Program-made: the position numbers and the translations under genes | Part shown: one piece after another, positions 1-64,000 of the stretch | Numbering within the stretch: the first letter of the stretch is position 1 | Layout of the letters: each line of letters starts with the position of its first letter | The notes under the pieces: model-generated | Seen by the model: only the letters and a program-made list of their open reading frames with translations | What the model was told of the DNA's origin: nothing | The model's database searches: none | NCBI RefSeq assembly: GCF_015350995.1 | Contig: NZ_JADKRW010000002.1 | Location: 1-64,000, forward strand | Source: Curtobacterium sp. VKM Ac-1393 | GTDB taxonomy: Bacteria > Actinomycetota > Actinomycetes > Actinomycetales > Microbacteriaceae | Direction: 5' to 3' | Length of the DNA stretch: 64,000 bases

Positions 1-968
1 GGCAGCACCTGTTCTGGTTCTTCGGGCACCCCGAGGTGTACATCATCGCGCTGCCGTTCTTCGGCATCGTGTCCGAGGTCTTCCCGGTCTTCAGCCGCAA
101 GCCGATCTTCGGGTACAAGACGCTCGTCTACGCGACGATCTCGATCGCGGCCCTGTCGGTCACGGTGTGGGCGCACCACATGTACGTCACCGGTGGCGTG
201 CTGCTGCCCTGGTTCTCGCTGATGACGATGCTCATCGCTGTCCCGACCGGCGTGAAGATCTTCAACTGGGTCGGCACGATGTGGCGCGGCTCGGTGACCT
301 TCGAGACCCCGCTGCTGTGGGCGATCGGCTTCCTGGTGACGTTCACGTTCGGTGGACTCACCGGTGTGATCCTGGCGTCGCCGCCGCTCGACTTCCACGT
401 GTCCGACTCGTACTTCGTCGTCGCGCACTTCCACTACGTGGTCTTCGGCACGGTCGTGTTCGCGATGTTCTCCGGCTTCTACTTCTGGTGGCCGAAGTGG
501 ACCGGCAAGATGCTCAACGAGCGTCTCGGCAAGATCCACTTCTGGCTGCTGTTCATCGGCTTCCACACCACGTTCCTCATCCAGCACTGGCTGGGCGTCA
601 TCGGCATGCCCCGTCGGTACGCGACGTACCTGCCGAACGACGGGTTCACGTGGATGAACCAGTTGTCGACGATCGGCTCGATGATCCTCGCGGTCTCGTT
701 CCTGCCCTTCATCTTCAACGTGTACGTGACCGCTCGGAACGCACCGAAGGTCGCCGTGAACGACCCGTGGGGCTACGGCCGTTCGCTTGAGTGGGCCACC
801 AGCTGCCCGCCGCCGCGGCACAACTTCACGTCGATCCCGCGGATCCGTTCCGAATCCCCGGCGTTCGACCTGAACCACCCCGAGGCAGGCGTGCCGATCG
901 GTGTCGGCCCTGCGAAGGACGCCCCGGACGCCCCGACCTACGACGCCGCGAAGGGCGAGGTGAAGTAG
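1..968 (+). CDS. ctaD: Cytochrome c oxidase subunit I (aa3 type), C-terminal part
   Basis: Catalytic subunit of the aa3-type terminal oxidase: it reduces oxygen to water in the cytoplasmic membrane and pumps protons. The gene is cut by the window edge; the reading frame enters at base 3. The first visible residues, [21 protein letters not shown], hold the Cu-B histidine and the cross-linked tyrosine. They are followed by the Cu-B histidine pair in WAHHMYVTG and the heme ligands in [10 protein letters not shown]. Several hydrophobic helices follow, then a soluble, proline-rich C-terminal tail ending in GEVK. The next gene starts 3 nt after the stop and encodes subunit IV, the usual actinobacterial pair. 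Identity is secure; only the N-terminal part is missing. Confidence 0.97.
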
Positions 969-971
969 CCG

Positions 972-1388
972 ATGCGCGCGAACACCAATCTGTTCTGGAT
1001 CCTCTTCGGGTTCTTCATCCTCGCGGACGCCGCGTACACCATCTGGGCGATGCTCTACTACGGGCACCCGGAGTGGGTGGGTACGGTCGCCATCGGCCTG
1101 ACCGGCATCATGTCCGCGTTCATCGCCTTCTACCTCGGTAAGGTCATGGCGTCCCAGGGCGGCGTGCTCCCCGAGGACCGCCCCGACGCCAACATCGAGG
1201 ACGGCGACGCCGAGCTCGGGCACTTCAGCCCCTGGTCGTGGTGGCCCATCCTGCTGGCCGCCGCGGTCGCGGTCTGCTTCCTCGGTGTCGCAGCCGGACT
1301 GTGGATCGTCCCGATCGGTCTCGCCCTGGTGGCGGTCACCCTGGTCGGCTGGGTCTACGAGTACTACCGCGGCAACTTCGGGCACTGA
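972..1388 (+). CDS. ctaF: Cytochrome c oxidase subunit IV (actinobacterial)
   Basis: Small accessory subunit (138 aa) of the actinobacterial aa3 oxidase, which works with the bc1 complex as a supercomplex in the membrane. The protein shows four hydrophobic segments: two near the N-terminus (about residues 5-25 and 35-55) and two near the C-terminus (about 85-125). A short acidic loop, EDGDAELGHFSPWSWW, which is typical of this family, lies between the pairs. The ATG lies 3 nt after the ctaD stop, so the two genes are co-transcribed and probably translationally coupled. A strong hairpin terminator follows. The family is actinobacteria-specific, which supports the taxonomic placement. Confidence 0.93.
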   Translation: MRANTNLFWILFGFFILADAAYTIWAMLYYGHPEWVGTVAIGLTGIMSAFIAFYLGKVMASQGGVLPEDRPDANIEDGDAELGHFSPWSWWPILLAAAVAVCFLGVAAGLWIVPIGLALVAVTLVGWVYEYYRGNFGH

Positions 1389-1414
1389 CCTGACGCTGCA
1401 TCGCACCTGACACA

Positions 1415-1446
1415 TTCGGGCGGCACCACATCCGGTGCCGCCCGAA
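1415..1446 (+). terminator. Hairpin terminator after ctaF
   Basis: A perfect 13-bp stem (TTCGGGCGGCACC / GGTGCCGCCCGAA) with a 6-nt loop lies 26 nt after the ctaF stop. No long U tract follows, as is common in actinobacteria. It probably ends the cta transcript before the zwf-like gene. Confidence 0.75.
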
Positions 1447-1582
1447 GTGCGTCCGGGCGCGGCACGACCGGCGCTGCACACCACAGCGCTCCAAGAACTC
1501 CGGTCCCCGATCCGGAACAAACGGGCCCGCCCGCGACTTGACTGGAGCGGACCTCCCACCACAGCGAAAGGAGTCACCTCAG

Positions 1583-2956
1583 GTGACCGACAAGCGCACC
1601 CTCATCATCTTCGGCGCGACGGGCGACCTCGCCTCCCGCCTGCTGCTGCCGGGCCTCGGCACGTTCCTGCAGAGCGGTCGAGCGGTTCCCGTCCAGCTCA
1701 TCGGCACGGGCCGCAGCGCCCGCAGCGAGGAGCAGTGGAAGGACATCGTCACGAAGTCCTTCGCGTCGCAGGACGTCAAGGGATCGGAAGTCGACGCGAC
1801 CCTCGCCTCGACCCAGTTCATCCAGGGCGACCCCACCGACCCTGAGCACCTGAAGGCGCTGCTCGACGCGGCCGACGCCGAGCCGATCCTGTACTTCGCC
1901 CTGCCGCCGCAGATCGCCTCCGACATCTGCGAGGCACTGCAGCAGGTCGAACTCCCCGAGGGCACGACCCTCGCGTTCGAGAAGCCCTTCGGTACCGACG
2001 TCTCGAGTGCTCAGGCCCTCAACGAGACGGTCCTCAAGCTGGTCCCGGAAGAGCGCGTGCACCGCACCGACCACTTCCTGGGTCGCACCACGGTCCTGAA
2101 CATCATCGGTCTGCGTTTCGCGAACCGCCTGTTCGAGCCGATCTGGAACGCCGAGAACATCGAGAAGGTCGACGTCTTCTACGACGAGACCCTCGGTCTC
2201 GAGAACCGCGCCCAGTACTACGACGAGGCCGGCGCGATGGTGGACATGATCCAGTCGCACCTGCTGCAGATCCTCGGCATCGTCACGATGGACGCCCCGG
2301 CGGACATCGATGCGGTCGAGTTCCGCTCGTCCCTGGCCCGGGTGCTGCGTTCGACGCGCCTCAAGGGCGACGACCCGAAGATCGCCTCGCGCCGCGCTGT
2401 CTACACGGCCGGCACGATCGACGGCAAGGACCTGCCGTCGTACCAGGACGAGGACGGCGTGGACAAGTCGCGCGCGACCGAGACCCTCGCCGAGATCTCG
2501 GTCGAGGTGGACACCGCCCGCTGGGCCGGCGTCCCCTTCACGTTGCGCTCCGGCAAGGCGCTCGGTGCGAGCCGCAAGGAGGTCCTGATCACCTTCAAGC
2601 CGGTGACGCGCCTGCCCTCCGGCCTGAGCGGTCGCCCGAAGACGGACACGCTCCGCATCGTCCTGAACCCGGACGAGATCGAGCTCACCGTGTCGGCGAA
2701 CGGTGGGGGCAACCCGTTCGAGATGGGGCAGGTCACCCTGTCGTCGTCCTTCGCGGACGGCGAGCTCACCCCGTACGGCGAGGTCCTCAACGGCATCTTC
2801 CACGACGACCCGCTGCTCTCGATCCGCGGCGACGTGGCCGAGCGCTGCTGGGAGATCGTCGAGCCGGTCGTGAAGGCCTGGAAGGCCGACGAGGTCCCGC
2901 TCGAGGAGTACCGCGCCGGTTCGCGCGGCCCGGCGGACTGGGAGTCGTCGTCCTGA
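1583..2956 (+). CDS. zwf: Glucose-6-phosphate 1-dehydrogenase (divergent, short form)
   Basis: Oxidises glucose 6-phosphate to 6-phosphogluconolactone with NAD(P)+, feeding the pentose phosphate pathway in the cytosol. I chose the GTG at 1583 because AAAGGAG (1567-1573) lies 9 nt upstream; a GTG further upstream would add 15 unlikely residues. The protein is 457 aa, shorter than the usual 480-520. The N-terminal nucleotide fold has IFGATGDLASR (9-19), EKPFG starts at E133, and the catalytic-base His is in QSHLLQIL (H226). The substrate motif reads RTDHFLGR (161-168) where the usual form is R-x-DHYLGK, so the phosphate-contacting lysine is arginine here. No gnd, opcA or tal lies nearby; the gene stands alone between hairpins. 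It is probably a second, divergent Zwf paralogue, and its activity could differ. Confidence 0.87.
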   Translation: MTDKRTLIIFGATGDLASRLLLPGLGTFLQSGRAVPVQLIGTGRSARSEEQWKDIVTKSFASQDVKGSEVDATLASTQFIQGDPTDPEHLKALLDAADAEPILYFALPPQIASDICEALQQVELPEGTTLAFEKPFGTDVSSAQALNETVLKLVPEERVHRTDHFLGRTTVLNIIGLRFANRLFEPIWNAENIEKVDVFYDETLGLENRAQYYDEAGAMVDMIQSHLLQILGIVTMDAPADIDAVEFRSSLARVLRSTRLKGDDPKIASRRAVYTAGTIDGKDLPSYQDEDGVDKSRATETLAEISVEVDTARWAGVPFTLRSGKALGASRKEVLITFKPVTRLPSGLSGRPKTDTLRIVLNPDEIELTVSANGGGNPFEMGQVTLSSSFADGELTPYGEVLNGIFHDDPLLSIRGDVAERCWEIVEPVVKAWKADEVPLEEYRAGSRGPADWESSS

Positions 2957-2971
2957 CGGACGTGATCGTCG

Positions 2972-2986
2972 CGCCCTGAAAGGGCG
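2972..2986 (+). terminator. Short hairpin after zwf
   Basis: CGCCCT, a GAA loop and AGGGCG form a 6-bp stem starting 16 nt after the zwf stop. With the much larger palindrome a few bases on, it probably forms the terminator region. Confidence 0.45.
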
Positions 2987-2991
2987 AACCT

Positions 2992-3039
2992 GACGGACGG
3001 GAGGCGCGGTGCCAGCTGGCACCGCGCCTCCCGTCCGTC
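2992..3039. repeat. Perfect 48-nt palindrome, GGGAGGCGCGG-arm family
   Basis: The 48 nt are exactly self-complementary about a central TGCCAGCTGGCA: 24-nt arms with no mismatch. The arms carry GACGGACGGGAGGCGCGG and its complement. Nearly the same palindrome occurs at 42963-43010, and a related hairpin at 45158-45198. As RNA it would be a very strong bidirectional terminator between zwf and the convergent GH15 gene. As a sequence family it looks like a paired REP element (REPIN). Confidence 0.85.
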
Positions 3040-3057
3040 GTTCGGTGCGTCCAGGGC

Positions 3058-3110
3058 GTCGCAAGACGCCGTCGTGTTGTCACGACGCCGTCGAATTCAG
3101 CGGCGTCTCG
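3058..3110. repeat. Dispersed repeat segment with inverted GACGCCGTCGTG arms
   Basis: The stretch GCAAGACGCCGTCGTG followed by CACGACGCCGTCG and GCGGCGTCTCGA reappears with few changes at 45223-45276. There too it follows a GGGAGGCGCGG hairpin. The two loci therefore share a composite palindrome-plus-repeat unit. GACGCCGTCGTG and CACGACGCCGTC (one mismatch) can form a stem with a TTGT loop. Confidence 0.7.
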
Positions 3111-3134
3111 ATGATGTGGAGGCGTCCTACGGGA

Positions 3135-3257
3135 ACGCCGGCGTGTTGCGGGCACACCGGCGTCACGCGAGCACGCACGCACGCCGGTGTGTTGCGGACA
3201 CGCCGGCGTCAAGCGAGCACGTGCGCACGCCGGCGTCACGCGCGCACGCCGGCGTCA
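3135..3257. repeat. 46-bp tandem repeat, 2 copies plus 2 partial units
   Basis: Two 46-nt units (3135-3180 and 3181-3226) start with ACGCCGG(C/T)GTGTTGCGG and continue with CACGCCGGCGTCA and GCGAGCACG. Two partial ACGCCGGCGTCA units (3227-3245 and 3246-3257) follow. The last unit supplies the stop codon (TCA on the plus strand, 3255-3257) and final codons of the GH15 gene. No open frame in the array looks like a protein. Confidence 0.8.
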
Positions 3258-5153
3258 GGCGGGGGTGCCCGCCCGCTCGCCCTCGCCGGTCCACGAGCGC
3301 GTGCCGCCGTCGTGCACGGGAAGCCGCGTGCGGTGGCCGCTGGACGCACCACGTGCCCGGTTGATCGCATCCGCAGCGGACACCAGCGTCAGGTGCGAGA
3401 GCACCTGGGGCGTGTTGCCGATGTGGTGCCGGGTGGCGACGTCGATCTCCTCGGAGAGCATGCCGACGTCGTTCGCGTACCCGACGAGGACGTCCATCAG
3501 GCGTTCCGCGTCCTCGATCCGGCCCGAGGCGGCGTACTGCTCGACGAGCCAGAAGGAGCACGCCAGGAACGGATGCTCCGCGCCGGTGAGTCCGTCGAAC
3601 CCGGACGACGTCCGGTACCGCAGGACGAGGCCGTCGGAGCCGGTCGACAGGTCCTGCTCGATCGCGGCGACGGTGCCGGTCATGCGGGTGTCGTGGGCGG
3701 AGACGTACCCGATCTGCGGCAGGACGAGCAGGCTCGCGTCGACCTCGTCGGTGTCGTAGTGCTGCCGGTAGCTGCCGCGCTCCGCGTTCCAGCCGTGCTC
3801 CTCGATCTCGGCCCGGACCTGGTCGCGCAGGGTGCGCCAGCGGTCGACCGGACCCTCGAGACCGAACTCCTCGACGGCGGCGACCCCGCGGTCGAAGGCG
3901 GCCCAGATCATCGCCCGCGAGTGCGTGAAGTGCCGGCGGGGACCGCGCATCTCCCAGATGCCGTTGTCCGGCTCCTGCCAGTGCTCCTCGACGTAGCCGA
4001 GCAGAGCGCGTTGCAGCGCCCACGAGTCGGCGTTCTCCTCGACCCCGAGCTCGCGGGCGTCGTGCAGCGCTGCGAGGACCTCGCCGAACACGTCGCCCTG
4101 GTACTGCGTGTAGGCACCGTTGCCCACGCGGACCGGCGTCGAGCCGGCGTACCCCGGCAGGTGTGGGAGCTCGCGTTCGGGCAGCTCGCGCTCACCGGCG
4201 ATGCCGTACATGATCTGCACGTCGGCGGGGTCGCCGGCGATGGCGCGGAGGAGCCACCCACGCCAGTGCGCAGCCTCGTCGCGGTAGCCGTGCGCGATGA
4301 GCGAGGCGAGGGCGAGGGATGCGTCGCGCAGCCACACGTAGCGGTAGTCCCAGTTGCGTTCGCCGCCCGGGTCCTCCGGCAGGCTCGTGGTGACGGCGGC
4401 CACCACGCCGCCGGTCTCGCCGTGGGTCATGGCGCGCAGGAGCAGCAGCGACCGTCGGGCTGCGGCGCCGTAGCGGCCCTCGGTGCGGGCCGTCGCCATC
4501 CAGTCGGTCCACCAGGTCAGGGTGCGGTGCAGCTCGGCGTCGACGTCCACGGGCGCCGGCGGTTCGCGGTGCGACGGGTACCAGGTGAGCACCGTGTCGA
4601 GCACGTCGCCGTCGTGGATCGTCGCGGTGGCCGTGTGCCGGTGGTCCGAGGCCCGGAACCGCGGACCACGTGCGACGACCGACCCGGGCCCCGCCGTCGC
4701 CAGCAGGGCCGGGTCCTCGTCGCCGCCGATCTGTCGGACCCACGGCAGTGCGAGCGCGTAGTCGAAGCGGATGCGGAGGGTCTGCTCCACCTCGACCGTG
4801 CCGCTCAGCCCGCGGACCCGGCGGACGATCGACGGCCGGTGCGCCCCGACGGGCATGAACTCGGTGACCTCGACAGTGCCCTCGGTCGTGGTCCAGATCG
4901 TGGAGAGCACGAGCGTGTCGCCGCGGTACTTCCGGTGGGCGGTCGCCGCCGGGTCCGTGGGACGGAGCGTCCAGTGTCCGTGGTCCTCGGTGCCGAGCAG
5001 CGAGGCGAAGGTGGCGGCGCTGTCGAAGCGCGGCAGGCAGGCCCAGTCGATCGTGCCGTCGCGGCCGACCAGCGCGGCGGTCGAGGTGTCGCCGATGACC
5101 GCGTGGTCCTCGATCAGGTTCGGGGGAGTCGGGGCTGTCCGCTCGGTGCTCAT
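3255..5153 (-). CDS. Glycoside hydrolase family 15 protein (trehalase/glucoamylase-like)
   Basis: Predicted cytosolic inverting alpha-glucosidase of family GH15. Bacterial members of this architecture include actinobacterial trehalases and glucoamylases, and the substrate cannot be settled here. With the ATG at 5153 the protein is 632 aa. The N-terminal beta-sandwich begins NLIEDHAVIGDTSTAALVGR, the usual family opening. The (alpha/alpha)6 barrel follows, with GERNWDYRYVWLRDA. The likely catalytic acid is Glu401 in DNGIWE and the base is at Glu568/569 in LSEEID. A GTG at 5213 would add 20 residues with no homologous look; a TTCGAT -10-like box 6 nt before 5153 favours the shorter form. There is no signal peptide. 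The 3' end abuts a tandem repeat array. The App1-like gene lies 129 nt upstream on the same strand. Confidence 0.88.
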   Translation of the reverse strand: MSTERTAPTPPNLIEDHAVIGDTSTAALVGRDGTIDWACLPRFDSAATFASLLGTEDHGHWTLRPTDPAATAHRKYRGDTLVLSTIWTTTEGTVEVTEFMPVGAHRPSIVRRVRGLSGTVEVEQTLRIRFDYALALPWVRQIGGDEDPALLATAGPGSVVARGPRFRASDHRHTATATIHDGDVLDTVLTWYPSHREPPAPVDVDAELHRTLTWWTDWMATARTEGRYGAAARRSLLLLRAMTHGETGGVVAAVTTSLPEDPGGERNWDYRYVWLRDASLALASLIAHGYRDEAAHWRGWLLRAIAGDPADVQIMYGIAGERELPERELPHLPGYAGSTPVRVGNGAYTQYQGDVFGEVLAALHDARELGVEENADSWALQRALLGYVEEHWQEPDNGIWEMRGPRRHFTHSRAMIWAAFDRGVAAVEEFGLEGPVDRWRTLRDQVRAEIEEHGWNAERGSYRQHYDTDEVDASLLVLPQIGYVSAHDTRMTGTVAAIEQDLSTGSDGLVLRYRTSSGFDGLTGAEHPFLACSFWLVEQYAASGRIEDAERLMDVLVGYANDVGMLSEEIDVATRHHIGNTPQVLSHLTLVSAADAINRARGASSGHRTRLPVHDGGTRSWTGEGERAGTPA

Positions 5154-5282
5154 GACCCGATCGAACACCCGGTGGCCGAGCGTCGTGGTCGGGGTGTGGT
5201 CGGCGTGCCGCACGCGTGCCTGAAGGCTCGCTCAGGCCGGTTCGGCGCTCACGATGGTTCGGCGCTCACGACGCTTCTGCTC

Positions 5283-6347
5283 TCACGACGGGTCGGAGCC
5301 GTCGGCCTGGGCGAGGCCCACCCGCGCCAGCTCGGACCAGAGCCCGGCGCCGTCCGGCGCGTAGACCCACGGAGCCGAGGTGTCGCGGGACCGCTCCTGT
5401 GCCCGCGACCGGCCACCGGCGAGCACGGCCTCACTCGTCGACAGCTGCCGGATCGCGACCCCGGCGACGTTCTCGGGGTGCTCGCGGGCGAACTCGCCGT
5501 ACAGCGACTCGTCGTGCTGCCCGTCGTCACCGACGAGCAGCCACTGGACGTCCGGGAAGTCCTTCGCCAGACGCCGCAGGTTCTGCTGCTTGTGCTGCTG
5601 CCCGCTCCGGAAGAACCGATCGTGCGTGGGGCCCCAGTCGGTGAGCAGCAGGGTGCCCGACGGGTACATGTTGCGGGTCAGGAAGCGCTGCAGGGTCGGC
5701 GCGACGTTCCAAGCACCGGTGGACAGGTACACCGTGGGTGCACCGGGGTGCTGCGCCTGCACGCGTTCGTACAGCACCGACATGCCCGGAACCGGTCGGC
5801 GGGCGTGTTCGGTGAGGACGAAGGAGTTCCACGCCGCCAGCATCGGCCGGGGGAGCGAGGTCACCATCACGGTGTCGTCGATGTCGGACAGCAGCCCGAA
5901 GCGGGTGTCGGGGTGCACGACGAACACGTCGGCCTCGACGTCGCGCCCACCGCCGGCCGACAACCGGACGGTGCGCCACCCCGGCTCGAGGTCGATCGGC
6001 ACGATGGTGTCGACGACCCCGCCGCGGTCGGTCTCGACCACGTGCGAGACCCCACCGGCGGTCACGGTGACCTCGGCGTGGTCGACCGCGACGCTCGTGA
6101 AGCTCTTCCACCCACGGACACCCGCGTAGGAGACGTCCGAGGCCAGGCCACGGCGCGTCAGCAGCACGCGGCAGAGGATGCGGACCCACCCGGGTGCGCC
6201 GTAGCCGGTGTAGGGGACGACGGTCGGGACCAGGCCACGGCTTCGGGCACGGTGCTCGCGGAACTCCTGGACGGCGTCCTCGATGCGGGCCGCGCGGTGC
6301 AGGAGCGGCTCGGCCAACGACGGCTCGTGGGGCGTCGGGTCGGGCAT
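5283..6347 (-). CDS. App1-family phosphatidate phosphatase-like protein (DUF2183)
   Basis: Member of the App1/DUF2183 family. Its yeast founder dephosphorylates phosphatidic acid; the role in bacteria is poorly known. The 354-aa protein has a beta-rich N-terminal part and then the HAD-like catalytic motif DIDDT at residues 155-159, inside FGLLSDIDDTVMVTSLPRP. The downstream motif WLLVGDDGQHDESLYGEFA matches the family's second acidic site. The ATG at 6347 opens MPDPTPHEPSLAEPLLHRAA. It lies upstream of the GH15 gene on the same strand with a 129-nt gap and may share its transcript. There is no signal peptide or membrane segment, so it probably acts in the cytosol on lipid or another phospho-substrate. 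Confidence 0.85.
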   Translation of the reverse strand: MPDPTPHEPSLAEPLLHRAARIEDAVQEFREHRARSRGLVPTVVPYTGYGAPGWVRILCRVLLTRRGLASDVSYAGVRGWKSFTSVAVDHAEVTVTAGGVSHVVETDRGGVVDTIVPIDLEPGWRTVRLSAGGGRDVEADVFVVHPDTRFGLLSDIDDTVMVTSLPRPMLAAWNSFVLTEHARRPVPGMSVLYERVQAQHPGAPTVYLSTGAWNVAPTLQRFLTRNMYPSGTLLLTDWGPTHDRFFRSGQQHKQQNLRRLAKDFPDVQWLLVGDDGQHDESLYGEFAREHPENVAGVAIRQLSTSEAVLAGGRSRAQERSRDTSAPWVYAPDGAGLWSELARVGLAQADGSDPS

Positions 6348-6486
6348 CGCCCCATCATCCCATGCAGGACCCGGAAGTCCACGTCGCGCGGCGCCTGTGG
6401 TGAGTCGCAGCCATGTTCCAGCCGGTCTCTGCGAAAATCGTCACCGTCACACCAACGAACCGCGCTGGAGCGCAAGAGGAGAACAC

Positions 6487-7134
6487 GTGCTCGTCACCGA
6501 GGTAACGAACGCTCTGCCGGGGGGATCATCACTGCTCAGGAACGAGCCGGTCCAAGCCCGCAGTTCGGCGCGCCTCGCGGGTCTGCTCGACGCTGCTGCC
6601 GCGGTGATCGACGAGATCGGGTTCGAGCGACTCACGACCGCCATGGTCGCCGAACGCGCGGGCGCTTCGATCGGAACCGTCTACCGCTACTTCCCTGACC
6701 GCATCGCCGTGGTCGACGCGCTCGCCATCCGCTGCACGCAGCGGCTCGCCGCGCGGTTCGTCGCGGCGCTCGACGCCAGCAGCGCCACGACGTGGCAGCA
6801 GGCCTGCGACGCACTGATCGACGAGACCGCCGAGATGTACCGCACCGAACCCGGCTTCCGCGCGATCCGCTTCGGCGACACCGCGGACACCGGCACCGGT
6901 GACGCCGAGGACCGCATGGGCGCGCTCGGCGCAGCCGTGGGCCAGATCATGCGCGACCGGTTCGGGCTGCCCGAGAACGAGCGCATCGCACGTGCCTGGG
7001 TGGTGCTGGCCGAGTCCGGTCACGCCGTGCTGGCGCGTGCACACCGCGACCGCGAGCACCCGGACACGGCGCTCATCGCCGAGTACCGCACCATGAGCCG
7101 TGCACACATGGAGTCGGTGGTCGCGGCGGGCTGA
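6487..7134 (+). CDS. TetR-family transcriptional regulator
   Basis: One-component repressor-type regulator of 215 aa. Its N-terminal helix-turn-helix (about residues 25-72) contains LLDAAAAVIDEIGFERLTTA and AGASIGTVYRYFPDR, the standard TetR DNA-binding signature. The C-terminal ligand domain is all-helical and not diagnostic. I chose the GTG at 6487 because AGAGGAGA (6475-6482) precedes it; the longer open frame upstream has shadow-like composition. It is divergent from the App1-like gene, with about 140 nt between them, and lies upstream of the osmoprotectant importer. It could control either or neither; no clear palindromic operator was identified in the divergent region. Confidence 0.9.
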   Translation: MLVTEVTNALPGGSSLLRNEPVQARSSARLAGLLDAAAAVIDEIGFERLTTAMVAERAGASIGTVYRYFPDRIAVVDALAIRCTQRLAARFVAALDASSATTWQQACDALIDETAEMYRTEPGFRAIRFGDTADTGTGDAEDRMGALGAAVGQIMRDRFGLPENERIARAWVVLAESGHAVLARAHRDREHPDTALIAEYRTMSRAHMESVVAAG

Positions 7135-7178
7135 CCGCCGCACCGCTCCGACGGCGCCCGTGCCGTTCGGACTGGAGG

Positions 7179-7202
7179 CCCGGGCGCAGTCCTGCGTCCG
7201 GG
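7179..7202 (+). terminator. Hairpin after the TetR gene
   Basis: CCCGGGCGCAG pairs with CTGCGTCCGGG (one G-T wobble) across a very short loop. It overlaps a GGAGGCCCGGG copy of the dispersed motif (7174-7184). It is probably the TetR gene terminator. The rest of 7135-7340 shows nothing else distinct. Confidence 0.5.
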
Positions 7203-7340
7203 TCGCGTCGTCCGTTCGGTCACGTCCAGGGCCGCCAGCAGCTGTCCGGGACGCGCCGCGCGCCGACATGGGTGAACCACTGTCGGACCCGACGGGTACT
7301 CTCATCCGGAGTCGGGCTACCTCCGAACAGAAGGGCACCC

Positions 7341-8264
7341 ATGATCGAGTTCCGCTCGGTACGCAAGACCTACCCGGACGGCACGAACGCGGTCGACGAC
7401 TTCGACCTCGTCATCCCGTCGCGGACCACCACCGTCTTCGTGGGTTCCAGCGGCTGCGGCAAGACCACGCTGCTCCGCATGATCAACCGCATGGTCGACC
7501 CGAGCTCGGGCTCCGTGCAGATCGACGGATCCGACGTCTCCGGGGTCGACCCCGTGAAGCTCCGGCGCAGCATCGGCTACGTCATGCAGAACTCCGGACT
7601 GCTGCCGCACCGGAAGGTCATCGACAACATCGCGACCGTGCCACTGCTCACCGGGGTGTCCAAGGCTGATGCACGCACTCGCGCCCTCGAGCTCATGGAC
7701 ACCGTGGGGCTCGACCGTGCGTTCGCCGACCGGTACCCGTCCCAGTTGTCCGGCGGACAGCAGCAGCGTGTCGGCGTCGCGCGCGGCCTCGCGGTCGACC
7801 CGAACATCCTGCTCATGGACGAGCCCTTCGGCGCCGTCGACCCGCTGGTCCGCAACGACCTGCAGGACGAGCTCATCCGCCTGCAGCGTGAGCTCGGCAA
7901 GACCGTCGTGTTCGTGACGCACGACATCGACGAGGCGTTCAAGCTCGGCGACCAGGTCGTCATCCTGAAGAAGGGCGGCGAGATCGCCCAGCAGGGCACG
8001 CCGTCCGAGATCCTGGCCGAGCCGGCCGACGACTTCGTCGCGAACTTCATCGGTGTCGGGCGTGGCCGTCGTGCGCTGCGCGTCGAGCACACCCCCACCG
8101 GGCCGATCGTCGTGGACGGCGACGGCCGTGCCGCCGGTGTCCTGACCGGGCCCGTCAACGTGGTCGACGCCGCCGCCGCGGTGCCGGCCGCTGCCGAAAC
8201 GAACCAGGCCGGAGCGTCGCAGCACGCCCCGGGTGCTCCGGCGCAGGGTGGGGGCATCCGGTGA
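7341..8264 (+). CDS. opuCA: Glycine betaine/choline-type ABC transporter ATP-binding protein
   Basis: ATPase subunit of a quaternary-amine (osmoprotectant) importer. ATG 7341 follows GAAGGGC and begins MIEFRSVRKTYPDG. The 307-aa protein has Walker A GSSGCGKT at 35-42, the signature QLSGGQQQRVGVARGLA, Walker B LLMDEPFGAVD and the switch histidine in FVTHDIDEA. This arrangement is typical of ProV/OpuCA subunits. The usual tandem CBS osmosensor domains are absent or vestigial: the C-terminus after FIGVGRGRRAL is a short Ala/Pro-rich tail. The stop overlaps the next start (GTGA), so the four genes form one operon. The substrate class is inferred from the operon as a whole. Confidence 0.9.
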   Translation: MIEFRSVRKTYPDGTNAVDDFDLVIPSRTTTVFVGSSGCGKTTLLRMINRMVDPSSGSVQIDGSDVSGVDPVKLRRSIGYVMQNSGLLPHRKVIDNIATVPLLTGVSKADARTRALELMDTVGLDRAFADRYPSQLSGGQQQRVGVARGLAVDPNILLMDEPFGAVDPLVRNDLQDELIRLQRELGKTVVFVTHDIDEAFKLGDQVVILKKGGEIAQQGTPSEILAEPADDFVANFIGVGRGRRALRVEHTPTGPIVVDGDGRAAGVLTGPVNVVDAAAAVPAAAETNQAGASQHAPGAPAQGGGIR

Positions 8265-8977
8265 ACTGGGTGCTGTCGAACCTCGACACCATCTGGGACG
8301 CAACCCTCGCGCACCTCGCGATCGCGATCCCCCCGATCATCGTCAGCTTCCTGCTGTCGATCCCGATCGGATGGATCGTCGTGCGGTTGCGGCGTCCCGA
8401 AGGCCGTCGTTCGACCAGGAGCATCGGTGGCGGCATCGTCACCTTCGCCGGCCTGCTCTACGCGATCCCGTCGCTCCCGCTCTTCATCGCGCTGCCGAGC
8501 CTCATCGGCACCGGCCTGCAGGACCCGATCAACGTGGTCATCGGGCTCACGCTCTACGGGCTCGCGCTGATGGTCCGGTCGACCGTCGACGGCCTCGAGT
8601 CCGTCGACGCCCCGACCACCTCGGCGGCGACAGCGATGGGGTACTCCGGTGCCCAGCGCTTCTTCCGGGTCGACCTACCGCTCGCCGGTCCGGTCCTGCT
8701 GGCGGGGCTCCGTGTGGTGGCCGTCTCGACCATCTCGTTGACCACGGTCGGTGCGGTCCTCGGCGTCAAGAGCCTCGGATCGCTGTTCACCGACGGCATC
8801 GGTCGCGGCATCACCGAGGAGATCGCGTCGGGCATCGTGATGGTCCTCGTCCTCGCGTTCGCCATCGACGGGCTGCTCGTGCTGCTCGGGCGCATCGTCA
8901 TGCCCTGGACCCGCAAGAACCGGGTCGCCGCACGACGGAGTCGTCGCGCCCTGCAGACCGCGGAGGTCGCCTCGTGA
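8261..8977 (+). CDS. opuCB: Osmoprotectant ABC transporter permease
   Basis: Membrane permease of the quaternary-amine importer, 238 aa, with about five or six transmembrane helices. It is a binding-protein-dependent permease fold with an EAA-like loop around AATAMGYSGAQRFFRVDLPL. The family is the OpuCB/OpuCD type, which occurs as two paralogous permeases per operon, as here. The GTG start at 8261 overlaps the ATPase stop by 4 nt, and the gene's own stop overlaps the next GTG by 3 nt. A short basic tail (RKNRVAARRSRRALQ) ends the protein on the cytoplasmic side. Confidence 0.9.
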   Translation: MNWVLSNLDTIWDATLAHLAIAIPPIIVSFLLSIPIGWIVVRLRRPEGRRSTRSIGGGIVTFAGLLYAIPSLPLFIALPSLIGTGLQDPINVVIGLTLYGLALMVRSTVDGLESVDAPTTSAATAMGYSGAQRFFRVDLPLAGPVLLAGLRVVAVSTISLTTVGAVLGVKSLGSLFTDGIGRGITEEIASGIVMVLVLAFAIDGLLVLLGRIVMPWTRKNRVAARRSRRALQTAEVAS

Positions 8978-9702
8978 TCATCGGACAGGCATTCGGCTGG
9001 GTGTTCGACCCGGCGAACTACGAGGGGTACAACGCGATCCCGACCCGGTTGTGGGAGCACATCTGGATCTCGGTGTTCGCGGTCCTCGTCGCGTCGGCGA
9101 TCGCCGTCCCGCTCGGGTACCTCATCGGGCACACCGGGCGGGCCCGTAGCCTCGCGATCGCGCTCTCCGGCGGCATCCGCGCGCTCCCGACCCTCGGCGT
9201 GCTGACGCTGTTCGGCCTGTTGCTCGGGGTCGGGCTGCAGGCACCGCTCCTCGCCCTCGTGGTCCTCGCGATCCCGTCCGTGCTGGCCGGCGCCTACGCG
9301 GGCATCGAGTCCGTCGAACCCGTGACCGTCGACGCCGCTCGTGCCCAGGGCATGACCGGCTGGCAGATCCTGACGAAGGTCGAGATCCCCCTCGGGCTCC
9401 CGCTCCTGATCGGTGGCATCCGCGCCGCCGTGCTGCAGGTCGTCGCGACCGCGACGCTGGCTGCCTACGTCGGATCGGGCGGGTTGGGCGGTTACGTCTT
9501 CCTCGGCCTGAAGACCCAGGACTACGCCATGATGCTCGGCGCGTCCATCCTCGTGATCGCACTCGCGATCGCGTTCGAGATCGTCTTCGCCCTGGTGCAG
9601 CGGGCGGTGGTGCCCGCGGGCGTCTCCGGCCACCCAGCAGAGCGACGCAAGGCATCGCGCGAGCGAGCCAGCAATCCCATCCCGGAAGGAAACCCCTCGT
9701 GA
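8974..9702 (+). CDS. opuCD: Osmoprotectant ABC transporter permease (second)
   Basis: Second permease of the importer, 242 aa. I chose the GTG at 8974 because it overlaps the previous stop (GTGA) and gives a clean N-terminus, MIIGQAFGWVFDPANYEGYN; the open frame extends further upstream only as a shadow of opuCB. The EAA-type loop AARAQGMTGWQILTKVEIPL is strongly conserved in this family, and the helices after it include a glycine-rich GSGGLGGYVFLGL. The stop overlaps the next gene's GTG by 3 nt. It probably forms a heterodimeric channel with the first permease. Confidence 0.9.
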   Translation: MIIGQAFGWVFDPANYEGYNAIPTRLWEHIWISVFAVLVASAIAVPLGYLIGHTGRARSLAIALSGGIRALPTLGVLTLFGLLLGVGLQAPLLALVVLAIPSVLAGAYAGIESVEPVTVDAARAQGMTGWQILTKVEIPLGLPLLIGGIRAAVLQVVATATLAAYVGSGGLGGYVFLGLKTQDYAMMLGASILVIALAIAFEIVFALVQRAVVPAGVSGHPAERRKASRERASNPIPEGNPS

Positions 9703-10622
9703 TCACAGCACCCAAGATCCGCGCAGGCATCGCAGCAGCACTCGCGGTCGGCGTCGCCGCAGCCCTGGCGGGCTGCTCGTCGAGCAGCCCGCTCGACAGC
9801 GGCTCCAGCGCTTCGTCCGACTCGAAGACGATCGTCATCGGTTCGCAGCAGTACTACTCGAACGAGATCATCGCCGAGCTCTACGCCCAGGTCCTCGAGA
9901 AGGACGGCTTCGACGTGAAGCGAAGCTTCAACATCGGGCAGCGCGAGGTCTACCTCCCGCAGCTCGAGAAGGGCGCGATCGACGTCATGCCCGAGTACAA
10001 CGGCAACCTGCTGCAGTACTTCGACAAGAACTCCGACGCGAAGACCGCCGACCAGGTCGACGCCGGACTCGAGAAGGCCCTGCCGAAGGGGCTCCGCGTC
10101 CTCGACCAGGCCGAGGCCACCGACCAGGACAGCTACACCGTCACGAAGAAGTTCTCCGAGGACAACGACGTCACGAGCCTGTCCGAGCTGAAGAACGTCA
10201 AGTCGAAGCTCACGATGGGTGCGAACTCCGAGAACCAGACGCGACCGTACGGTCCGAAGGGCCTGAAGTCCGTCTACGGCGTCGACGTCGACTTCAAGGC
10301 GATCGAGGACTCCGGCGGAGCCCTCACGGTGAAGGCGCTCAAGGACGGCACCGTCCAGCTCGCCGACATCTACACCGCTGACCCGAGTATCAAGGCGAAC
10401 GGCTTCGTCACGCTCAAGGACCCGGAGAACCTGATCCTGCCGCAGAACGTGATCCCGGTCGTCTCCGACAAGGTCAACGACAAGGCCGCCGAAGCGATCG
10501 ACTCGGTGAACGAGAAGCTGACGACCGAGGCCCTGATCGGCCTCAACACGAAGAGCACGGCGGACAAGGAGAAGGCGTCCACCATCGCCAAGGAGTGGCT
10601 GACCGACGAGGGTCTGCTGTAG
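9699..10622 (+). CDS. opuCC: Osmoprotectant ABC transporter substrate-binding lipoprotein
   Basis: Extracytoplasmic binding protein of the glycine betaine/choline/proline-betaine class, 307 aa. The GTG at 9699 follows GGAAGGA (9683-9689). An N-terminal signal of about 25 residues ends at a lipobox, AALAGCSSS, with the lipidated Cys at 26. The mature protein starts with a Ser-rich linker. It then shows IVIGSQQYYSNEIIAELYAQ and DVMPEYNGNLLQYF, typical of the OpuBC/OsmX branch. It is last in the four-gene operon and is followed by a strong terminator. Exact ligand choice (betaine, choline or carnitine) cannot be read from the sequence. Confidence 0.9.
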   Translation: MITAPKIRAGIAAALAVGVAAALAGCSSSSPLDSGSSASSDSKTIVIGSQQYYSNEIIAELYAQVLEKDGFDVKRSFNIGQREVYLPQLEKGAIDVMPEYNGNLLQYFDKNSDAKTADQVDAGLEKALPKGLRVLDQAEATDQDSYTVTKKFSEDNDVTSLSELKNVKSKLTMGANSENQTRPYGPKGLKSVYGVDVDFKAIEDSGGALTVKALKDGTVQLADIYTADPSIKANGFVTLKDPENLILPQNVIPVVSDKVNDKAAEAIDSVNEKLTTEALIGLNTKSTADKEKASTIAKEWLTDEGLL

Positions 10623-10641
10623 CAGTCCCTCTGTGATCCAG

Positions 10642-10677
10642 ACGACAGGCGTCGGGCATCTGCCCGGCGCCTGTCGT
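10642..10677 (+). terminator. Terminator of the osmoprotectant operon
   Basis: ACGACAGGCG-x-CGGGC and its complement GCCCGG-CGCCTGTCGT form a stem of about 16 bp with an ATCT loop, 19 nt after the last stop. It ends the opuC-type operon. Confidence 0.8.
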
Positions 10678-10710
10678 CGTTCCGAGCGGCGCGTGGTGGC
10701 ACATCTGTTC

Positions 10711-10751
10711 GGCACGACCGTGCCGTGCAGGGCCGCTGCACATTCGTGCAG
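10711..10751. promoter_or_regulatory. Inverted repeats upstream of cydA
   Basis: Two short perfect inverted repeats lie about 150-190 nt before cydA: GGCACG-AC-CGTGCC (10711-10724) and CTGCAC-ATTC-GTGCAG (10736-10751). They could be operator sites for redox or carbon control of the bd oxidase. No Rex-like TTGTGAA-N4-TTCACAA site is seen. The rest of the 274-nt gap holds only the upstream terminator and an unassigned promoter region. Confidence 0.35.
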
Positions 10752-10896
10752 AGATCGTTTCTACAAGTTGTCGAAGTCGGTGGTCGCGCGGTACCGTTGA
10801 AGGGTCCCAACGGCTGTGACATCTGATGTATCCGTTCCACAGGAAGACAACTGACGTGCACCGACTGCGCGCGGCGACCCGACTGGGAAGTGCCGC

Positions 10897-12309
10897 ATGA
10901 CCGACCTCCTCGACCCGCTCATCCTGTCGCGGTGGCAGTTCGGTCTGACGACCATCTACCACTTCCTCTTCGTCCCGCTGACGATCGGCATGGCCGCCGT
11001 GGTGGCCGTGTTCCAGACCGCGTGGTACCGGACCGGTCGCGCGCACTACCTGCAGTTGACCCGGTTCTTCGGACGCATCTTCCTGATCAACTTCGCGATG
11101 GGCGTCGTCACCGGCATCGTCCAGGAGTTCCAGTTCGGCATGAACTGGTCGAACTACTCGCGCTTCGTCGGTGACGTCTTCGGCGCACCGCTCGCGCTCG
11201 AGGGGATCCTGGCCTTCTTCTTCGAAGCGGCGTTCATCGGCGTCTGGATCTTCGGGTGGGACCGCTTGCCGAAGGGACTGCACCTGGCGAGCATCTGGTG
11301 CGTCAGCGCCGGGACGATCATGTCGGCGTACTTCATCATCGCCGCCAACGCCTTCATGCAGCACCCGGTCGGCTTCGCCATGAACGAGGCCAAGGGGCGC
11401 GCCGAGCTCACCGACATCTGGGCGGTCCTCGGCAACAAGGTCGCCCTGGCGGCCTTCCCGCACACGCTCTTCGCCTGCTTCATGGTCGCCGCAGCAGTGA
11501 TCATCTCGGTCGCCGCGTACCACCTGGCGCGCAACCAGAACCTCGAGACGATGATGCCGGCGCTCAAGTTCGGCATGTGGACCATGGTGGCTGCGGGCGC
11601 CCTGACGGTGCTCACCGGCGACCAGCTCGGCCTGACGATGGTCGACACCCAGCCGATGAAGATGGCCGCCGCCGAAGCGCTGTACAACACGGCGACCGGC
11701 AAGGACGCCTCGTTCTCGATCTTCACGCTCGGCACCCCCGACGGCGTGCACGAGCTGTTCTCGATCCGCGTGCCGTACCTGCTGTCGTTCCTGTCGACGC
11801 ACACGTTCAACGGCACGGTCGAGGGCATCAACGACCTGCAGGCGCAGTACACCCAGGTGTACGGCCCCGGCGATTACAAGCCGATCATCTGGGTGACCTA
11901 CTGGTCGTTCCGCTGGATGATCGCGCTCGGCATCGGTGCGGTCATGGTGTCCCTCGCCGGCCTCTGGCTGACCCGCAAGGGCCGGTTCCCGACGCAGCGC
12001 TGGATCTGGCGCGTCGCCACCTGGACCGTGCCGCTGCCGATGGCCGCGATGATCGTGGGCTGGATCTTCACCGAGATGGGTCGCCAACCGTGGCTCGTGT
12101 TCGGGTTGCTCAAGACCAGCGACGGCGTCTCGCCGAACGTGACCGGGCTCGAGGTCCTCATCTCGCTGATCGTGTTCACCGTGATCTACGGCTCACTGGC
12201 GGTGGTCGAGTTCAAGCTCATCAAAAAGGTCGCACAGGAGGGCCCTGCCGCTCCGGCAGAGGTCGACGAAGCGACCGGCGAGGTCAAGCACGAAGTGACG
12301 GTGTACTGA
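10897..12309 (+). CDS. cydA: Cytochrome bd ubiquinol/menaquinol oxidase subunit I
   Basis: Quinol-oxidising, heme-bearing subunit of the bd oxidase, a high-affinity membrane oxidase that does not pump protons. The protein is 470 aa with nine or so helices. Heme ligands are visible: His22 in IYHFLFVPLTIG, His189 in AAFPHTLFAC and Met394 in EMGRQPW (394-399). Its length indicates the short-Q-loop form. The ATG at 10897 follows GGGAAG. cydB follows 1 nt after the stop, and cydD and cydC complete the cluster. With the aa3 oxidase genes 10 kb upstream, the organism probably switches between terminal oxidases according to oxygen supply. Confidence 0.97.
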   Translation: MTDLLDPLILSRWQFGLTTIYHFLFVPLTIGMAAVVAVFQTAWYRTGRAHYLQLTRFFGRIFLINFAMGVVTGIVQEFQFGMNWSNYSRFVGDVFGAPLALEGILAFFFEAAFIGVWIFGWDRLPKGLHLASIWCVSAGTIMSAYFIIAANAFMQHPVGFAMNEAKGRAELTDIWAVLGNKVALAAFPHTLFACFMVAAAVIISVAAYHLARNQNLETMMPALKFGMWTMVAAGALTVLTGDQLGLTMVDTQPMKMAAAEALYNTATGKDASFSIFTLGTPDGVHELFSIRVPYLLSFLSTHTFNGTVEGINDLQAQYTQVYGPGDYKPIIWVTYWSFRWMIALGIGAVMVSLAGLWLTRKGRFPTQRWIWRVATWTVPLPMAAMIVGWIFTEMGRQPWLVFGLLKTSDGVSPNVTGLEVLISLIVFTVIYGSLAVVEFKLIKKVAQEGPAAPAEVDEATGEVKHEVTVY

Positions 12310-12310
12310 G

Positions 12311-13315
12311 ATGGATCTGCCTGTCCTCTGGTTCGCGATCGTCGGCGTCTTCTTCGTCGGCTACTTCGTCCTCGACGGCTTCGACTTCGGTGTCGGCATG
12401 TCCCTGCCCTTCCTCGGCAAGGACGACACCGACCGTCGGGTGCTCATCAACACGATCGGCCCGGTCTGGGACCTCAACGAGACCTGGGTCATCGTCGCCG
12501 GTGCCTGCCTGTTCGCGGCGTTCCCGGAGTGGTACGCCACGATGTTCTCCGGGTTCTACCTGGCGTTGCTGCTCATCCTCGCGGCACTGATCCTTCGCGG
12601 TGTCTCGTTCGAGTACCGGCACCAGAACAAGTACCTCGAGTGGAAGCGACGGTTCGACCTGATGATCATCGTCGGGTCGGCGGTGCCGTCGTTCCTGTGG
12701 GGCGTCGCGTTCGGCAACGTCGTCCGGGGGATCCCGATGGACTCCGGGCACAACTACACGGGCACGCTGTTCGACCTGCTGAACCCGTTCGCGCTCCTCG
12801 CCGGCCTGGCGACCCTGCTGGTCTTCTTCACGCACGGCGTCGTGTTCGTCGCGCTGAAGACCGAGGGCGAGATCCGCGTCCGGGCGAAGCGCCTGGCGAC
12901 CCGGGCCGGGATCCTGACGATCGTCGTCGGCGCCGCGTTCCTGGTCTGGATGGCGTTCGTCCGGGCGACCCCGGCCTCGCTCGTGCTGTCGGTGGTCGCG
13001 GCCCTCGCGCTCGTCCTGGCGGTGCTCTGCAACGCCTGGGGCAAGGAGGGCCGTGCGTTCACGCTCATGGCCGTCACCATCGCCGCGATCGTGCTCGCCA
13101 TGTTCACGGCGATCTTCCCGGACGTCATGCCCGCCACCAACGACCCGGCGAACAGCCTCAACGTGTACAACGCCTCGAGCGGCTCGTACACGCTGACGGT
13201 GATGAGCTGGGTGGCGCTGATCTTCGTCCCGCTCGTGTTCGCCTACCAGGCCTGGACGTACTGGGTGTTCCGCAAGCGTGTCTCGCGGGCCCAGGTCACC
13301 CAGGCCGCGCACTAG
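12311..13315 (+). CDS. cydB: Cytochrome bd oxidase subunit II
   Basis: Structural partner of CydA in the bd oxidase, 334 aa, with eight or nine hydrophobic helices. Family motifs are seen at the N-terminus (FFVGYFVLDGFDFGVGM) and in NETWVIVAGACLFAAFP, followed by RGVSFEYRHQ. The ATG is 1 nt after the cydA stop, and cydD begins 11 nt after its stop. It binds no heme of its own in characterised members but is needed for stability. The call is secure from sequence and operon. Confidence 0.97.
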   Translation: MDLPVLWFAIVGVFFVGYFVLDGFDFGVGMSLPFLGKDDTDRRVLINTIGPVWDLNETWVIVAGACLFAAFPEWYATMFSGFYLALLLILAALILRGVSFEYRHQNKYLEWKRRFDLMIIVGSAVPSFLWGVAFGNVVRGIPMDSGHNYTGTLFDLLNPFALLAGLATLLVFFTHGVVFVALKTEGEIRVRAKRLATRAGILTIVVGAAFLVWMAFVRATPASLVLSVVAALALVLAVLCNAWGKEGRAFTLMAVTIAAIVLAMFTAIFPDVMPATNDPANSLNVYNASSGSYTLTVMSWVALIFVPLVFAYQAWTYWVFRKRVSRAQVTQAAH

Positions 13316-13326
13316 GCAGCGCGACG

Positions 13327-14979
13327 ATGAAGCCACTCGACCCGCGACTCCTGCGCCTGTCGCGGACGGCACGTGGCTTCATCGTCGCGGCCACCGGCAC
13401 CGGCGTCCTCCGCACGGTCGCGACCATCGCGATCGCCTGGGGGATCGCCGCCGCCGTCACCCTCGGGATCGACGCCGTCCGGGTCGGCCGTGTCCCGGAG
13501 GCGTTCGGACCAGCCGTCGCGCTGCTCGGCGGGGCCTTCGTGCTCCGCGCCGTGGCGGCGTGGGCGACCGACGACCTGGCGGCCCGTGCCGCGGCGAAGG
13601 TGAAGAGCGAGATGCGCACGACGGTGCTCGCCCGCGCCGCCGAGCGGGGTCCGTCCTGGCTGGCGGGCCGGTCGAGTGCGGGGTTCGCCACCACCCTCGG
13701 TCCTGGCCTCGACGCGCTCGACGCCTACTTCGGCCGCTACCTGCCGCAGCTCGCACTCACCGCGATCGCCACGCCGGTGCTGCTGGTCGCGATCGGTCTG
13801 GGTGACCTGACGAGCGGGCTGATCATCCTGTTCGCCCTGCCGGTGATCCCGGTGTTCATGATCCTGATCGGGCTCGCGACCCAGTCGTTGCAGCGGAAGC
13901 AGTCCGACGCCCTGGCGAAGCTCGGCGGTGCCTTCCTCGAGGCCGTCGAGGGCCTCGCCACCCTCAAGGTCTTCGGTCGTGCCCGGCGGCAGGTCGGCCG
14001 CATCGGTGCCGTCACCGACGAGTACCGCCGCGGCACCCTCGGCGTGCTCCGGCTGTCGTTCGTCAGTGGGTTCGCCCTCGAGCTCGCCGCGAGTCTGTCG
14101 GTGGCGCTCGTCGCGGTGTCGATCGGCATCCGTCTGGTCGACGGCTCGCTCGGGCTCGGCGCGGCGATGTTCGTCCTGGTCCTCGCTCCAGAGGCATTCG
14201 CGCCGATCCGTCAGGTCGGCGCCGACTTCCACGCCGCCCAGGACGGCGTCGAGGCGTCGGCGGCGGTCCTCGACGTGCTCGACGACGACACGGCCACCGG
14301 TTCCGAGACGACCGCCCACCTCGCTGCACCTGCCGCTGCGGCCCTGTCCGTGCGCGGTCTGACCGTCCGCCGACCAGACGTCGTGATCGGTCCGCTCGAC
14401 CTGCACGCCGAGCGCGGCACGGTCGTCGTCCTCGCCGGGCCGAGCGGCTCGGGCAAGTCGAGTCTCATCGCGGCACTCCGCGGGGTCCTGCCGCACGACG
14501 GCACGGTCGTCGTGCCGGGTCCGGCCGGCGCGGCGACCGCCGACCGCACGACCTGGGCCGACCAGCGACCCCGACTCGTCCGCGGCACCGTCGCCGAGAA
14601 CGTCGCGCTCAGCGCGACCCCCGACGCGGTGGACGTGCTGACCGCGTTGCGCGACGCGGGGCTGGATGTCGACCCGGGCCTCCCGGTCGGTGCCGGCGGC
14701 AGCGGTCTGTCCGGTGGCCAGGCGCAGCGCGTCGCCGTCGCGCGCGCCCTGTACCGGGTCCGCCGCGTCGGGACACCACTCGTGCTGCTCGACGAGCCGA
14801 CCTCGGCACTCGACGCCGAGGCCGAAGCCCGCGTCGTCGCGGCGATCCGCGGCATGGCGGCCGACGGCGCGGTTGTCGTGGTCGCCAGCCACCGACCGGC
14901 GGTCGTGGCCGCGGCCGACGTCCGGGTCGACATCGGCACCGGCGGGTCGGTCACCGTCCGGACGGGGGTGCGCGCATGA
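13327..14979 (+). CDS. cydD: ABC exporter CydD (cytochrome bd assembly)
   Basis: Half-transporter of the CydDC exporter, which is needed to assemble cytochrome bd; the E. coli pair has been linked to cysteine/glutathione export and heme handling. The 550-aa protein begins at ATG 13327, just after cydB. It has a six-helix membrane domain (about residues 20-310) and a C-terminal ATPase with Walker A LAGPSGSGKSS, signature GLSGGQAQRVAVARAL and Walker B VLLDEPTSALD. The switch histidine is in VVVASHRPAVV. The nucleotide-binding domain is compact: the region after Walker A is shorter than in classic members. The stop overlaps the cydC start (ATGA). Confidence 0.93.
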   Translation: MKPLDPRLLRLSRTARGFIVAATGTGVLRTVATIAIAWGIAAAVTLGIDAVRVGRVPEAFGPAVALLGGAFVLRAVAAWATDDLAARAAAKVKSEMRTTVLARAAERGPSWLAGRSSAGFATTLGPGLDALDAYFGRYLPQLALTAIATPVLLVAIGLGDLTSGLIILFALPVIPVFMILIGLATQSLQRKQSDALAKLGGAFLEAVEGLATLKVFGRARRQVGRIGAVTDEYRRGTLGVLRLSFVSGFALELAASLSVALVAVSIGIRLVDGSLGLGAAMFVLVLAPEAFAPIRQVGADFHAAQDGVEASAAVLDVLDDDTATGSETTAHLAAPAAAALSVRGLTVRRPDVVIGPLDLHAERGTVVVLAGPSGSGKSSLIAALRGVLPHDGTVVVPGPAGAATADRTTWADQRPRLVRGTVAENVALSATPDAVDVLTALRDAGLDVDPGLPVGAGGSGLSGGQAQRVAVARALYRVRRVGTPLVLLDEPTSALDAEAEARVVAAIRGMAADGAVVVVASHRPAVVAAADVRVDIGTGGSVTVRTGVRA

Positions 14980-16664
14980 GCCGCCAGGGTCGTGGAGCGT
15001 CCGTCCTGCGCCTCGCGATGCCGCGCGGGTCGGGCCCGGCCAAGGCGGTCGCCGCCGGCGCGCTCAGTGCGGTCTGCGCCGTGGCGCTCCTCGCCGCGAG
15101 CGGCTACCTGATCACCCGTGCCGCAGAGCACCCGCCGATCCTCTACCTGACCCTCGTGATAGTCGGTGTGCGGGCCTTCGCACTCGGCCGGGCGACGCTG
15201 CGCTACGTCGATCGGCTCGCCGGACACGACGCCTCGTTCCGCCAGCTGGCGGTGGTGCGCACCGAGATGTACCGGCGGCTCGCATCGGTCGCGCCTGCGG
15301 GCCTCGGGAGCACCGGGCGTGGAGACCTGATGACGCGTCTGGTCACCGACACGGACCGACTGCAGGACCTGCCCATCCGGGTCGTCGGACCGCTCGTGTC
15401 CGCCGGGGTCGTCGCCGTGCTGTCCGTCGTCGCCGTCGCGTTCGTGTCGGTGCCGGCAGCGCTCGTGCTCCTGCTCGCCCTGACGGTCGCGGCACTGCTC
15501 GGATCGGTCGTGACCCTGTCGATCGCGAAGCGCTCCGACCGCGAGACCGCGGCGGACCGGGGGCGGGTCGCCGACCTGGTGCTCGACACCGTACGGACGC
15601 TCGACGTCTTCGCCGCGTACGGCACCCTCGACGAACGGCTGGGCCACATCGCCCGGCTCGACACCGCCGTCACGCGTGCCGTTCGTCGCCGTGGCGCGGT
15701 CGAGTCCCTGGTCGGTGCCCTCGTCGGGCTCGTCGGGGGCGCGGCGGTCGTCGGCATCCTGGCCGTCGGTGCGCCCGCCGTGGTGTCGGGAGCGCTCGAC
15801 GGTCCGCTCTGGGCACTGGCCGTGTTCGTGCCGCTCGCCCTGTTCGAGGTCATCGGGGGCGTTCCCCTCGCAGTTCTCACGTTCCGCCGCGTGCGCGCTG
15901 CCGCCGAGCGGGTCGAGCAGGTCGTCCCCACCGAGGTCCCTGAGGGCATCGTGCCGGAGCCCGACCAGGACGCCGATCCGGCCGACCTGGCCGTGCCCGG
16001 ACCGGTCACGGTGGCGCTGCGCGACCTGACCGTGCGGTGGCCCGGGGCCGCGGAGCCCGCCGTCGACGGGGTCTCGCTCGACCTGCTGCCCGGCGAGGTC
16101 GTCGTGCTCGAGGGCCCGAGCGGCGCCGGCAAGTCCACCCTCGTCGACGCGCTCGTCCGGTTCGTCGACCACCGGGGCTCGTACACCCTCGACGGCGTCG
16201 AGGCGAAGGACATGCACCCCGACGCCGTCCGCGCGCGCATCGGACTCATCGAGCAGGACCCGTTCGTGTTCGACCAGTCCGTGCGCCAGAACCTGCTGTT
16301 CGCCCGCGAGTCGGCGACCGACGACGACCTGCTCGCCGTCCTCGACCGGGTCGGCCTCGGCGAGTGGGTCGTCCGACGCGGCGGGCTCGACGCCTCGGTG
16401 GGGGAGCGCGGGGGACTCGTGTCCGGCGGACAGGCACACCGGCTCGCCCTGGCCCGGGCGCTCCTGCACGCGTTCCCGGTGCTGGTGCTCGACGAACCGA
16501 CCGCCGACATCGACCCGGACCTCGGCGACGCCGTGCTGCGCGACCTCGTCACGACGGCCCGCGCAGCGGGACGGACGGTCGTGATCGTGTCCCACGTGCC
16601 GGTGGCGCCGGACCTGGTGGACCGGACCCTGCGGATGCGGGACGGACGCCTGCTCGACCCGTGA
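14976..16664 (+). CDS. cydC: ABC exporter CydC (cytochrome bd assembly)
   Basis: Second half of the CydDC exporter, 562 aa, starting at ATG 14976 in a 4-nt overlap with cydD. The N-terminal membrane domain includes [19 protein letters not shown] and [20 protein letters not shown], both typical of CydC. The C-terminal ATPase has Walker [12 protein letters not shown], signature [16 protein letters not shown] and Walker [12 protein letters not shown], with the switch His in VIVSHVPV. It is last in cydABDC. No clear terminator lies in the 50 nt before leuS, where instead a leuS promoter is found. Confidence 0.93.
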
Positions 16665-16684
16665 GCCGACAGGCGGACGCAGGA

Positions 16685-16706
16685 CGGGCCTCCCGGCTTG
16701 TATCGT
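16685..16706 (+). promoter_or_regulatory. leuS promoter with CGGGCCTCCCGG motif
   Basis: A TATCGT -10 box (16701-16706) ends 8 nt before the leuS GTG, implying a leaderless or nearly leaderless mRNA. The palindromic-arm motif CGGGCCTCCCGG (16685-16696) sits 4 nt upstream of the -10, partly overlapping the -35 zone. The same arrangement recurs before the ABC gene at 40789. Confidence 0.6.
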
Positions 16707-16714
16707 TGACGACC

Positions 16715-19264
<2,550 letters not shown>

Positions 19265-19275
19265 TCGGCGGGCGG

Positions 19276-19350
19276 CGGCCGTCCACGGGGCGTGTGCGGT
19301 CGGCCGTCCACGGGGCGTGTGCCATCGGCCGTCCACAGGGTGGGTGCAGG
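19276..19350. repeat. 25-bp tandem repeat, 3 copies
   Basis: Three 25-nt units (19276-19300, 19301-19325, 19326-19350) begin CGGCCGTCCAC followed by a G-rich half. A degenerate fourth start follows (CGGCGCTCGTCCACAG). The array fills the gap between leuS and the comEA promoter. It encodes no recognisable protein. Confidence 0.8.
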
Positions 19351-19404
19351 CGGCGCTCGTCCACAGTCCTGATCTCCGGAGCCCGGCCCGTCGGCTGGGC
19401 TCCG

Positions 19405-19410
19405 TAGCGT
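19405..19410 (+). promoter_or_regulatory. comEA -10 box (TAGCGT)
   Basis: TAGCGT ends 7 nt before the comEA ATG, so the transcript is probably leaderless. No Shine-Dalgarno sequence is seen. Confidence 0.5.
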
Positions 19411-19417
19411 TCGGGGC

Positions 19418-20173
19418 ATGTCGTCGTCATCGCCTGCACCACCTCCTGCGGGGCCGTGGTGGTCACGGATCGCGCTGTCGCCGCGTGCTGCGGTGGTGCT
19501 GGCCGGGGTCGTCGTGGTGGTCGCGCTCGTGGTGGTCCTGGTCGGGTCGCTGGCGGATCGCGGAGGTGCCGGTGCGGGCGGGCTCGTCGTCAGTGGAGCG
19601 CCGACCGCCGCGGAGCCGTCGGCGTCGCCATCGGCCGTCGGCTCGGCGACCGCGGGTCCGGCCTCCGTCGGTGGGACCGCTGCCACCGGCGCAGCACGTG
19701 TGGTGGTGCACGTGCTCGGGGCGGTCGAGCGCGACGGTGTTGTGCGCCTGCCGCCGTCGAGCCGGGTCACGGACGCCATCGAACAGGCCGGCGGCGCGAC
19801 GGCGGACGCGGACCTCGACCGGTTGAACCTCGCCCGGGTGGTGACCGACGGGGAGCGGCTCTACGTGCCGCACGTGGGAGAGGACGAGGTCCCAGCGGCG
19901 CTCGATCCGGTCGACGGCGGCGCGGCCGCAGCGGGCGGCGGCGGTGACGGGGCTGCGGGTCCCGCGGGAACCAGTCCGGACTCCGTGGTCGACCTGAACA
20001 GCGCCGACCAGGCTGCGCTCGAGACCCTGCCCGGCATCGGTCCGGGGTTGGCCGGACGGATCCTCGCCTGGCGTGACGAACACGGCCGGTTCGCCGCGGT
20101 CGAGGACCTGCTCGACGTCAGTGGCATCGGCGACGTCCGGTTCGCCGAGCTGCGCGACCGCGTGCGGGTCTGA
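19418..20173 (+). CDS. comEA: ComEA-like DNA-binding protein
   Basis: Membrane-anchored DNA receptor of the natural-transformation machinery, 251 aa. A cytoplasmic Pro-rich start and one transmembrane helix (about residues 25-47, AAVVLAGVVVVVALVVVLVG) precede an Ala/Ser/Gly-rich linker. An SLBB-like domain follows (VVVHVLGAVERDGVVRLP...GERLYVPHVG). The C-terminal helix-hairpin-helix pair is VDLNSADQAALETLPGIGPG and then DVSGIGDVRFAEL. comEC starts 3 nt after the stop, the usual pairing. No comEB, pilin or comGA genes are in view, so transformation itself cannot be judged from this window. Confidence 0.9.
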   Translation: MSSSSPAPPPAGPWWSRIALSPRAAVVLAGVVVVVALVVVLVGSLADRGGAGAGGLVVSGAPTAAEPSASPSAVGSATAGPASVGGTAATGAARVVVHVLGAVERDGVVRLPPSSRVTDAIEQAGGATADADLDRLNLARVVTDGERLYVPHVGEDEVPAALDPVDGGAAAAGGGGDGAAGPAGTSPDSVVDLNSADQAALETLPGIGPGLAGRILAWRDEHGRFAAVEDLLDVSGIGDVRFAELRDRVRV

Positions 20174-20176
20174 GCC

Positions 20177-23100
20177 GTGTCCGTGGAGCTCCGGCCGAGC
20201 CTGACGGATCTGCGGGTCGGGGTGCCGGTGGCGATCGTCTGGATCCTGGTCGCGGTACTGGTCGGGGTGCCGGGGGCAGCTCCCGTCGTCGGGATCGTCG
20301 CCGCCGTGCTGGCGGGAGCGAGCGGCGTCGTCCGCGGTCGGTGCTCCTCGGCGCACCGGGTCGTGCTGGCGTGTGCGGGACCGGCGTTCGTCGTCACGAC
20401 CCTGACCGCGCTGCTGACGGTGTCGGTCGCCGTGGGCGAGACCCGACGCGTGCCGCCACCACTCCTCGCGCTCGCATCCGGGGCCGGGTCGGTCTCGTTC
20501 GACGTGGTCCTGTCGCGGGACCTGGCGGCTGGGGACCGCTCGGTCCTCGCGCGCCTCGAGCGTGCGGACGACCTCGGCGGGTTGCGGGTCCCCGTCCGGC
20601 TCGTCCCCTCGGGCGAGCAGCGCGACGGTGCGCTGGCGGCCGGCACACGCCTGACCGGGAGCGGAGCGCTCGGCGGCGACGAACCCGGGGCGGCGACGGC
20701 GTTCGTGCTGTTCGTCCGTGGGGTGCCGGCCGCCGAGGCACCCGGAGGCTTCCTCGGAGTGACCGACACGGCCCGCCGGGCGTTCGTCCGGACGACCGAG
20801 GGGCTTCCCGAGCCCGGGGCGGCACTCCTGCGCGGAATGGCGATCGGTGACCGGTCCGGACTGGACCCGCACACCGAAGCCGCGATGGAGACGTCCGCAC
20901 TGACGCACCTGACCGCCGTGTCCGGAGCGAACTGCGCGGTGATCGTCGGCCTCGTCGTCGTGATCGGGCGAGCGTGCGGCGCATCCCGTGGCGTCCGAGC
21001 GACGGCGGCGATCGCGGTGCTGCTCGCGTTCGTGGTGCTCGTGCGGCCCGATCCGTCGATCGTCCGGGCCACGGTGATGGCGGTCGTCGTGCTGGTCCTG
21101 CACCTGTCCGGTCGCCCTGTGCGCGGTGTGCCGCTCATCGCCCTGGCTGCGATCGGCATGCTGGTGGTGGACCCCTGGTTCGCGCGGTCGTTCGGGTTCG
21201 CCCTCTCCGTGCTCGCCACGACCGGCATCGTCGTGCTCGGTCCGCCGCTCACCGTGTTCCTCGCTCGACGCCTGTGGACACCGGTGGCTGCGGCGCTGGC
21301 CGTCCCGGTGGCTGCGCAGGTCGCGTGCTGGCCGGTGACGATCCCGTTGTCCGCGGCGCTGCCGACCTACGCGGTACCGGCGAACCTGCTGGCCGAACCG
21401 CTCGCGCCGGTCGTCACGGTGATCGGGCTCGCGGCGTGCCTGCTCGCTCCGCTCTGGCCCGCGGGCGCGCAGGTGCTCGCCGCGGTCGCGTGGGTACCGG
21501 CCGCGGCGGTCGGGGGTGTCGCCCACGGGGCAGCCGCCCTGCCGTTCGCCGCTGCACCCTGGCCGGCCGGAGCGCTCGGTGTGGCCGGTGCTGCGCTGGT
21601 GTGCGGCTGCATCGCGGTGGCGGTGCTGGTCCGGGGTCGGCTCGGTTCCCGGTTGGTGCTCGCAGCGGGCGCGGTGGTCGTGATCGGCGTCGCGGCGGTC
21701 GCCGTCCCGGTGCTCGTGGTCCGTGGTTCGGTGCCGGGCGACTGGTCGGTCGCCGCGTGCGACGTCGGGCAGGGGGACGCCGTGCTGCTCCGTGGCGAGG
21801 CCGCCGTCGCCCTCGTGGACACCGGCGACGACGAGGAACGGCTCCGGGCATGCCTGGACCTGCTCGGGGTGGACCGGATCGACCTGCTCGTCCTCACGCA
21901 CTTCGACCGCGACCACGTCGGTGCCGTGGGAGCGGTGACCGGCCTGGTCGAGACCGCCCTGGTCGGACCGGTCGGCCGCGCGTCGGACGATCGGGTGGTC
22001 GACGACCTCCGACGCGCCGGGGTCGACGTCCGGAGTGCCGACGACCGGGTCTCCGGCTCCCTCGGGCCGCTCGCCTGGCGCGTGGTGTGGCCCTTGGCCG
22101 GCGATCGTGCCGCCGGCAACGACGCGAGCATCGTGCTCGTGACCGAACCGCCGCCCGGTGGCGGCTGCCCCACGTGCCTGACCGGCGTCTTCCTCGGCGA
22201 CCTGGGGGAGTCCGTGCAGCGTCGGCTCCGGGTCGGCGGCGGACTGCCCGCCGGTCCGGTCGACGTGGTGAAGGTCTCGCACCACGGTTCGGCGGACCAG
22301 GACCCGCTGCTGTACCGGCAGCTCGCCGCCCGCATCGGGCTCATCGGCGTCGGTGCGGGCAACACGTACGGGCACCCGACACGATCAGCACTGACGATGC
22401 TCGCAGCGTCCGGGACGACGCCCTACCGGACGGACGAGCGGGGCCCCGTCGTGGTCGGGCGTGCCGGCACCGACGACCTGCGGGTGTGGACGGAGCGCAC
22501 GCCGTCGGTGGCCGCCCGTAGGATCGTCGGAGCACCCGTCGCACCGGCACCGTCCGGATCGGCACCACCGGAAGGACCGCATGCCCGCCAAGAAGCCCGC
22601 GCGCGCCGCAGCGAAGATCGACCAGGTTCCCTGGTCGGGGATCCGACCGGCTCCCGTCGTGCTCATCACCGGCCCCGAGGCGTTCCTCGCGGACCGGGCG
22701 CGTGGTGTGCTGAAGGACCTGCTCGTGGGCGAGGACCCGGCGCTCGAGGTGCACGACCTCGAAGCCGACCAGTACGCCCCCGGCATCCTGGCGACCCTGG
22801 CCAGCCCGTCGCTGTTCGGCGAACCGCGGCTCGTCCGGGTCACCAACGTCGAGAAGTGCACCGACGCCTTCATCACCGAGACGATCTCGTACCTGCAGGC
22901 CCCGGCCGACGACGTCACCCTGGTGCTCCGACACGGCGGGGGCGTCCGCGGCAAGAAGCTGCTCGACACGATCCGCAGCGGGGTCGGCGGTGGCGTCGAG
23001 GTCCTCTGCGACGAGCTCAAGCGCGAGACCGACCGCATCGACTTCGTGAACGCCGAGTTCCGGGCCGCGCGACGCAAGATCGCACCCTCGGCGGTCCGGA

Positions 23101-23452
23101 CCCTCGTGGTGGCCTTCGCCGACGACCTGGCCGAGCTCGCCGCGGCGTGCCGACAGCTCCTGGCCGACGAAGCACAGGAGATCACCGACAAGGTGGTCGA
23201 CAAGTACTACGGCGGCCGCGTCGAGACGAACGCGTTCAAGGTGGCAGACATCGCCCTGGCCGGACGGTCCGCTCCGGCGATCGTCGAACTGCGGCACGCC
23301 CTGGCCACCGGAGAAGCCCCCGTCCCGATCGTCGCCGCGTTCGCGAGCAAGATCCGCACTATGGCGAAGGTCAGTGCGTTCCGTGGGCCGAGCGGTCAGG
23401 CGGCGTCGGCCCTCGGGATGGCGCCGTGGCAGGTGCAGCGCGCGCAGCGTGA
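20177..23452 (+). CDS. comEC: ComEC/Rec2 DNA-uptake channel, reading frame extended through holA
   Basis: Polytopic membrane protein that carries single-stranded DNA across the membrane during transformation. GTG 20177 lies 3 nt after comEA. An N-terminal membrane region is followed by the competence domain with LTHLTAVSGANCAVIVGLVV, then more helices. A metallo-beta-lactamase-like domain follows (AACDVGQGDAVLLRG, LVDTGD, LVLTHFDRDHVGAVGA, KVSHHGSADQDP). Recognisable sequence ends near DLRVWTERTPSVAARR (about 22515, residue 780). The frame then stays open for about 310 further Arg/Pro/Gly-rich codons that look like a shadow of holA. A stop in the neighbouring frame (TAG 22519-22521) lies exactly where the protein should end, so the true gene probably finishes there and a 1-nt change has opened the frame. 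Confidence 0.8.
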   Translation: MSVELRPSLTDLRVGVPVAIVWILVAVLVGVPGAAPVVGIVAAVLAGASGVVRGRCSSAHRVVLACAGPAFVVTTLTALLTVSVAVGETRRVPPPLLALASGAGSVSFDVVLSRDLAAGDRSVLARLERADDLGGLRVPVRLVPSGEQRDGALAAGTRLTGSGALGGDEPGAATAFVLFVRGVPAAEAPGGFLGVTDTARRAFVRTTEGLPEPGAALLRGMAIGDRSGLDPHTEAAMETSALTHLTAVSGANCAVIVGLVVVIGRACGASRGVRATAAIAVLLAFVVLVRPDPSIVRATVMAVVVLVLHLSGRPVRGVPLIALAAIGMLVVDPWFARSFGFALSVLATTGIVVLGPPLTVFLARRLWTPVAAALAVPVAAQVACWPVTIPLSAALPTYAVPANLLAEPLAPVVTVIGLAACLLAPLWPAGAQVLAAVAWVPAAAVGGVAHGAAALPFAAAPWPAGALGVAGAALVCGCIAVAVLVRGRLGSRLVLAAGAVVVIGVAAVAVPVLVVRGSVPGDWSVAACDVGQGDAVLLRGEAAVALVDTGDDEERLRACLDLLGVDRIDLLVLTHFDRDHVGAVGAVTGLVETALVGPVGRASDDRVVDDLRRAGVDVRSADDRVSGSLGPLAWRVVWPLAGDRAAGNDASIVLVTEPPPGGGCPTCLTGVFLGDLGESVQRRLRVGGGLPAGPVDVVKVSHHGSADQDPLLYRQLAARIGLIGVGAGNTYGHPTRSALTMLAASGTTPYRTDERGPVVVGRAGTDDLRVWTERTPSVAARRIVGAPVAPAPSGSAPPEGPHARQEARARRSEDRPGSLVGDPTGSRRAHHRPRGVPRGPGAWCAEGPARGRGPGARGARPRSRPVRPRHPGDPGQPVAVRRTAARPGHQRREVHRRLHHRDDLVPAGPGRRRHPGAPTRRGRPRQEAARHDPQRGRRWRRGPLRRAQARDRPHRLRERRVPGRATQDRTLGGPDPRGGLRRRPGRARRGVPTAPGRRSTGDHRQGGRQVLRRPRRDERVQGGRHRPGRTVRSGDRRTAARPGHRRSPRPDRRRVREQDPHYGEGQCVPWAERSGGVGPRDGAVAGAARAA
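22519..22524 (+). promoter_or_regulatory. holA -10 box (TAGGAT)
   Basis: TAGGAT is a consensus-like actinobacterial -10 box lying inside the open tail of comEC and giving a 5' leader of about 50 nt before holA. Its TAG is also the out-of-frame stop where ComEC would be expected to end. Confidence 0.5.
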
Positions 23453-23600
23453 TGTCGCCTCGTGGAGCGAGACCGGGCTGGCGAACGCGATCACGAGCAT
23501 CGCCGAGGCCGACACCGCGGTGAAGGGCGGCTCGCGCGATGCGCACTACGCGCTCGAGGTCATGGTCCGCACCATCGCCCGACGCGGCGAGGCCCGCTGA
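22581..23600 (+). CDS. holA: DNA polymerase III subunit delta
   Basis: Clamp-loader subunit that opens the beta sliding clamp at replication forks, 339 aa. ATG 22581 follows GAAGGA (22571-22576) and starts MPAKKPARAAAKIDQVPW, a basic actinobacterial-type extension. Then comes PVVLITGPEAFLADRARG, the standard HolA opening. The fold continues with VHDLEADQYAPGILATLASP, LFGEPRLVRVTNVEK and an all-helical collar domain. The position next to comEC and rpsT is conserved in many actinobacteria. It overlaps the unusual comEC reading-frame extension by about 870 nt on the same strand; holA is the real gene there. Confidence 0.92.
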   Translation: MPAKKPARAAAKIDQVPWSGIRPAPVVLITGPEAFLADRARGVLKDLLVGEDPALEVHDLEADQYAPGILATLASPSLFGEPRLVRVTNVEKCTDAFITETISYLQAPADDVTLVLRHGGGVRGKKLLDTIRSGVGGGVEVLCDELKRETDRIDFVNAEFRAARRKIAPSAVRTLVVAFADDLAELAAACRQLLADEAQEITDKVVDKYYGGRVETNAFKVADIALAGRSAPAIVELRHALATGEAPVPIVAAFASKIRTMAKVSAFRGPSGQAASALGMAPWQVQRAQRDVASWSETGLANAITSIAEADTAVKGGSRDAHYALEVMVRTIARRGEAR

Positions 23601-23646
23601 GGCGACCCGCGCCTCCCGGCTGTCGCACGTCCGGTCGTCTCACGTC

Positions 23647-23707
23647 CTCGAGTGAACAGAAGACGACGGGTGCACCCGCGGAAGCCGTCGTTTTCTGCTC
23701 ACTCGAG
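23647..23707. repeat. 23-bp-arm inverted repeat between holA and rpsT
   Basis: CTCGAGTGAACAGAAGACGA and CGG (23647-23669) pair with CCG-TCGTTTTCTGCTCACTCGAG (23685-23707), 21 of 23 positions, with a 15-nt loop. It sits between convergent genes. A CGCGCCTCCCGG copy of the dispersed motif (23608-23619) lies just before it. It probably terminates holA and may belong to the palindromic-element set. Confidence 0.8.
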
Positions 23708-23770
23708 CGCGCACGCAGCGGAGGCGCGCCGCGCGCCGCCCCCGCACGCGGCCCCCGCCCCGCAGACGAC

Positions 23771-23802
23771 GAAGGCCCCACACCGAACGGTGCGGGGCCT
23801 TC
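23771..23802 (-). terminator. rpsT terminator
   Basis: GAAGGCCCC and GGGGCCTTC form a 9-bp stem, with inner CACCG/CGGTG pairs strengthening it, 17 nt beyond the rpsT stop on the minus strand. Confidence 0.8.
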
Positions 23803-23819
23803 GTGCGACGCTCAGGAGA

Positions 23820-24080
23820 TCAGAGCGACGCAACCTTCTTCGCGATGGCCGACTTGCGGTTCGCGGCCTGGTTGCGGTGGATGACACCCTTGCTCACGGC
23901 CTTGTCGAGCTTCTTCGACGCGGTGGCCAGGGCCGCAACGGCCTTGTCCTTGTCGCCAGCGGCAACGGCGTCGTTGGTGTGACGGATGAACGTCTTCAGC
24001 TCCGACTTGTAGGCCTTGTTGCGCTCGGTGGCCTTGAGGTTGGTCTTGATGCGCTTGATCTGCGACTTGATGTTCGCCAT
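23820..24080 (-). CDS. rpsT: 30S ribosomal protein S20
   Basis: Ribosomal protein that binds 16S rRNA in the small subunit, 86 aa. I chose the ATG at 24080, giving [20 protein letters not shown], the canonical S20 start. AGGAG lies just upstream on the minus strand; the frame extends 22 codons further but those residues are not S20-like. The sequence is lysine- and alanine-rich with long helices and ends [11 protein letters not shown]. It is convergent with holA, from which it is separated by a long inverted repeat and its own terminator. Identity is secure. Confidence 0.97.
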
Positions 24081-24267
24081 GTGTAGCTCCTGCTTCGTCT
24101 CGTACGGGTGGGCGCGACCGCGGGGTAGAGGGGCCCTCGGTCGCATCGCGTTCCACCCGTGGGCGGGGAACGCGCAAGCCAGCCACCAACATTACCAGGC
24201 GAACGGCCCGCCACCAAAGCACGAAACACCGCTGGATCGGCGTGATCTCGCGGCAACATGCACCGGA

Positions 24268-24273
24268 TACGGT
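24268..24273 (+). promoter_or_regulatory. Aminotransferase -10 box (TACGGT)
   Basis: TACGGT ends 7 nt before ATG 24281 and supports that start over the GTG at 24242, which would lie upstream of the promoter. A leaderless transcript is inferred. Confidence 0.45.
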
Positions 24274-24280
24274 GACGGAC

Positions 24281-25447
24281 ATGCCATCCCTCGCGCCTCG
24301 GATCGACACCGTGCCCGCCTCCGGCATCCGGAGGGTCTTCGAGCAGGCAGCGCTGCTGCAGTCCTCGGGGACCGCGGTCACGATGCTCGTGATCGGCGAG
24401 CCGGACGTGCCGGTGGCACCGCACATCGGCGACGCGGCCCGTCGGGCGTGGACCGAGGACCGCACCGACTACACGCCGAACGGCGGCATCGCACCACTGC
24501 GCGAGGCGATCCGCGACAAGCTCCGCCGCGAGAACCGCATCGAGGTCGACCTCGAACAGATCTGGACGACGATCGGTGCGACGCAGGCGCTGTTCCAGGC
24601 GATGACGCTGACGCTGGGCCCCGGCGACGAGGTGCTGGTGCCGGACCCCGGGTACACGACCTTCACGATGAACGCGCACATCATCGGCGCGACCCCGGTG
24701 CCGTACCGACTCGAGCCGCAGCACGGCTTCGAACCCGACCTCGAGGCGCTCGAGGCGAGCGTCACCGAGCACACCCGCGTGATCGTCGTGAACTCGCCGT
24801 CGAACCCGCTCGGCTCGGTGTTCGGCGAGGACACCCTCCGCGCGCTGCTGGCCTTCGCGAAACGGCACGACCTGTGGGTGATCAGCGACGAGGTCTACGA
24901 GTACTTCACCTACGGCACCCGGCACGTCAGCCTGGCCGCGCTCGACGAGGACGACCGGGTGTTCTCGGCGTTCTCGTTGAGCAAGACGTACGCGATGACG
25001 GGCGTCCGGGTGGGGTACCTCGTGACACCGAAGGGCCTCGGCCCGACGATGCGCACCACGCAGGAGGCCATGATCAGCTGCGTCGCCGAACCCGACCAGT
25101 ACGCGGCACTGGCGGCGATCGTGGGGGACCACTCCGCGGTGCGCGACGCCCGCGAGCACTACCGCGCGAACCTCGAGGTCGCGAAACAGGTCCTCGACGC
25201 CGCCGGCATCCGGTACCTCGACCCGCGCGGTGCGTTCTACCTGTGGGTCGACCTGTCGCACGCCTCGGACGGCGACGTCGCGGCCTGGGCGCTCGGCCTG
25301 CTGCAGCGCGAGGCCGTCGCGGTCGCGCCCGGCAGCGCGTTCGGCCGCACCGGCGAGGGCTGGATCCGCGTGTGTCTGGCGGCGACGCCGGACGACCTCC
25401 GCCGTGGCCTGGGCGCGTTGCCCGCGCCGGCGCACGTCGCCGTCTGA
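24281..25447 (+). CDS. Class I/II pyridoxal-phosphate aminotransferase
   Basis: Cytosolic PLP-dependent transaminase of fold type I (AspB/AAT-like group), 388 aa from ATG 24281. The phosphate-binding and cofactor sites are visible. Asn is in VVNSPSNPLGSVFG, Asp and Tyr in WVISDEVYEYFTYG, the Schiff-base lysine in FSLSKTYAMTGVRVGYL and the carboxylate-binding Arg in GEGWIRVCLAAT. The N-terminus GIRRVFEQAALLQ and the sequence VIGEPDVPVAPHI are typical of the aspartate/aromatic aminotransferase superfamily, but the substrate cannot be assigned. It is divergent from rpsT and is followed by a repeat-rich gap before lepA, so it is probably a single-gene transcript. Confidence 0.88.
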   Translation: MPSLAPRIDTVPASGIRRVFEQAALLQSSGTAVTMLVIGEPDVPVAPHIGDAARRAWTEDRTDYTPNGGIAPLREAIRDKLRRENRIEVDLEQIWTTIGATQALFQAMTLTLGPGDEVLVPDPGYTTFTMNAHIIGATPVPYRLEPQHGFEPDLEALEASVTEHTRVIVVNSPSNPLGSVFGEDTLRALLAFAKRHDLWVISDEVYEYFTYGTRHVSLAALDEDDRVFSAFSLSKTYAMTGVRVGYLVTPKGLGPTMRTTQEAMISCVAEPDQYAALAAIVGDHSAVRDAREHYRANLEVAKQVLDAAGIRYLDPRGAFYLWVDLSHASDGDVAAWALGLLQREAVAVAPGSAFGRTGEGWIRVCLAATPDDLRRGLGALPAPAHVAV

Positions 25448-25463
25448 CGCTGGAGCGTGCGGC

Positions 25464-25645
25464 CGGGAGGCCCGCCCCGTGTCCGCCACGCATCGCACCG
25501 TGCGAGGTCTGGTCGCGTTCCGTGCCCGGTTCCGGATTCCGTGCGAGGTCCCGCCCCTCGCACGGAATCGGGAACGCCGCACGACGGTGCGGCGTCGCAC
25601 GGTGCGACGCACGCACGAACTCGCACCGACCTCGCACCGTGCGAG
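25464..25645. repeat. Palindrome-rich gap before lepA (CTCGCAC-N-GTGCGAG motifs)
   Basis: The 266-nt gap holds a 20-nt-arm inverted repeat (25529-25548 with 25556-25575, 19 of 20 paired, 7-nt loop) built on GATTCCGTGCGAGG. It also holds three short (A/C/G)TCGCAC(C/G)GTGCGA-type palindromes near 25493, 25594 and 25631, and a CGCCGCAC/GTGCGGCG pair. A CGGGAGGCCCG motif copy is at 25464-25474. It could combine the aminotransferase terminator with operator-like or REP-like elements. No protein is evident. Confidence 0.75.
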
Positions 25646-25713
25646 CCGCGCTGCGCGACGCCGGCACGCAAGCATGGGAGACTGGGCCGACCGTCCGACC
25701 CACCTGAGGAACC

Positions 25714-27561
25714 GTGAGCCCACAAGCATCCGCTCCGCTCGAGCCCGCCGCGACCCCGGCCGGCGCGATCCGCAACTTCTGCATCATCGCGCACATCGAC
25801 CACGGCAAGTCCACGCTGGCCGACCGCATGCTGCAGATGACCGGCGTCGTCGAGGAGCGCGCGATGCGCGCGCAGTACCTCGACCGCATGGACATCGAGC
25901 GCGAGCGCGGCATCACGATCAAGTCGCAGGCCGTCCGGATGCCGTGGGAGCTCGACGGCGAGACCTTCGCGCTCAACATGATCGACACCCCCGGGCACGT
26001 CGACTTCTCGTACGAGGTGTCCCGGTCCCTCGCGGCTTGCGAGGGCGCGATCCTGCTCGTCGACGCCGCCCAGGGCATCGAGGCGCAGACGCTCGCGAAC
26101 CTGTACCTGGCGCTCGAGAACGACCTCGAGATCATCCCGGTGCTCAACAAGATCGACCTGCCGGCGGCCGAACCCGAGAAGTACGCGGCCGAGCTCGCGC
26201 AGCTCATCGGCGGCAAGCCGGAGGACGTCCTGCGGGTCTCCGGCAAGACCGGCGTCGGCGTCCCCGAGCTCCTCGACCTGGTGGTCCGGCGCGTGCCGGC
26301 ACCGGTCGGCGACGTCGAGGCCGCGCCGCGCGCGATGATCTTCGACTCGGTCTACGACAGCTACCGCGGTGTCGTGACCTACATCCGGATGATCGACGGC
26401 TCCATCAAGCCGCGCGAGAAGGTCCAGATGATGTCGACGAAGTCGACGCACGAGATCCTCGAGATCGGGGTGTCGAGCCCCGAGCCGATCCCGACGAAGG
26501 GGCTCTCCGTCGGCGAGGTCGGCTACCTCATCACCGGCGTGAAGGACGTCCGCCAGTCCAAGGTCGGCGACACCGTCACGAGCGCCCAGAAGCCCGCGAC
26601 CGAGGCACTGCCCGGCTACACGGACCCGAAGCCCATGGTCTTCTCGGGCCTGTACCCGATCGACGGGTCGGACTACCCGGACCTGCGCGACGCGCTCGAC
26701 AAGCTCAAGCTGTCCGACGCGGCCCTGGTCTACGAACCCGAGACGTCGGTGGCGCTCGGCTTCGGCTTCCGCTGCGGGTTCCTCGGTCTGCTCCACCTCG
26801 AGATCATCACCGAGCGGCTCTCGCGCGAGTTCGGCCTCGACCTCATCACGACCGCGCCCAGCGTGATCTACGAGGTCACGAACGAGGACAACTCCGTGAC
26901 CGAGGTCACGAACCCGTCCGAGTTCCCCGGCGGCCGCATCGTCGAGGTCCGCGAGCCCATGGTCCGCGCGGCGATCCTCGCGCCGAAGGACTACGTCGGC
27001 GCGATCATGGAGCTCTGCCAGTCGCGCCGCGGCTCGCTGCTCGGCATGGAGTACCTCGGCGAGGACCGCGTCGAGATCCGCTACGAGATGCCCCTCGGCG
27101 AGATCGTGTTCGACTTCTTCGACCAGCTGAAGAGCAAGACGCAGGGCTACGCGTCGCTCGACTACGAACCCATCGGCGACCAGGCGGCCGACCTGGTCAA
27201 GGTCGACATCCTGCTGCAGGGCGACCAGGTCGATGCGTTCAGCGCGATCGTGCACCGCGACAAGGCCTACGCCTACGGCACGCTGATGACCGAGCGCCTG
27301 CGCAAGCTCATCCCGCGTCAGCAGTTCGAGGTGCCGATCCAGGCGGCCATCGGTGCCCGGATCATCGCCCGCGAGAGCATCCGCGCGATGCGCAAGGACG
27401 TCCTGGCGAAGTGCTACGGCGGTGACATCACCCGCAAGCGCAAGCTCCTCGAGAAGCAGAAGGAGGGCAAGAAGCGCATGAAGACGATCGGTCGGGTCGA
27501 GGTCCCGCAGGAAGCCTTCATCGCGGCGCTCTCCGGCGACGTCGAGGAAAAGAAGAAGTAG
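25714..27561 (+). CDS. lepA: Elongation factor 4 (LepA)
   Basis: Ribosome-associated GTPase that acts on stalled or mis-translocated ribosomes, 615 aa. The GTG at 25714 follows TGAGGA. G motifs are clear: AHIDHGKST (G1), RGITIKSQ (switch I), DTPGHVDF (G3) and LNKIDLP (G4). The EF-G-like domains follow, and the C-terminal LepA-specific domain has the conserved basic end [20 protein letters not shown]. Size and motifs match the family exactly. It stands alone between the repeat-rich gap and an inverted repeat. Confidence 0.96.
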
Positions 27562-27585
27562 CGCCCGTCGCGCCGGGCGCCGACG

Positions 27586-27645
27586 TTTCGCGCTGAGCGA
27601 CACCGCACGCGCCGGGGCGGCCGTGGAGTGTCGCGGAGCGCGAAA
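27586..27645. repeat. 18-bp-arm inverted repeat after lepA
   Basis: TTTCGCGCTGAGCGACAC (27586-27603) pairs with GTGTCGCGGAGCGCGAAA (27628-27645), 16 of 18 positions, with a 24-nt loop. It lies between convergent lepA and the minus-strand membrane protein gene and is probably a shared terminator. Confidence 0.7.
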
Positions 27646-27689
27646 GTTCGCCCGCGCCGGTCGGCGCCGGCGGCCGCGGTCGTGCGCCG

Positions 27690-28181
27690 TCAGCGGGTGC
27701 GCGCGGCGCGGGTCCGCAAGGCGGCCAGGCAGAGGGCCGGGAGGCTCGCGGCGGCGAGTCCCGCCAGTGCGGTCCGCAGGATGGTCCAGTGCGCGACCGC
27801 GTCGAATCCCGTCTGCTCGCCCGCGGCGATCCCGGCGACGACCGCGCCGACCACCAGCACGAGGGTCACCGCGCCGAGCACCTGTGGCAACCGCTGAGCG
27901 CGGTGGCGACGAACCGCGGTGACCAGGGTCGCCCCGAACAGCAGGACCCCGGCGCCCGCGCAGCAGGCTCCGGCGGCGGCGATGACGTTCGCGGTGTCGA
28001 AGCCGTCCCACGCGCCCGGGGCGACGGTCGAGTAGCGCGCGGGCGACGCTGCTGCGGTGGTCGTCACGTCCACCAGGGCGCGCGCGAGCGCGGCGGCGCC
28101 GAAGGCGACGAGCGTGAGCAGGGCGAACGTCGCAGTCCGACGGTCGACGGACCGGCGGGGCGCGGGGGTGGAGCGGGGCAC
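27690..28181 (-). CDS. Small four-helix membrane protein of unknown function
   Basis: Not recognised. The 163-aa protein has a basic, Pro-rich N-terminus (MPRSTPAPRRSVDRR) and then four predicted transmembrane helices: near residues 18-40, 65-88, 100-122 and 134-155. A 25-residue outward-facing loop with YSTVAPGAWDGFDTANV lies between the first two. The C-terminus is short and Arg-rich. The start is a GTG with TATCGT ending 6 nt upstream, so it is probably a leaderless single-gene transcript. It is convergent with lepA and divergent from the DUF1990 gene. It resembles small actinobacterial integral membrane proteins without assigned roles. Confidence 0.7.
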   Translation of the reverse strand: MPRSTPAPRRSVDRRTATFALLTLVAFGAAALARALVDVTTTAAASPARYSTVAPGAWDGFDTANVIAAAGACCAGAGVLLFGATLVTAVRRHRAQRLPQVLGAVTLVLVVGAVVAGIAAGEQTGFDAVAHWTILRTALAGLAAASLPALCLAALRTRAARTR

Positions 28182-28294
28182 GGGGAAACGATACGGGCGT
28201 GGCGGGCGTGTGTCGGGCCTCCAGTTCGGGGCGCACGCGAACCGGACGATCCTTCGGTTCGATCCGACGGGGCAGGCCCAAGTAGGCTGGCGGC

Positions 28295-28942
28295 ATGAGC
28301 ATCCGCGGGAGCTACCGGACCGCCCTGACCTACGGCGCGGTGGGGGCGACCCAGGCGTCGGACCTCATGACGTACCCGCCCGAGGGGTTCACCCCCACGG
28401 AGTCCCGGGCGCGGATCGGGCACGGCGACCAGCGGTTCGAGACCGCCGTGACGCAGGCCCTGACCTGGCAGATCCAGGAACGCAGCGGCATCCGTGTGCA
28501 GGTCGAGGACCAGCCCGACGACGACGAGGTCCGCTACAACCCGGTGACCTTCGACGACGACGGCGTCCCGATCGCTCCCGCGTCGATCGGCACCCCGCGC
28601 GTCGAGAAGTTCGCCCCGGACGGCACCCCGCTGCTGACCGCCGGCACGAGCGCGACGCTGACGATGCACGCGTTCGGACAGACCGTGCAGGCTCCGGTGC
28701 GGGTGGTGTCGATCATCGACGAGCACGATCGCAAGGGGTTCGCCTACGGCACGCTCGAGGGGCACCCGCTGTCGGGCGAGGAGTCGTTCGTCGTCGAGCG
28801 CACCTCGGACGGCTCGGTGTGGCTGCAGATCCGGCAGTTCTCGCAGCCGGCCGGTCGGAAGTGGCGGTTCGTGGCGCCGTTGCTGCGTCGGCAGCAGAAG
28901 GTCATGGCCGAGAAGTACCTGGCGGCGCTCCGCGGGGACTAG
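28295..28942 (+). CDS. DUF1990 family protein
   Basis: Member of the DUF1990 family, whose function is not known. The 215-aa protein carries the family signatures LTYGAVGATQASDLMTYPP near the N-terminus, RARIGHGDQRFETA in the first third and FAYGTLEGHPLSGEESFVVE in the second half. The C-terminus has VWLQIRQFSQPAGRKWRF. It is soluble, with no signal peptide. The ATG at 28295 lies 6 nt after a TAGGCT -10 box (28283-28288), which supports a leaderless start. It is convergent with the HAD hydrolase gene, 24 nt apart. Confidence 0.85.
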   Translation: MSIRGSYRTALTYGAVGATQASDLMTYPPEGFTPTESRARIGHGDQRFETAVTQALTWQIQERSGIRVQVEDQPDDDEVRYNPVTFDDDGVPIAPASIGTPRVEKFAPDGTPLLTAGTSATLTMHAFGQTVQAPVRVVSIIDEHDRKGFAYGTLEGHPLSGEESFVVERTSDGSVWLQIRQFSQPAGRKWRFVAPLLRRQQKVMAEKYLAALRGD

Positions 28943-28966
28943 CGCGCGGCGACCAGCGCGCGGCGA

Positions 28967-29659
28967 CTAGCGCAGAGGCGGCAGCGCGGCGATCGCGTCC
29001 TCGATCAGGGCGGCGTCGACCCGGCAGTCCCTCGCGACGGTGACGGCGTTGGTCGCACGCAGGGCTTCGACGTCGAAGACCCCCGTCGCGACCGCCAAGA
29101 AGGGGATGCCCGCGGCGTCAGCGGCTTCGCCGTCGCGCGGGGTGTCGCCGACGATGACCGCCCGGGTCCCCGCGAGTTCGGCGGCGGCGCGCATGGTGAC
29201 GTCGGCGCGCTCGACCTCGGTGTCGCCGAAGTACGAGTGGTCCCAGTCGAACAGCGTCTCGTCGAAGCCCGCCCCGGACAGCTTGACCCGCGCGCGGTAC
29301 TCGGAGTTGCCGGTGAGCAGGCCGTTCCGCCACCCGAGCTCCGCGAAGCGGGTGAGCAGCGCGGTGGCCCCGGGGACGGGGGAGCGGTGGTCACCCGAGG
29401 CGTGCCGCTCGGCGGTGAGGTCGCGCAGGTGGCCGCTGACCGTGGGGATGATGGTGTCCTCGAACGCGTGTGCGCGGACGTGCTCGGCGATGAGCCCGGC
29501 GTCGGTGCGCCCGTGCTGGTGGCCGACGCGCAGGGTGAGGTCGCGGCCGACCGCCCGCTCGAGCGCGAGGTGGTACAGGTTGCCCGGGGACGACGCGTTC
29601 ATCACGAGGGTGCCGTCGATGTCCCACAGGACCGTGGTGGGGACGGGGTGGTGCTCCAT
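28967..29659 (-). CDS. HAD-superfamily hydrolase (phosphatase)
   Basis: Predicted small-molecule phosphatase of the haloacid dehalogenase superfamily, 230 aa, similar in layout to phosphoglycolate phosphatase or beta-phosphoglucomutase-type enzymes. I chose the ATG at 29659, giving MEHHPVPTTVLWDIDGTLV, so the nucleophile and acid/base Asp are D13 and D15. A helical cap follows, then the motif II region LLTGNSEYRARVKL, the conserved lysine zone and motif IV VIVGDTPRDGEAA. The frame runs 27 codons further upstream but would overlap the hemW start region. It is divergent from hemW; the substrate is unknown. Confidence 0.87.
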   Translation of the reverse strand: MEHHPVPTTVLWDIDGTLVMNASSPGNLYHLALERAVGRDLTLRVGHQHGRTDAGLIAEHVRAHAFEDTIIPTVSGHLRDLTAERHASGDHRSPVPGATALLTRFAELGWRNGLLTGNSEYRARVKLSGAGFDETLFDWDHSYFGDTEVERADVTMRAAAELAGTRAVIVGDTPRDGEAADAAGIPFLAVATGVFDVEALRATNAVTVARDCRVDAALIEDAIAALPPLR

Positions 29660-29687
29660 GCGTCCATCATGACGGAGAATGGACTCC

Positions 29688-30971
29688 ATGCCGAGTGCTC
29701 TCCCGATCGCCGATCCAGCACCAGCGGACGGGCTGATCACGCCGCGCGCGGCCGCGGGCTCCGCCGCCGGTCCGGGGGATGCGTCCGACCCGACGTCCGC
29801 CGAGGGCGCCGTGCCGTTCGGGGTGTACGTCCACGTGCCGTTCTGCCGGGTTCGCTGCGGCTACTGCGACTTCAACACGTACACGGCGTCCGAGCTCCGG
29901 GGCGTGCGCCGCGACGACTACGCCGGCCACGCCGTGCGCGAGATCGAGTGGGCCGCGACCGTTCTCGACCGGTCCGGGGTGCCGCGCCGGCCGGTGTCGA
30001 CCGTGTTCTTCGGCGGCGGCACCCCGACGATGCTGCCGGCGTCCGACCTCGTCATGATCCTGCGGGCCATCGACGACACGTGGGGGATCCTGCCCGGCGC
30101 CGAGGTCACGACCGAGGCCAACCCGGACTCGGTCGACGCCGCGTCGCTGCAGACCCTGCGTGACGGCGGGTTCAACCGGGTCAGCTACGGCATGCAGTCC
30201 GCGGTGCCGCACGTGCTCGCGACCCTCGACCGCACGCACGATCCGCTCCGGGTGCCCGTGGTGGTGGACCTGGCGAAGCAGCTCGGCCTCGACGTCTCGC
30301 TCGACCTCATCTACTCGACGCCGGGGGAGTCGCTCGCCGACTGGCGCACCTCGCTCGACGCCGCGATCGCCTGCGAACCCGACCACGTGTCGGCGTACTC
30401 GCTCATCGTCGAGGACGGCACGGCGATGGGCCGCATGGTCGCCCGCGGTGACCTGCCGGCCCCCGACGACGACCTGGCCGCGGACATGTACGAGCTCGCC
30501 GACCAGGTGCTCGGCGACGCCGGGTACTCCTGGTACGAGGTCTCGAACTGGGCGCGCGTCGACGCTGACGGCGGCACCGCGCGGCACGCGAGTCGGCACA
30601 ACCTGTCGTACTGGAAGGGCCACGACTGGTGGGGTGTCGGCCCCGGCGCCCACTCCGCCGTCGCCGGCACGCGCTGGTGGAACGTGAAGCACCCGGCCGC
30701 GTACGCGAACCGGGTGCTGTCCGGCGAGTCGCCGGCCGCCGGGCGCGAGGTCATCGACGACGAGACCCGGTACGTCGAGCGCCTGCTGTTGGCCGCTCGC
30801 GTCCGCGGGGAGCTCGCGACGAGCGAGATCCGCCAGGAGGCCCGTGGCCGGGTCGCGGGACTCATCGCACGTGGTCTCGTGGACGGGTCGGCCGCGGTGC
30901 GGGGACGCATCGACCTGACCCTGCAGGGTCGCCTGCTCGCCGACGCGGTGGTGCGGGAGCTGCTCGACTGA
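29688..30971 (+). CDS. hemW: Radical SAM heme chaperone HemW (coproporphyrinogen-oxidase-like)
   Basis: Cytosolic radical SAM protein of the HemW group, described as a heme chaperone and often mis-named coproporphyrinogen III oxidase. I chose the ATG at 29688 (427 aa). GAGAAT, which could be its -10 box, lies 7 nt upstream, and a second ATG at 29679 overlaps that box. The [4Fe-4S] cluster Cys are C53, C57 and C60 in PFCRVRCGYCDFNTY. The GGGTPTML SAM-binding loop and FNRVSYGMQS follow, then LIYSTPGES. The C-terminal HemW-type domain ends GRLLADAVVRELLD. Its place just upstream of the hrcA-dnaJ block, after lepA, is typical of actinobacteria. Confidence 0.92.
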   Translation: MPSALPIADPAPADGLITPRAAAGSAAGPGDASDPTSAEGAVPFGVYVHVPFCRVRCGYCDFNTYTASELRGVRRDDYAGHAVREIEWAATVLDRSGVPRRPVSTVFFGGGTPTMLPASDLVMILRAIDDTWGILPGAEVTTEANPDSVDAASLQTLRDGGFNRVSYGMQSAVPHVLATLDRTHDPLRVPVVVDLAKQLGLDVSLDLIYSTPGESLADWRTSLDAAIACEPDHVSAYSLIVEDGTAMGRMVARGDLPAPDDDLAADMYELADQVLGDAGYSWYEVSNWARVDADGGTARHASRHNLSYWKGHDWWGVGPGAHSAVAGTRWWNVKHPAAYANRVLSGESPAAGREVIDDETRYVERLLLAARVRGELATSEIRQEARGRVAGLIARGLVDGSAAVRGRIDLTLQGRLLADAVVRELLD

Positions 30972-30981
30972 GCCGTCCTGC

Positions 30982-31389
30982 CTACTGCTTGATGAACTCG
31001 ATCGACAGGGGGTAGCGGTAGAACTGGCCCTGGTTCGCAGCGACCGCCGCCATGATGCCGAAGACGATCGTCAGGATCGCGATGATCGGGAGCAACAGTG
31101 CCCCGATCAGCGCGAGCGTCAGGATCCCCGACACCACGTAGGCGATGCCCACCGTGATGTGGAAGTTCAGTGCGACCCGGGTGTGCTCGCGGATGAAGCC
31201 GCCGCGGTCGCGCAGCACCAGGTACGCCACGAGCGGTGCGACGAAGTTGAAGAAGATCCCGCCGATGTGCGTGAGGGTGGCCCAGAGCCGCTGGTCCTCC
31301 GGGCTCATCGGCTTCGGCGGGGTGTACCCGCTCGGGTACTGGGGCCCGTTCGGGTTCTGCGGGCCACCGGGCTGCTGTCCGTAGGTCAT
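30982..31389 (-). CDS. DUF4870 domain membrane protein
   Basis: Small membrane protein of unknown function, 135 aa from the ATG at 31389. The N-terminus is Gly/Pro/Gln-rich (MTYGQQPGGPQNPNGPQY). The DUF4870/Tic20-like core then follows: EDQRLWATLTHIGGIFFNFV, LVAYLVLRDRGGFIREHTRV and ALNFHITVGIAYVVSGIL, with three or four helices. TACGCT ends 6 nt before the ATG on the minus strand, which supports this start over one 42 codons upstream. It is convergent with hemW (10 nt between stops) and divergent from hrcA. Confidence 0.87.
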   Translation of the reverse strand: MTYGQQPGGPQNPNGPQYPSGYTPPKPMSPEDQRLWATLTHIGGIFFNFVAPLVAYLVLRDRGGFIREHTRVALNFHITVGIAYVVSGILTLALIGALLLPIIAILTIVFGIMAAVAANQGQFYRYPLSIEFIKQ

Positions 31390-31424
31390 GGCGGCAGCGT
31401 ATCGGGGCTGCAGTCGCGCGGGCG

Positions 31425-31430
31425 TAGGAT
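31425..31430 (+). promoter_or_regulatory. hrcA -10 box (TAGGAT)
   Basis: TAGGAT lies 47 nt before the hrcA GTG, giving a leader of about 40 nt with a good ribosome site (GGAAGGAG at 31465-31472). I saw no CIRCE inverted repeat here, so autoregulation is not evident. Confidence 0.5.
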
Positions 31431-31477
31431 CAGCAGTCGACACGTCCGAGTGCCAGATCGACCAGGAAGGAGCGCTC

Positions 31478-32500
31478 GTGGTCAGTGAACGCAGCCTCGA
31501 GGTCCTGAAGGCCATCGTGCGCGACTACGTGGCGTCCCGCGAACCGGTCGGCTCGAAGACCATCGTCGAACGGCACGCCTTCGGCGTCAGCGCCGCCACG
31601 ATCCGCAACGACATGGCCCTGCTCGAGGACGAGCAGCTCATCGTCGCCCCGCACACCTCGTCCGGCCGGGTCCCGACGGACAAGGGCTACCGGTTGTTCG
31701 TCGACCACCTCGCCGCCGCACGGCCCCTGACGAGCGCCCAGCGGCACGCGATCGAGACGTTCCTCGGCGCCCCGAACGACCTCGACGAGGTCCTCGGACG
31801 CACCGTCCGCCTGCTCAGCCAGCTCACGAACCAGGTCGCCCTCGTGCAGTACCCCTCGATGGTGCGCGCCCGCGTCCAGCACGTCGAGCTCGTCCGACTC
31901 GGCGACACCCGGCTCATGATCGTGCTGATCACCGACACCGCCCGGGTCGAGCAGCGCGTCGTCGAGACCGACGTCGCGCTCGACGAACCGCTGCTGACCG
32001 AGCTCCGGACGGTCCTGAACGCGGCGTCCGTCGGCCTGCTGCTGCAGGACGTCCCGGCGTCGCTCCGTGCCGTGCCGCAGCAACTCCGACCAGCTGCCCA
32101 GACGCTCGCCGGCGTCGTCGTCGCGACCCTCATCGAGCAGGTCGCCGCGAACCGGCAGGACCGCCTGGTGATGGCCGGTGCGGCGAACCTGGCGAAGAGC
32201 GAGCAGGACTTCTCAGGCGGCCTCTTCCCGGTGCTCGAGGCGATCGAGGAACAAGTCACCCTGCTCCGCTTGTTCGGGGAGATGCAGGTGGACGACATCG
32301 CCGTGGCAGCGAGCATCGGCGTCGAGAACGCCGAGTACGGACTCGACGCCACGAGCATCGTCGCCGGCGGGTACCTCGCCGGTGGCGGCGAGGTAGCGCG
32401 CCTCGGCGTCCTCGGGCCCACCCGCATGGACTACGGCACCAACATGGCGGCCGTCCGAGCCGTCGCACGGTACCTGTCCAAGCTCTTGGGCGAACACTGA
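31478..32500 (+). CDS. hrcA: Heat-inducible transcriptional repressor HrcA
   Basis: Repressor that binds CIRCE operators of groE/dnaK-type heat-shock genes, with activity tuned by GroEL. The protein is 340 aa from GTG 31478, which follows GGAAGGAG. The N-terminal winged helix shows ILKAIVRDY-like start [20 protein letters not shown] and [16 protein letters not shown], then the family motif [16 protein letters not shown]. The C-terminal region [20 protein letters not shown] and [18 protein letters not shown] are also characteristic. dnaJ follows after 49 nt; the two form the start of a conserved block running to era. Confidence 0.95.
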
Positions 32501-32549
32501 TCGACTGCAACACCGACCGACCGACCGAACACAACCGACTGAGGGATAC

Positions 32550-33662
32550 GTGGCAGACCACTACGACGTCCTCGGCGTCCAGCGAGACGCCTCCGAGGCC
32601 GACATCAAGAAGGCCTACCGCCGCCTGGCGCGTGAGCTCCACCCGGACGTGAACCCTGCTCCAGAGGCAGCCGAGCGGTTCAAGGACGTGACGCACGCGT
32701 ACGACGTGCTGAGTGACCCCGAGCAACGGCGCCGCTACGACGCCGGGCCACAGGCCGACAGCCCCTTCGGCGGCGGCGCCGGCGGGTTCAGCGACATCTT
32801 CGACGCCTTCTTCGGCGGCGGTGGGGGCGGCGGCCGGGGCAGCGGTCCCCGGAGCCGTGCCGAGCGCGGGCAGGACGCCCTCCTGCGCATCGACGTCGAC
32901 CTCGACGAGGTCGTCTTCGGCACCCACAAGGACGTCGAGGTCGACACCGCCGTCCTGTGCGAGACCTGCCACGGGTCGTGCTGTGCGCCCGGCACCAGCC
33001 CGCGCACGTGCGACATCTGCGGCGGCTCCGGCAGCATCCAGCGGCAGGTGCGCTCGCTGCTGGGCAACGTGGTCACGAGCGCACCGTGCGGCACCTGCCG
33101 CGGGTACGGCACCGTCATCCCGAGCCCCTGCCCGACCTGCCAGGGTCAGGGCCGCGTCCGCGCGCGTCGCACCGTGCCGGTGGACATCCCTGCCGGCGTC
33201 GACTCCGGCCTGCGGCTGCAGATGCCCGGCCAGGGCGAGGTCGGCCCCGCGGGCGGTCCGTCCGGCGACCTGTACCTGGAGATCCGGGTGCGGCACGACG
33301 ACGTCTTCAGCCGTGACGGCGACGACCTGCTCGCCACGCTCGAGGTCTCGATGACCGACGCCGTGCTCGGCACCACGACGACGATCGACGGTCTCGACGG
33401 GCCCGTCGAACTCGAGATCCGCGCGGGTGTGCAGAGCGCCGACGTCCTCGTCATCAAGGACCGCGGCATCACGAAGCTGCGCGGGAGCGGCCGCGGCGAC
33501 CTCCGGGTCGGTGTCCAGGTCATCACGCCGACGAAGCTCTCGCACAAGGAACGGCAGCTCGTCGAGCAGCTCGCGAAGTCGCACAAGGCGGCGGCGCCGC
33601 AGCTCGCCCGGTTCCAGCAGGGCATGTTCGGCAAGCTCCGCGACCGCTTCTTCAACTTCTGA
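32550..33662 (+). CDS. dnaJ: Chaperone DnaJ (DnaJ2 of the hrcA operon)
   Basis: Hsp40 co-chaperone that stimulates DnaK ATPase, 370 aa, starting at GTG 32550 after GAGGGA. The J domain (residues 1-70) has HPD in [10 protein letters not shown] Gly/Phe-rich linker ([20 protein letters not shown]) follows. Four zinc motifs come next: [24 protein letters not shown] and CPTCQGQG. The C-terminal peptide-binding domains end in [11 protein letters not shown]. The first zinc motif has Cys in place of the last Gly, and another Cys follows, which is slightly unusual. The stop overlaps the rsmE start by 1 nt (TGATG). Confidence 0.95.
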
Positions 33663-34399
33663 TGGCGTCGCTCTACGTCGTGGAGTCGCTCGACGGAGTC
33701 GCCGTCGGCGGCTCCGTGACGCTCGACGGGGCGGAGGGGCGGCACGCCGTGACCGTCTCGCGCGTGCGGGTCGGGGAGACGCTGCGGATCTCGGACGGCC
33801 GGGGGACCGTGGTCTCCGGCGCGGTGGACTCCGTCGACCGCGATTCGCTGGTGCTGTCCGTCGCGTCGCTGTCCGTCGATCCGCTGCCGGTCCCGTCACT
33901 GACGCTCGTGCAGGCGCTCGCCAAGGGCGGCCGCGACGAGATGGCGGTGCAGGCGTCGACGGAGATCGGCGTCGACCGGATCGTGCCGTGGTCGGCCGCG
34001 CGGAGCGTCTCACGGTGGGAGGGCCCCAAGGTCGAGAAGGGCCGGTCGCGGTGGACGGCCATCGCGCACGAGGCCGCGAAGCAGGCGATCCGATCCCGGG
34101 TACCCGAGGTCGGGCCGCTCGTCACGACCGGCCAGCTCGTGCCGGCGCTCGGTGCCGGTGCTGTCGTGCTCGTGCTCGACCCCACCGCCAGCGTCCGGCT
34201 CGCGACGTGGGAACCGTCGGCCGACGTCGACGAGATCGCCCTGGTGGTCGGACCCGAGGGCGGCATCGACGGCTCCGAGCTCGACCGGCTCGAAGCCGCG
34301 GGCGCGGTCCGGGTGCGACTCGGCGACAGTGTGCTGCGGACCTCGACCGCGGGTCCTGCGGCCCTCGCGATCCTGCAGGCCGGACTCGGACGCTGGTGA
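33662..34399 (+). CDS. rsmE: 16S rRNA m3U1498 methyltransferase
   Basis: SPOUT-family enzyme that N3-methylates U1498 of 16S rRNA using SAM, 245 aa. The N-terminal PUA-like part includes GAEGRHAVTVSRVRVGETLRI. The SPOUT domain shows LVQALAKGGRDEMAVQASTE, VGPEGGIDGSELDRL and LGDSVLRTSTAGPAALAILQ, the trefoil-knot SAM site. ATG 33662 overlaps the dnaJ stop, so translation is coupled. This dnaJ-rsmE arrangement is conserved in actinobacteria and firmicutes. Confidence 0.94.
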   Translation: MASLYVVESLDGVAVGGSVTLDGAEGRHAVTVSRVRVGETLRISDGRGTVVSGAVDSVDRDSLVLSVASLSVDPLPVPSLTLVQALAKGGRDEMAVQASTEIGVDRIVPWSAARSVSRWEGPKVEKGRSRWTAIAHEAAKQAIRSRVPEVGPLVTTGQLVPALGAGAVVLVLDPTASVRLATWEPSADVDEIALVVGPEGGIDGSELDRLEAAGAVRVRLGDSVLRTSTAGPAALAILQAGLGRW

Positions 34400-34427
34400 G
34401 GGAAGGCCCGAGGTCGGTCGTGCGTTC

Positions 34428-34433
34428 TACGAT
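34428..34433 (+). promoter_or_regulatory. HIT gene -10 box (TACGAT)
   Basis: TACGAT ends 6 nt before ATG 34440, suggesting an internal leaderless promoter driving the HIT-phoH-ybeY part of the block. Confidence 0.45.
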
Positions 34434-34439
34434 GGAGTC

Positions 34440-34793
34440 ATGAGCACCAGCACGCCCAGCGTCTTCACGAAGATCATCGCGCGCGAGATCCCGGCGACCG
34501 TCGTCGCCGAGGACGACCGTGTGATCGCGATCGAGGACATCGCCCCGAAGGCCCCCGTCCACGTGCTGGTCATCCCCAAGACCGAGCAGTACGCGAACGT
34601 GGCCGAACTCGCGGCCGGTGACCCCGACCTCCTCTCCCACGTGGTCGCCACCGCGCAGCGCATCGCCGACGAGCGCGCCGGCGGCCAGTTCCGTCTCGTC
34701 TTCAACACCGGCGAAGCCGCCGGTCAGACCGTGTTCCACGTGCACGCGCACGTACTCGCAGGTGAACTGCAGGAAGGCACCCTTGCCGGCTAA
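34440..34793 (+). CDS. HIT-family nucleotide hydrolase (HinT-like)
   Basis: Small histidine-triad protein, 117 aa, probably a purine nucleoside phosphoramidase of the HinT type. The catalytic triad is HVHAHVL near the C-terminus, and the N-terminal FTKIIAREIPATVVAEDDRV and APVHVLVIPKTE segments are standard. It is encoded between rsmE and phoH. The 3' end overlaps the phoH TTG start by 11 nt. There is no signal peptide, so it acts in the cytosol. Confidence 0.93.
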   Translation: MSTSTPSVFTKIIAREIPATVVAEDDRVIAIEDIAPKAPVHVLVIPKTEQYANVAELAAGDPDLLSHVVATAQRIADERAGGQFRLVFNTGEAAGQTVFHVHAHVLAGELQEGTLAG

Positions 34794-35925
34794 CGAACCA
34801 GCACAGCCCACCACCGACGACGAGCAGGTCGTCTCCGTCGCCCTCCAGGTCGACGGGATCGCCATGGTGCAGCTGCTCGGCCCCCAGGACCGGCTCCTCA
34901 AGACCGTCGAGCGACAGTACCCGGGCGTCAAGGTCGTCGTCCGCGGCAACGAGGTCACCCTCACCGGCCCCGAGCGCGACGTCGCACGGGCGAAGGCGCT
35001 CGTCGACGAACTGGTCGGCATGGTCCGGCGCGGACAGGACATCGGCCCGTCCGACATCCCCATGTCGGCGCGCATCCTCGACGACGACCGCAAGCCGTCC
35101 GACACCTTCGGCACGCCGATCGTGTCGAGCCGCGGCAAGTCGGTGCGGCCGAAGACCGACGGCCAGCGCGCCTACGTCGACGCCATCGACGAGCACACGA
35201 TCACGTTCGGCATCGGCCCCGCCGGCACGGGCAAGACGTACCTGGCGATGGCGAAGGCCGTCCAGGCCCTGCAGCGACGCGAGGTCACCCGGATCATCCT
35301 GACCCGTCCCGCGGTCGAGGCCGGCGAGCGGCTCGGGTTCCTGCCCGGCACGCTCACCGACAAGATCGACCCGTACCTGCGCCCGCTGTACGACGCCCTG
35401 AACGAGATGATGGACCCCGAACTGGTCCCGAAGCTGTTGGCGGCGGGCACGGTCGAGGTCGCTCCGCTCGCGTACATGCGCGGCCGGACGCTCAACGACT
35501 CGTTCGTCGTGCTGGACGAGGCGCAGAACACCACGCCGGAGCAGATGAAGATGTTCCTGACGCGTCTCGGTTTCGGCTCGAAGATGGTCGTCACGGGGGA
35601 CATCACGCAGGTCGACCTGCCCGGCAACGTCTCCGGACTCCGGATCGTGACGCGGATCCTCGAGTCGGTCGAGGACATCCACTTCGCCCGTCTGGGCAGC
35701 GAGGACGTGGTGCGGCACACGCTCGTCGGCCGCATCGTCGACGCCTACACGGTCTACGACGAGGAGCGGCTCGCCGAGCAGGCCGGACACCGCCCCGGCG
35801 GCCGGGGCACCGCACCGGTCGGCAACCCCGACGGCGCCAACCGCGCCGAGCGGCGCGGCCGTCCGCCGCAGGACCGGCAACGCCCCCCGTACCCCCAGAA
35901 CGACGCCAGAGGAGACAACCGGTGA
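34783..35925 (+). CDS. PhoH-like ATPase
   Basis: Cytosolic ATPase of the PhoH/YbeZ family, functionally linked to YbeY and rRNA maturation, 380 aa. The best start is TTG 34783, preceded by AGGAAGG (34770-34776) and overlapping the HIT gene; the frame upstream is a shadow. An N-terminal KH-like part (VEVT-type [20 protein letters not shown]) precedes the ATPase with Walker A GPAGTGKT at 145-152 and Walker [21 protein letters not shown]. The C-terminal 50 residues are Arg/Pro/Gly-rich and disordered. The stop overlaps the ybeY GTG. Confidence 0.92.
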
Positions 35926-36383
35926 GCATCGAGCTCAACAACGAGTCCGGGGTCGAGGTGGACGAGGCCGCGATCCAGCGCCTCGCCGCGTTCGCCCTCG
36001 ACGCGATGCACGTCCACGCCGACGCCGAACTCGCGGTCGTCCTGGTCGACGAGGGTGCGATGGAACAGCTGCACGTGCGCTGGATGGACGAGCCCGGTCC
36101 GACCGACGTGCTGAGCTTCCCGATGGACGAACTCCGTCCCGGCACCGAAGAGGACCCGACGCCCGCCGGCCTGCTCGGCGACATCGTGCTCTGCCCGCAG
36201 GTGGCCGAGGAGCAGGCGAAGACCGCCGGGCACTCGAGCACCGACGAGATGCTGCTGCTCACCTGCCACGGGATCCTGCACCTGCTCGGGTTCGACCACG
36301 CCGAGCCGGACGAGAAGGCCGAGATGTTCGGGCTGCAGGGCGAGATCCTCACGGCGTTCGCCGCGCAGCAGCGAGGACGGTAG
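35922..36383 (+). CDS. ybeY: rRNA maturation endoribonuclease YbeY
   Basis: Zinc-dependent endoribonuclease needed for 16S rRNA 3'-end maturation and ribosome quality control, 153 aa. The zinc motif is [16 protein letters not shown], with all three histidines present. Upstream is [16 protein letters not shown], also conserved. GTG 35922 overlaps the PhoH-like stop by 4 nt, and the CNNM/CBS gene starts 3 nt after its stop, so these genes are co-translated. Confidence 0.95.
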
Positions 36384-36386
36384 TCG

Positions 36387-37706
36387 ATGCTCGTCGTCGT
36401 CGGCCTGCTCGCGGTCGCCCTGGGTCTCGTCGTGCTCGGCGGGCTCCTCGCCGCGAGTGACGCCGCCCTGTCGGTGGTGTCCCGTGCCGACCTCGACGAG
36501 ATCGCACGGGGCAACAAGCGTCGACGTGCGCTCGAGGCCATCGCGGACGACGTCGGCGCGCACGTCAACGCCCTGAACTTCTTCCGCGTGCTCGCCGAGA
36601 CCGCGGCCGCCGTGCTCGTCACCATCGCCCTCGTACGGGCGTTCGACGTGTGGTGGGTGGCGCTCATCGTCTCCGCCGCGATCATGACGGCCGTCTCGTT
36701 CGTGCTCGTCGGTTCGAGTCCGCGCAGCGTCGGGCGGGCCCACGCCGAACGACTCCTGGCGTCGACCGGTGGGCTGGTCCGCGCCGTGCGGATCGTCCTC
36801 GGCCCGCTCGCCGGGCTGCTCGTCCGGATCGGCGACCGGGTGACACCCGGCAGGGGCCGGAGCGCCTCGACGGTCTCGAGCGAGGAGCAGCTGCTGTCCC
36901 TCGTCGACGAGGCCACCGAGAGCAACGTGCTCGAGGACGAGGACCGCGAGCTCATCCACTCGGTGTTCGAGTTCAGCGACACCCTCGTGCGCGAGGTCAT
37001 GGTGCCGCGGACCGACATGCTGACGGTCGACGGCTCCGACACGCTCGCGGCCGGCATGGAGCAGTTCCTCGCCGCCGGGGTGTCCCGCATGCCCGTCACG
37101 GGCAAGGACAGCGACGACGTCCTCGGCGTGCTGTACCTGCGCGACGTCTCCCGTTCACTGTACGAGCGCCCGGGTTCCGGCAGCGAGCGGGTCACGCGGT
37201 TGCTGCGCCCGGCCGAGTTCGTGCCCGAGTCGAAGGCGGCAGACGACACCCTGCGGCACATGCAGGTCGCGAAGAACCACCTGGTCCTCGTGGTGGACGA
37301 GTACGGCGGCGTCGCCGGACTCGTCACGATGGAGGACCTCATCGAAGAGCTCGTCGGGGACATCTCCGACGAGTACGACCGCGCCGTCGTCGACCGGGTC
37401 GAGGTCGAACCCGGCGTCTGGCGGATCTCCGCGCGGCTGCCCGTCGACGAGCTGGGCGACCTGTTCGGCATCGAGCTCGACGACGACGACGTCGACACCG
37501 CCGGTGGGCTGCTCACGAAGGAGCTCGGCCACCTGGCGGTCTCCGGCGACACCGTCACGGTCTCCGGCGTCGTGCTGACGGCCGACCGCGTCGAGGGCAA
37601 GCGCCGCCACCTCATCACCGTGCTCGCCGAACGGACCGACGCCCTCGCCGGTGTCACCGACGCGTTCGACAGCACCACCACCACGACGGGAACCCCGCAC
37701 GCATGA
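36387..37706 (+). CDS. CNNM/CBS-domain hemolysin-family membrane protein (HlyC/CorC type)
   Basis: Membrane protein of the HlyC/CorC family, thought to act in divalent cation (magnesium/cobalt) homeostasis; the old name hemolysin is not a demonstrated function here. The 439-aa protein has an N-terminal CNNM domain with three or four helices (residues 1-130, VVGLLAVALGLVVLGGLLAA at the start). A CBS pair follows (FEFSDTLVREVMVPRTDML, DEYGGVAGLVTMEDLIEELV), then a C-terminal CorC/HlyC domain. The stop overlaps the era start (ATGA). Its position between ybeY and era is typical. Confidence 0.9.
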   Translation: MLVVVGLLAVALGLVVLGGLLAASDAALSVVSRADLDEIARGNKRRRALEAIADDVGAHVNALNFFRVLAETAAAVLVTIALVRAFDVWWVALIVSAAIMTAVSFVLVGSSPRSVGRAHAERLLASTGGLVRAVRIVLGPLAGLLVRIGDRVTPGRGRSASTVSSEEQLLSLVDEATESNVLEDEDRELIHSVFEFSDTLVREVMVPRTDMLTVDGSDTLAAGMEQFLAAGVSRMPVTGKDSDDVLGVLYLRDVSRSLYERPGSGSERVTRLLRPAEFVPESKAADDTLRHMQVAKNHLVLVVDEYGGVAGLVTMEDLIEELVGDISDEYDRAVVDRVEVEPGVWRISARLPVDELGDLFGIELDDDDVDTAGGLLTKELGHLAVSGDTVTVSGVVLTADRVEGKRRHLITVLAERTDALAGVTDAFDSTTTTTGTPHA

Positions 37707-38635
37707 CCGACCCCACTCCCACCGCCTCGGGCACGCCGTACCGCGCCGGCTTCGTCTCGTTCGTCGGACGCCCGAACGTCGGCAAGTCCACCCTGACGAA
37801 CGCGCTGGTGGGACAGAAGGTCGCGATCACCTCGTCGAAGCCGCAGACCACCCGCCGGGCGATCCGCGGCATCGTGCACCGACCCGACGGCCAGGTCATC
37901 ATCGTCGACACCCCCGGGGTGCACCGTCCGCGCACCCTGCTCGGCGAGCGGCTGAACGACCTGGTGCAGTCGACCCTGGCCGACGTCGACGTCATCGGGT
38001 TCTGCGTGCCCGCGAACGAGCCGGTCGGCCCGGGTGACCGCTTCATCAACGACACCCTCGACCAGTACCCGCGGGCGAAGAAGATCGCCATCGTGACGAA
38101 GATCGACCGCGTCGCCAAGGACAAGGTCGGCGAGCAGCTGCTGGCCGTCTCGAAGCTCCGCGACTGGGACTCGATCATCCCGACCTCGGGCACGACGGGC
38201 GTGCAGCTCGAGGTGCTGCTCGGCGAGATCACGGCGCTGCTGCCGGAGTCGCCCCAGCTCTACGACTCGTCGGCCGTCACCGAGGAGACCGACGAGGAGC
38301 GCATCGGCGAGCTCATCCGCGAGGCCGCGCTCGAGGGCGTCCGCGACGAACTGCCACACTCGCTCGCCGTCGTCATCGAGGACATCGTCGAGCCGGACCA
38401 GGACGACGACGCCGACGGGCCGCTGCGGATCTTCGCGAACCTGTTCGTCGAGCGCGACAGCCAGAAGGCGATCGTGATCGGCCACAAGGGCGAGCGCCTG
38501 AAGGACGTCGGTTCCCGCGCCCGCGTCGAGATCGAGTCGCTGCTCGGCGGCCGGCACGTGTACCTCAACATCCGCGTGAAGGTCGCCAAGGAATGGCAGC
38601 GCGACCCGAAGCAGCTCGGCCGCCTCGGGTTCTGA
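37703..38635 (+). CDS. era: GTPase Era
   Basis: Essential Ras-like GTPase that binds the 3' end of 16S rRNA during 30S assembly, 310 aa. Motifs seen are G1 GRPNVGKST (22-30), switch II VDTPGVHRPRT and G4 VTKIDRV. The C-terminal KH domain has the helix-turn motif IVIGHKGERLKDVGSRAR. ATG 37703 overlaps the upstream stop; the longer open frame is a shadow. The ending RDPKQLGRLGF is characteristic. It is last in the hrcA-to-era block. Confidence 0.96.
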   Translation: MTDPTPTASGTPYRAGFVSFVGRPNVGKSTLTNALVGQKVAITSSKPQTTRRAIRGIVHRPDGQVIIVDTPGVHRPRTLLGERLNDLVQSTLADVDVIGFCVPANEPVGPGDRFINDTLDQYPRAKKIAIVTKIDRVAKDKVGEQLLAVSKLRDWDSIIPTSGTTGVQLEVLLGEITALLPESPQLYDSSAVTEETDEERIGELIREAALEGVRDELPHSLAVVIEDIVEPDQDDDADGPLRIFANLFVERDSQKAIVIGHKGERLKDVGSRARVEIESLLGGRHVYLNIRVKVAKEWQRDPKQLGRLGF

Positions 38636-38690
38636 CGATCAGCGGTCGGGTGTCATCCACGCGAGGGACGCGGCGGTGAGTCGCGCGCCG

Positions 38691-38696
38691 TACCGT
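38691..38696 (+). promoter_or_regulatory. Histidine kinase -10 box (TACCGT)
   Basis: TACCGT ends 6 nt before GTG 38703. It decides that start against the GTG at 38676, which lies upstream of the box. Confidence 0.5.
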
Positions 38697-38702
38697 GGAC
38701 GG

Positions 38703-39965
38703 GTGTTCCGTCCCATGCTGCGCGTGCAGGTCATCACCGACGTCGTGATCGCCGCGGTGCTCGGCGCGCTCGTGCTGATCACCTCGGCACGGGGGATGGA
38801 CTCCCCGCTCGCGTTCGTCACCGTAGTCGGCATGACCGCTGCGTTGGCGCTCCGACGGCTCTCGCCGGGCCTGGCCCTGGCGGTCGCGTGGGTGTTCGCG
38901 GTGTTCGAGATGGTCACGGGCCAGACGCCCGACCTGTCGAACGTCTTCATCGCGGCGGTGCTGTACACGACGAGCGCCTACGGCAGCCGGCGGGTGCGGC
39001 TCGCCGGACTCGTCTCGGCGATCGTCGGGTCCGTCACCGCGGCGCTGTACATCGGCGTCGACGACTACCGGAACCGGCTGACGATCGATACCGCCACGAC
39101 CCCGGTCCAAGAGTCGGTGCAGGTGACCGTGTCGTACTTCGCGGTCGTCCTGCTCCTGCTCCTGCTGCCCTGGCTCGCCGGCCTCGTGGTCCGCACCCGG
39201 CGGTCGGCGAGCATGAGCCGCGAGGCCCAGCTGCTCGCCGAACGCGACGCTGCCCGTGCCGATCGGGCGGTCGCGGTCGAGCAGGAGCGGGTCCGGATCG
39301 CGCGGGACATGCACGACATCGTGGCGCACTCGCTCGCGGTGGTCATCGCACAGGCGGACGGCGCCCGGTACGCCCTCAAGGCCGACCCCGCCGTCGCCGA
39401 CCAGGCCCTCGGCACCATCTCGTCCACCGCCCGCCGTGCGCTCGGGGACGTCCGCGAGCTCCTCGGCGCGCTCCGGCACGAGCAGGGCACGGTGCCGACG
39501 CCGGAGATCGACGACATCGACCGGTTGATCGGCGAGATGCGCCAGGTCGGACTGGACGTCCGGGTCGAGCGCGAGGGTGACCCCGCCGGACTCCCGACCA
39601 CGACGCAGCTCGCGGTCTACCGGATCGTGCAGGAGAGCCTGACGAACGCGTACAAGCACGGTGAGCCGGGGACCCCGGTGCACGCGTCGCTGACCTACCG
39701 ACCCGACACCGTCGAGATCGCCGTGGTGAACCGCCGCGCCGACGACGGCACCCGCGGACCGGGCACCGGGCACGGCCTCGTCGGGATGCGGGAGCGCGCC
39801 ACCATGACCGGCGGGACGATGACCGCCGGGGCCCGCGGGCCGGACTTCGAGGTCGCCGTCCGCATGCCCGCCGTCCCCGCGAGCGGGCAGATGCCCCGCG
39901 GCCGCATCACCCCGACCGTCAGCCCCACCGCCAGCCCGACCGAGCAGGAGCGCACCGCCCGATGA
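38703..39965 (+). CDS. Two-component sensor histidine kinase (NarL-partner type)
   Basis: Membrane sensor kinase of the HisKA_3 class, 420 aa from GTG 38703. Five hydrophobic segments fill the first 160 residues, with almost no extracytoplasmic loop, so it may sense the membrane or a signal inside it. The dimerisation box RVRIARDMHDIVAHSLAVVI places the phospho-accepting His at 204. The ATPase part has the N-box region QLAVYRIVQESLTNAYKHG and the G-box GTGHGLVGMRERA. The stop overlaps the response regulator start. Neighbouring ABC genes 137 nt downstream are the probable targets, a common layout for stress-responsive exporters. Confidence 0.92.
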   Translation: MFRPMLRVQVITDVVIAAVLGALVLITSARGMDSPLAFVTVVGMTAALALRRLSPGLALAVAWVFAVFEMVTGQTPDLSNVFIAAVLYTTSAYGSRRVRLAGLVSAIVGSVTAALYIGVDDYRNRLTIDTATTPVQESVQVTVSYFAVVLLLLLLPWLAGLVVRTRRSASMSREAQLLAERDAARADRAVAVEQERVRIARDMHDIVAHSLAVVIAQADGARYALKADPAVADQALGTISSTARRALGDVRELLGALRHEQGTVPTPEIDDIDRLIGEMRQVGLDVRVEREGDPAGLPTTTQLAVYRIVQESLTNAYKHGEPGTPVHASLTYRPDTVEIAVVNRRADDGTRGPGTGHGLVGMRERATMTGGTMTAGARGPDFEVAVRMPAVPASGQMPRGRITPTVSPTASPTEQERTAR

Positions 39966-40651
39966 CCACCACCCCGCCGACCGACGGCCGGATCCGCGTC
40001 GCCCTCGTCGACGACCAGGCCCTGTTCCGCACGGGCATCCGGATGCTCATCGGCTCCCAGCCAGACCTGCAGTTCGTGGGCGAGGCCGGTGACGGCGCCG
40101 AAGGCGTCGAGCTCGTGCGTCGCACCCGACCCGACGTCGTCCTGATGGACGTCCGCATGCCGGTGATGGACGGCATCACCGCGACCGCGCACATCGTCGA
40201 ACAGGCCGGCACGGACGGCGCGAAGGTGCTCGTGCTCACCACGTTCGACTTCGACGAGGCCGCGGCGAAGGCCATCCGCGCCGGCGCCAGCGGCTTCGTG
40301 CTGAAGGACGCCGACCCGGAGTTCCTGCTCGCCGCCGTGCGCACCGTGCACGCCGGCACCGCGGTGTTCGCGGCCTCGGCGACCCGGGAGCTCCTGCGTC
40401 GTTACGACGACTCCGTGGAACAGACCCCGACCGTGCCGGCGACCTTCGACGACCTGACGCCCCGCGAGCGGGAGATCTTCGACCTGGCGGCGCGCGGGTT
40501 CAGCAACAGCGAGATCGCCCAGCACGAGTACGTCAGCGAGGCGACGGTGAAGACCCACATCTCGCGGGTCCTGACCAAGCTCGGCCTCCGGGACCGCGTG
40601 CGCCTGGTCGTCTTCGCACACGAACACGGGCTGGTCACCAAGGCCGACTGA
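39962..40651 (+). CDS. NarL/FixJ-family response regulator
   Basis: DNA-binding partner of the upstream kinase, 229 aa. The receiver domain has the acidic pair in ALVDDQALFRTGI and the phospho-acceptor Asp63 in VVLMDVRMPVMDG. The lysine and threonine switch residues are in VLTTFDFDEAAAKAI and GFVLKDADPE. The C-terminal LuxR helix-turn-helix is LTPREREIFDLAARGFSNSE and then EATVKTHISRVLTKLGLRDR. ATG 39962 overlaps the kinase stop by 4 nt. Confidence 0.95.
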   Translation: MTTTPPTDGRIRVALVDDQALFRTGIRMLIGSQPDLQFVGEAGDGAEGVELVRRTRPDVVLMDVRMPVMDGITATAHIVEQAGTDGAKVLVLTTFDFDEAAAKAIRAGASGFVLKDADPEFLLAAVRTVHAGTAVFAASATRELLRRYDDSVEQTPTVPATFDDLTPREREIFDLAARGFSNSEIAQHEYVSEATVKTHISRVLTKLGLRDRVRLVVFAHEHGLVTKAD

Positions 40652-40760
40652 CGGACGCGAGCCGGGGTGTCGACCCGCGGACGTCATCCGGTGGGATGAC
40701 CCGTCCACAGGAAGTCGAACCGAGCGGACCATCCACAGGAGTCGCTCGACGGACGCGGGG

Positions 40761-40782
40761 CGGGCCTCCCGGCCGTCATCGT
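40761..40782 (+). promoter_or_regulatory. ABC operon promoter with CGGGCCTCCCGG motif
   Basis: CGGGCCTCCCGG (40761-40772) is followed after 4 nt by CATCGT (40777-40782), which ends 6 nt before ATG 40789. This mirrors the leuS promoter. Two direct repeats around TCCACAGGA (near 40690 and 40730) lie upstream and could bind the adjacent response regulator. Confidence 0.5.
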
Positions 40783-40788
40783 TGGTGC

Positions 40789-41537
40789 ATGACCACCAGC
40801 CACGCTCCGATCATCCGACTCGACCACGTGTCCAAGCACTACGGCGACGCCGCGCGCCGGGTGACGGCGCTCGACGACGTCAGCGTCGACATCGGCGCGG
40901 GGGAGTTCACCGCCGTCATGGGCCCGTCCGGTTCCGGCAAGTCGACGCTCATGCACGTCGCCGCGGGGCTCGACGCGGTGTCCGCCGGCCGGATCCAGAT
41001 CGACGGCGTCGACATCACCGGGCTCGGCGACAAGGACCTGACGGAGCTCCGTCGGCGTCGGCTCGGGTTCGTGTTCCAGTCGTTCAACCTGGTGCCGACG
41101 CTCGACGTCAGCGAGAACATCCGCCTGCCGTTCCTGCTCGGCGGGCACAAGCCGTCGCGGGACGAGACCGCGTGGATCGATCGGCTGGTCGACCAGCTCG
41201 GGCTCGGCAACCGGCTGTCGCACCGACCGCACCAGCTGTCGGGTGGCCAGCAGCAGCGCGTCGCCATCGCCCGTGCACTGGCGTCGCGACCGGCCGTCGT
41301 CGTCGCCGACGAGCCGACCGGTGCGCTCGACTCGCGGACGGGCCGTGACGTACTCGCGATCCTGCGCGGGGCGGTGCAGGAGTGGGGCCAGAGCGTCGTC
41401 ATGGTGACGCACGACCCGGTCGCCGCCGCGAACGCCGACCGCATCCTGTTCCTCGCCGACGGCCGGGTCGTCGCGGACCGTCCGGCGATGGACGCCGGTG
41501 CGATCTCCACCACGATGCTGGGGATGGAGGCAGCAGC

Positions 41538-41541
<4 letters not shown>
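40789..41541 (+). CDS. ABC transporter ATP-binding protein (MacB/LolD type)
   Basis: ATPase of a mechanotransmission-type ABC system, 250 aa, beginning MTTSHAPIIRLDHVSKHYGD. Walker A is GPSGSGKS at 45-52. The MacB/LolD-typical QSFNLVPTLDVSENIRLP follows, then the signature HQLSGGQQQRVAIARALA, Walker B VVVADEPTGALDSRTG and the switch His in VMVTHDPVAA. The ATG at 40789 lies 6 nt after a CATCGT -10. The permease start overlaps its stop. Such pairs downstream of a NarL-type two-component system often handle antimicrobial peptides or lipophilic compounds, but the substrate is unknown. Confidence 0.92.
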
Positions 41542-45144
<3,603 letters not shown>

Positions 45145-45157
45145 GACGCGACCAGGC

Positions 45158-45198
45158 CGGGAGGCGCGGTGCGGGTCCGTCCCGCACCGCGCCTCCCG
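45158..45198. terminator. leuA terminator, GGGAGGCGCGG-arm family
   Basis: GGGAGGCGCGGTGCGGG and its exact complement form a 17-bp stem (18 with the closing C-G) and a TCCGT loop, beginning 14 nt after leuA. The arm is the same motif as in the palindromes at 2992 and 42963. Confidence 0.85.
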
Positions 45199-45222
45199 TG
45201 TGTGCACGCGTCCACTGCCTGA

Positions 45223-45313
45223 CGCAAGACGCCGTCGTGTCGTCGAGACGCCGCCGAACAGCGCGGCGTCTCGACGAGCGGGCGGTGTCTTGCGAAGACG
45301 ACGGCGTCTTGCG
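45223..45313. repeat. Nested inverted repeats (cruciform-like), copy of the 3058 element
   Basis: Outer arms CGCAAGACGCCGTCGT (45223-45238) and ACGACGGCGTCTTGCG (45298-45313) are perfect over 16 bp. Inside them, CGTCGAGACGCCGC (45241-45254) and GCGGCGTCTCGACG (45263-45276) are perfect over 14 bp. The left half matches 3061-3110. The remaining gap to recO (to 45430) shows nothing further except a -10-like GATACT ending 6 nt before recO. Confidence 0.8.
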
Positions 45314-45430
45314 ACCGCAACGACCGCACCGAACGCACCGACAGCGACCGCGACGACTGCAGCAGCACAGCGAGCGCGGCGAGCATCAGCAGCGCACGCC
45401 GGTGTCGGCGGGGCGGGGGATACTGGGGAC

Positions 45431-46279
45431 ATGCCGCTGTACCGGGACGAGTGCGTCGTGTTGCGCACCCACAAGCTCGGGGAAGCCGACCGCATCGTCA
45501 CCATGCTCAGTCGGCAGCACGGCAAGATCCGCGCGGTGGCCAAGGGTGTCCGGCGGACGGCGTCGAAGTTCGGCAGCCGCCTCGAGCCGTTCATGGTCGT
45601 CGATGCCCAGTTCTACGAGGGCCGCTCGCTCGACATCGTCACGCAGGCCGAGTCACTCGGGGCCTACGGCGCACAGATCGTCGCCGACTACGGCGCGTAC
45701 ACGGCGGCCAGCGCCATGGTCGAGACAGCCGACCGGCTGAGCGAGGCCGACGCGGGCCTGCAGCAGTACCTGTTGCTCGTCGGAGCGCTGCGGTCGTTGT
45801 CCCGCGGTGAGCACCACTCCAGCGCCACGCTCGACTCCTACCTGCTCCGCGCGATGAGCATCGCGGGGTGGGCGCCCTCGTTCAGCGACTGCGCGGTCAC
45901 GGGGGAGCCCGGGCCGCACTCCGCCTTCGTCGTGCAGCTCGGCGGGGTCGTCGCCGACCGGGCTGCGCCTCCCGGCACGCCGCGGCTCGACCCGGCGACC
46001 CTCGGGGTGCTCGGCTCGCTGCTCGCCGGCGACTGGGTGAGCGTCGACGCCACCGACGAACGGACGCGGTCTCGTGCCTCCGGCGTGGTCGCGGCGTACG
46101 CCCAGTGGCACCTGGAACGATCGCTCCGGTCCCTGCCGCACGTCGACCGCTCCGAGCACCCGATGCCGGTGCCGCTGACCCACGACGGGCCCGAGGCGAC
46201 GGCGCGCGCGGTGGCCTCGACCCCGGCACCCGCCGTGCCCGCCCCCGATCCCGCTGTCGAAGGAACCCCCACCGCATGA
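45431..46279 (+). CDS. recO: DNA repair protein RecO
   Basis: Recombination mediator that helps RecA load on SSB-coated DNA in the RecFOR pathway, 282 aa. It begins [20 protein letters not shown], the usual OB-fold opening, then [20 protein letters not shown] and [20 protein letters not shown]. The zinc-binding Cys cluster common in RecO is mostly lost: only one Cys remains in [17 protein letters not shown]. The C-terminal 40 residues are Pro/Ala-rich. ATG 45431 lies 6 nt after GATACT. uppS overlaps the stop, a conserved pair after leuA in Microbacteriaceae. Confidence 0.93.
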
Positions 46280-47073
46280 GCCCCCGCCGCACCGACGCCG
46301 CCGAGCCGTTCCGCCCGATCGACTGGACCGGCGAGACGCCCCCGGCGATCCCGGCCCGGTTCGTGCCGGAACACGTCGCGATCGTGATGGACGGCAACGG
46401 TCGGTGGGCGAACGGCCGCGGACTCACGCGGATCGAGGGGCACAAGGCCGGCGAGGCCTCGCTGCTCGACGTCGTCGCCGGCGGGATCCAGATCGGCGTC
46501 AAGCACATCTCGGCGTACGCGTTCTCGACCGAGAACTGGAAGCGTTCACCGGAAGAGGTCCGGTTCCTGATGGGCTTCAACCGCGATGTCATCCGTCGCC
46601 GACGCGACCAGCTGAACGACTGGGGCGTCAAGGTGCGGTGGGCCGGACGCCGCCCGCGGTTGTGGCGGAGCGTCATCGACGAGCTCGACCGCGCCGAGCA
46701 GATGACCGCGGGCAACGACGTGCTGACGCTGACGATGTGCGTCAACTACGGCGGCCGGAACGAGATCGTCGACGCCGTGCGGGGGATGGCCGAGGACGTC
46801 GCCGCCGGGCGCCTCAAGCCGAGCCAGGTCACCGAGAAGGCCCTGGCGAAGCGGCTCTACGTGCCCGAGATGCCCGACGTCGACCTGTTCCTGCGCAGTT
46901 CGGGGGAGCAGCGCACGAGCAACTTCCTGCTCTGGCAGTCCGCGTACGCCGAGATGGTGTTCCTCGATCGTCTGTGGCCGGACTTCCGGCGCACCGACCT
47001 GTGGGGCGCGATCGAGGAGTACGCACGCCGCGACCGTCGCTACGGCGGTGCGGTCGACGCCCCGACGGCCTGA
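46276..47073 (+). CDS. uppS: Isoprenyl transferase (undecaprenyl diphosphate synthase type)
   Basis: cis-Prenyltransferase that makes the polyprenyl carrier for peptidoglycan and other glycans, 265 aa. The catalytic Asp39 is in [18 protein letters not shown], followed by [15 protein letters not shown] and [13 protein letters not shown]. The downstream motif [20 protein letters not shown] and [12 protein letters not shown] are standard. The product chain length cannot be told from sequence. ATG 46276 overlaps the recO stop by 4 nt. Only 32 nt separate it from the convergent LysR gene, without an obvious terminator. Confidence 0.94.
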
Positions 47074-47105
47074 CCGGCACCGGGCCCGGACCCGGAGCCA
47101 GCCCG

Positions 47106-48122
47106 TCAGCCGGGCAGCGGCCCGTCGAGCAGGTGCGCCGCCGACCGTACCGCCTGCAGGGCCGCACGGACGCTCGGGACGCGCTCAGCCCCACGCGCGA
47201 TGACGACCTCGACCCGACGGGCCAGGTCGTCGTCCACGGGGTCGACCCGGACCTCGGCGGGGATCACCGTCGTCGCGAGCGCCAGCCGGGGGAGCAGCGC
47301 CACGCCGAGTCCGGCGGCGACGAGTCCCACCACCGCTGCCGCGTTGTCGGTCTCGAGCACGATGTCCGGGGTGAACCCGGCGGTCGCGCACGAGGCGAGC
47401 AGGTGGCCGCGGCACCGCGGGCAGCCGCCGATCCAGCGAGCACCGCGGTGCGACGCGAGGTCCACGGCAGAGTCCACCGCGCCAGAGCCCAGGGCGCCGG
47501 CGCCCAGGCCACCGGTGCCCACTGCACCGGAGTCCAAGGTGCGGCCACCGCCCGAGCCTCCGGACGGCGTCACCAGGGCGAGCGGATCCCGCCCGAGCGC
47601 CCGGGTGACGAGCCCGGGGTCCGGGGCGGACCCGACCTCGTCGCCGACGTAGGTGAAGGTCAGGGCGACGTCGACCTCCCCGCTCCGCAGCAGGTCGAGC
47701 GCCTCTGGTGGTTCGACCTCGACGTACGAGGTCGTCACGCCCGGCGCCGTCGCGGCCAGCCGGGCGAGCACCGCCGGCACGAGCGCCGACGATGCACTCG
47801 GGAACCCGGCGAGTCGCACTCGTCCGCGGGTCAGGCCCCCGACGGCGTCGAGGTCCTCGCGCGCGGCGGTCAGCGCGGCCTGCACGTGCAGTGCGTGGTC
47901 CGCCAGCACCCGTCCGGCGTCGGTCAGCGTCGCACCGCGCCCGCCCCGACCTTCCTGACCGGACCGGAGCACCAGGGTGTGCCCGAGTCGTCGCTCTGCC
48001 CGGGCGAGCAGCTGGCTGACCGCCGGTTGGCTCGACCCGAGGGCTGCGGCGGCGCGAGTGATCGACCCGCCGTCGGCCACGGCGCGGAGGACCCGGAGCA
48101 GCTGGGGGTCGATGTCGTCCAT
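47106..48122 (-). CDS. LysR-family transcriptional regulator with a glycine-rich, Cys-containing insert
   Basis: Regulator with an N-terminal winged helix (DIDPQLLRVLRAVADGGSIT, SSQPAVSQLLARAERRLGH) and a periplasmic-binding-like effector domain, 338 aa from ATG 48122. TAACAT ends 6 nt before that ATG, supporting it over a GTG one codon upstream. Around residues 185-225 there is a low-complexity Gly/Ala/Ser insert (GGLGAGALGSGAVDSAVD). It is followed by GGCPRCRGHLLASC, an unusual cluster of three Cys. It is divergent from the aminotransferase gene at 48193 with 70 nt between, the classic LysR-target layout, so it probably controls that gene and itself. Confidence 0.88.
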   Translation of the reverse strand: MDDIDPQLLRVLRAVADGGSITRAAAALGSSQPAVSQLLARAERRLGHTLVLRSGQEGRGGRGATLTDAGRVLADHALHVQAALTAAREDLDAVGGLTRGRVRLAGFPSASSALVPAVLARLAATAPGVTTSYVEVEPPEALDLLRSGEVDVALTFTYVGDEVGSAPDPGLVTRALGRDPLALVTPSGGSGGGRTLDSGAVGTGGLGAGALGSGAVDSAVDLASHRGARWIGGCPRCRGHLLASCATAGFTPDIVLETDNAAAVVGLVAAGLGVALLPRLALATTVIPAEVRVDPVDDDLARRVEVVIARGAERVPSVRAALQAVRSAAHLLDGPLPG

Positions 48123-48134
48123 CACGTGATGTTA
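48119..48134. promoter_or_regulatory. Perfect palindrome over the LysR start and its -10 box
   Basis: CATCACGTGATG (48119-48130) is a perfect 12-bp palindrome that includes the start codon. It overlaps the inferred minus-strand -10 box TAACAT (48129-48134). A LysR-type T-N11-A site may lie in the same 70-nt divergent region. Autorepression is plausible. Confidence 0.4.
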
Positions 48135-48192
48135 TCGGCTGCACAACGAGCCGGATCTGGTGTGATGGAACGCGAGCCGGGACGCTGTCCGC

Positions 48193-49248
48193 ATGGACTC
48201 CTTCCCCGCCGGCCGCGGCTACCTCGCGGCGTGCACCGCCGGTCTGCCGACCCGGGCCACGCTCGCCGCCCAGCGGGCCGACCTCGACGCGTGGTCCCGC
48301 GCCGAGACCTCGCCGGCCCACTACGGGGCGTTGGTCGAGGAGGGGCGTGCGCTGTTCGCCGCCCTCGTCGGGGTCCCGGCATCGCGGGTCGCCACCGGCT
48401 CGCAGACCTCGGTGATGGCCGCGGTCGTCGCCGACGCCCTGCCGGACGGTGCCGAGGTGGTCGTCCCCGACGGCGACTTCAGCTCGGTCGTCTTCCCGTT
48501 CCTCGCCCAGGCGCACCGAGGCGTCCGCGTCCGGCACGTCTCGCTCGACCGGCTCGCCGCCTCCGTCGGGCCCGACACCGCACTCGTGGCGTGGTCCGCC
48601 GTGCAGTCCGCCACCGGCGTGGTCACGGACCCCCACCCGGTCGTCGCCGCGGCCCGGCAGTTCGGTGCCCTCACCCTCTGCGACCTCACGCAGGCAGCCG
48701 GCGTCCTGCCCGTCGACGCCGCCCTGTTCGACGTGACGCTCACGCACGCCTACAAGTGGCTCTGCGCACCGCGCGGCGTCGCCTTCATGACGCTGTCCGA
48801 CACCGCGCTCGCTCGGCTCCGTCCGGTCCAGGCCGGCTGGTACGCGGGAGCGGACGTCTGGTCGTCCTGCTACGGCCCCGACATGCGCCTGGCCGACGAC
48901 GCCCGTCGCTTCGACGTCTCGCCGGCCTGGCAGGCGTGGCCCGGCGCTGTGGCCGCGCTCGAACACGCGGTCGCGCTCGACCAGCAGGCGGTCTGGAGGC
49001 ACGCCACCGGTCTCGCGGATCGGCTGTGCGACGCCCTCGGGTCGCCTCGGCAGGGCGACGGGCAGGCCATCGTGACGTTCGCGGACGCCGACGGGTCGGC
49101 CCTCCGAGCCCTCACCGCCGCCGGGCTCACCGCGTCGGGGCGTGCCGGGCGACTCCGGATCGCGTTCCACCTGTGGAACGACGAGGCGGACGTGACCGAC
49201 GTGGCGGACGCGCTGGTCGGGGTCGCACCCGCCACGTCACGATCGTGA
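48193..49248 (+). CDS. Class V-fold PLP-dependent enzyme (aminotransferase or kynureninase-like)
   Basis: PLP enzyme of the class V/cysteine-desulfurase fold, 351 aa, substrate unknown. The cofactor sites are seen in GSQTSVMAAVVADAL (phosphate-binding loop), CDLTQAAGVLPVDAA (Asp, ring nitrogen) and LTHAYKWLCAPRGVAF, where Lys is the Schiff base. Downstream comes an Arg/Trp-rich stretch with WYAGADVWSSCYGP and the C-terminal domain with RAGRLRIAFHLWNDEADV. This shape resembles kynureninase and isopenicillin-epimerase-like enzymes more than true desulfurases, which have a longer catalytic-Cys loop. It is divergent from a LysR gene, its likely regulator. Confidence 0.85.
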   Translation: MDSFPAGRGYLAACTAGLPTRATLAAQRADLDAWSRAETSPAHYGALVEEGRALFAALVGVPASRVATGSQTSVMAAVVADALPDGAEVVVPDGDFSSVVFPFLAQAHRGVRVRHVSLDRLAASVGPDTALVAWSAVQSATGVVTDPHPVVAAARQFGALTLCDLTQAAGVLPVDAALFDVTLTHAYKWLCAPRGVAFMTLSDTALARLRPVQAGWYAGADVWSSCYGPDMRLADDARRFDVSPAWQAWPGAVAALEHAVALDQQAVWRHATGLADRLCDALGSPRQGDGQAIVTFADADGSALRALTAAGLTASGRAGRLRIAFHLWNDEADVTDVADALVGVAPATSRS

Positions 49249-49270
49249 GCGCGGACGGCGGACGCGGGGA

Positions 49271-49301
49271 GGGCCTCCCGGGCCACGAACGCCGGTAGTC
49301 T
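49271..49301 (+). promoter_or_regulatory. glyS upstream region: GGGCCTCCCGGG motif and -10 box
   Basis: GGGCCTCCCGGG (49271-49282) is another copy of the dispersed motif. TAGTCT (49296-49301) is a likely -10 box, giving a leader of about 48 nt with GGAG (49346-49349) before the TTG start. Confidence 0.45.
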
Positions 49302-49355
49302 TGCCCGGACCGTTTCCGCACCGAGCACCCAGCTCGGCGACCTCTGGAGCACCCT

Positions 49356-50741
49356 TTGGCACAGCCCTCCCGTCTCGACAGCGTCATCGCCCTGGCCAAG
49401 CGCCGCGGCTTCGTCTTCCAGTCGGGTGAGATCTACGGAGGCTCCCGCTCCGCGTGGGACTACGGGCCCCTCGGTGTGGAGCTCAAGGAGAACATCAAGC
49501 GCCAGTGGTGGCAGCGGTTCGTCCGCGGCCGTGGCGACATGGTCGGTCTCGACTCCGCCGTCATCCTGCCCCGCAAGGTGTGGGAGGCCTCCGGCCACGT
49601 CGCGACCTTCACCGACCCGCTCGTGGAGTGCCTGCACTGCCACCACCGGTTCCGCGAGGACCACCTGATCGAGGCCTTCGTCGCCAAGAAGGGGCGTGAC
49701 CCCGAGGGCCGCATGGCCGAGATCGCCTGCCCGAACTGCGGCACCCGCGGCGAGTGGACCGAGCCCCGCGAGTTCTCCGGGATGCTCAAGACGTACCTCG
49801 GCCCGGTCGAGTCCGAAGAGGGCCTGAACTTCCTGCGCCCCGAGACCGCGCAGGGCATCTTCGTCGACTTCGCGCAGGTGGTCACGACCAGCCGCATGAA
49901 GCCCCCGTTCGGCATCGGCCAGGTCGGCAAGGCGTTCCGCAACGAGATCACCCCCGGCAACTTCATCTTCCGCACGCGCGAGTTCGAGCAGATGGAAATC
50001 GAGTACTTCGTGCCGCCGGCCGAGGCAGGAGAGCACTACGAGCAGTGGATCGCCGACTCGGTCGCGTTCTACACCGACCTCGGCATCGACCCGGAGAACC
50101 TGCGCCGCTTCGACGTGCCCGACGGCGAACGGGCGCACTACTCCGACGCCACCGCCGACATCGAGTACCGCTTCGGCTTCACGGGCTCGGAGTGGGGCGA
50201 GCTCATGGGCGTCGCGAACCGCACCGACTTCGACCTCAACAACCACATCGAGTCGTCGGGGCAGGACCTGCGGTTCTTCGACCAGGCGGCCAACGAGAAG
50301 TACGTGCCGTACGTCATCGAGCCGTCCTTCGGCCTGACCCGTGCGCTCATGGCGTTCCTGCTCGACTCGTACCACGAGGACGAGGCACCGAACGCGAAGG
50401 GTGGCGTCGACAAGCGCACCGTGCTGCGACTCGACCCGCGGCTCGCCCCGGTGAAGGCCGCGGTGCTGCCGCTGTCGCGCAACGAGCAGCTGTCGCCGGT
50501 CGCCCGCGGCCTGGCCGACGACCTGCGCAAGAACTGGAACGTGGACTTCGACGACGCCGGCGCGATCGGTCGCCGCTACCGTCGCCACGACGAGATCGGC
50601 ACGCCGTTCTGCATCACGGTCGACTTCGACACGCTCGAGGACAAGGCCGTCACGGTGCGCGAGCGCGACACGATGGCGCAGGAGCGGGTCGCCCTCGACC
50701 AGCTGCAGGGCTACCTGGCGCAGCGCCTGCTCGGCGCGTAG
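49356..50741 (+). CDS. glyS: Glycyl-tRNA synthetase
   Basis: Class II synthetase charging tRNA-Gly, the homodimeric alpha2 form, 461 aa. The TTG at 49356 is the start, with GGAG 6 nt upstream and the canonical opening [20 protein letters not shown]. Motifs are [20 protein letters not shown] (N-terminal), a zinc-like knuckle CLHCHHRF and [10 protein letters not shown], motif 2 region [20 protein letters not shown] and motif 3 [15 protein letters not shown]. The C-terminal anticodon-binding domain ends [13 protein letters not shown]. The gene is followed by a 24-bp-arm hairpin. Confidence 0.96.
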
Positions 50742-50765
50742 GGGCGCGGCCCGTCGGCCGCGTTG

Positions 50766-50825
50766 GAACCTGGTTCCGGACACAGCACCACGCAGATCCG
50801 CGGTGTTGTGTCCGGAACCAGGTTC
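50766..50825. repeat. 24-bp-arm inverted repeat after glyS
   Basis: GAACCTGGTTCCGGACACAG plus CACC (50766-50789) pairs with GGTG-TTGTGTCCGGAACCAG plus GTTC (50802-50825), 23 of 24 positions, with a 12-nt loop. The arms contain the AGGTTC/GGAACCT words also seen near 43104 and 57029. It is a probable glyS terminator. Confidence 0.85.
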
Positions 50826-50863
50826 TGCGGGAATGAGCACGCCAGCCGCGCGTTGGGATCAGC

Positions 50864-51598
50864 ATGAACGACTCCGTGAAGGTCGATGTCTGGTCGGACA
50901 TCGCCTGCCCCTGGTGCTACATCGGCAAGCGCAAGTTCGAGGCCGGTGTCGCCGCGTTCGGCGCCTCGGCGGACGGCCGCCCGGTCGAGGTCGAGTACCA
51001 CTCCTTCGAGCTCAGCCCGGACACCCCCGTCGACTTCGAGGGCACCGAGGCCGAGTTCCTGTCGAACCACAAGGGCATGCCCGTCGAGCAGGCGCAGCAG
51101 ATGCTCGACCAGGTCACGGGCATCGCGGCGTCGGTCGGGCTCGACTACGACTTCGAGGCCATGCACCACACCAACACGGTGAAGGCGCACCAGGTCATCC
51201 ACCTCGCCAAGCAGCACGGCAAGCAGCTCGACATGGTCGAGCGCCTGTTCACCGCCTACTTCGAGCGCGGCGAGCACGTCGGCGACGAGGCGACACTGGC
51301 CGACCTCGGGGCCGAGATCGGCCTCGACCACGACGAGGTCCTCGCCACCCTGCGCGACGACTCGCAGCTCGCGGCCGTCCGAGCCGACCAGGCCCAGGCG
51401 CAGGCCTTCGGCATCACCGGCGTCCCCTTCTTCGTCATCGACGGCAAGTACGGCGTCTCCGGTGCGCAGGACCCGGCAGCGTTCGAGCAGGTGCTGACGC
51501 AGGTCGTCGCGCTGCGCGAGACGACACCGGACGAGGTCGCCTCGGCGACCGGACGCGCTGCGGACGACGCGAGCGCCGACGTGGCGGCGAGCCGATGA
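50864..51598 (+). CDS. DsbA-family oxidoreductase, FrnE-like
   Basis: Cytosolic thioredoxin-fold oxidoreductase of the FrnE/DsbA family, 244 aa. The active site is CPWC at C15-C18 in DIACPWCYIGKRKFEAG. The inserted helical domain follows, with HTNTVKAHQVIHLAKQHGKQ, and the cis-Pro loop is GITGVPFFVIDGKYGVSGAQ. There is no signal peptide, so it acts on cytosolic thiols or as an isomerase-like enzyme; members have been linked to polyketide biosynthesis and oxidative stress. The start is ATG 50864. The small gene downstream overlaps its stop. Confidence 0.92.
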   Translation: MNDSVKVDVWSDIACPWCYIGKRKFEAGVAAFGASADGRPVEVEYHSFELSPDTPVDFEGTEAEFLSNHKGMPVEQAQQMLDQVTGIAASVGLDYDFEAMHHTNTVKAHQVIHLAKQHGKQLDMVERLFTAYFERGEHVGDEATLADLGAEIGLDHDEVLATLRDDSQLAAVRADQAQAQAFGITGVPFFVIDGKYGVSGAQDPAAFEQVLTQVVALRETTPDEVASATGRAADDASADVAASR

Positions 51599-51804
51599 CG
51601 GGCGCGACGGTCACCGTCGGGGGTGGGGCGGGCCTCCCGTCCGCCTCGTCGGTTCCGGATGCGATCTCCGGACTGGAGGCGCGCCCCGGCCTGCTCACGC
51701 TGGTCACGCCCGGTGGTGCGCCGGTCTGCGACGGCGATTCGTGCCTGATCGACGCCGGATCGTTCGCCGGTGCCGAGGGGGACTGGAGCGAGGTCCCGGA
51801 CTGA
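51595..51804 (+). CDS. Small protein (69 aa) coupled to the FrnE-like gene
   Basis: Not recognised. ATG 51595 overlaps the FrnE-like stop (ATGA), so the protein would be translationally coupled. It is acidic, begins MTGATVTVGGGAG and has a compact segment TLVTPGGAPVCDGDSCLIDA with two Cys five residues apart (C45 and C50). It ends GDWSEVPD, with no membrane segment. The CGGGCCTCCCG motif (51629-51639) is inside the reading frame, so this copy of the motif would be translated. It could be a genuine redox-related small protein or a chance frame; overlap and codon use favour a gene. Confidence 0.5.
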   Translation: MTGATVTVGGGAGLPSASSVPDAISGLEARPGLLTLVTPGGAPVCDGDSCLIDAGSFAGAEGDWSEVPD

Positions 51805-51807
51805 CGC

Positions 51808-51915
51808 ATCCGTCGGTCGCGCGTCGCGCGCTGGTGGTCCCGCGCCCCCGTGCGGTCGTTGCGCCCCGACTCTGCGGGGCGCGACGGCTGAGCGGGGGCG
51901 CGATCCGTCGGTCGC
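51808..51915. repeat. Nested palindrome flanked by 13-bp direct repeats
   Basis: Inner arms GCGCCCCG (51861-51868) and CGGGGCGC (51875-51882) lie within outer arms CGCGCCCCCG (51841-51850) and CGGGGGCGCG (51893-51902). The whole is flanked by identical ATCCGTCGGTCGC words at 51808-51820 and 51903-51915. It separates two convergent genes and is a probable bidirectional terminator; the flanking repeats resemble a small inserted element. Confidence 0.75.
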
Positions 51916-51923
51916 CGGACCGA

Positions 51924-52409
51924 TCAGTCGCGCTGCGGTTCCTGGTCGGTGATGTCGGCGACCGTCGCGGCGTACGCGGCGATGAGGTCGTCGGCGTCGA
52001 CGAAGGCGCTCGCGCCGTGTCGGCCCGCGCCGAGGGCGACCCGGCGGCCGACGATCCGTTCGTCGGCGTAGACGGGCAGGTCGCCGGTCGCACCGATGGG
52101 GGTGATGGTGCCGCGCTCGTAGCCGGACGCCTGCAGTGCGGTCGCGGCGTCGGGCATCGACAGCTTGTTCACGCCGACCACGGTGCGGAGCTTCTTCCAC
52201 GCGATGCTGCGGCCGCCGGGCACCAGGGCGAGCAGGAACCCGCCGTCGTGACGCTTGACCACGAGCGTCTTGACGACGTCGCCTGGCGTGATGCCGAGCA
52301 GTTCGGCGGCCTGCTGCAGGGAGTCCGCTGCCGGACGCTCGACCACGTCGACCGTCAGGCCGCGGGCCGCTGCGTCGGTGTCGAACCGGGTGCTGGCGTC
52401 GATGGTCAT
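51924..52409 (-). CDS. YbaK/EbsC-family aminoacyl-tRNA deacylase
   Basis: Trans-editing-type domain protein, 161 aa, of the YbaK/EbsC family. These proteins deacylate mischarged tRNAs (YbaK acts on Cys-tRNA-Pro). The ATG at 52409 is supported by TAGCGT ending 7 nt upstream. Motifs include GDVVKTLVVKRHDGGFLLAL with the conserved Lys, LSMPDAATALQASGYERGTI and TPIGATGDLPVYADERI. It is convergent with the FrnE-like gene pair and divergent from dusB (47 nt apart). Confidence 0.9.
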   Translation of the reverse strand: MTIDASTRFDTDAAARGLTVDVVERPAADSLQQAAELLGITPGDVVKTLVVKRHDGGFLLALVPGGRSIAWKKLRTVVGVNKLSMPDAATALQASGYERGTITPIGATGDLPVYADERIVGRRVALGAGRHGASAFVDADDLIAAYAATVADITDQEPQRD

Positions 52410-52456
52410 GTGGAGAACGCTACCGGCGAGCACCGACGTGGGAGGATGGACCAGGT

Positions 52457-53611
52457 ATGACGATCACACACGCCCCAGCACGGCCTCTGCGCATCGGCCC
52501 GATCGAGGTCGACGTGCCGGTCGTGCTCGCGCCCATGGCGGGCATCACGAACATGGCGTACCGCCGGCTCTGCCGCGAGTACGGCGCCGGACTCTACGTC
52601 TGCGAGATGATCACCTCGCGGGCGCTGGTCGAACGGACACCCGAGTCGATGCGGCTCATCCAGCACCACGAGTCCGAGACCCCGCGGTCGATCCAGCTCT
52701 ACGGCGTCGAGCCGAACACGGTCGCCGAGGCAGCGTCGATCCTGGTGGGCGAGGACCGTGCCGACCACATCGACCTGAACTTCGGGTGCCCGGTGCCGAA
52801 GGTCACCCGCAAGGGCGGCGGGGCTGCCCTGCCCTGGAAGACCGACCTGTTCCGCGACCTCGTGACGAAGACCGTCCGGGCCGCCGGTGACGTGCCGGTC
52901 ACCGTCAAGATGCGCAAGGGCATCGACGAGGACCACCTGACCTACCTCGACGCCGCCCGCATCGCGCGGGACGCCGGTGTCGCAGCCGTCTCGCTGCACG
53001 CCCGCACGGCGAACGAGCACTACTCCGGTCACGCCGACTGGTCGGCGATCGCGACGCTGAAGGAAGCCGTCACCGACATCCCGATCCTCGGCAACGGCGA
53101 CATCTGGTCCGCAGCCGACGCGCTCCGCATGATCGACGAGACCGGCGCGGACGGCGTCGTCGTCGGGCGCGGGTGCCTCGGTCGGCCGTGGCTGTTCGGC
53201 GACCTGGCGGCGGCGTTCCGCGGCGAGGGGATCCGCTACATGCCGACCCTCGGCGAGGTCGCCGACGGGTTCCGTCGGCACGCCGAGCTGCTCGTCGAGT
53301 TCTTCGAGTCGGAAGACCACGGCTGCCGCGACATCCGCAAGCACGTCGCCTGGTACTTCAAGGGGTACCCGATCGGCAGCGACGTCCGGTCCGGTCTCGC
53401 GCTGTCGTCGAGCCTGCAGGAGATCGACGACCTGCTCGGGCAGCTCGACCGTGACGCGCCGTACCCCGGCGAGGGTGCCGAGGGGCCCCGCGGCCGCGCC
53501 GGCCACCCGAAGCGCACGGCCCTGCCCGACCGCTGGCTCGAGTCCCGCGACGTCGACAGCGAGTTCCGCAAGGTCCTCGCCGCGGCCGAACTGCACCACA
53601 GCGGCGGATGA
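52457..53611 (+). CDS. dusB: tRNA-dihydrouridine synthase (DusB-like)
   Basis: FMN-dependent enzyme that reduces uridines in the tRNA D loop, 384 aa. The flavin TIM barrel opens VVLAPMAGITNMAYRRLCRE. The catalytic Cys is in IDLNFGCPVPKVTRKGGGAA, followed by VKMRKGIDEDHLTYLDAARI and the phosphate-binding loop GADGVVVGRGCLGRPWLFGD. The C-terminal helical domain continues to RKVLAAAELHHSGG. The stop overlaps the dgt ATG. The dus-dgt-dnaG order is conserved in many actinobacteria. Confidence 0.94.
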   Translation: MTITHAPARPLRIGPIEVDVPVVLAPMAGITNMAYRRLCREYGAGLYVCEMITSRALVERTPESMRLIQHHESETPRSIQLYGVEPNTVAEAASILVGEDRADHIDLNFGCPVPKVTRKGGGAALPWKTDLFRDLVTKTVRAAGDVPVTVKMRKGIDEDHLTYLDAARIARDAGVAAVSLHARTANEHYSGHADWSAIATLKEAVTDIPILGNGDIWSAADALRMIDETGADGVVVGRGCLGRPWLFGDLAAAFRGEGIRYMPTLGEVADGFRRHAELLVEFFESEDHGCRDIRKHVAWYFKGYPIGSDVRSGLALSSSLQEIDDLLGQLDRDAPYPGEGAEGPRGRAGHPKRTALPDRWLESRDVDSEFRKVLAAAELHHSGG

Positions 53612-54939
53612 GCGCCTTCTCGTCGTACGGTCCCGCCGACGCCGAACGCTGGCTGCCGGAACAGCACTCGAACCGGCGGTCCGACTTCGCCCGCGACCGT
53701 GCCCGCCTGCTGCACTCGAGCGCGCTCCGTCGCCTCGCCGCGAAGACCCAGGTGCTCAGCCCGACGACCGGGCTCGACTTCGCCCGCAACCGCCTGACGC
53801 ACTCGCTCGAGGTCGCACAGGTCGGTCGTGAGCTCGCGGACTCCCTCGGGCTCGACCCCGACGTCGTCGACACCGCGTGCCTGGCGCACGACATCGGCCA
53901 CCCGCCGTTCGGCCACAACGGCGAGACTGCGGTCAACGCGTGGGCCGCCGGGATCGGTGGGTTCGAGGGGAACGCGCAGACGCTCCGACTGCTGACACGG
54001 CTCGAGCCGAAGGTCTACGGGGTGCGGCCGGGTGCCGGTGCCGGTGCCGGTGCTGGCGCGGGGGCCGACGCTGGCGTCGAGCGTCCCTTCGGGCTCAACC
54101 TGACGCGCGCGTCACTGGACGCCAGCTGCAAGTACCCGTGGCCGGCGGCGCAGGGCGTCTCCGAGTCGTCGTCCGGCCGCACGAAGTTCGGGTTCTACGA
54201 CGACGACCACGACGCCTTCGAGTGGCTCCGGGCCGGGGCTCCCCGCCGCCAGCGGTGCATCGAGGCGCAGGTCATGGACCTGTCCGACGACATCGCCTAC
54301 TCGGTGCACGACTTCGAGGACGCCGTCGTCGCCGGGTTCATCGACGTCGCGGCCCTCGGTGACCGCGTCGGCGAGAACGACATCGTCTCCGCCATGCACG
54401 CCTGGGTCGGCGACGACCTGAGCCGCGACGAACTGCTCGAGGCGTTCGACCGCCTCCGGTCGCTGCCGCTGTGGATGACCTCGTACGACGGGTCCCGCCG
54501 CGACGCCGCCCACCTGAAGAACCTGACCTCGCAGCTGATCGGACGCTTCGCGCGCACGGCGACGGCCGCGACCCGCGAGTCCTACGCATCCGGGTCCCTG
54601 GTCCGGTTCGCGGCCTCGGTCGTCACACCGCCCGAGATCATCGGTGAGATCGCGGTGCTCAAGGGGATCGTGGCGGCGTTCGTGATGACGCAGGGCGATC
54701 GCCAGCCCGTGTACGAGGAACAGCGCCGGATCCTGACCGAACTGCTCGACGTCCTGGCGGCGTCGGGTGCGCCGGACCTGGAGCCCGGGTTCGCAGCGGA
54801 CTGGCGTGCGGCGTCCGACGACGACGGGCGACTCCGCGCCGTGGTCGACCAGGTCGCGAGCCTGACGGACCAGGGGGCGATCGCCTGGCACCGACGGTTG
54901 GTCGTCGGCGAGCGGGAAGCGGTCCACATCCCGGTGTGA
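53608..54939 (+). CDS. dgt: dNTP triphosphohydrolase (dGTPase)
   Basis: HD-domain enzyme that splits dNTPs into nucleoside and triphosphate, 443 aa. Metal ligands are seen in FARNRLTHSLEVAQVGRELA and CLAHDIGHPPFGHNGE. Further conserved stretches are LNLTRASLDASCKYPW and QVMDLSDDIAYSVHDFEDAV. Near residues 140-156 the protein carries an extra (Gly-Ala)n tract encoded by a 6-bp tandem repeat, just before the conserved LNLTRA segment. ATG 53608 overlaps the dusB stop by 4 nt. A repeat-containing 85-nt gap leads to dnaG. Confidence 0.93.
   Translation: MSAFSSYGPADAERWLPEQHSNRRSDFARDRARLLHSSALRRLAAKTQVLSPTTGLDFARNRLTHSLEVAQVGRELADSLGLDPDVVDTACLAHDIGHPPFGHNGETAVNAWAAGIGGFEGNAQTLRLLTRLEPKVYGVRPGAGAGAGAGAGADAGVERPFGLNLTRASLDASCKYPWPAAQGVSESSSGRTKFGFYDDDHDAFEWLRAGAPRRQRCIEAQVMDLSDDIAYSVHDFEDAVVAGFIDVAALGDRVGENDIVSAMHAWVGDDLSRDELLEAFDRLRSLPLWMTSYDGSRRDAAHLKNLTSQLIGRFARTATAATRESYASGSLVRFAASVVTPPEIIGEIAVLKGIVAAFVMTQGDRQPVYEEQRRILTELLDVLAASGAPDLEPGFAADWRAASDDDGRLRAVVDQVASLTDQGAIAWHRRLVVGEREAVHIPV
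54031..54072 (+). repeat. 6-bp coding microsatellite in dgt
   Basis: GGTGCC x3, then GGTGCT, GGCGCG, GGGGCC and GACGCT. It encodes about six Gly-Ala pairs. Copy-number change would keep the frame. Confidence 0.7.
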
Positions 54940-54949
54940 GCGGGGCCGC

Positions 54950-55018
54950 GGTCGGTCGCGGTGGCTCGTCCACATGTCGGGGCCGCGGTCGGCCGAGGTC
55001 GGTCCCACGAACTAGGAT
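54950..55018 (+). promoter_or_regulatory. dnaG promoter with upstream direct repeat
   Basis: TAGGAT (55013-55018) ends 6 nt before GTG 55025, so dnaG is probably leaderless. Upstream, GGGGCCGCGGTCGG occurs twice as direct repeats (from about 54951 and 54979). Confidence 0.5.
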
Positions 55019-55024
55019 CAGAGG

Positions 55025-56938
55025 GTGGCTGGCAGGATCGCGCGGAACGACATCGACGAGGTCCGCTCGCGTGTCAACATCGCCGACGTCGTCGGCGACT
55101 ACGTCACGCTGAAGAACGCGGGCGTCGGCTCGATGAAGGGGCTGTGCCCCTTCCACGACGAGCGCTCTCCGTCGTTCCACGTCCGACCCCAGGTCGGTCG
55201 GTACCACTGCTTCGGCTGCGGCGAGGACGGCGACGTCTTCAGCTTCATCATGGCGCAGGACCACACCACCTTCGCCGAGGCCGTCGAGCGCATGGCGGCC
55301 AAGATCGGCTTCACCCTGCACTACGAAGAGGGCGACGGGCCGCGCACCGACTACAACACCCGGGCTCGGCTGATCGCTGCCAACGAAGCGGCGCTCGAGT
55401 ACTACACGGCGCAGCTCACCACGGCCGCGGCCGACCCAGCCCGGCGGTTCCTGGGGGAGCGCGGGTTCGACCCCTCGGCAGCGCAGCGCTTCGGCGTCGG
55501 GTTCGCGCCGAAGTCCTTCGACATGCTCAAGGACCACCTGCGCGGTCGGGGCTTCACGCTCGAGGAACTCACCTCGGCCGGGCTCGTCAGCCAGGGCGAC
55601 CGATCGCCGTACGACCGGTTCCGTGGGCGCTTGATGTGGCCCATCCGTGACGTCACCGGTGCCACCATCGGGTTCGGTGCCCGCCGCCTGCTCGACGACG
55701 ACAAGGGCCCGAAGTACCTCAACACGCCCGAGACCCCGATCTACCACAAGAGCCAGGTGCTCTACGGGCTCGACCTGGCCCGCCGCGACATCTCGAAGCA
55801 GAAGCAGGTCGTGATCGTCGAGGGCTACACCGACGTCATGGCCTGTCACGTCGCCGGTGTCACCACCGCGGTCGCCACGTGCGGCACGTCGTTCGGCGTC
55901 GACCACATCAAGGTGCTGCGCCCGATGCTCGGCGACCTGGCCGGCGCCGATCCGAACGCCAACGGCGAGGTCGTCTTCACCTTCGACCCCGACGAGGCCG
56001 GGCAGCGTGCCGCGTCGCGCGCCTTCGCCGAGGAGCAGCGGTTCGCCGCGCAGACCTACGTCGCCGTCGCGCCCGGGGGCCTCGACCCGTGCGACCTGCG
56101 GCTGGCCCGCGGTGACGACGCCATCCGCCGCCTCATCACGAACAAGCGCCCGATGTTCGAGTTCATGATCCGCCGAACGCTGGAGGGCCACGACCTCGAA
56201 ACGGTCGAGGGCCGCGTCGGTGCCCTCCGCGCGGCGGCCCCCGTGCTCGCCGGCATCCGCGATCGCTCGCTCACGCAGGGGTACGTCCGCGAACTGGCCG
56301 GCTGGCTCGGCATGGACATGCCCGAGGTCCGTCGGTCGGTCGAGACCGCGCGTCGGCGTGCGGGGTCGACGGACGATCGGTCAGGAGGCCCGGGGCGCGA
56401 CGGTCGCACCGGTCACGGTGCCGACGGGGCGGGTGTGGTCGACGAGCCCGTCGCCGGGATCCGCTCGCTGCCGAACGACCCGATCAGCCGAATGGAGCGC
56501 GACGCCGTCATGGCGATGGTGCAGCAGCCGACCTCGGTCGGAGCGCCGCTGCTCGGGCTCGCCGCATCGGCCACGTTCTCGGCGCCGATGCTCGCCGCCG
56601 TACGAGACGCCGTCGTCGCCAACGTCGACGTCATCGGTGCGGGGGACTGGCTCGACCGGTTGCTCGCTGACGTGCCGACCCCGTTGCGGTCCCTGACGCA
56701 CGAGCTCGCCCTCTCCCCGATCCCCGCGCGCAACGCGGACGACCTGGCGGCGTACTGCCGGAGCATCGTCGTCGCCCTGGTCGAGCGGGACCTGCTTGCG
56801 CGCAAGGCCTCGTTGCTCGGGCAGCTGCAGCGGGCGGACCCGCACGAGCAGGCCGAGCGACGCGCCGAGATCCAGCGGCAGCTCGTCGACATCGACGGGC
56901 AGCGGATGCGGCTCCGCGCCGACGCCGAGGCTTCCTAG
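55025..56938 (+). CDS. dnaG: DNA primase
   Basis: Makes RNA primers for replication, 637 aa. The CHC2 zinc finger has C41, H44, C62 and C65 (GLCPFHDERS and YHCFGCGEDG). The RNA-polymerase core follows. The TOPRIM centre has VIVEGYTDVMACH and VVFTFDPDEAGQRA. A Gly/Asp-rich linker (DRSGGPGRDGRTGHGADG, about residues 450-470) leads to the C-terminal helicase-binding domain. GTG 55025 follows directly after a TAGGAT -10. It ends the dus-dgt-dnaG run and is followed by a 639-nt gap. Confidence 0.95.
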   Translation: MAGRIARNDIDEVRSRVNIADVVGDYVTLKNAGVGSMKGLCPFHDERSPSFHVRPQVGRYHCFGCGEDGDVFSFIMAQDHTTFAEAVERMAAKIGFTLHYEEGDGPRTDYNTRARLIAANEAALEYYTAQLTTAAADPARRFLGERGFDPSAAQRFGVGFAPKSFDMLKDHLRGRGFTLEELTSAGLVSQGDRSPYDRFRGRLMWPIRDVTGATIGFGARRLLDDDKGPKYLNTPETPIYHKSQVLYGLDLARRDISKQKQVVIVEGYTDVMACHVAGVTTAVATCGTSFGVDHIKVLRPMLGDLAGADPNANGEVVFTFDPDEAGQRAASRAFAEEQRFAAQTYVAVAPGGLDPCDLRLARGDDAIRRLITNKRPMFEFMIRRTLEGHDLETVEGRVGALRAAAPVLAGIRDRSLTQGYVRELAGWLGMDMPEVRRSVETARRRAGSTDDRSGGPGRDGRTGHGADGAGVVDEPVAGIRSLPNDPISRMERDAVMAMVQQPTSVGAPLLGLAASATFSAPMLAAVRDAVVANVDVIGAGDWLDRLLADVPTPLRSLTHELALSPIPARNADDLAAYCRSIVVALVERDLLARKASLLGQLQRADPHEQAERRAEIQRQLVDIDGQRMRLRADAEAS

Positions 56939-57028
56939 CCACTTCGCCTGTTCCCGCGGCCCGCGGCCGGCGGCTCTTCGGGGCGCTTGGCGTCGCCGAG
57001 GTCGCACGACGCGCCGCCTGCCGTTCGT

Positions 57029-57289
57029 CCAGGTTCCGAAATCTGCGCATCTGCCCGCGGCCACGCGGCACTTCGTGGAACCTCGGTGAGCCGGCATGTG
57101 GGCGGGGCGTGTCCGCACGACGTGGCTGAGGCAGTGCGACGTGACCACGTTGCAGAGGTGACGGGCGTTGTTGCGGTGCGCCGGGCCTCCCGGTCGATGT
57201 CCGAGGTTCCACAACACGCCGCGTGCGTGCCGCCGAGGTGCCGATGCGAGGCCGAACGTGCGCCGACATGCCGAGATTTCGGAACCTGG
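57029..57289. repeat. Large two-layer inverted repeat between dnaG and the peptide transporter
   Basis: Outer arms CCAGGTTCCGAAATCTGCGC (57029-57048, extending 2 nt further) and their complement ending GATTTCGGAACCTGG (57268-57289) match at 20 of 22 positions across about 260 nt. Inner arms GTGGAACCTCGG (57075-57086) and CCGAGGTTCCAC (57201-57212) are perfect. A CGGGCCTCCCGG motif copy sits near the inner right arm (57182-57193). No convincing protein is encoded. The first 90 nt of the gap show nothing notable. Confidence 0.75.
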
Positions 57290-57357
57290 GGGCGGGGACA
57301 GGGGGGGGGTGGGGCGGCGCGGGCGGGGCGGGCGGGGCGGGCGGGGCGGGCGAGGGG
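57288..57357 (+). repeat. G-rich tract with quadruplex potential and 9-bp repeats
   Basis: Runs of 5, 4, 9 and 4 G separated by C, ACA and T (57288-57314) would readily form a G-quadruplex. A 9-bp unit, GGGCGGGGC, follows three times (57321-57347) with a partial fourth. It lies 221 nt before the substrate-binding protein gene. Confidence 0.8.
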
Positions 57358-57360
57358 CCG

Positions 57361-57451
57361 GTTGCGCCGCGCAACTTTCGTGTGCGGCGCGCCGCACCAC
57401 GGCGCACGAATGATGCATCACGCGACGGGTGCGTGCATTACAGCGGTGTAA
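57361..57451. promoter_or_regulatory. Cluster of short palindromes upstream of the peptide transporter
   Basis: GTTGCG-CCG-CGCAAC (57361-57375), GTGCGGCGCGCCGCAC (57382-57397), TGATGCATCA (57411-57420) and TTACA-GCGG-TGTAA (57438-57451) are all perfect. The last, in an AT-richer setting, is the best operator candidate. No certain -10/-35 pair could be assigned between it and the gene at 57578. Confidence 0.4.
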
Positions 57452-57577
57452 ACAAATCGCCCCCGGTTCGATGAGTTCCGTGACAGGGTGATACCAATGA
57501 GCGTTCCTGACCGGGCACACAGACGTTCCACCCGCCGGTCAGGACTCTTGCACCCATCTTCCAGAGAGGCGTCGAAC

Positions 57578-59209
57578 ATGGCATCCGTGTTCAAGAAGCA
57601 CACCACCACGTGGGGTCGGCGCGGCATCGCGCTCGGCGCCGGGGCAGCAGCGACGGCGCTGGTGCTGACCGGTTGCGCGAGCAGCAGCGTGAGCGACACC
57701 GAGCTGAAGGGCCTGAGCATCGGGACGACGGACAAGATCACCTCCCTCGACCCGGCCGGCTCCTACGACAACGGTTCCTTCGCCGTGCAGAACCAGGTCT
57801 TCCCGTTCCTGATGAACACGCCCGTGGGCAGCCCGGACGTCGAGCCGGACATCGCCACGAAGGCGGAGTTCACGAACCCGACCACGTACGAGGTCACCCT
57901 CAAGGACGGGCTCGAGTTCGCGAACGGCAACAAGCTCACCTCGAGTGACGTGAAGTTCTCGTTCGACCGCGAGCTCAAGATCAACAACGAGAACGGCCCG
58001 CAGTCGCTGCTGGCCAACCTGAAGAGCATCGACACCCCGGACGACACGACGGTGGTCTTCAACCTCGACCACGCGGACCAGACCTGGCCGCAGGTGCTCT
58101 CGAGCCCCGCCGGCCCGATCGTGGACGAGGACGTCTTCAGCGCGACGAAGCTCACCAGCGCCGACGACATCGTCAAGGGCAAGGCGTTCGCCGGGCAGTA
58201 CCAGATCAGCTCCTACAAGGAGAACCAGCTGATCCAGTACAAGACGAACCCGAAGTACGACGGTCTGCTCGGCAAGGCGAAGACCTCCGAGGTGACGGCC
58301 AACTACTACACGAAGGAGACCGACCTCAAGCTCGCCGTGCAGCAGGGCGACGTCGACGTGGCGTACCGCTCCCTGACGCCGACCGACATCTCGGATCTCC
58401 GCAAGGACGACAAGCTCAAGGTCACCGATGGCCCCGGCGGCGAGATCCGCTACGTGGTCTTCAACTTCAAGACGCAGCCGTACGGCACCGGTCAGGACGA
58501 CGCCGACGAGGCGAAGGCCCTCGCAGTGCGCCAGGCCGCCGCTGACGTGGTCGACCGCGCCGCCCTGGCGAAGGAGGTCTACAACGACACCTTCACGCCG
58601 CTGTACTCGATGGTGCCGGACGGCCTCACCGGTGCGGTCCAGCCGTTCAAGGACATGTACGGCGACGGTGATGGCGGCCCGGACGTGTCGAAGGCGAAGA
58701 AGACCCTCGCCGACGCCGGTGTCTCCGGCAAGGTGCAGCTCGACATCCAGTACGCGCCCGACCACTACGGTTCGGCCTCGGACGACGAGTACGCGCTGCT
58801 GAAGACCCAGCTCGAGGACTCGGGCCTGTTCACCGTCAACATCCAGTCGACGGTCTACACGACCTACGCCCAGGAGCGCACCAAGGACGCCTACCCGGAG
58901 TACCAGCTCGGCTGGTTCCCGGACTTCTCCGACGCCGACAACTACCTGTCGCCGTTCTTCACCAAGGAGAACTTCGTCCAGAACCACTACGACGACTCGG
59001 TCATCCAGGACCTCATCGCGAAGGAGCAGGCGGAGTCCGACCCGGACAAGCGTGCCGACCTGATCGAGCAGGCCCAGGAGCGCGAAGCAACGCAGATCTC
59101 GACGCTGCCGCTGCTGCAGGGCAAGTCCGTCGCCGTCGCCGGCAAGGACGTCAAGGGCCTGACCCTCGACGCCTCGTTCAAGTTCCGGTACGCCACCCTC
59201 AGCAAGTAG
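57578..59209 (+). CDS. Peptide ABC transporter substrate-binding lipoprotein (family 5)
   Basis: Extracytoplasmic receptor of an oligopeptide/dipeptide-type importer, 543 aa. ATG 57578 follows GAGAGGC and begins MASVFKKHTTTWGRRGIALG; an open frame 30 codons longer lacks support. The signal peptide ends at a lipobox LVLTGCASS with lipidated Cys33. The SBP_bac_5 fold shows the opening GTTDKITSLDPAGSYDNGSF, then VTLKDGLEFANGNKLTSSDV and KFSFDRELKI, and ends KGLTLDASFKFRYATLSK. A very strong hairpin separates it from the permease genes, so it may be made in excess over them. Confidence 0.93.
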   Translation: MASVFKKHTTTWGRRGIALGAGAAATALVLTGCASSSVSDTELKGLSIGTTDKITSLDPAGSYDNGSFAVQNQVFPFLMNTPVGSPDVEPDIATKAEFTNPTTYEVTLKDGLEFANGNKLTSSDVKFSFDRELKINNENGPQSLLANLKSIDTPDDTTVVFNLDHADQTWPQVLSSPAGPIVDEDVFSATKLTSADDIVKGKAFAGQYQISSYKENQLIQYKTNPKYDGLLGKAKTSEVTANYYTKETDLKLAVQQGDVDVAYRSLTPTDISDLRKDDKLKVTDGPGGEIRYVVFNFKTQPYGTGQDDADEAKALAVRQAAADVVDRAALAKEVYNDTFTPLYSMVPDGLTGAVQPFKDMYGDGDGGPDVSKAKKTLADAGVSGKVQLDIQYAPDHYGSASDDEYALLKTQLEDSGLFTVNIQSTVYTTYAQERTKDAYPEYQLGWFPDFSDADNYLSPFFTKENFVQNHYDDSVIQDLIAKEQAESDPDKRADLIEQAQEREATQISTLPLLQGKSVAVAGKDVKGLTLDASFKFRYATLSK

Positions 59210-59222
59210 CACCACGCCCCTC

Positions 59223-59267
59223 GCGCAGGCCGCGGGCGTTCCCACGAGGAACGCCCGCGGCCTGCGC
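59223..59267 (+). terminator. 20-bp perfect hairpin between binding protein and permease genes
   Basis: GCGCAGGCCGCGGGCGTTCC and its exact complement form a 20-bp stem with a CACGA loop, 13 nt after the binding-protein stop and 25 nt before the permease GTG. It probably acts as a partial terminator and 3'-end stabiliser, giving more binding protein than permease mRNA. Confidence 0.8.
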
Positions 59268-59292
59268 ACCGGCATGAAAGGCACCCCTCCCC

Positions 59293-60402
59293 GTGACCCT
59301 CAGCACTCCCGAGGCGACCCAGGACGTGAACGGCACCGATCCGACCAAGCCACAGGCACGACGCAGTGCCAAGAACAGTGGCGGCGGACTCGGCCGGTAC
59401 ATCCTGGTCAGATTCCTCCTCATCATCCCGACCGTCTTCATCCTGGTGACGCTCGTGTTCTTCCTGATGCGCGTCATCGGGAACCCGATCACCGCGTCGG
59501 TCGGCGGGCGGCTCACCCCGACGCAGCTGCAGGAACGCCTGCACGCCGCCGGGTACGACCGTCCCGTGCTCGTGCAGTACTTCGAGTACCTCGGCAACAT
59601 CCTGCGCGGTGACTTCGGCAACGCGTCGACGGACAACCGGCCGATCACCGAGATCATCCTGCAGTACGGCGGCGCGACCGCCGAGCTGGTGTTCTACGCC
59701 CTCGTCGTCGCCCTCGTGCTCGGCATCCCGCTCGGCATGCTGGCCGCGTACACGCGCGACAAGTGGCCCGACGTGCTGCTCCGTGCCCTCGCGATCCTGA
59801 CCTACGCGACCCCGGTGTTCTTCGGCGGCCTGCTGCTCAAGCTCGTCTTCTCGGTGTGGCTCGACTGGCTGCCCCTCGGCGACCGCGCGTCGACCAGGGT
59901 GGAGCTCATCCTCGACGGCATCCCCGGCGCGAGCGGCATCTACATCATCGACGCGCTCCGCACCGGCAACGCGGCGGTCATCGGCGACGTGCTGCAGCAC
60001 GCCGTCCTGCCCGCGCTGACCCTCGGCCTGCTGACCGCCGGCATCTTCCTGCGCCTGGTGCGCGCGAACATGATCGGGTCGCTCGGCTCCGAGTACGTCG
60101 ACGCGGCCCGTTCCCGAGGTGTCCGCGAGTCACGGCTCGTCCGGACGCACGCGTTCCGCCCCGCCCTCGTGCCGATCATCACCGTCATGGGTCTGCAGAT
60201 CGCGATGCTGCTCGGCGGCTCGGTCCTGACCGAGACCACCTTCGATTGGCGCGGACTGGGCTTCGAGCTCAACCAGTACCTGTCGGCCCGTGACTTCGTC
60301 GCTGTCCAGGGCATCGTCGCGATGCTGGCGGTGATCGTCGCGGTGACCAACTTCATCGTCGACGTCGTCGCCGCACTGATCGACCCGAGAGTGAGGTTCT
60401 GA
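59293..60402 (+). CDS. Peptide ABC transporter permease (DppB type)
   Basis: First membrane subunit of the importer, 369 aa, with six helices. A 35-residue hydrophilic N-terminal extension (STPEATQDVNGTDPTKPQAR) precedes GRYILVRFLLIIPTVFILVT. The loop RLHAAGYDRPVLVQYFEYLG and the EAA motif EYVDAARSRGVRESRLVRTH are typical of DppB/OppB. The GTG at 59293 lies behind the strong hairpin, and GAAAGG upstream is the ribosome site. The DppC-like gene starts 2 nt after the stop. Confidence 0.93.
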   Translation: MTLSTPEATQDVNGTDPTKPQARRSAKNSGGGLGRYILVRFLLIIPTVFILVTLVFFLMRVIGNPITASVGGRLTPTQLQERLHAAGYDRPVLVQYFEYLGNILRGDFGNASTDNRPITEIILQYGGATAELVFYALVVALVLGIPLGMLAAYTRDKWPDVLLRALAILTYATPVFFGGLLLKLVFSVWLDWLPLGDRASTRVELILDGIPGASGIYIIDALRTGNAAVIGDVLQHAVLPALTLGLLTAGIFLRLVRANMIGSLGSEYVDAARSRGVRESRLVRTHAFRPALVPIITVMGLQIAMLLGGSVLTETTFDWRGLGFELNQYLSARDFVAVQGIVAMLAVIVAVTNFIVDVVAALIDPRVRF

Positions 60403-60404
60403 CG

Positions 60405-61412
60405 ATGGCCGACACCACCCTCGTCGACCGCCACGAGCCGCTCTGGAAGCGGCTGCCCGTGGTGGTCCAGCTCCGCAAGAGCACCGGCTGGCAGCGCGCC
60501 ATGCTCATCGTCGGCGTGGTCATCTGCGCCCTCTACCTGCTCGTCGCGGTCTTCGCCCCGCTGCTGGCCCCGTACGGCTTCGGCCAGCTGCAGGGCGCGG
60601 ACGGCGAGAGCTTCCCGCGCACCGACGCACCGAGCGCGGAGCACATCTGGGGCACCACCGTCGGCGGCTTCGACGTGTTCAGCCGCGTCGTCTACGGCGC
60701 CCGGACCGCGGTCCTCGTCGTGATCGTCGCGGTCATCGTGTCGATCATCGTCGGCGTGCTGCTCGGCCTGGTCTCCGGTTACCTGGGCGGGTGGCTCGAC
60801 CGGATCCTGGTCGTGGTCGCCGACGCGATCTACGCGTTCCCGTCGCTGCTGCTCGCGATCGTCGTGTCGATCGTGATCTCCGGTGGCAACTCGAGCTACT
60901 CGGGTGGCATCATCGCGGCGGCGATCTCGATCACCGTCGTCTACGTGCCGCAGTACTTCCGGGTGGTCCGCGCCGAGGCCGTGCGCCTGAAGAACGACGC
61001 GTTCGTCGAGTCGGCGCGCGTGATGGGCACGAACCCGTGGCGCATCATGACCCGGCACGTGCTCCGGAACTCGACGCGGTCCCTGCCGCTCATCCTGACG
61101 CTCAACGCCAGCGACGCGATCCTGACCCTGGCCGGGCTCGGCTTCCTCGGGTTCGGCATCGGACCGACGAGCGGTGCCGAGTGGGGCTACGACCTCAGCC
61201 GTGCGCTCTCCGACGTCGCGAGCGGTGTCTGGTGGACGGGTGTCTTCCCGGGTGTCGCGATCGTGGTGCTCGTGCTCGGCGTGACGTTCATCGGTGAGAG
61301 CCTCAACGACATCTCCGACCCCCGTCTGCGTGCGCGCCGGCGGCTGAAGCAGCTGGTGTCCACGCGCGACGCGCGCAACACGGCAGCACGCGCGGAAGGA
61401 ACCGGCGCATGA
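60405..61412 (+). CDS. Peptide ABC transporter permease (DppC type)
   Basis: Second membrane subunit, 335 aa. It starts MADTTLVDRHEPLWKRLPVV, has a first helix, then the OppC/DppC extracytoplasmic segment (HIWGTTVGGFDVFSRVVYGA) and five more helices. The EAA loop is FVESARVMGTNPWRIMTRHV. The C-terminal tail is basic (RLRARRRLKQLVSTRDARN). ATG 60405 follows the DppB-like stop by 2 nt, and the stop overlaps the fused ATPase gene (ATGA). Confidence 0.93.
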   Translation: MADTTLVDRHEPLWKRLPVVVQLRKSTGWQRAMLIVGVVICALYLLVAVFAPLLAPYGFGQLQGADGESFPRTDAPSAEHIWGTTVGGFDVFSRVVYGARTAVLVVIVAVIVSIIVGVLLGLVSGYLGGWLDRILVVVADAIYAFPSLLLAIVVSIVISGGNSSYSGGIIAAAISITVVYVPQYFRVVRAEAVRLKNDAFVESARVMGTNPWRIMTRHVLRNSTRSLPLILTLNASDAILTLAGLGFLGFGIGPTSGAEWGYDLSRALSDVASGVWWTGVFPGVAIVVLVLGVTFIGESLNDISDPRLRARRRLKQLVSTRDARNTAARAEGTGA

Positions 61413-63115
61413 CGAACGCAGCAGGCCCCCAGAACGACGCAGCCCCCGAGAACGCGGGCGCACCAGTCGTCGTCGTCGACGACCTCACCGTCACCTTCGC
61501 GACCGACGGCGGCGCCGTCGACGCGGTGAAGGGCGTCAGCCTCGACGTCCGCCCCGGCGAGGTCCTCGCCCTGGTCGGCGAGTCCGGCTCCGGCAAGTCC
61601 GTCACGGCTCGCGCGATGCTCCGGCTGATGCCCGAGACGGCGACGCTCGGCGGCGCGGTGCTGCTCGACGGCACCGACGTGGTCACCGTGGGCGCGCAGA
61701 AGCTCCGCAGTCTGCGCGGGACCGCCGGCGCGATGGTCTTCCAGGAGCCCAGCACCGCGCTCAACCCGGTCTTCACGGTCGGGTGGCAGATCGCCGAGGG
61801 GCTCCGGGCCCACGGCGGCATGTCGAGGAAGGAGGCACGGGCGAAGGCCATCGACTACCTCGGCCGTGTCGGCATCCCCGACCCCGAGACCCGGGTCGAC
61901 CACTACCCGCACCAGTTCTCCGGCGGGCAGAAGCAGCGTGTCGTCATCGCGAGTGCCCTGGCCCTCGAGCCGTCGGTGATCATCGCCGACGAGCCGACCA
62001 CGGCGCTCGACGTCACGGTGCAGGCCGAGATCCTCGACCTGCTCCGCCGCTGCCGCGACGAGTTCGGCACGGCGATCGTGATCATCACCCACAACATGGG
62101 CGTGGTGGCCGACCTGGCCGACCGTGTCGCCGTGATGTACCAGGGCGAGATCGTGGAAGAGGCGTCGGCGACGGACCTGTTCGCCCGCCCGCAGGCCGAC
62201 TACACGAAGCGGCTGCTCGCCGCGGTGCCCCGGCTCGAGGCGTCGACGGGGACCGCCCGCCGCGCCGCGATCTCCGAGGACGTCACCCCGCTGGTCGAGG
62301 CGAAGGGGCTCGAGATCGAGTACCCCGGGCGCCTCGGTTCGCCGGCGTTCCGCGCCGTGAAGGGCGTCGACCTGGCGATCCGTCCCGGCGAGGTCCTCGG
62401 CCTGGTGGGGGAGTCCGGCTCCGGCAAGACCACCATCGGCCGTGCCATGGCCGGTCTGACGAAGGTCACCGGCGGCTCGCTGAAGGTCCTCGGCGCCGAG
62501 ATGCTCGGCTACCGCGAGCGCGACTTCAAGCACCTGCGCAAGGACATCGGGTTCGTGTTCCAGGACCCGGCGACGTCGTTCAACCCGCTGCTCACGATCG
62601 CCGAGTGCGTGGCCGAGCCGCTCGTCGTCCACAAGGAGGTGTCGAGTCCGCGTGCTGCGCGCAAGCGGGTCGACGAGCTCCTCGAGGCCGTCCAGCTGCC
62701 GCGGGCGTACGGCGACCGCTACCCGCACGAGCTCTCCGGCGGGCAACGCCAGCGTGCCTCGCTCGCCCGGTCGCTCGCGCTCCGGCCGAAGCTGCTCATC
62801 GCCGACGAGCCCACGAGCGCGCTCGACGTGTCGGTGCAGGCCCGCGTGCTCGAGCTGTTCCTCGAGCTCCAGCAAGACCTGGGCTTCGCGTCGCTGTTCA
62901 TCAGCCACGACCTGGCGGTCGTGGGCGCGCTGTCCGACCGGATCGCGGTGCTCTACCGCGGTGACCTGGTCGAGGTGGGCACCACCGCGCAGGTCCTCGG
63001 CGCGCCGCAGCACCCGTACACGCAGCGCCTGCTGGCGTCGCTCCCGGTGCCGGACCCTGCGGAGCAGGCCGAGCGACGGCGTACGCTGGAGCAACTGGAG
63101 AACGCCGGGTCCTGA
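61409..63115 (+). CDS. Fused dual ATPase of the peptide ABC importer (DppD-DppF fusion)
   Basis: Both ATPases in one 568-aa chain, a common actinobacterial arrangement. Domain 1 has Walker A GESGSGKS (57-64), signature HQFSGGQKQRVVIASALA, Walker B VIIADEPTTALD and the switch His in IIITHNMGVV. Domain 2 has Walker A GESGSGKT (334-341), signature HELSGGQRQRASLARSLA, Walker B LLIADEPTSALD and FISHDLAVVG. Each domain carries the oligopeptide-type C-terminal motif (ADYTKRLLAAVPRLEAS, HPYTQRLLASLPVPDPA), which in relatives lies near an iron-sulfur-like Cys motif, absent here. The gene ends the operon before a hairpin. Confidence 0.94.
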   Translation: MTNAAGPQNDAAPENAGAPVVVVDDLTVTFATDGGAVDAVKGVSLDVRPGEVLALVGESGSGKSVTARAMLRLMPETATLGGAVLLDGTDVVTVGAQKLRSLRGTAGAMVFQEPSTALNPVFTVGWQIAEGLRAHGGMSRKEARAKAIDYLGRVGIPDPETRVDHYPHQFSGGQKQRVVIASALALEPSVIIADEPTTALDVTVQAEILDLLRRCRDEFGTAIVIITHNMGVVADLADRVAVMYQGEIVEEASATDLFARPQADYTKRLLAAVPRLEASTGTARRAAISEDVTPLVEAKGLEIEYPGRLGSPAFRAVKGVDLAIRPGEVLGLVGESGSGKTTIGRAMAGLTKVTGGSLKVLGAEMLGYRERDFKHLRKDIGFVFQDPATSFNPLLTIAECVAEPLVVHKEVSSPRAARKRVDELLEAVQLPRAYGDRYPHELSGGQRQRASLARSLALRPKLLIADEPTSALDVSVQARVLELFLELQQDLGFASLFISHDLAVVGALSDRIAVLYRGDLVEVGTTAQVLGAPQHPYTQRLLASLPVPDPAEQAERRRTLEQLENAGS

Positions 63116-63130
63116 CCCGACGCGACCCGT

Positions 63131-63175
63131 CCAGGAGGCCCGTCCTGCGTCGACGACGCACGCCGGGCCTCCTGG
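63131..63175 (+). terminator. Operon terminator, GGAGGCCCG-arm family
   Basis: CCAGGAGGCCCG (63131-63142) pairs perfectly with CGGGCCTCCTGG (63164-63175), with an inner GCGTCG/CGACGC-type pairing in the spacer, 15 nt after the stop. It is another inverted pair of the dispersed motif. It separates the peptide operon from the next ABC gene. Confidence 0.8.
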
Positions 63176-63264
63176 GCGGTCGTCTCCACAGCTGTACGCA
63201 CGACGGTCCTGCCAGCGGCGGTCCGTCGCGAACCGCCGCCAGGGGGCGGCGTGGAAGGGGACCC

Positions 63265-64000
63265 ATGATCGCGGTCAACGGACCGGCGGTCGTCGCGGAC
63301 GACGTGTCGATCGAGTACCGGGGCGGACGGGGGTCCGAAGCGATCCGAGCGGTCGACGGCGTCAGCCTGACCGTGCGGCAGGGCGAGATCCTCGCGCTGC
63401 TCGGTGAGTCCGGCTCCGGCAAGTCGACGTTCGCGGCGGCGATCGCCGGACAGCTCGGCTCGCACGGCGAGGGCGACGGGGCCCTCCGCCGGCACATCGT
63501 GGGCGGCGAACTCACGGTGCTCGGGCAGAAGACCCGGGGGCTGCGCGGTTCGTCGCGCAAGCTCGAGCGACTGAGCGGCCGCATCGGCTACCTGCCGCAG
63601 GACGGCGCCGACCGGCTCAGCCCCGACCTGACCGTCGGCGAGGCGATCGCCGAGCCCATCTACCAACGCGACCGCCGGTTCGACCGGAAAGAGGCCGGCC
63701 TGATCGTCGCGCGCCTGGTCGACGCCGTGCACCTGCCACTCGGCGTGATGCGCCTGAACACGTGGGAACTGTCGAGCGGGCAGCGGCAGCGCGTCGCCCT
63801 CGCTCGCGCGCTCGTGCTCGAACCCCAGCTGCTGGTGGCCGACGAGCCCGCCCGCGGCGTCGACGTGCTCGTGCGCCAGTCGGTGCTCGAGGCCCTCGCG
63901 ACCCTGCAGCGCAACCGGCACTTCTCGGCCATCGTGGTGTCGAGCGATCTGCGCGAGGCGGGGGCCCTGGCCGACCGCGTCGCCGTGATGGCGGACGCCC
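63265..64000 (+). CDS. ABC transporter ATP-binding protein with atypical motifs, partial
   Basis: N-terminal 245 residues of an ABC ATPase cut by the window end. ATG 63265 follows GGAAGGGGA. It begins MIAVNGPAVVADDVSIEYRG and has Walker A GESGSGKS (47-54). The signature is LSSGQRQRVALARALVLEP (L169 to G172), with Ser for the first Gly of LSGGQ. Walker B is LLVADEPARGVD (D193 onward), without the usual T-x-A-L-D. The switch motif reads VVSSDLREA, so Ser227 stands where the histidine should be. It follows the peptide operon beyond a terminator and starts a new transcript. It is probably an oligopeptide/nickel-type ATPase that pairs with another in a heterodimer. Confidence 0.85.
   Translation, partial: MIAVNGPAVVADDVSIEYRGGRGSEAIRAVDGVSLTVRQGEILALLGESGSGKSTFAAAIAGQLGSHGEGDGALRRHIVGGELTVLGQKTRGLRGSSRKLERLSGRIGYLPQDGADRLSPDLTVGEAIAEPIYQRDRRFDRKEAGLIVARLVDAVHLPLGVMRLNTWELSSGQRQRVALARALVLEPQLLVADEPARGVDVLVRQSVLEALATLQRNRHFSAIVVSSDLREAGALADRVAVMADA

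Follow-up and report, generated by a model that had tools for sequence, protein, structure and literature searches.

The 64-kb window, meaning the whole 64,000-nucleotide stretch of Curtobacterium DNA that was analyzed, contains a 639-nt noncoding gap (positions 56939 to 57577) between a dnaG-like gene (55025 to 56938) and a gene for a peptide-binding protein (57578 to 59209), both names having been read from the open reading frames. The original prediction described a two-layer inverted repeat, a G-run block, and four palindromes in this gap, and proposed a decayed mobile element, an unrecognized RNA, or a regulatory hub. The inverted repeat was recovered, with outer arms at 57029 to 57050 and 57268 to 57289 matched at 20 of 22 positions and perfect inner arms at 57075 to 57086 and 57201 to 57212. 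The best ungapped inverted-repeat score in the gap was 16, compared to a maximum of 12 among 40 dinucleotide shuffles. The four G-runs were also present, starting at 57288, 57294, 57301, and 57311 and followed by GGGGCGGGC-type repeats to approximately 57359, and two G4 motifs matched within this block. The palindromes were less distinctive. When those shorter than 10 nt were left out, two perfect ones were counted (57382 to 57397, 16 nt; 57411 to 57420, 10 nt), a number that 44% of 300 shuffles reached and that is therefore not above chance.

The arms were not specific to the gap, as the arm sequence CCGAGGTTCCAC was found again at 43106 in the window. What was reported as a two-layer inverted repeat consists of two copies, in opposite orientation, of one 88-nt dispersed repeat, designated family 1 (Table 1). 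Each copy supplies one of its ends to the outer arms and the other to the inner arms; in the shorter copy, the outer end forms the outer arm and the inner end forms the inner arm. Both layers therefore have one cause. The site of the full copy was also occupied in three relatives, G011, G005, and G004 (G000 is the window's own genome, other G numbers are genomes of relatives, and L numbers are examined loci). In an alignment of the gap from these four species, one additional neighboring copy was found in G005 and G004, and the G-tract was missing at the same site in G011. In the place of the partial fragment at the end of the shorter copy, G004 and G005 had weak profile matches (∼17 bits).

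Table 1. Repeat copies and adjoining features in the window; the name leuA-like was read from the open reading frame
Feature	Position	Strand	Details
Full family 1 repeat copy	57202..57288	+	nhmmer with own-genome profile, 66 bits; 72 to 85% identity to other genomic copies; modules begin at 57202 (A) and 57234 (B, CGAGGTGCC), with the imperfect hairpin C at 57264 to 57289
Shorter inverted copy	57030..57098	-	nhmmer, 34.5 bits; also in G011, G005, and G004
Partial A/B-type fragment, weak	56997..57046	+	nhmmer, 25 bits, model positions 1 to 50; overlaps end of shorter copy
G-run tract adjoining C end of full copy	57288..57359	+	runs of 5, 4, 9, and 4 G
Interior between the two copies	57099..57201	.	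alignable in four species
Conserved upstream region of the peptide-binding-protein gene	57360..57577	+	palindromes GTGCGGCGCGCCGCAC and TGATGCATCA; outside the repeat
Degenerate repeat copy	43107..43187	-	nhmmer, 28.9 bits; upstream of a leuA-like gene (43369 to 45144)

The sequence from approximately 57360 onward was alignable in many members of the genus as well as in the four-species alignment. It is probably the promoter/operator region of the peptide-binding-protein gene, independent of the repeats. The proposed regulatory hub was thus resolved into two things, the repeats (57030 to 57288) and a separate conserved upstream region that bears both palindromes.

A model of the repeat, 88 positions long, was built by aligning own-genome copies and iterating the profile. 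In the consensus of 31 copies, CGAGGTTCC occurs at position 1 and again at position 33, with CGAGATGCC, a degenerate form, at position 63 and the inverse, GGAACCTCG, at positions 80 to 88. Three conserved modules (A, B, and C) recur ∼31 nt apart, approximately three turns of DNA, and the last is an imperfect hairpin. The modules were 84 to 87% alike among the 31 copies and the spacers 41 to 47%. Total length was also uniform, 88 nt in 31 of 50 copies and 85 to 88 nt in 44 of them. Module C is a 26-nt imperfect palindrome of 11 pairs, within the 20 to 40 nt of the imperfect palindromes of REPs, and 2 of its 11 pairs were mismatched in 20 to 21 of the 31 copies. Neither of the REP tags, GTAG or CGTC, was seen by eye in the consensus of the 31 copies. 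Of 50 copies, 25 had a G4 motif within 80 nt past the C end, compared to 6 with a G4 motif upstream of the A end and none with a C4 motif past the C end. The G-runs may be a preferred target mark or a part of the element.

Comparison of the gap with its own genome by BLAST yielded 105 matches, some of which count one copy twice, and most fell at query positions ∼262 to 352 or in the mirror part. The C-end motif matched 72 times in this genome (the palindrome may be counted twice), compared to no matches for the reversed control. In the 37 own-genome loci that were examined there were 55 distinct copies, and further C-end motif matches lie outside these loci. The 50 fullest copies (more than 70 model positions) were situated in convergent (27), tandem (22), or divergent (1) gaps, and none was in a predicted gene, with genes called by a codon-usage script trained on the window. 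Thus, as in REPs with their many dispersed copies confined to noncoding gaps, 50 of 50 were outside genes and 49 of 50 were between convergent or tandem genes. Counted by region, 19 of the 36 copy-bearing regions were convergent, 16 tandem, and 1 divergent; for comparison, the window's own gaps of at least 60 nt comprise 4 convergent, 17 tandem, and 5 divergent gaps. Single copies predominated, with one full copy only in 24 of the 36 regions. Within tandem gene pairs, 17 of 22 copies had the orientation opposite to that of the neighboring genes.

The modules are maintained, because at orthologous sites in sister species they differed far less than the spacers did. In 29 orthologous pairs, 75 of 1,682 module positions (4.5%) and 194 of 870 spacer positions (22.3%) were different, and the direction of the difference held in 28 of the 29; these pairs were chosen, equal-length 88-nt copies from mostly one-to-one loci, and some loci entered two or three pairs. 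Six further orthologue comparisons (two pairs and the ambiguous L009/L246/L265 group) agreed in direction, with divergence of 0.02 to 0.16 in modules and 0.13 to 0.30 in spacers. Over 15 separate loci, divergence was 6.0% in module A, 1.8% in module B, and ∼25% in spacers. This pattern was also seen at the window gap itself when the four species were compared. Retrieval of some loci via module C biases C toward low divergence, and this bias does not extend to A or B. The mobile element originally proposed therefore holds insofar as the arms are copies of a dispersed repeat, but "decayed" describes it badly, because the modules have diverged so much less than the spacers. Constraint of this kind, with fixed spacing, could reflect either selection on binding or conversion among copies driven by an enzyme. 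Of the copy loci fetched from G011 (20) and G005 (20), 19 and 19, respectively, were matched by eye to a copy-bearing locus in at least one of the other two genomes among G000, G005, and G011. Recent movement was not seen, since most of the family 1 copies that were compared are common to orthologous sites.

Family 1 is amplified in G000, G005, and G011. Among 66 genomes searched with the C-end motif (up to two mismatches), only G000 (72 matches), G011 (62), and G005 (53) had many copies, and every other genome had 10 or fewer. With up to one mismatch, 8 of 299 genomes of the bacterial family had matches, 44 in G000 and one in each of the seven others. An exact 19-mer was found in four stretches in named genomes, in a search from which near relatives were possibly left out. 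Three of these were in Curtobacterium flaccumfaciens (CP121450.1) or C. aurantiacum; the fourth, on a contig of a Sedimentisphaerales metagenome-assembled genome (JAFGBG010000090.1; L091), was accompanied by a partial repeat-like match of 21 bits and reflects either chance or a foreign contig. The repeat had no match in plasmids.

In five genomes, pairs of repeats ∼1.2 kb apart enclosed one gene, with a product of ∼305 amino acids. These genomes (G011, G005, G004, G021, and G043) were picked because they showed such pairs, and in all of them near-full repeats were present on both sides of the gene, inverted, with the C ends outward. In G043 (L107/L114) the gene is split between two frames, by a frameshift or by a sequencing error in a genome rated 65% complete. 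Homologues were divided into group 1 (more than 215 bits) and paralogues below this value (group 2), although three loci below the cutoff have the kinase/groEL neighbors of group 1. Inverted-repeat flanks scoring at least 25 were found at 50 of 57 group 1 loci versus 8 of 44 paralogues, L161 having been left out because its flank was too short. The control in direct orientation also reached 25 at 35 of 57 group 1 loci and at 9 of the 44 paralogues, a consequence of the palindromic nature of the repeats and of their presence in several copies. The 50 of 57 are not independent observations, because the gene is at one conserved place in nearly all genomes: among 58 group 1 loci, a histidine kinase gene was a neighbor in 55, groEL in 52, and either or both in 56, with neither found only in G011 and G005. 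Like RAYT genes, the enclosed gene is a partner placed between inverted repeat copies, but it is Vsr-like.

Weak profile matches suggest that the ∼300-amino-acid protein is a nuclease of the Vsr/MTES_1575 type, with a PD-(D/E)XK-like fold. The MTES_1575 REase profile (PF18741) matched 14 of 47 aligned members (best E value, 8e-6), and 33 of the 47 had no match at 0.1; scores among the members scored were 15.1 to 28.8 bits, below the Pfam cutoff of 38.2. DUF559 (PF04480) matched weakly in 14 of the 47 at 0.1. Five residues, E197, D230, E241, D243, and H247, were invariant in 47 sequences and, judged by family motifs, may be catalytic. An N-terminal AbiEi-like domain is possible, as one of the 47 members matched AbiEi weakly in Pfam and one of three proteins matched it in PADLOC (0.0027). 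Several proteins, including that of G011, had no Pfam match, none of three proteins matched NCBIfam, and a PDB profile search found no solved relative. The RAYT-type domain Y1_Tnp (PF01797) was found in 0 of 7 Curtobacterium genomes, compared to 5 of 14 control genomes. A phage source was considered and rejected, the protein being without relatives in viral contigs.

The nuclease gene with its repeats was found at two chromosomal sites. In G005 and G011 the unit is at locus A, and in relatives it is at the kinase/groEL site, locus B. When the locus A unit of G011 was compared with its locus B counterparts in G004 and G021, similarity stopped at the outer repeat ends or close to them. At the 5′ end, for instance, the repeat was alike in G011 and G004/G021 and the sequence outside it was unlike. 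For the locus B unit of G043, the blastn match with the locus A unit ended short of one repeat. The unit is thus situated at different chromosomal sites, with homology ending at its ends in the comparisons with G004 and G021. Locus A was unoccupied in G001, G004, and G007; for four more genomes, the match was limited to one flank. Comparison by eye of the filled site (G005 and G011) with the empty site (G001, G004, and G007), whose flanks have diverged, revealed no clear target duplication.

Both G005 and G011 have kept two family 1 repeats at locus B. Between those of G011 lie ∼95 nt matching the region upstream of the gene at its present place, locus A (score of 68, against at most 17 in shuffles), and locus B of G011 therefore reads as an internally deleted nuclease unit; the locus B sequence of G005 is similar. 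In the window's own genome, locus A (L102, C12:92500-97000) has kept the left flank, the repeats, and ∼95 nt of the nuclease gene's upstream sequence, and genes for a putative oxidoreductase (SDR) and a MerR-type regulator replace the nuclease gene between the two repeats. The sole group 1 gene of this genome (C15:49104-49952) is 59% identical and is flanked by a repeat of another type, designated family 2. The family 1 copies in G000 look like orphans, because a close partner gene was not found in this genome. The interpretation of the pair in the window gap as another internally deleted nuclease unit found no support, as local alignments of its interior with the nuclease gene and its borders stayed within the shuffle range.

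In other species the gene is flanked by different repeats, among them palindromes of the GGTCAC type and of the GCGATCTC type. The family 2 motif occurred 10 to 79 times in 17 of 66 genomes, and a third motif, family 3, occurred 12 to 88 times in 10 of 66; the reversed controls gave single matches in two genomes and in one genome, respectively. The family that flanks the gene tended to be the family amplified elsewhere in the same genome. Over 61 loci, at least eight further copies were present in 12 of 16 cases with a family 2 flank motif versus 7 of 45 without it, in 7 of 9 versus 3 of 52 for family 3, and in 3 of 6 versus 1 of 55 (G000) for family 1; the three families were chosen after the flanks had been seen, and the species are not independent, with kinship ignored. 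Of the 31 genome-family cases in which the flank had the motif, 22 had the same family amplified. The motif pointed outward on both sides in 12 cases for family 2, 5 for family 3, and 5 for family 1.

The coupling had exceptions of both kinds. Family 2 was present in 17 to 31 copies without its own flank motif in G004, G013, G020, and G077, and family 3 in 12 to 40 copies in G012, G044, and G062. Conversely, few further copies accompanied a family 1 flank in G004 (6), G021 (4), and G080 (0). The window's genome is itself an exception, with 72 family 1 matches, only 4 family 2 matches, and a group 1 gene of the family 2 type.

A similar arrangement was found beyond the genus. A homologue in Arthrobacter sp. 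ERGS1:01 (WP_054009319.1; 32% identity) is bracketed by an inverted repeat whose two 20-nt arms are identical. This repeat is palindromic, differs in sequence from family 1, and occurs at 25 places in its record. In 100 kb of this record there were 17 matches, all in the first 50 kb, of which 15 were intergenic and 2 overlapped the end of a coding sequence. The other three of the four homologues from the plasmid collection, with gene ends estimated, had no flanking inverted repeat. The Arthrobacter record, NZ_CP012477.1 (L243, 180000 to 229999), is labeled a plasmid and carries lysS, disA, and radA; it is therefore probably a piece of chromosome or a second chromosome.

The association of the repeat with the nuclease gene is well supported, and the flanking repeats on this nuclease-like gene suggest an enzyme-and-repeat partnership that has not been described. 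The repeats in the gap are best read as a REP-like system with a non-RAYT nuclease, an explanation that we regard as somewhat probable. We infer that the protein is an active nuclease that recognizes the repeat and mobilizes or maintains it. By analogy, the repeat and the nuclease likely work in the manner of a REP-RAYT pair: the Vsr/MTES_1575-type protein would bind the repeat modules and would cut or nick at the hairpin end, and this cutting or nicking would cause repeats to be copied, moved, or maintained in noncoding gaps, mostly behind genes. Family 1 would be one of several Curtobacterium families that have a Vsr/MTES_1575-type partner and hairpin ends facing outward. A broader proposal, which we advance tentatively and consider slightly short of probable, is a second actinobacterial class of REPs in which a Vsr-like PD-(D/E)XK nuclease, not an HUH tyrosine transposase, recognizes the repeats and spreads or maintains them. 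Co-diversification of nucleases and repeats would then produce the species-specific families, and loss of the nuclease would leave constrained orphan repeats, as in this genome.

The partners of REPs, the REP-associated tyrosine transposases (RAYTs) of the HUH/Y1 type, are the subject of several papers (PMC2817692, PMC3116915, and PMC8266576). A 2013 survey describes REPs located mostly in convergent or tandem gaps and RAYT genes flanked by inverted REP copies (PMC3733652). The Curtobacterium repeats resemble REP/REPIN-RAYT systems in being short, palindromic, and extragenic, in numbering tens of copies, often in inverted pairs, and in having a nuclease gene between inverted copies. They differ from them in that the partner is Vsr/MTES_1575-like, with Y1_Tnp/RAYT found in none of the seven genomes, and in that the repeat, at 88 nt with three modules, is longer and has neither tag in its consensus. 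Membership in a RAYT system was excluded on account of this different enzyme and the lack of Y1_Tnp in the seven genomes. CGTC-tagged REPs, which according to the 2013 survey have no known mobilizer, are similar in being REP-like repeats without a RAYT, but the Curtobacterium consensus lacks their CGTC tag (PMC3733652). Neither "Actinobacteria" nor "Vsr" occurs in the main text of that survey. PMC3710099 counts the MTES_1575 REase among the novel Vsr-type REases; the domain is there part of a large multidomain protein. The Curtobacterium protein is like the MTES_1575 REase, DUF559, and Vsr nucleases in its C-terminal domain, which weakly matches PF18741 and PF04480, and differs in being a stand-alone protein of ∼300 amino acids bracketed by dispersed repeats. 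Among the matches listed in the open-licence literature, searched by titles and abstract openings, there was no report of REP-like repeats tied to a Vsr-like nuclease.

Other explanations account for parts of these observations. The copies might instead be operators or architectural sites maintained by the host for a DNA-binding protein, perhaps the nuclease-like protein itself, that selection keeps behind genes and that are now immobile. The constraint on orthologous modules with their fixed spacing, the sharing of most compared copies among sister species, and the conserved hairpin mismatches, which suggest recognition of sequence and not of pairing, are consistent with such sites. However, host-maintained sites leave unexplained why inverted copies bracket the nuclease gene, why unit and repeats are found together at a second locus, and why the family changes between species while the flanking pattern persists, and this possibility appears unlikely. 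Even less likely is that the repeats are MITEs of the classical kind, in which case they would be related to a DD(E/D) or other transposon through internal deletion, an unrelated transposase would move them, and the nuclease gene would be a passenger. Like MITEs, the repeats are noncoding, dispersed, and arranged in inverted pairs; pairs with hairpin ends outward recur, and the one at locus B of G011 encloses the remnant of a nuclease unit (G005 reads alike). The survey of transposases covered Y1_Tnp only. Unlike in MITEs, single copies predominate, and the one comparison of a filled with an empty site showed no clear target duplication. A nuclease homologue in another bacterial family is also flanked by repeats, of a different sequence, which speaks against this explanation.

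The unrecognized RNA of the original prediction, here a structured RNA or an attenuator in the gap that separates dnaG from the peptide transporter, received little support and is very improbable. It would suit a gap between two codirectional genes that is conserved in four species, and the hairpin did have a small excess of paired changes (three cells), which 10 to 15 of 500 shuffles equaled. However, nothing in the 64-kb window reached the Rfam gathering score, a simple consensus scan matched no promoter or terminator, the fold energies of the two window copies were no better than those of shuffles, and copies of the repeat sit in unrelated gaps. On balance, because the two hairpin mismatches are conserved and folding is within the range of shuffles, the evidence points to DNA recognized by a protein rather than to RNA, with the excess of paired changes speaking the other way.

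For REP families without a known mobilizer, a linked, conserved Vsr-like gene offers a concrete candidate where a RAYT is not found. If the REP-like reading with a Vsr-like partner is true, a REP-type partnership would be added to the roles of the Vsr-like fold, and a large class of the repeats between genes in Curtobacterium, and perhaps in other Actinomycetota, could be accounted for. The several natural pairs of repeat and gene are suited to swapping tests.

Two minor observations concern the flanks of the nuclease gene and its paralogues. The decamer ACGCGGAAGG was common to both flanks in 17 group 1 loci, and hairpin arms of the ACGCGGAAGG/GGGCCC type recurred beside groEL at locus B (for example, L105 and L106). 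The decamer was rejected as a part of the repeat, as it adjoins groEL at locus B and probably is a terminator arm. Among the paralogues, the group 2 loci L180, L182, L187, L189, L195, and L199 had flanking inverted repeats that scored at least 25, and these paralogues may have their own repeat families.
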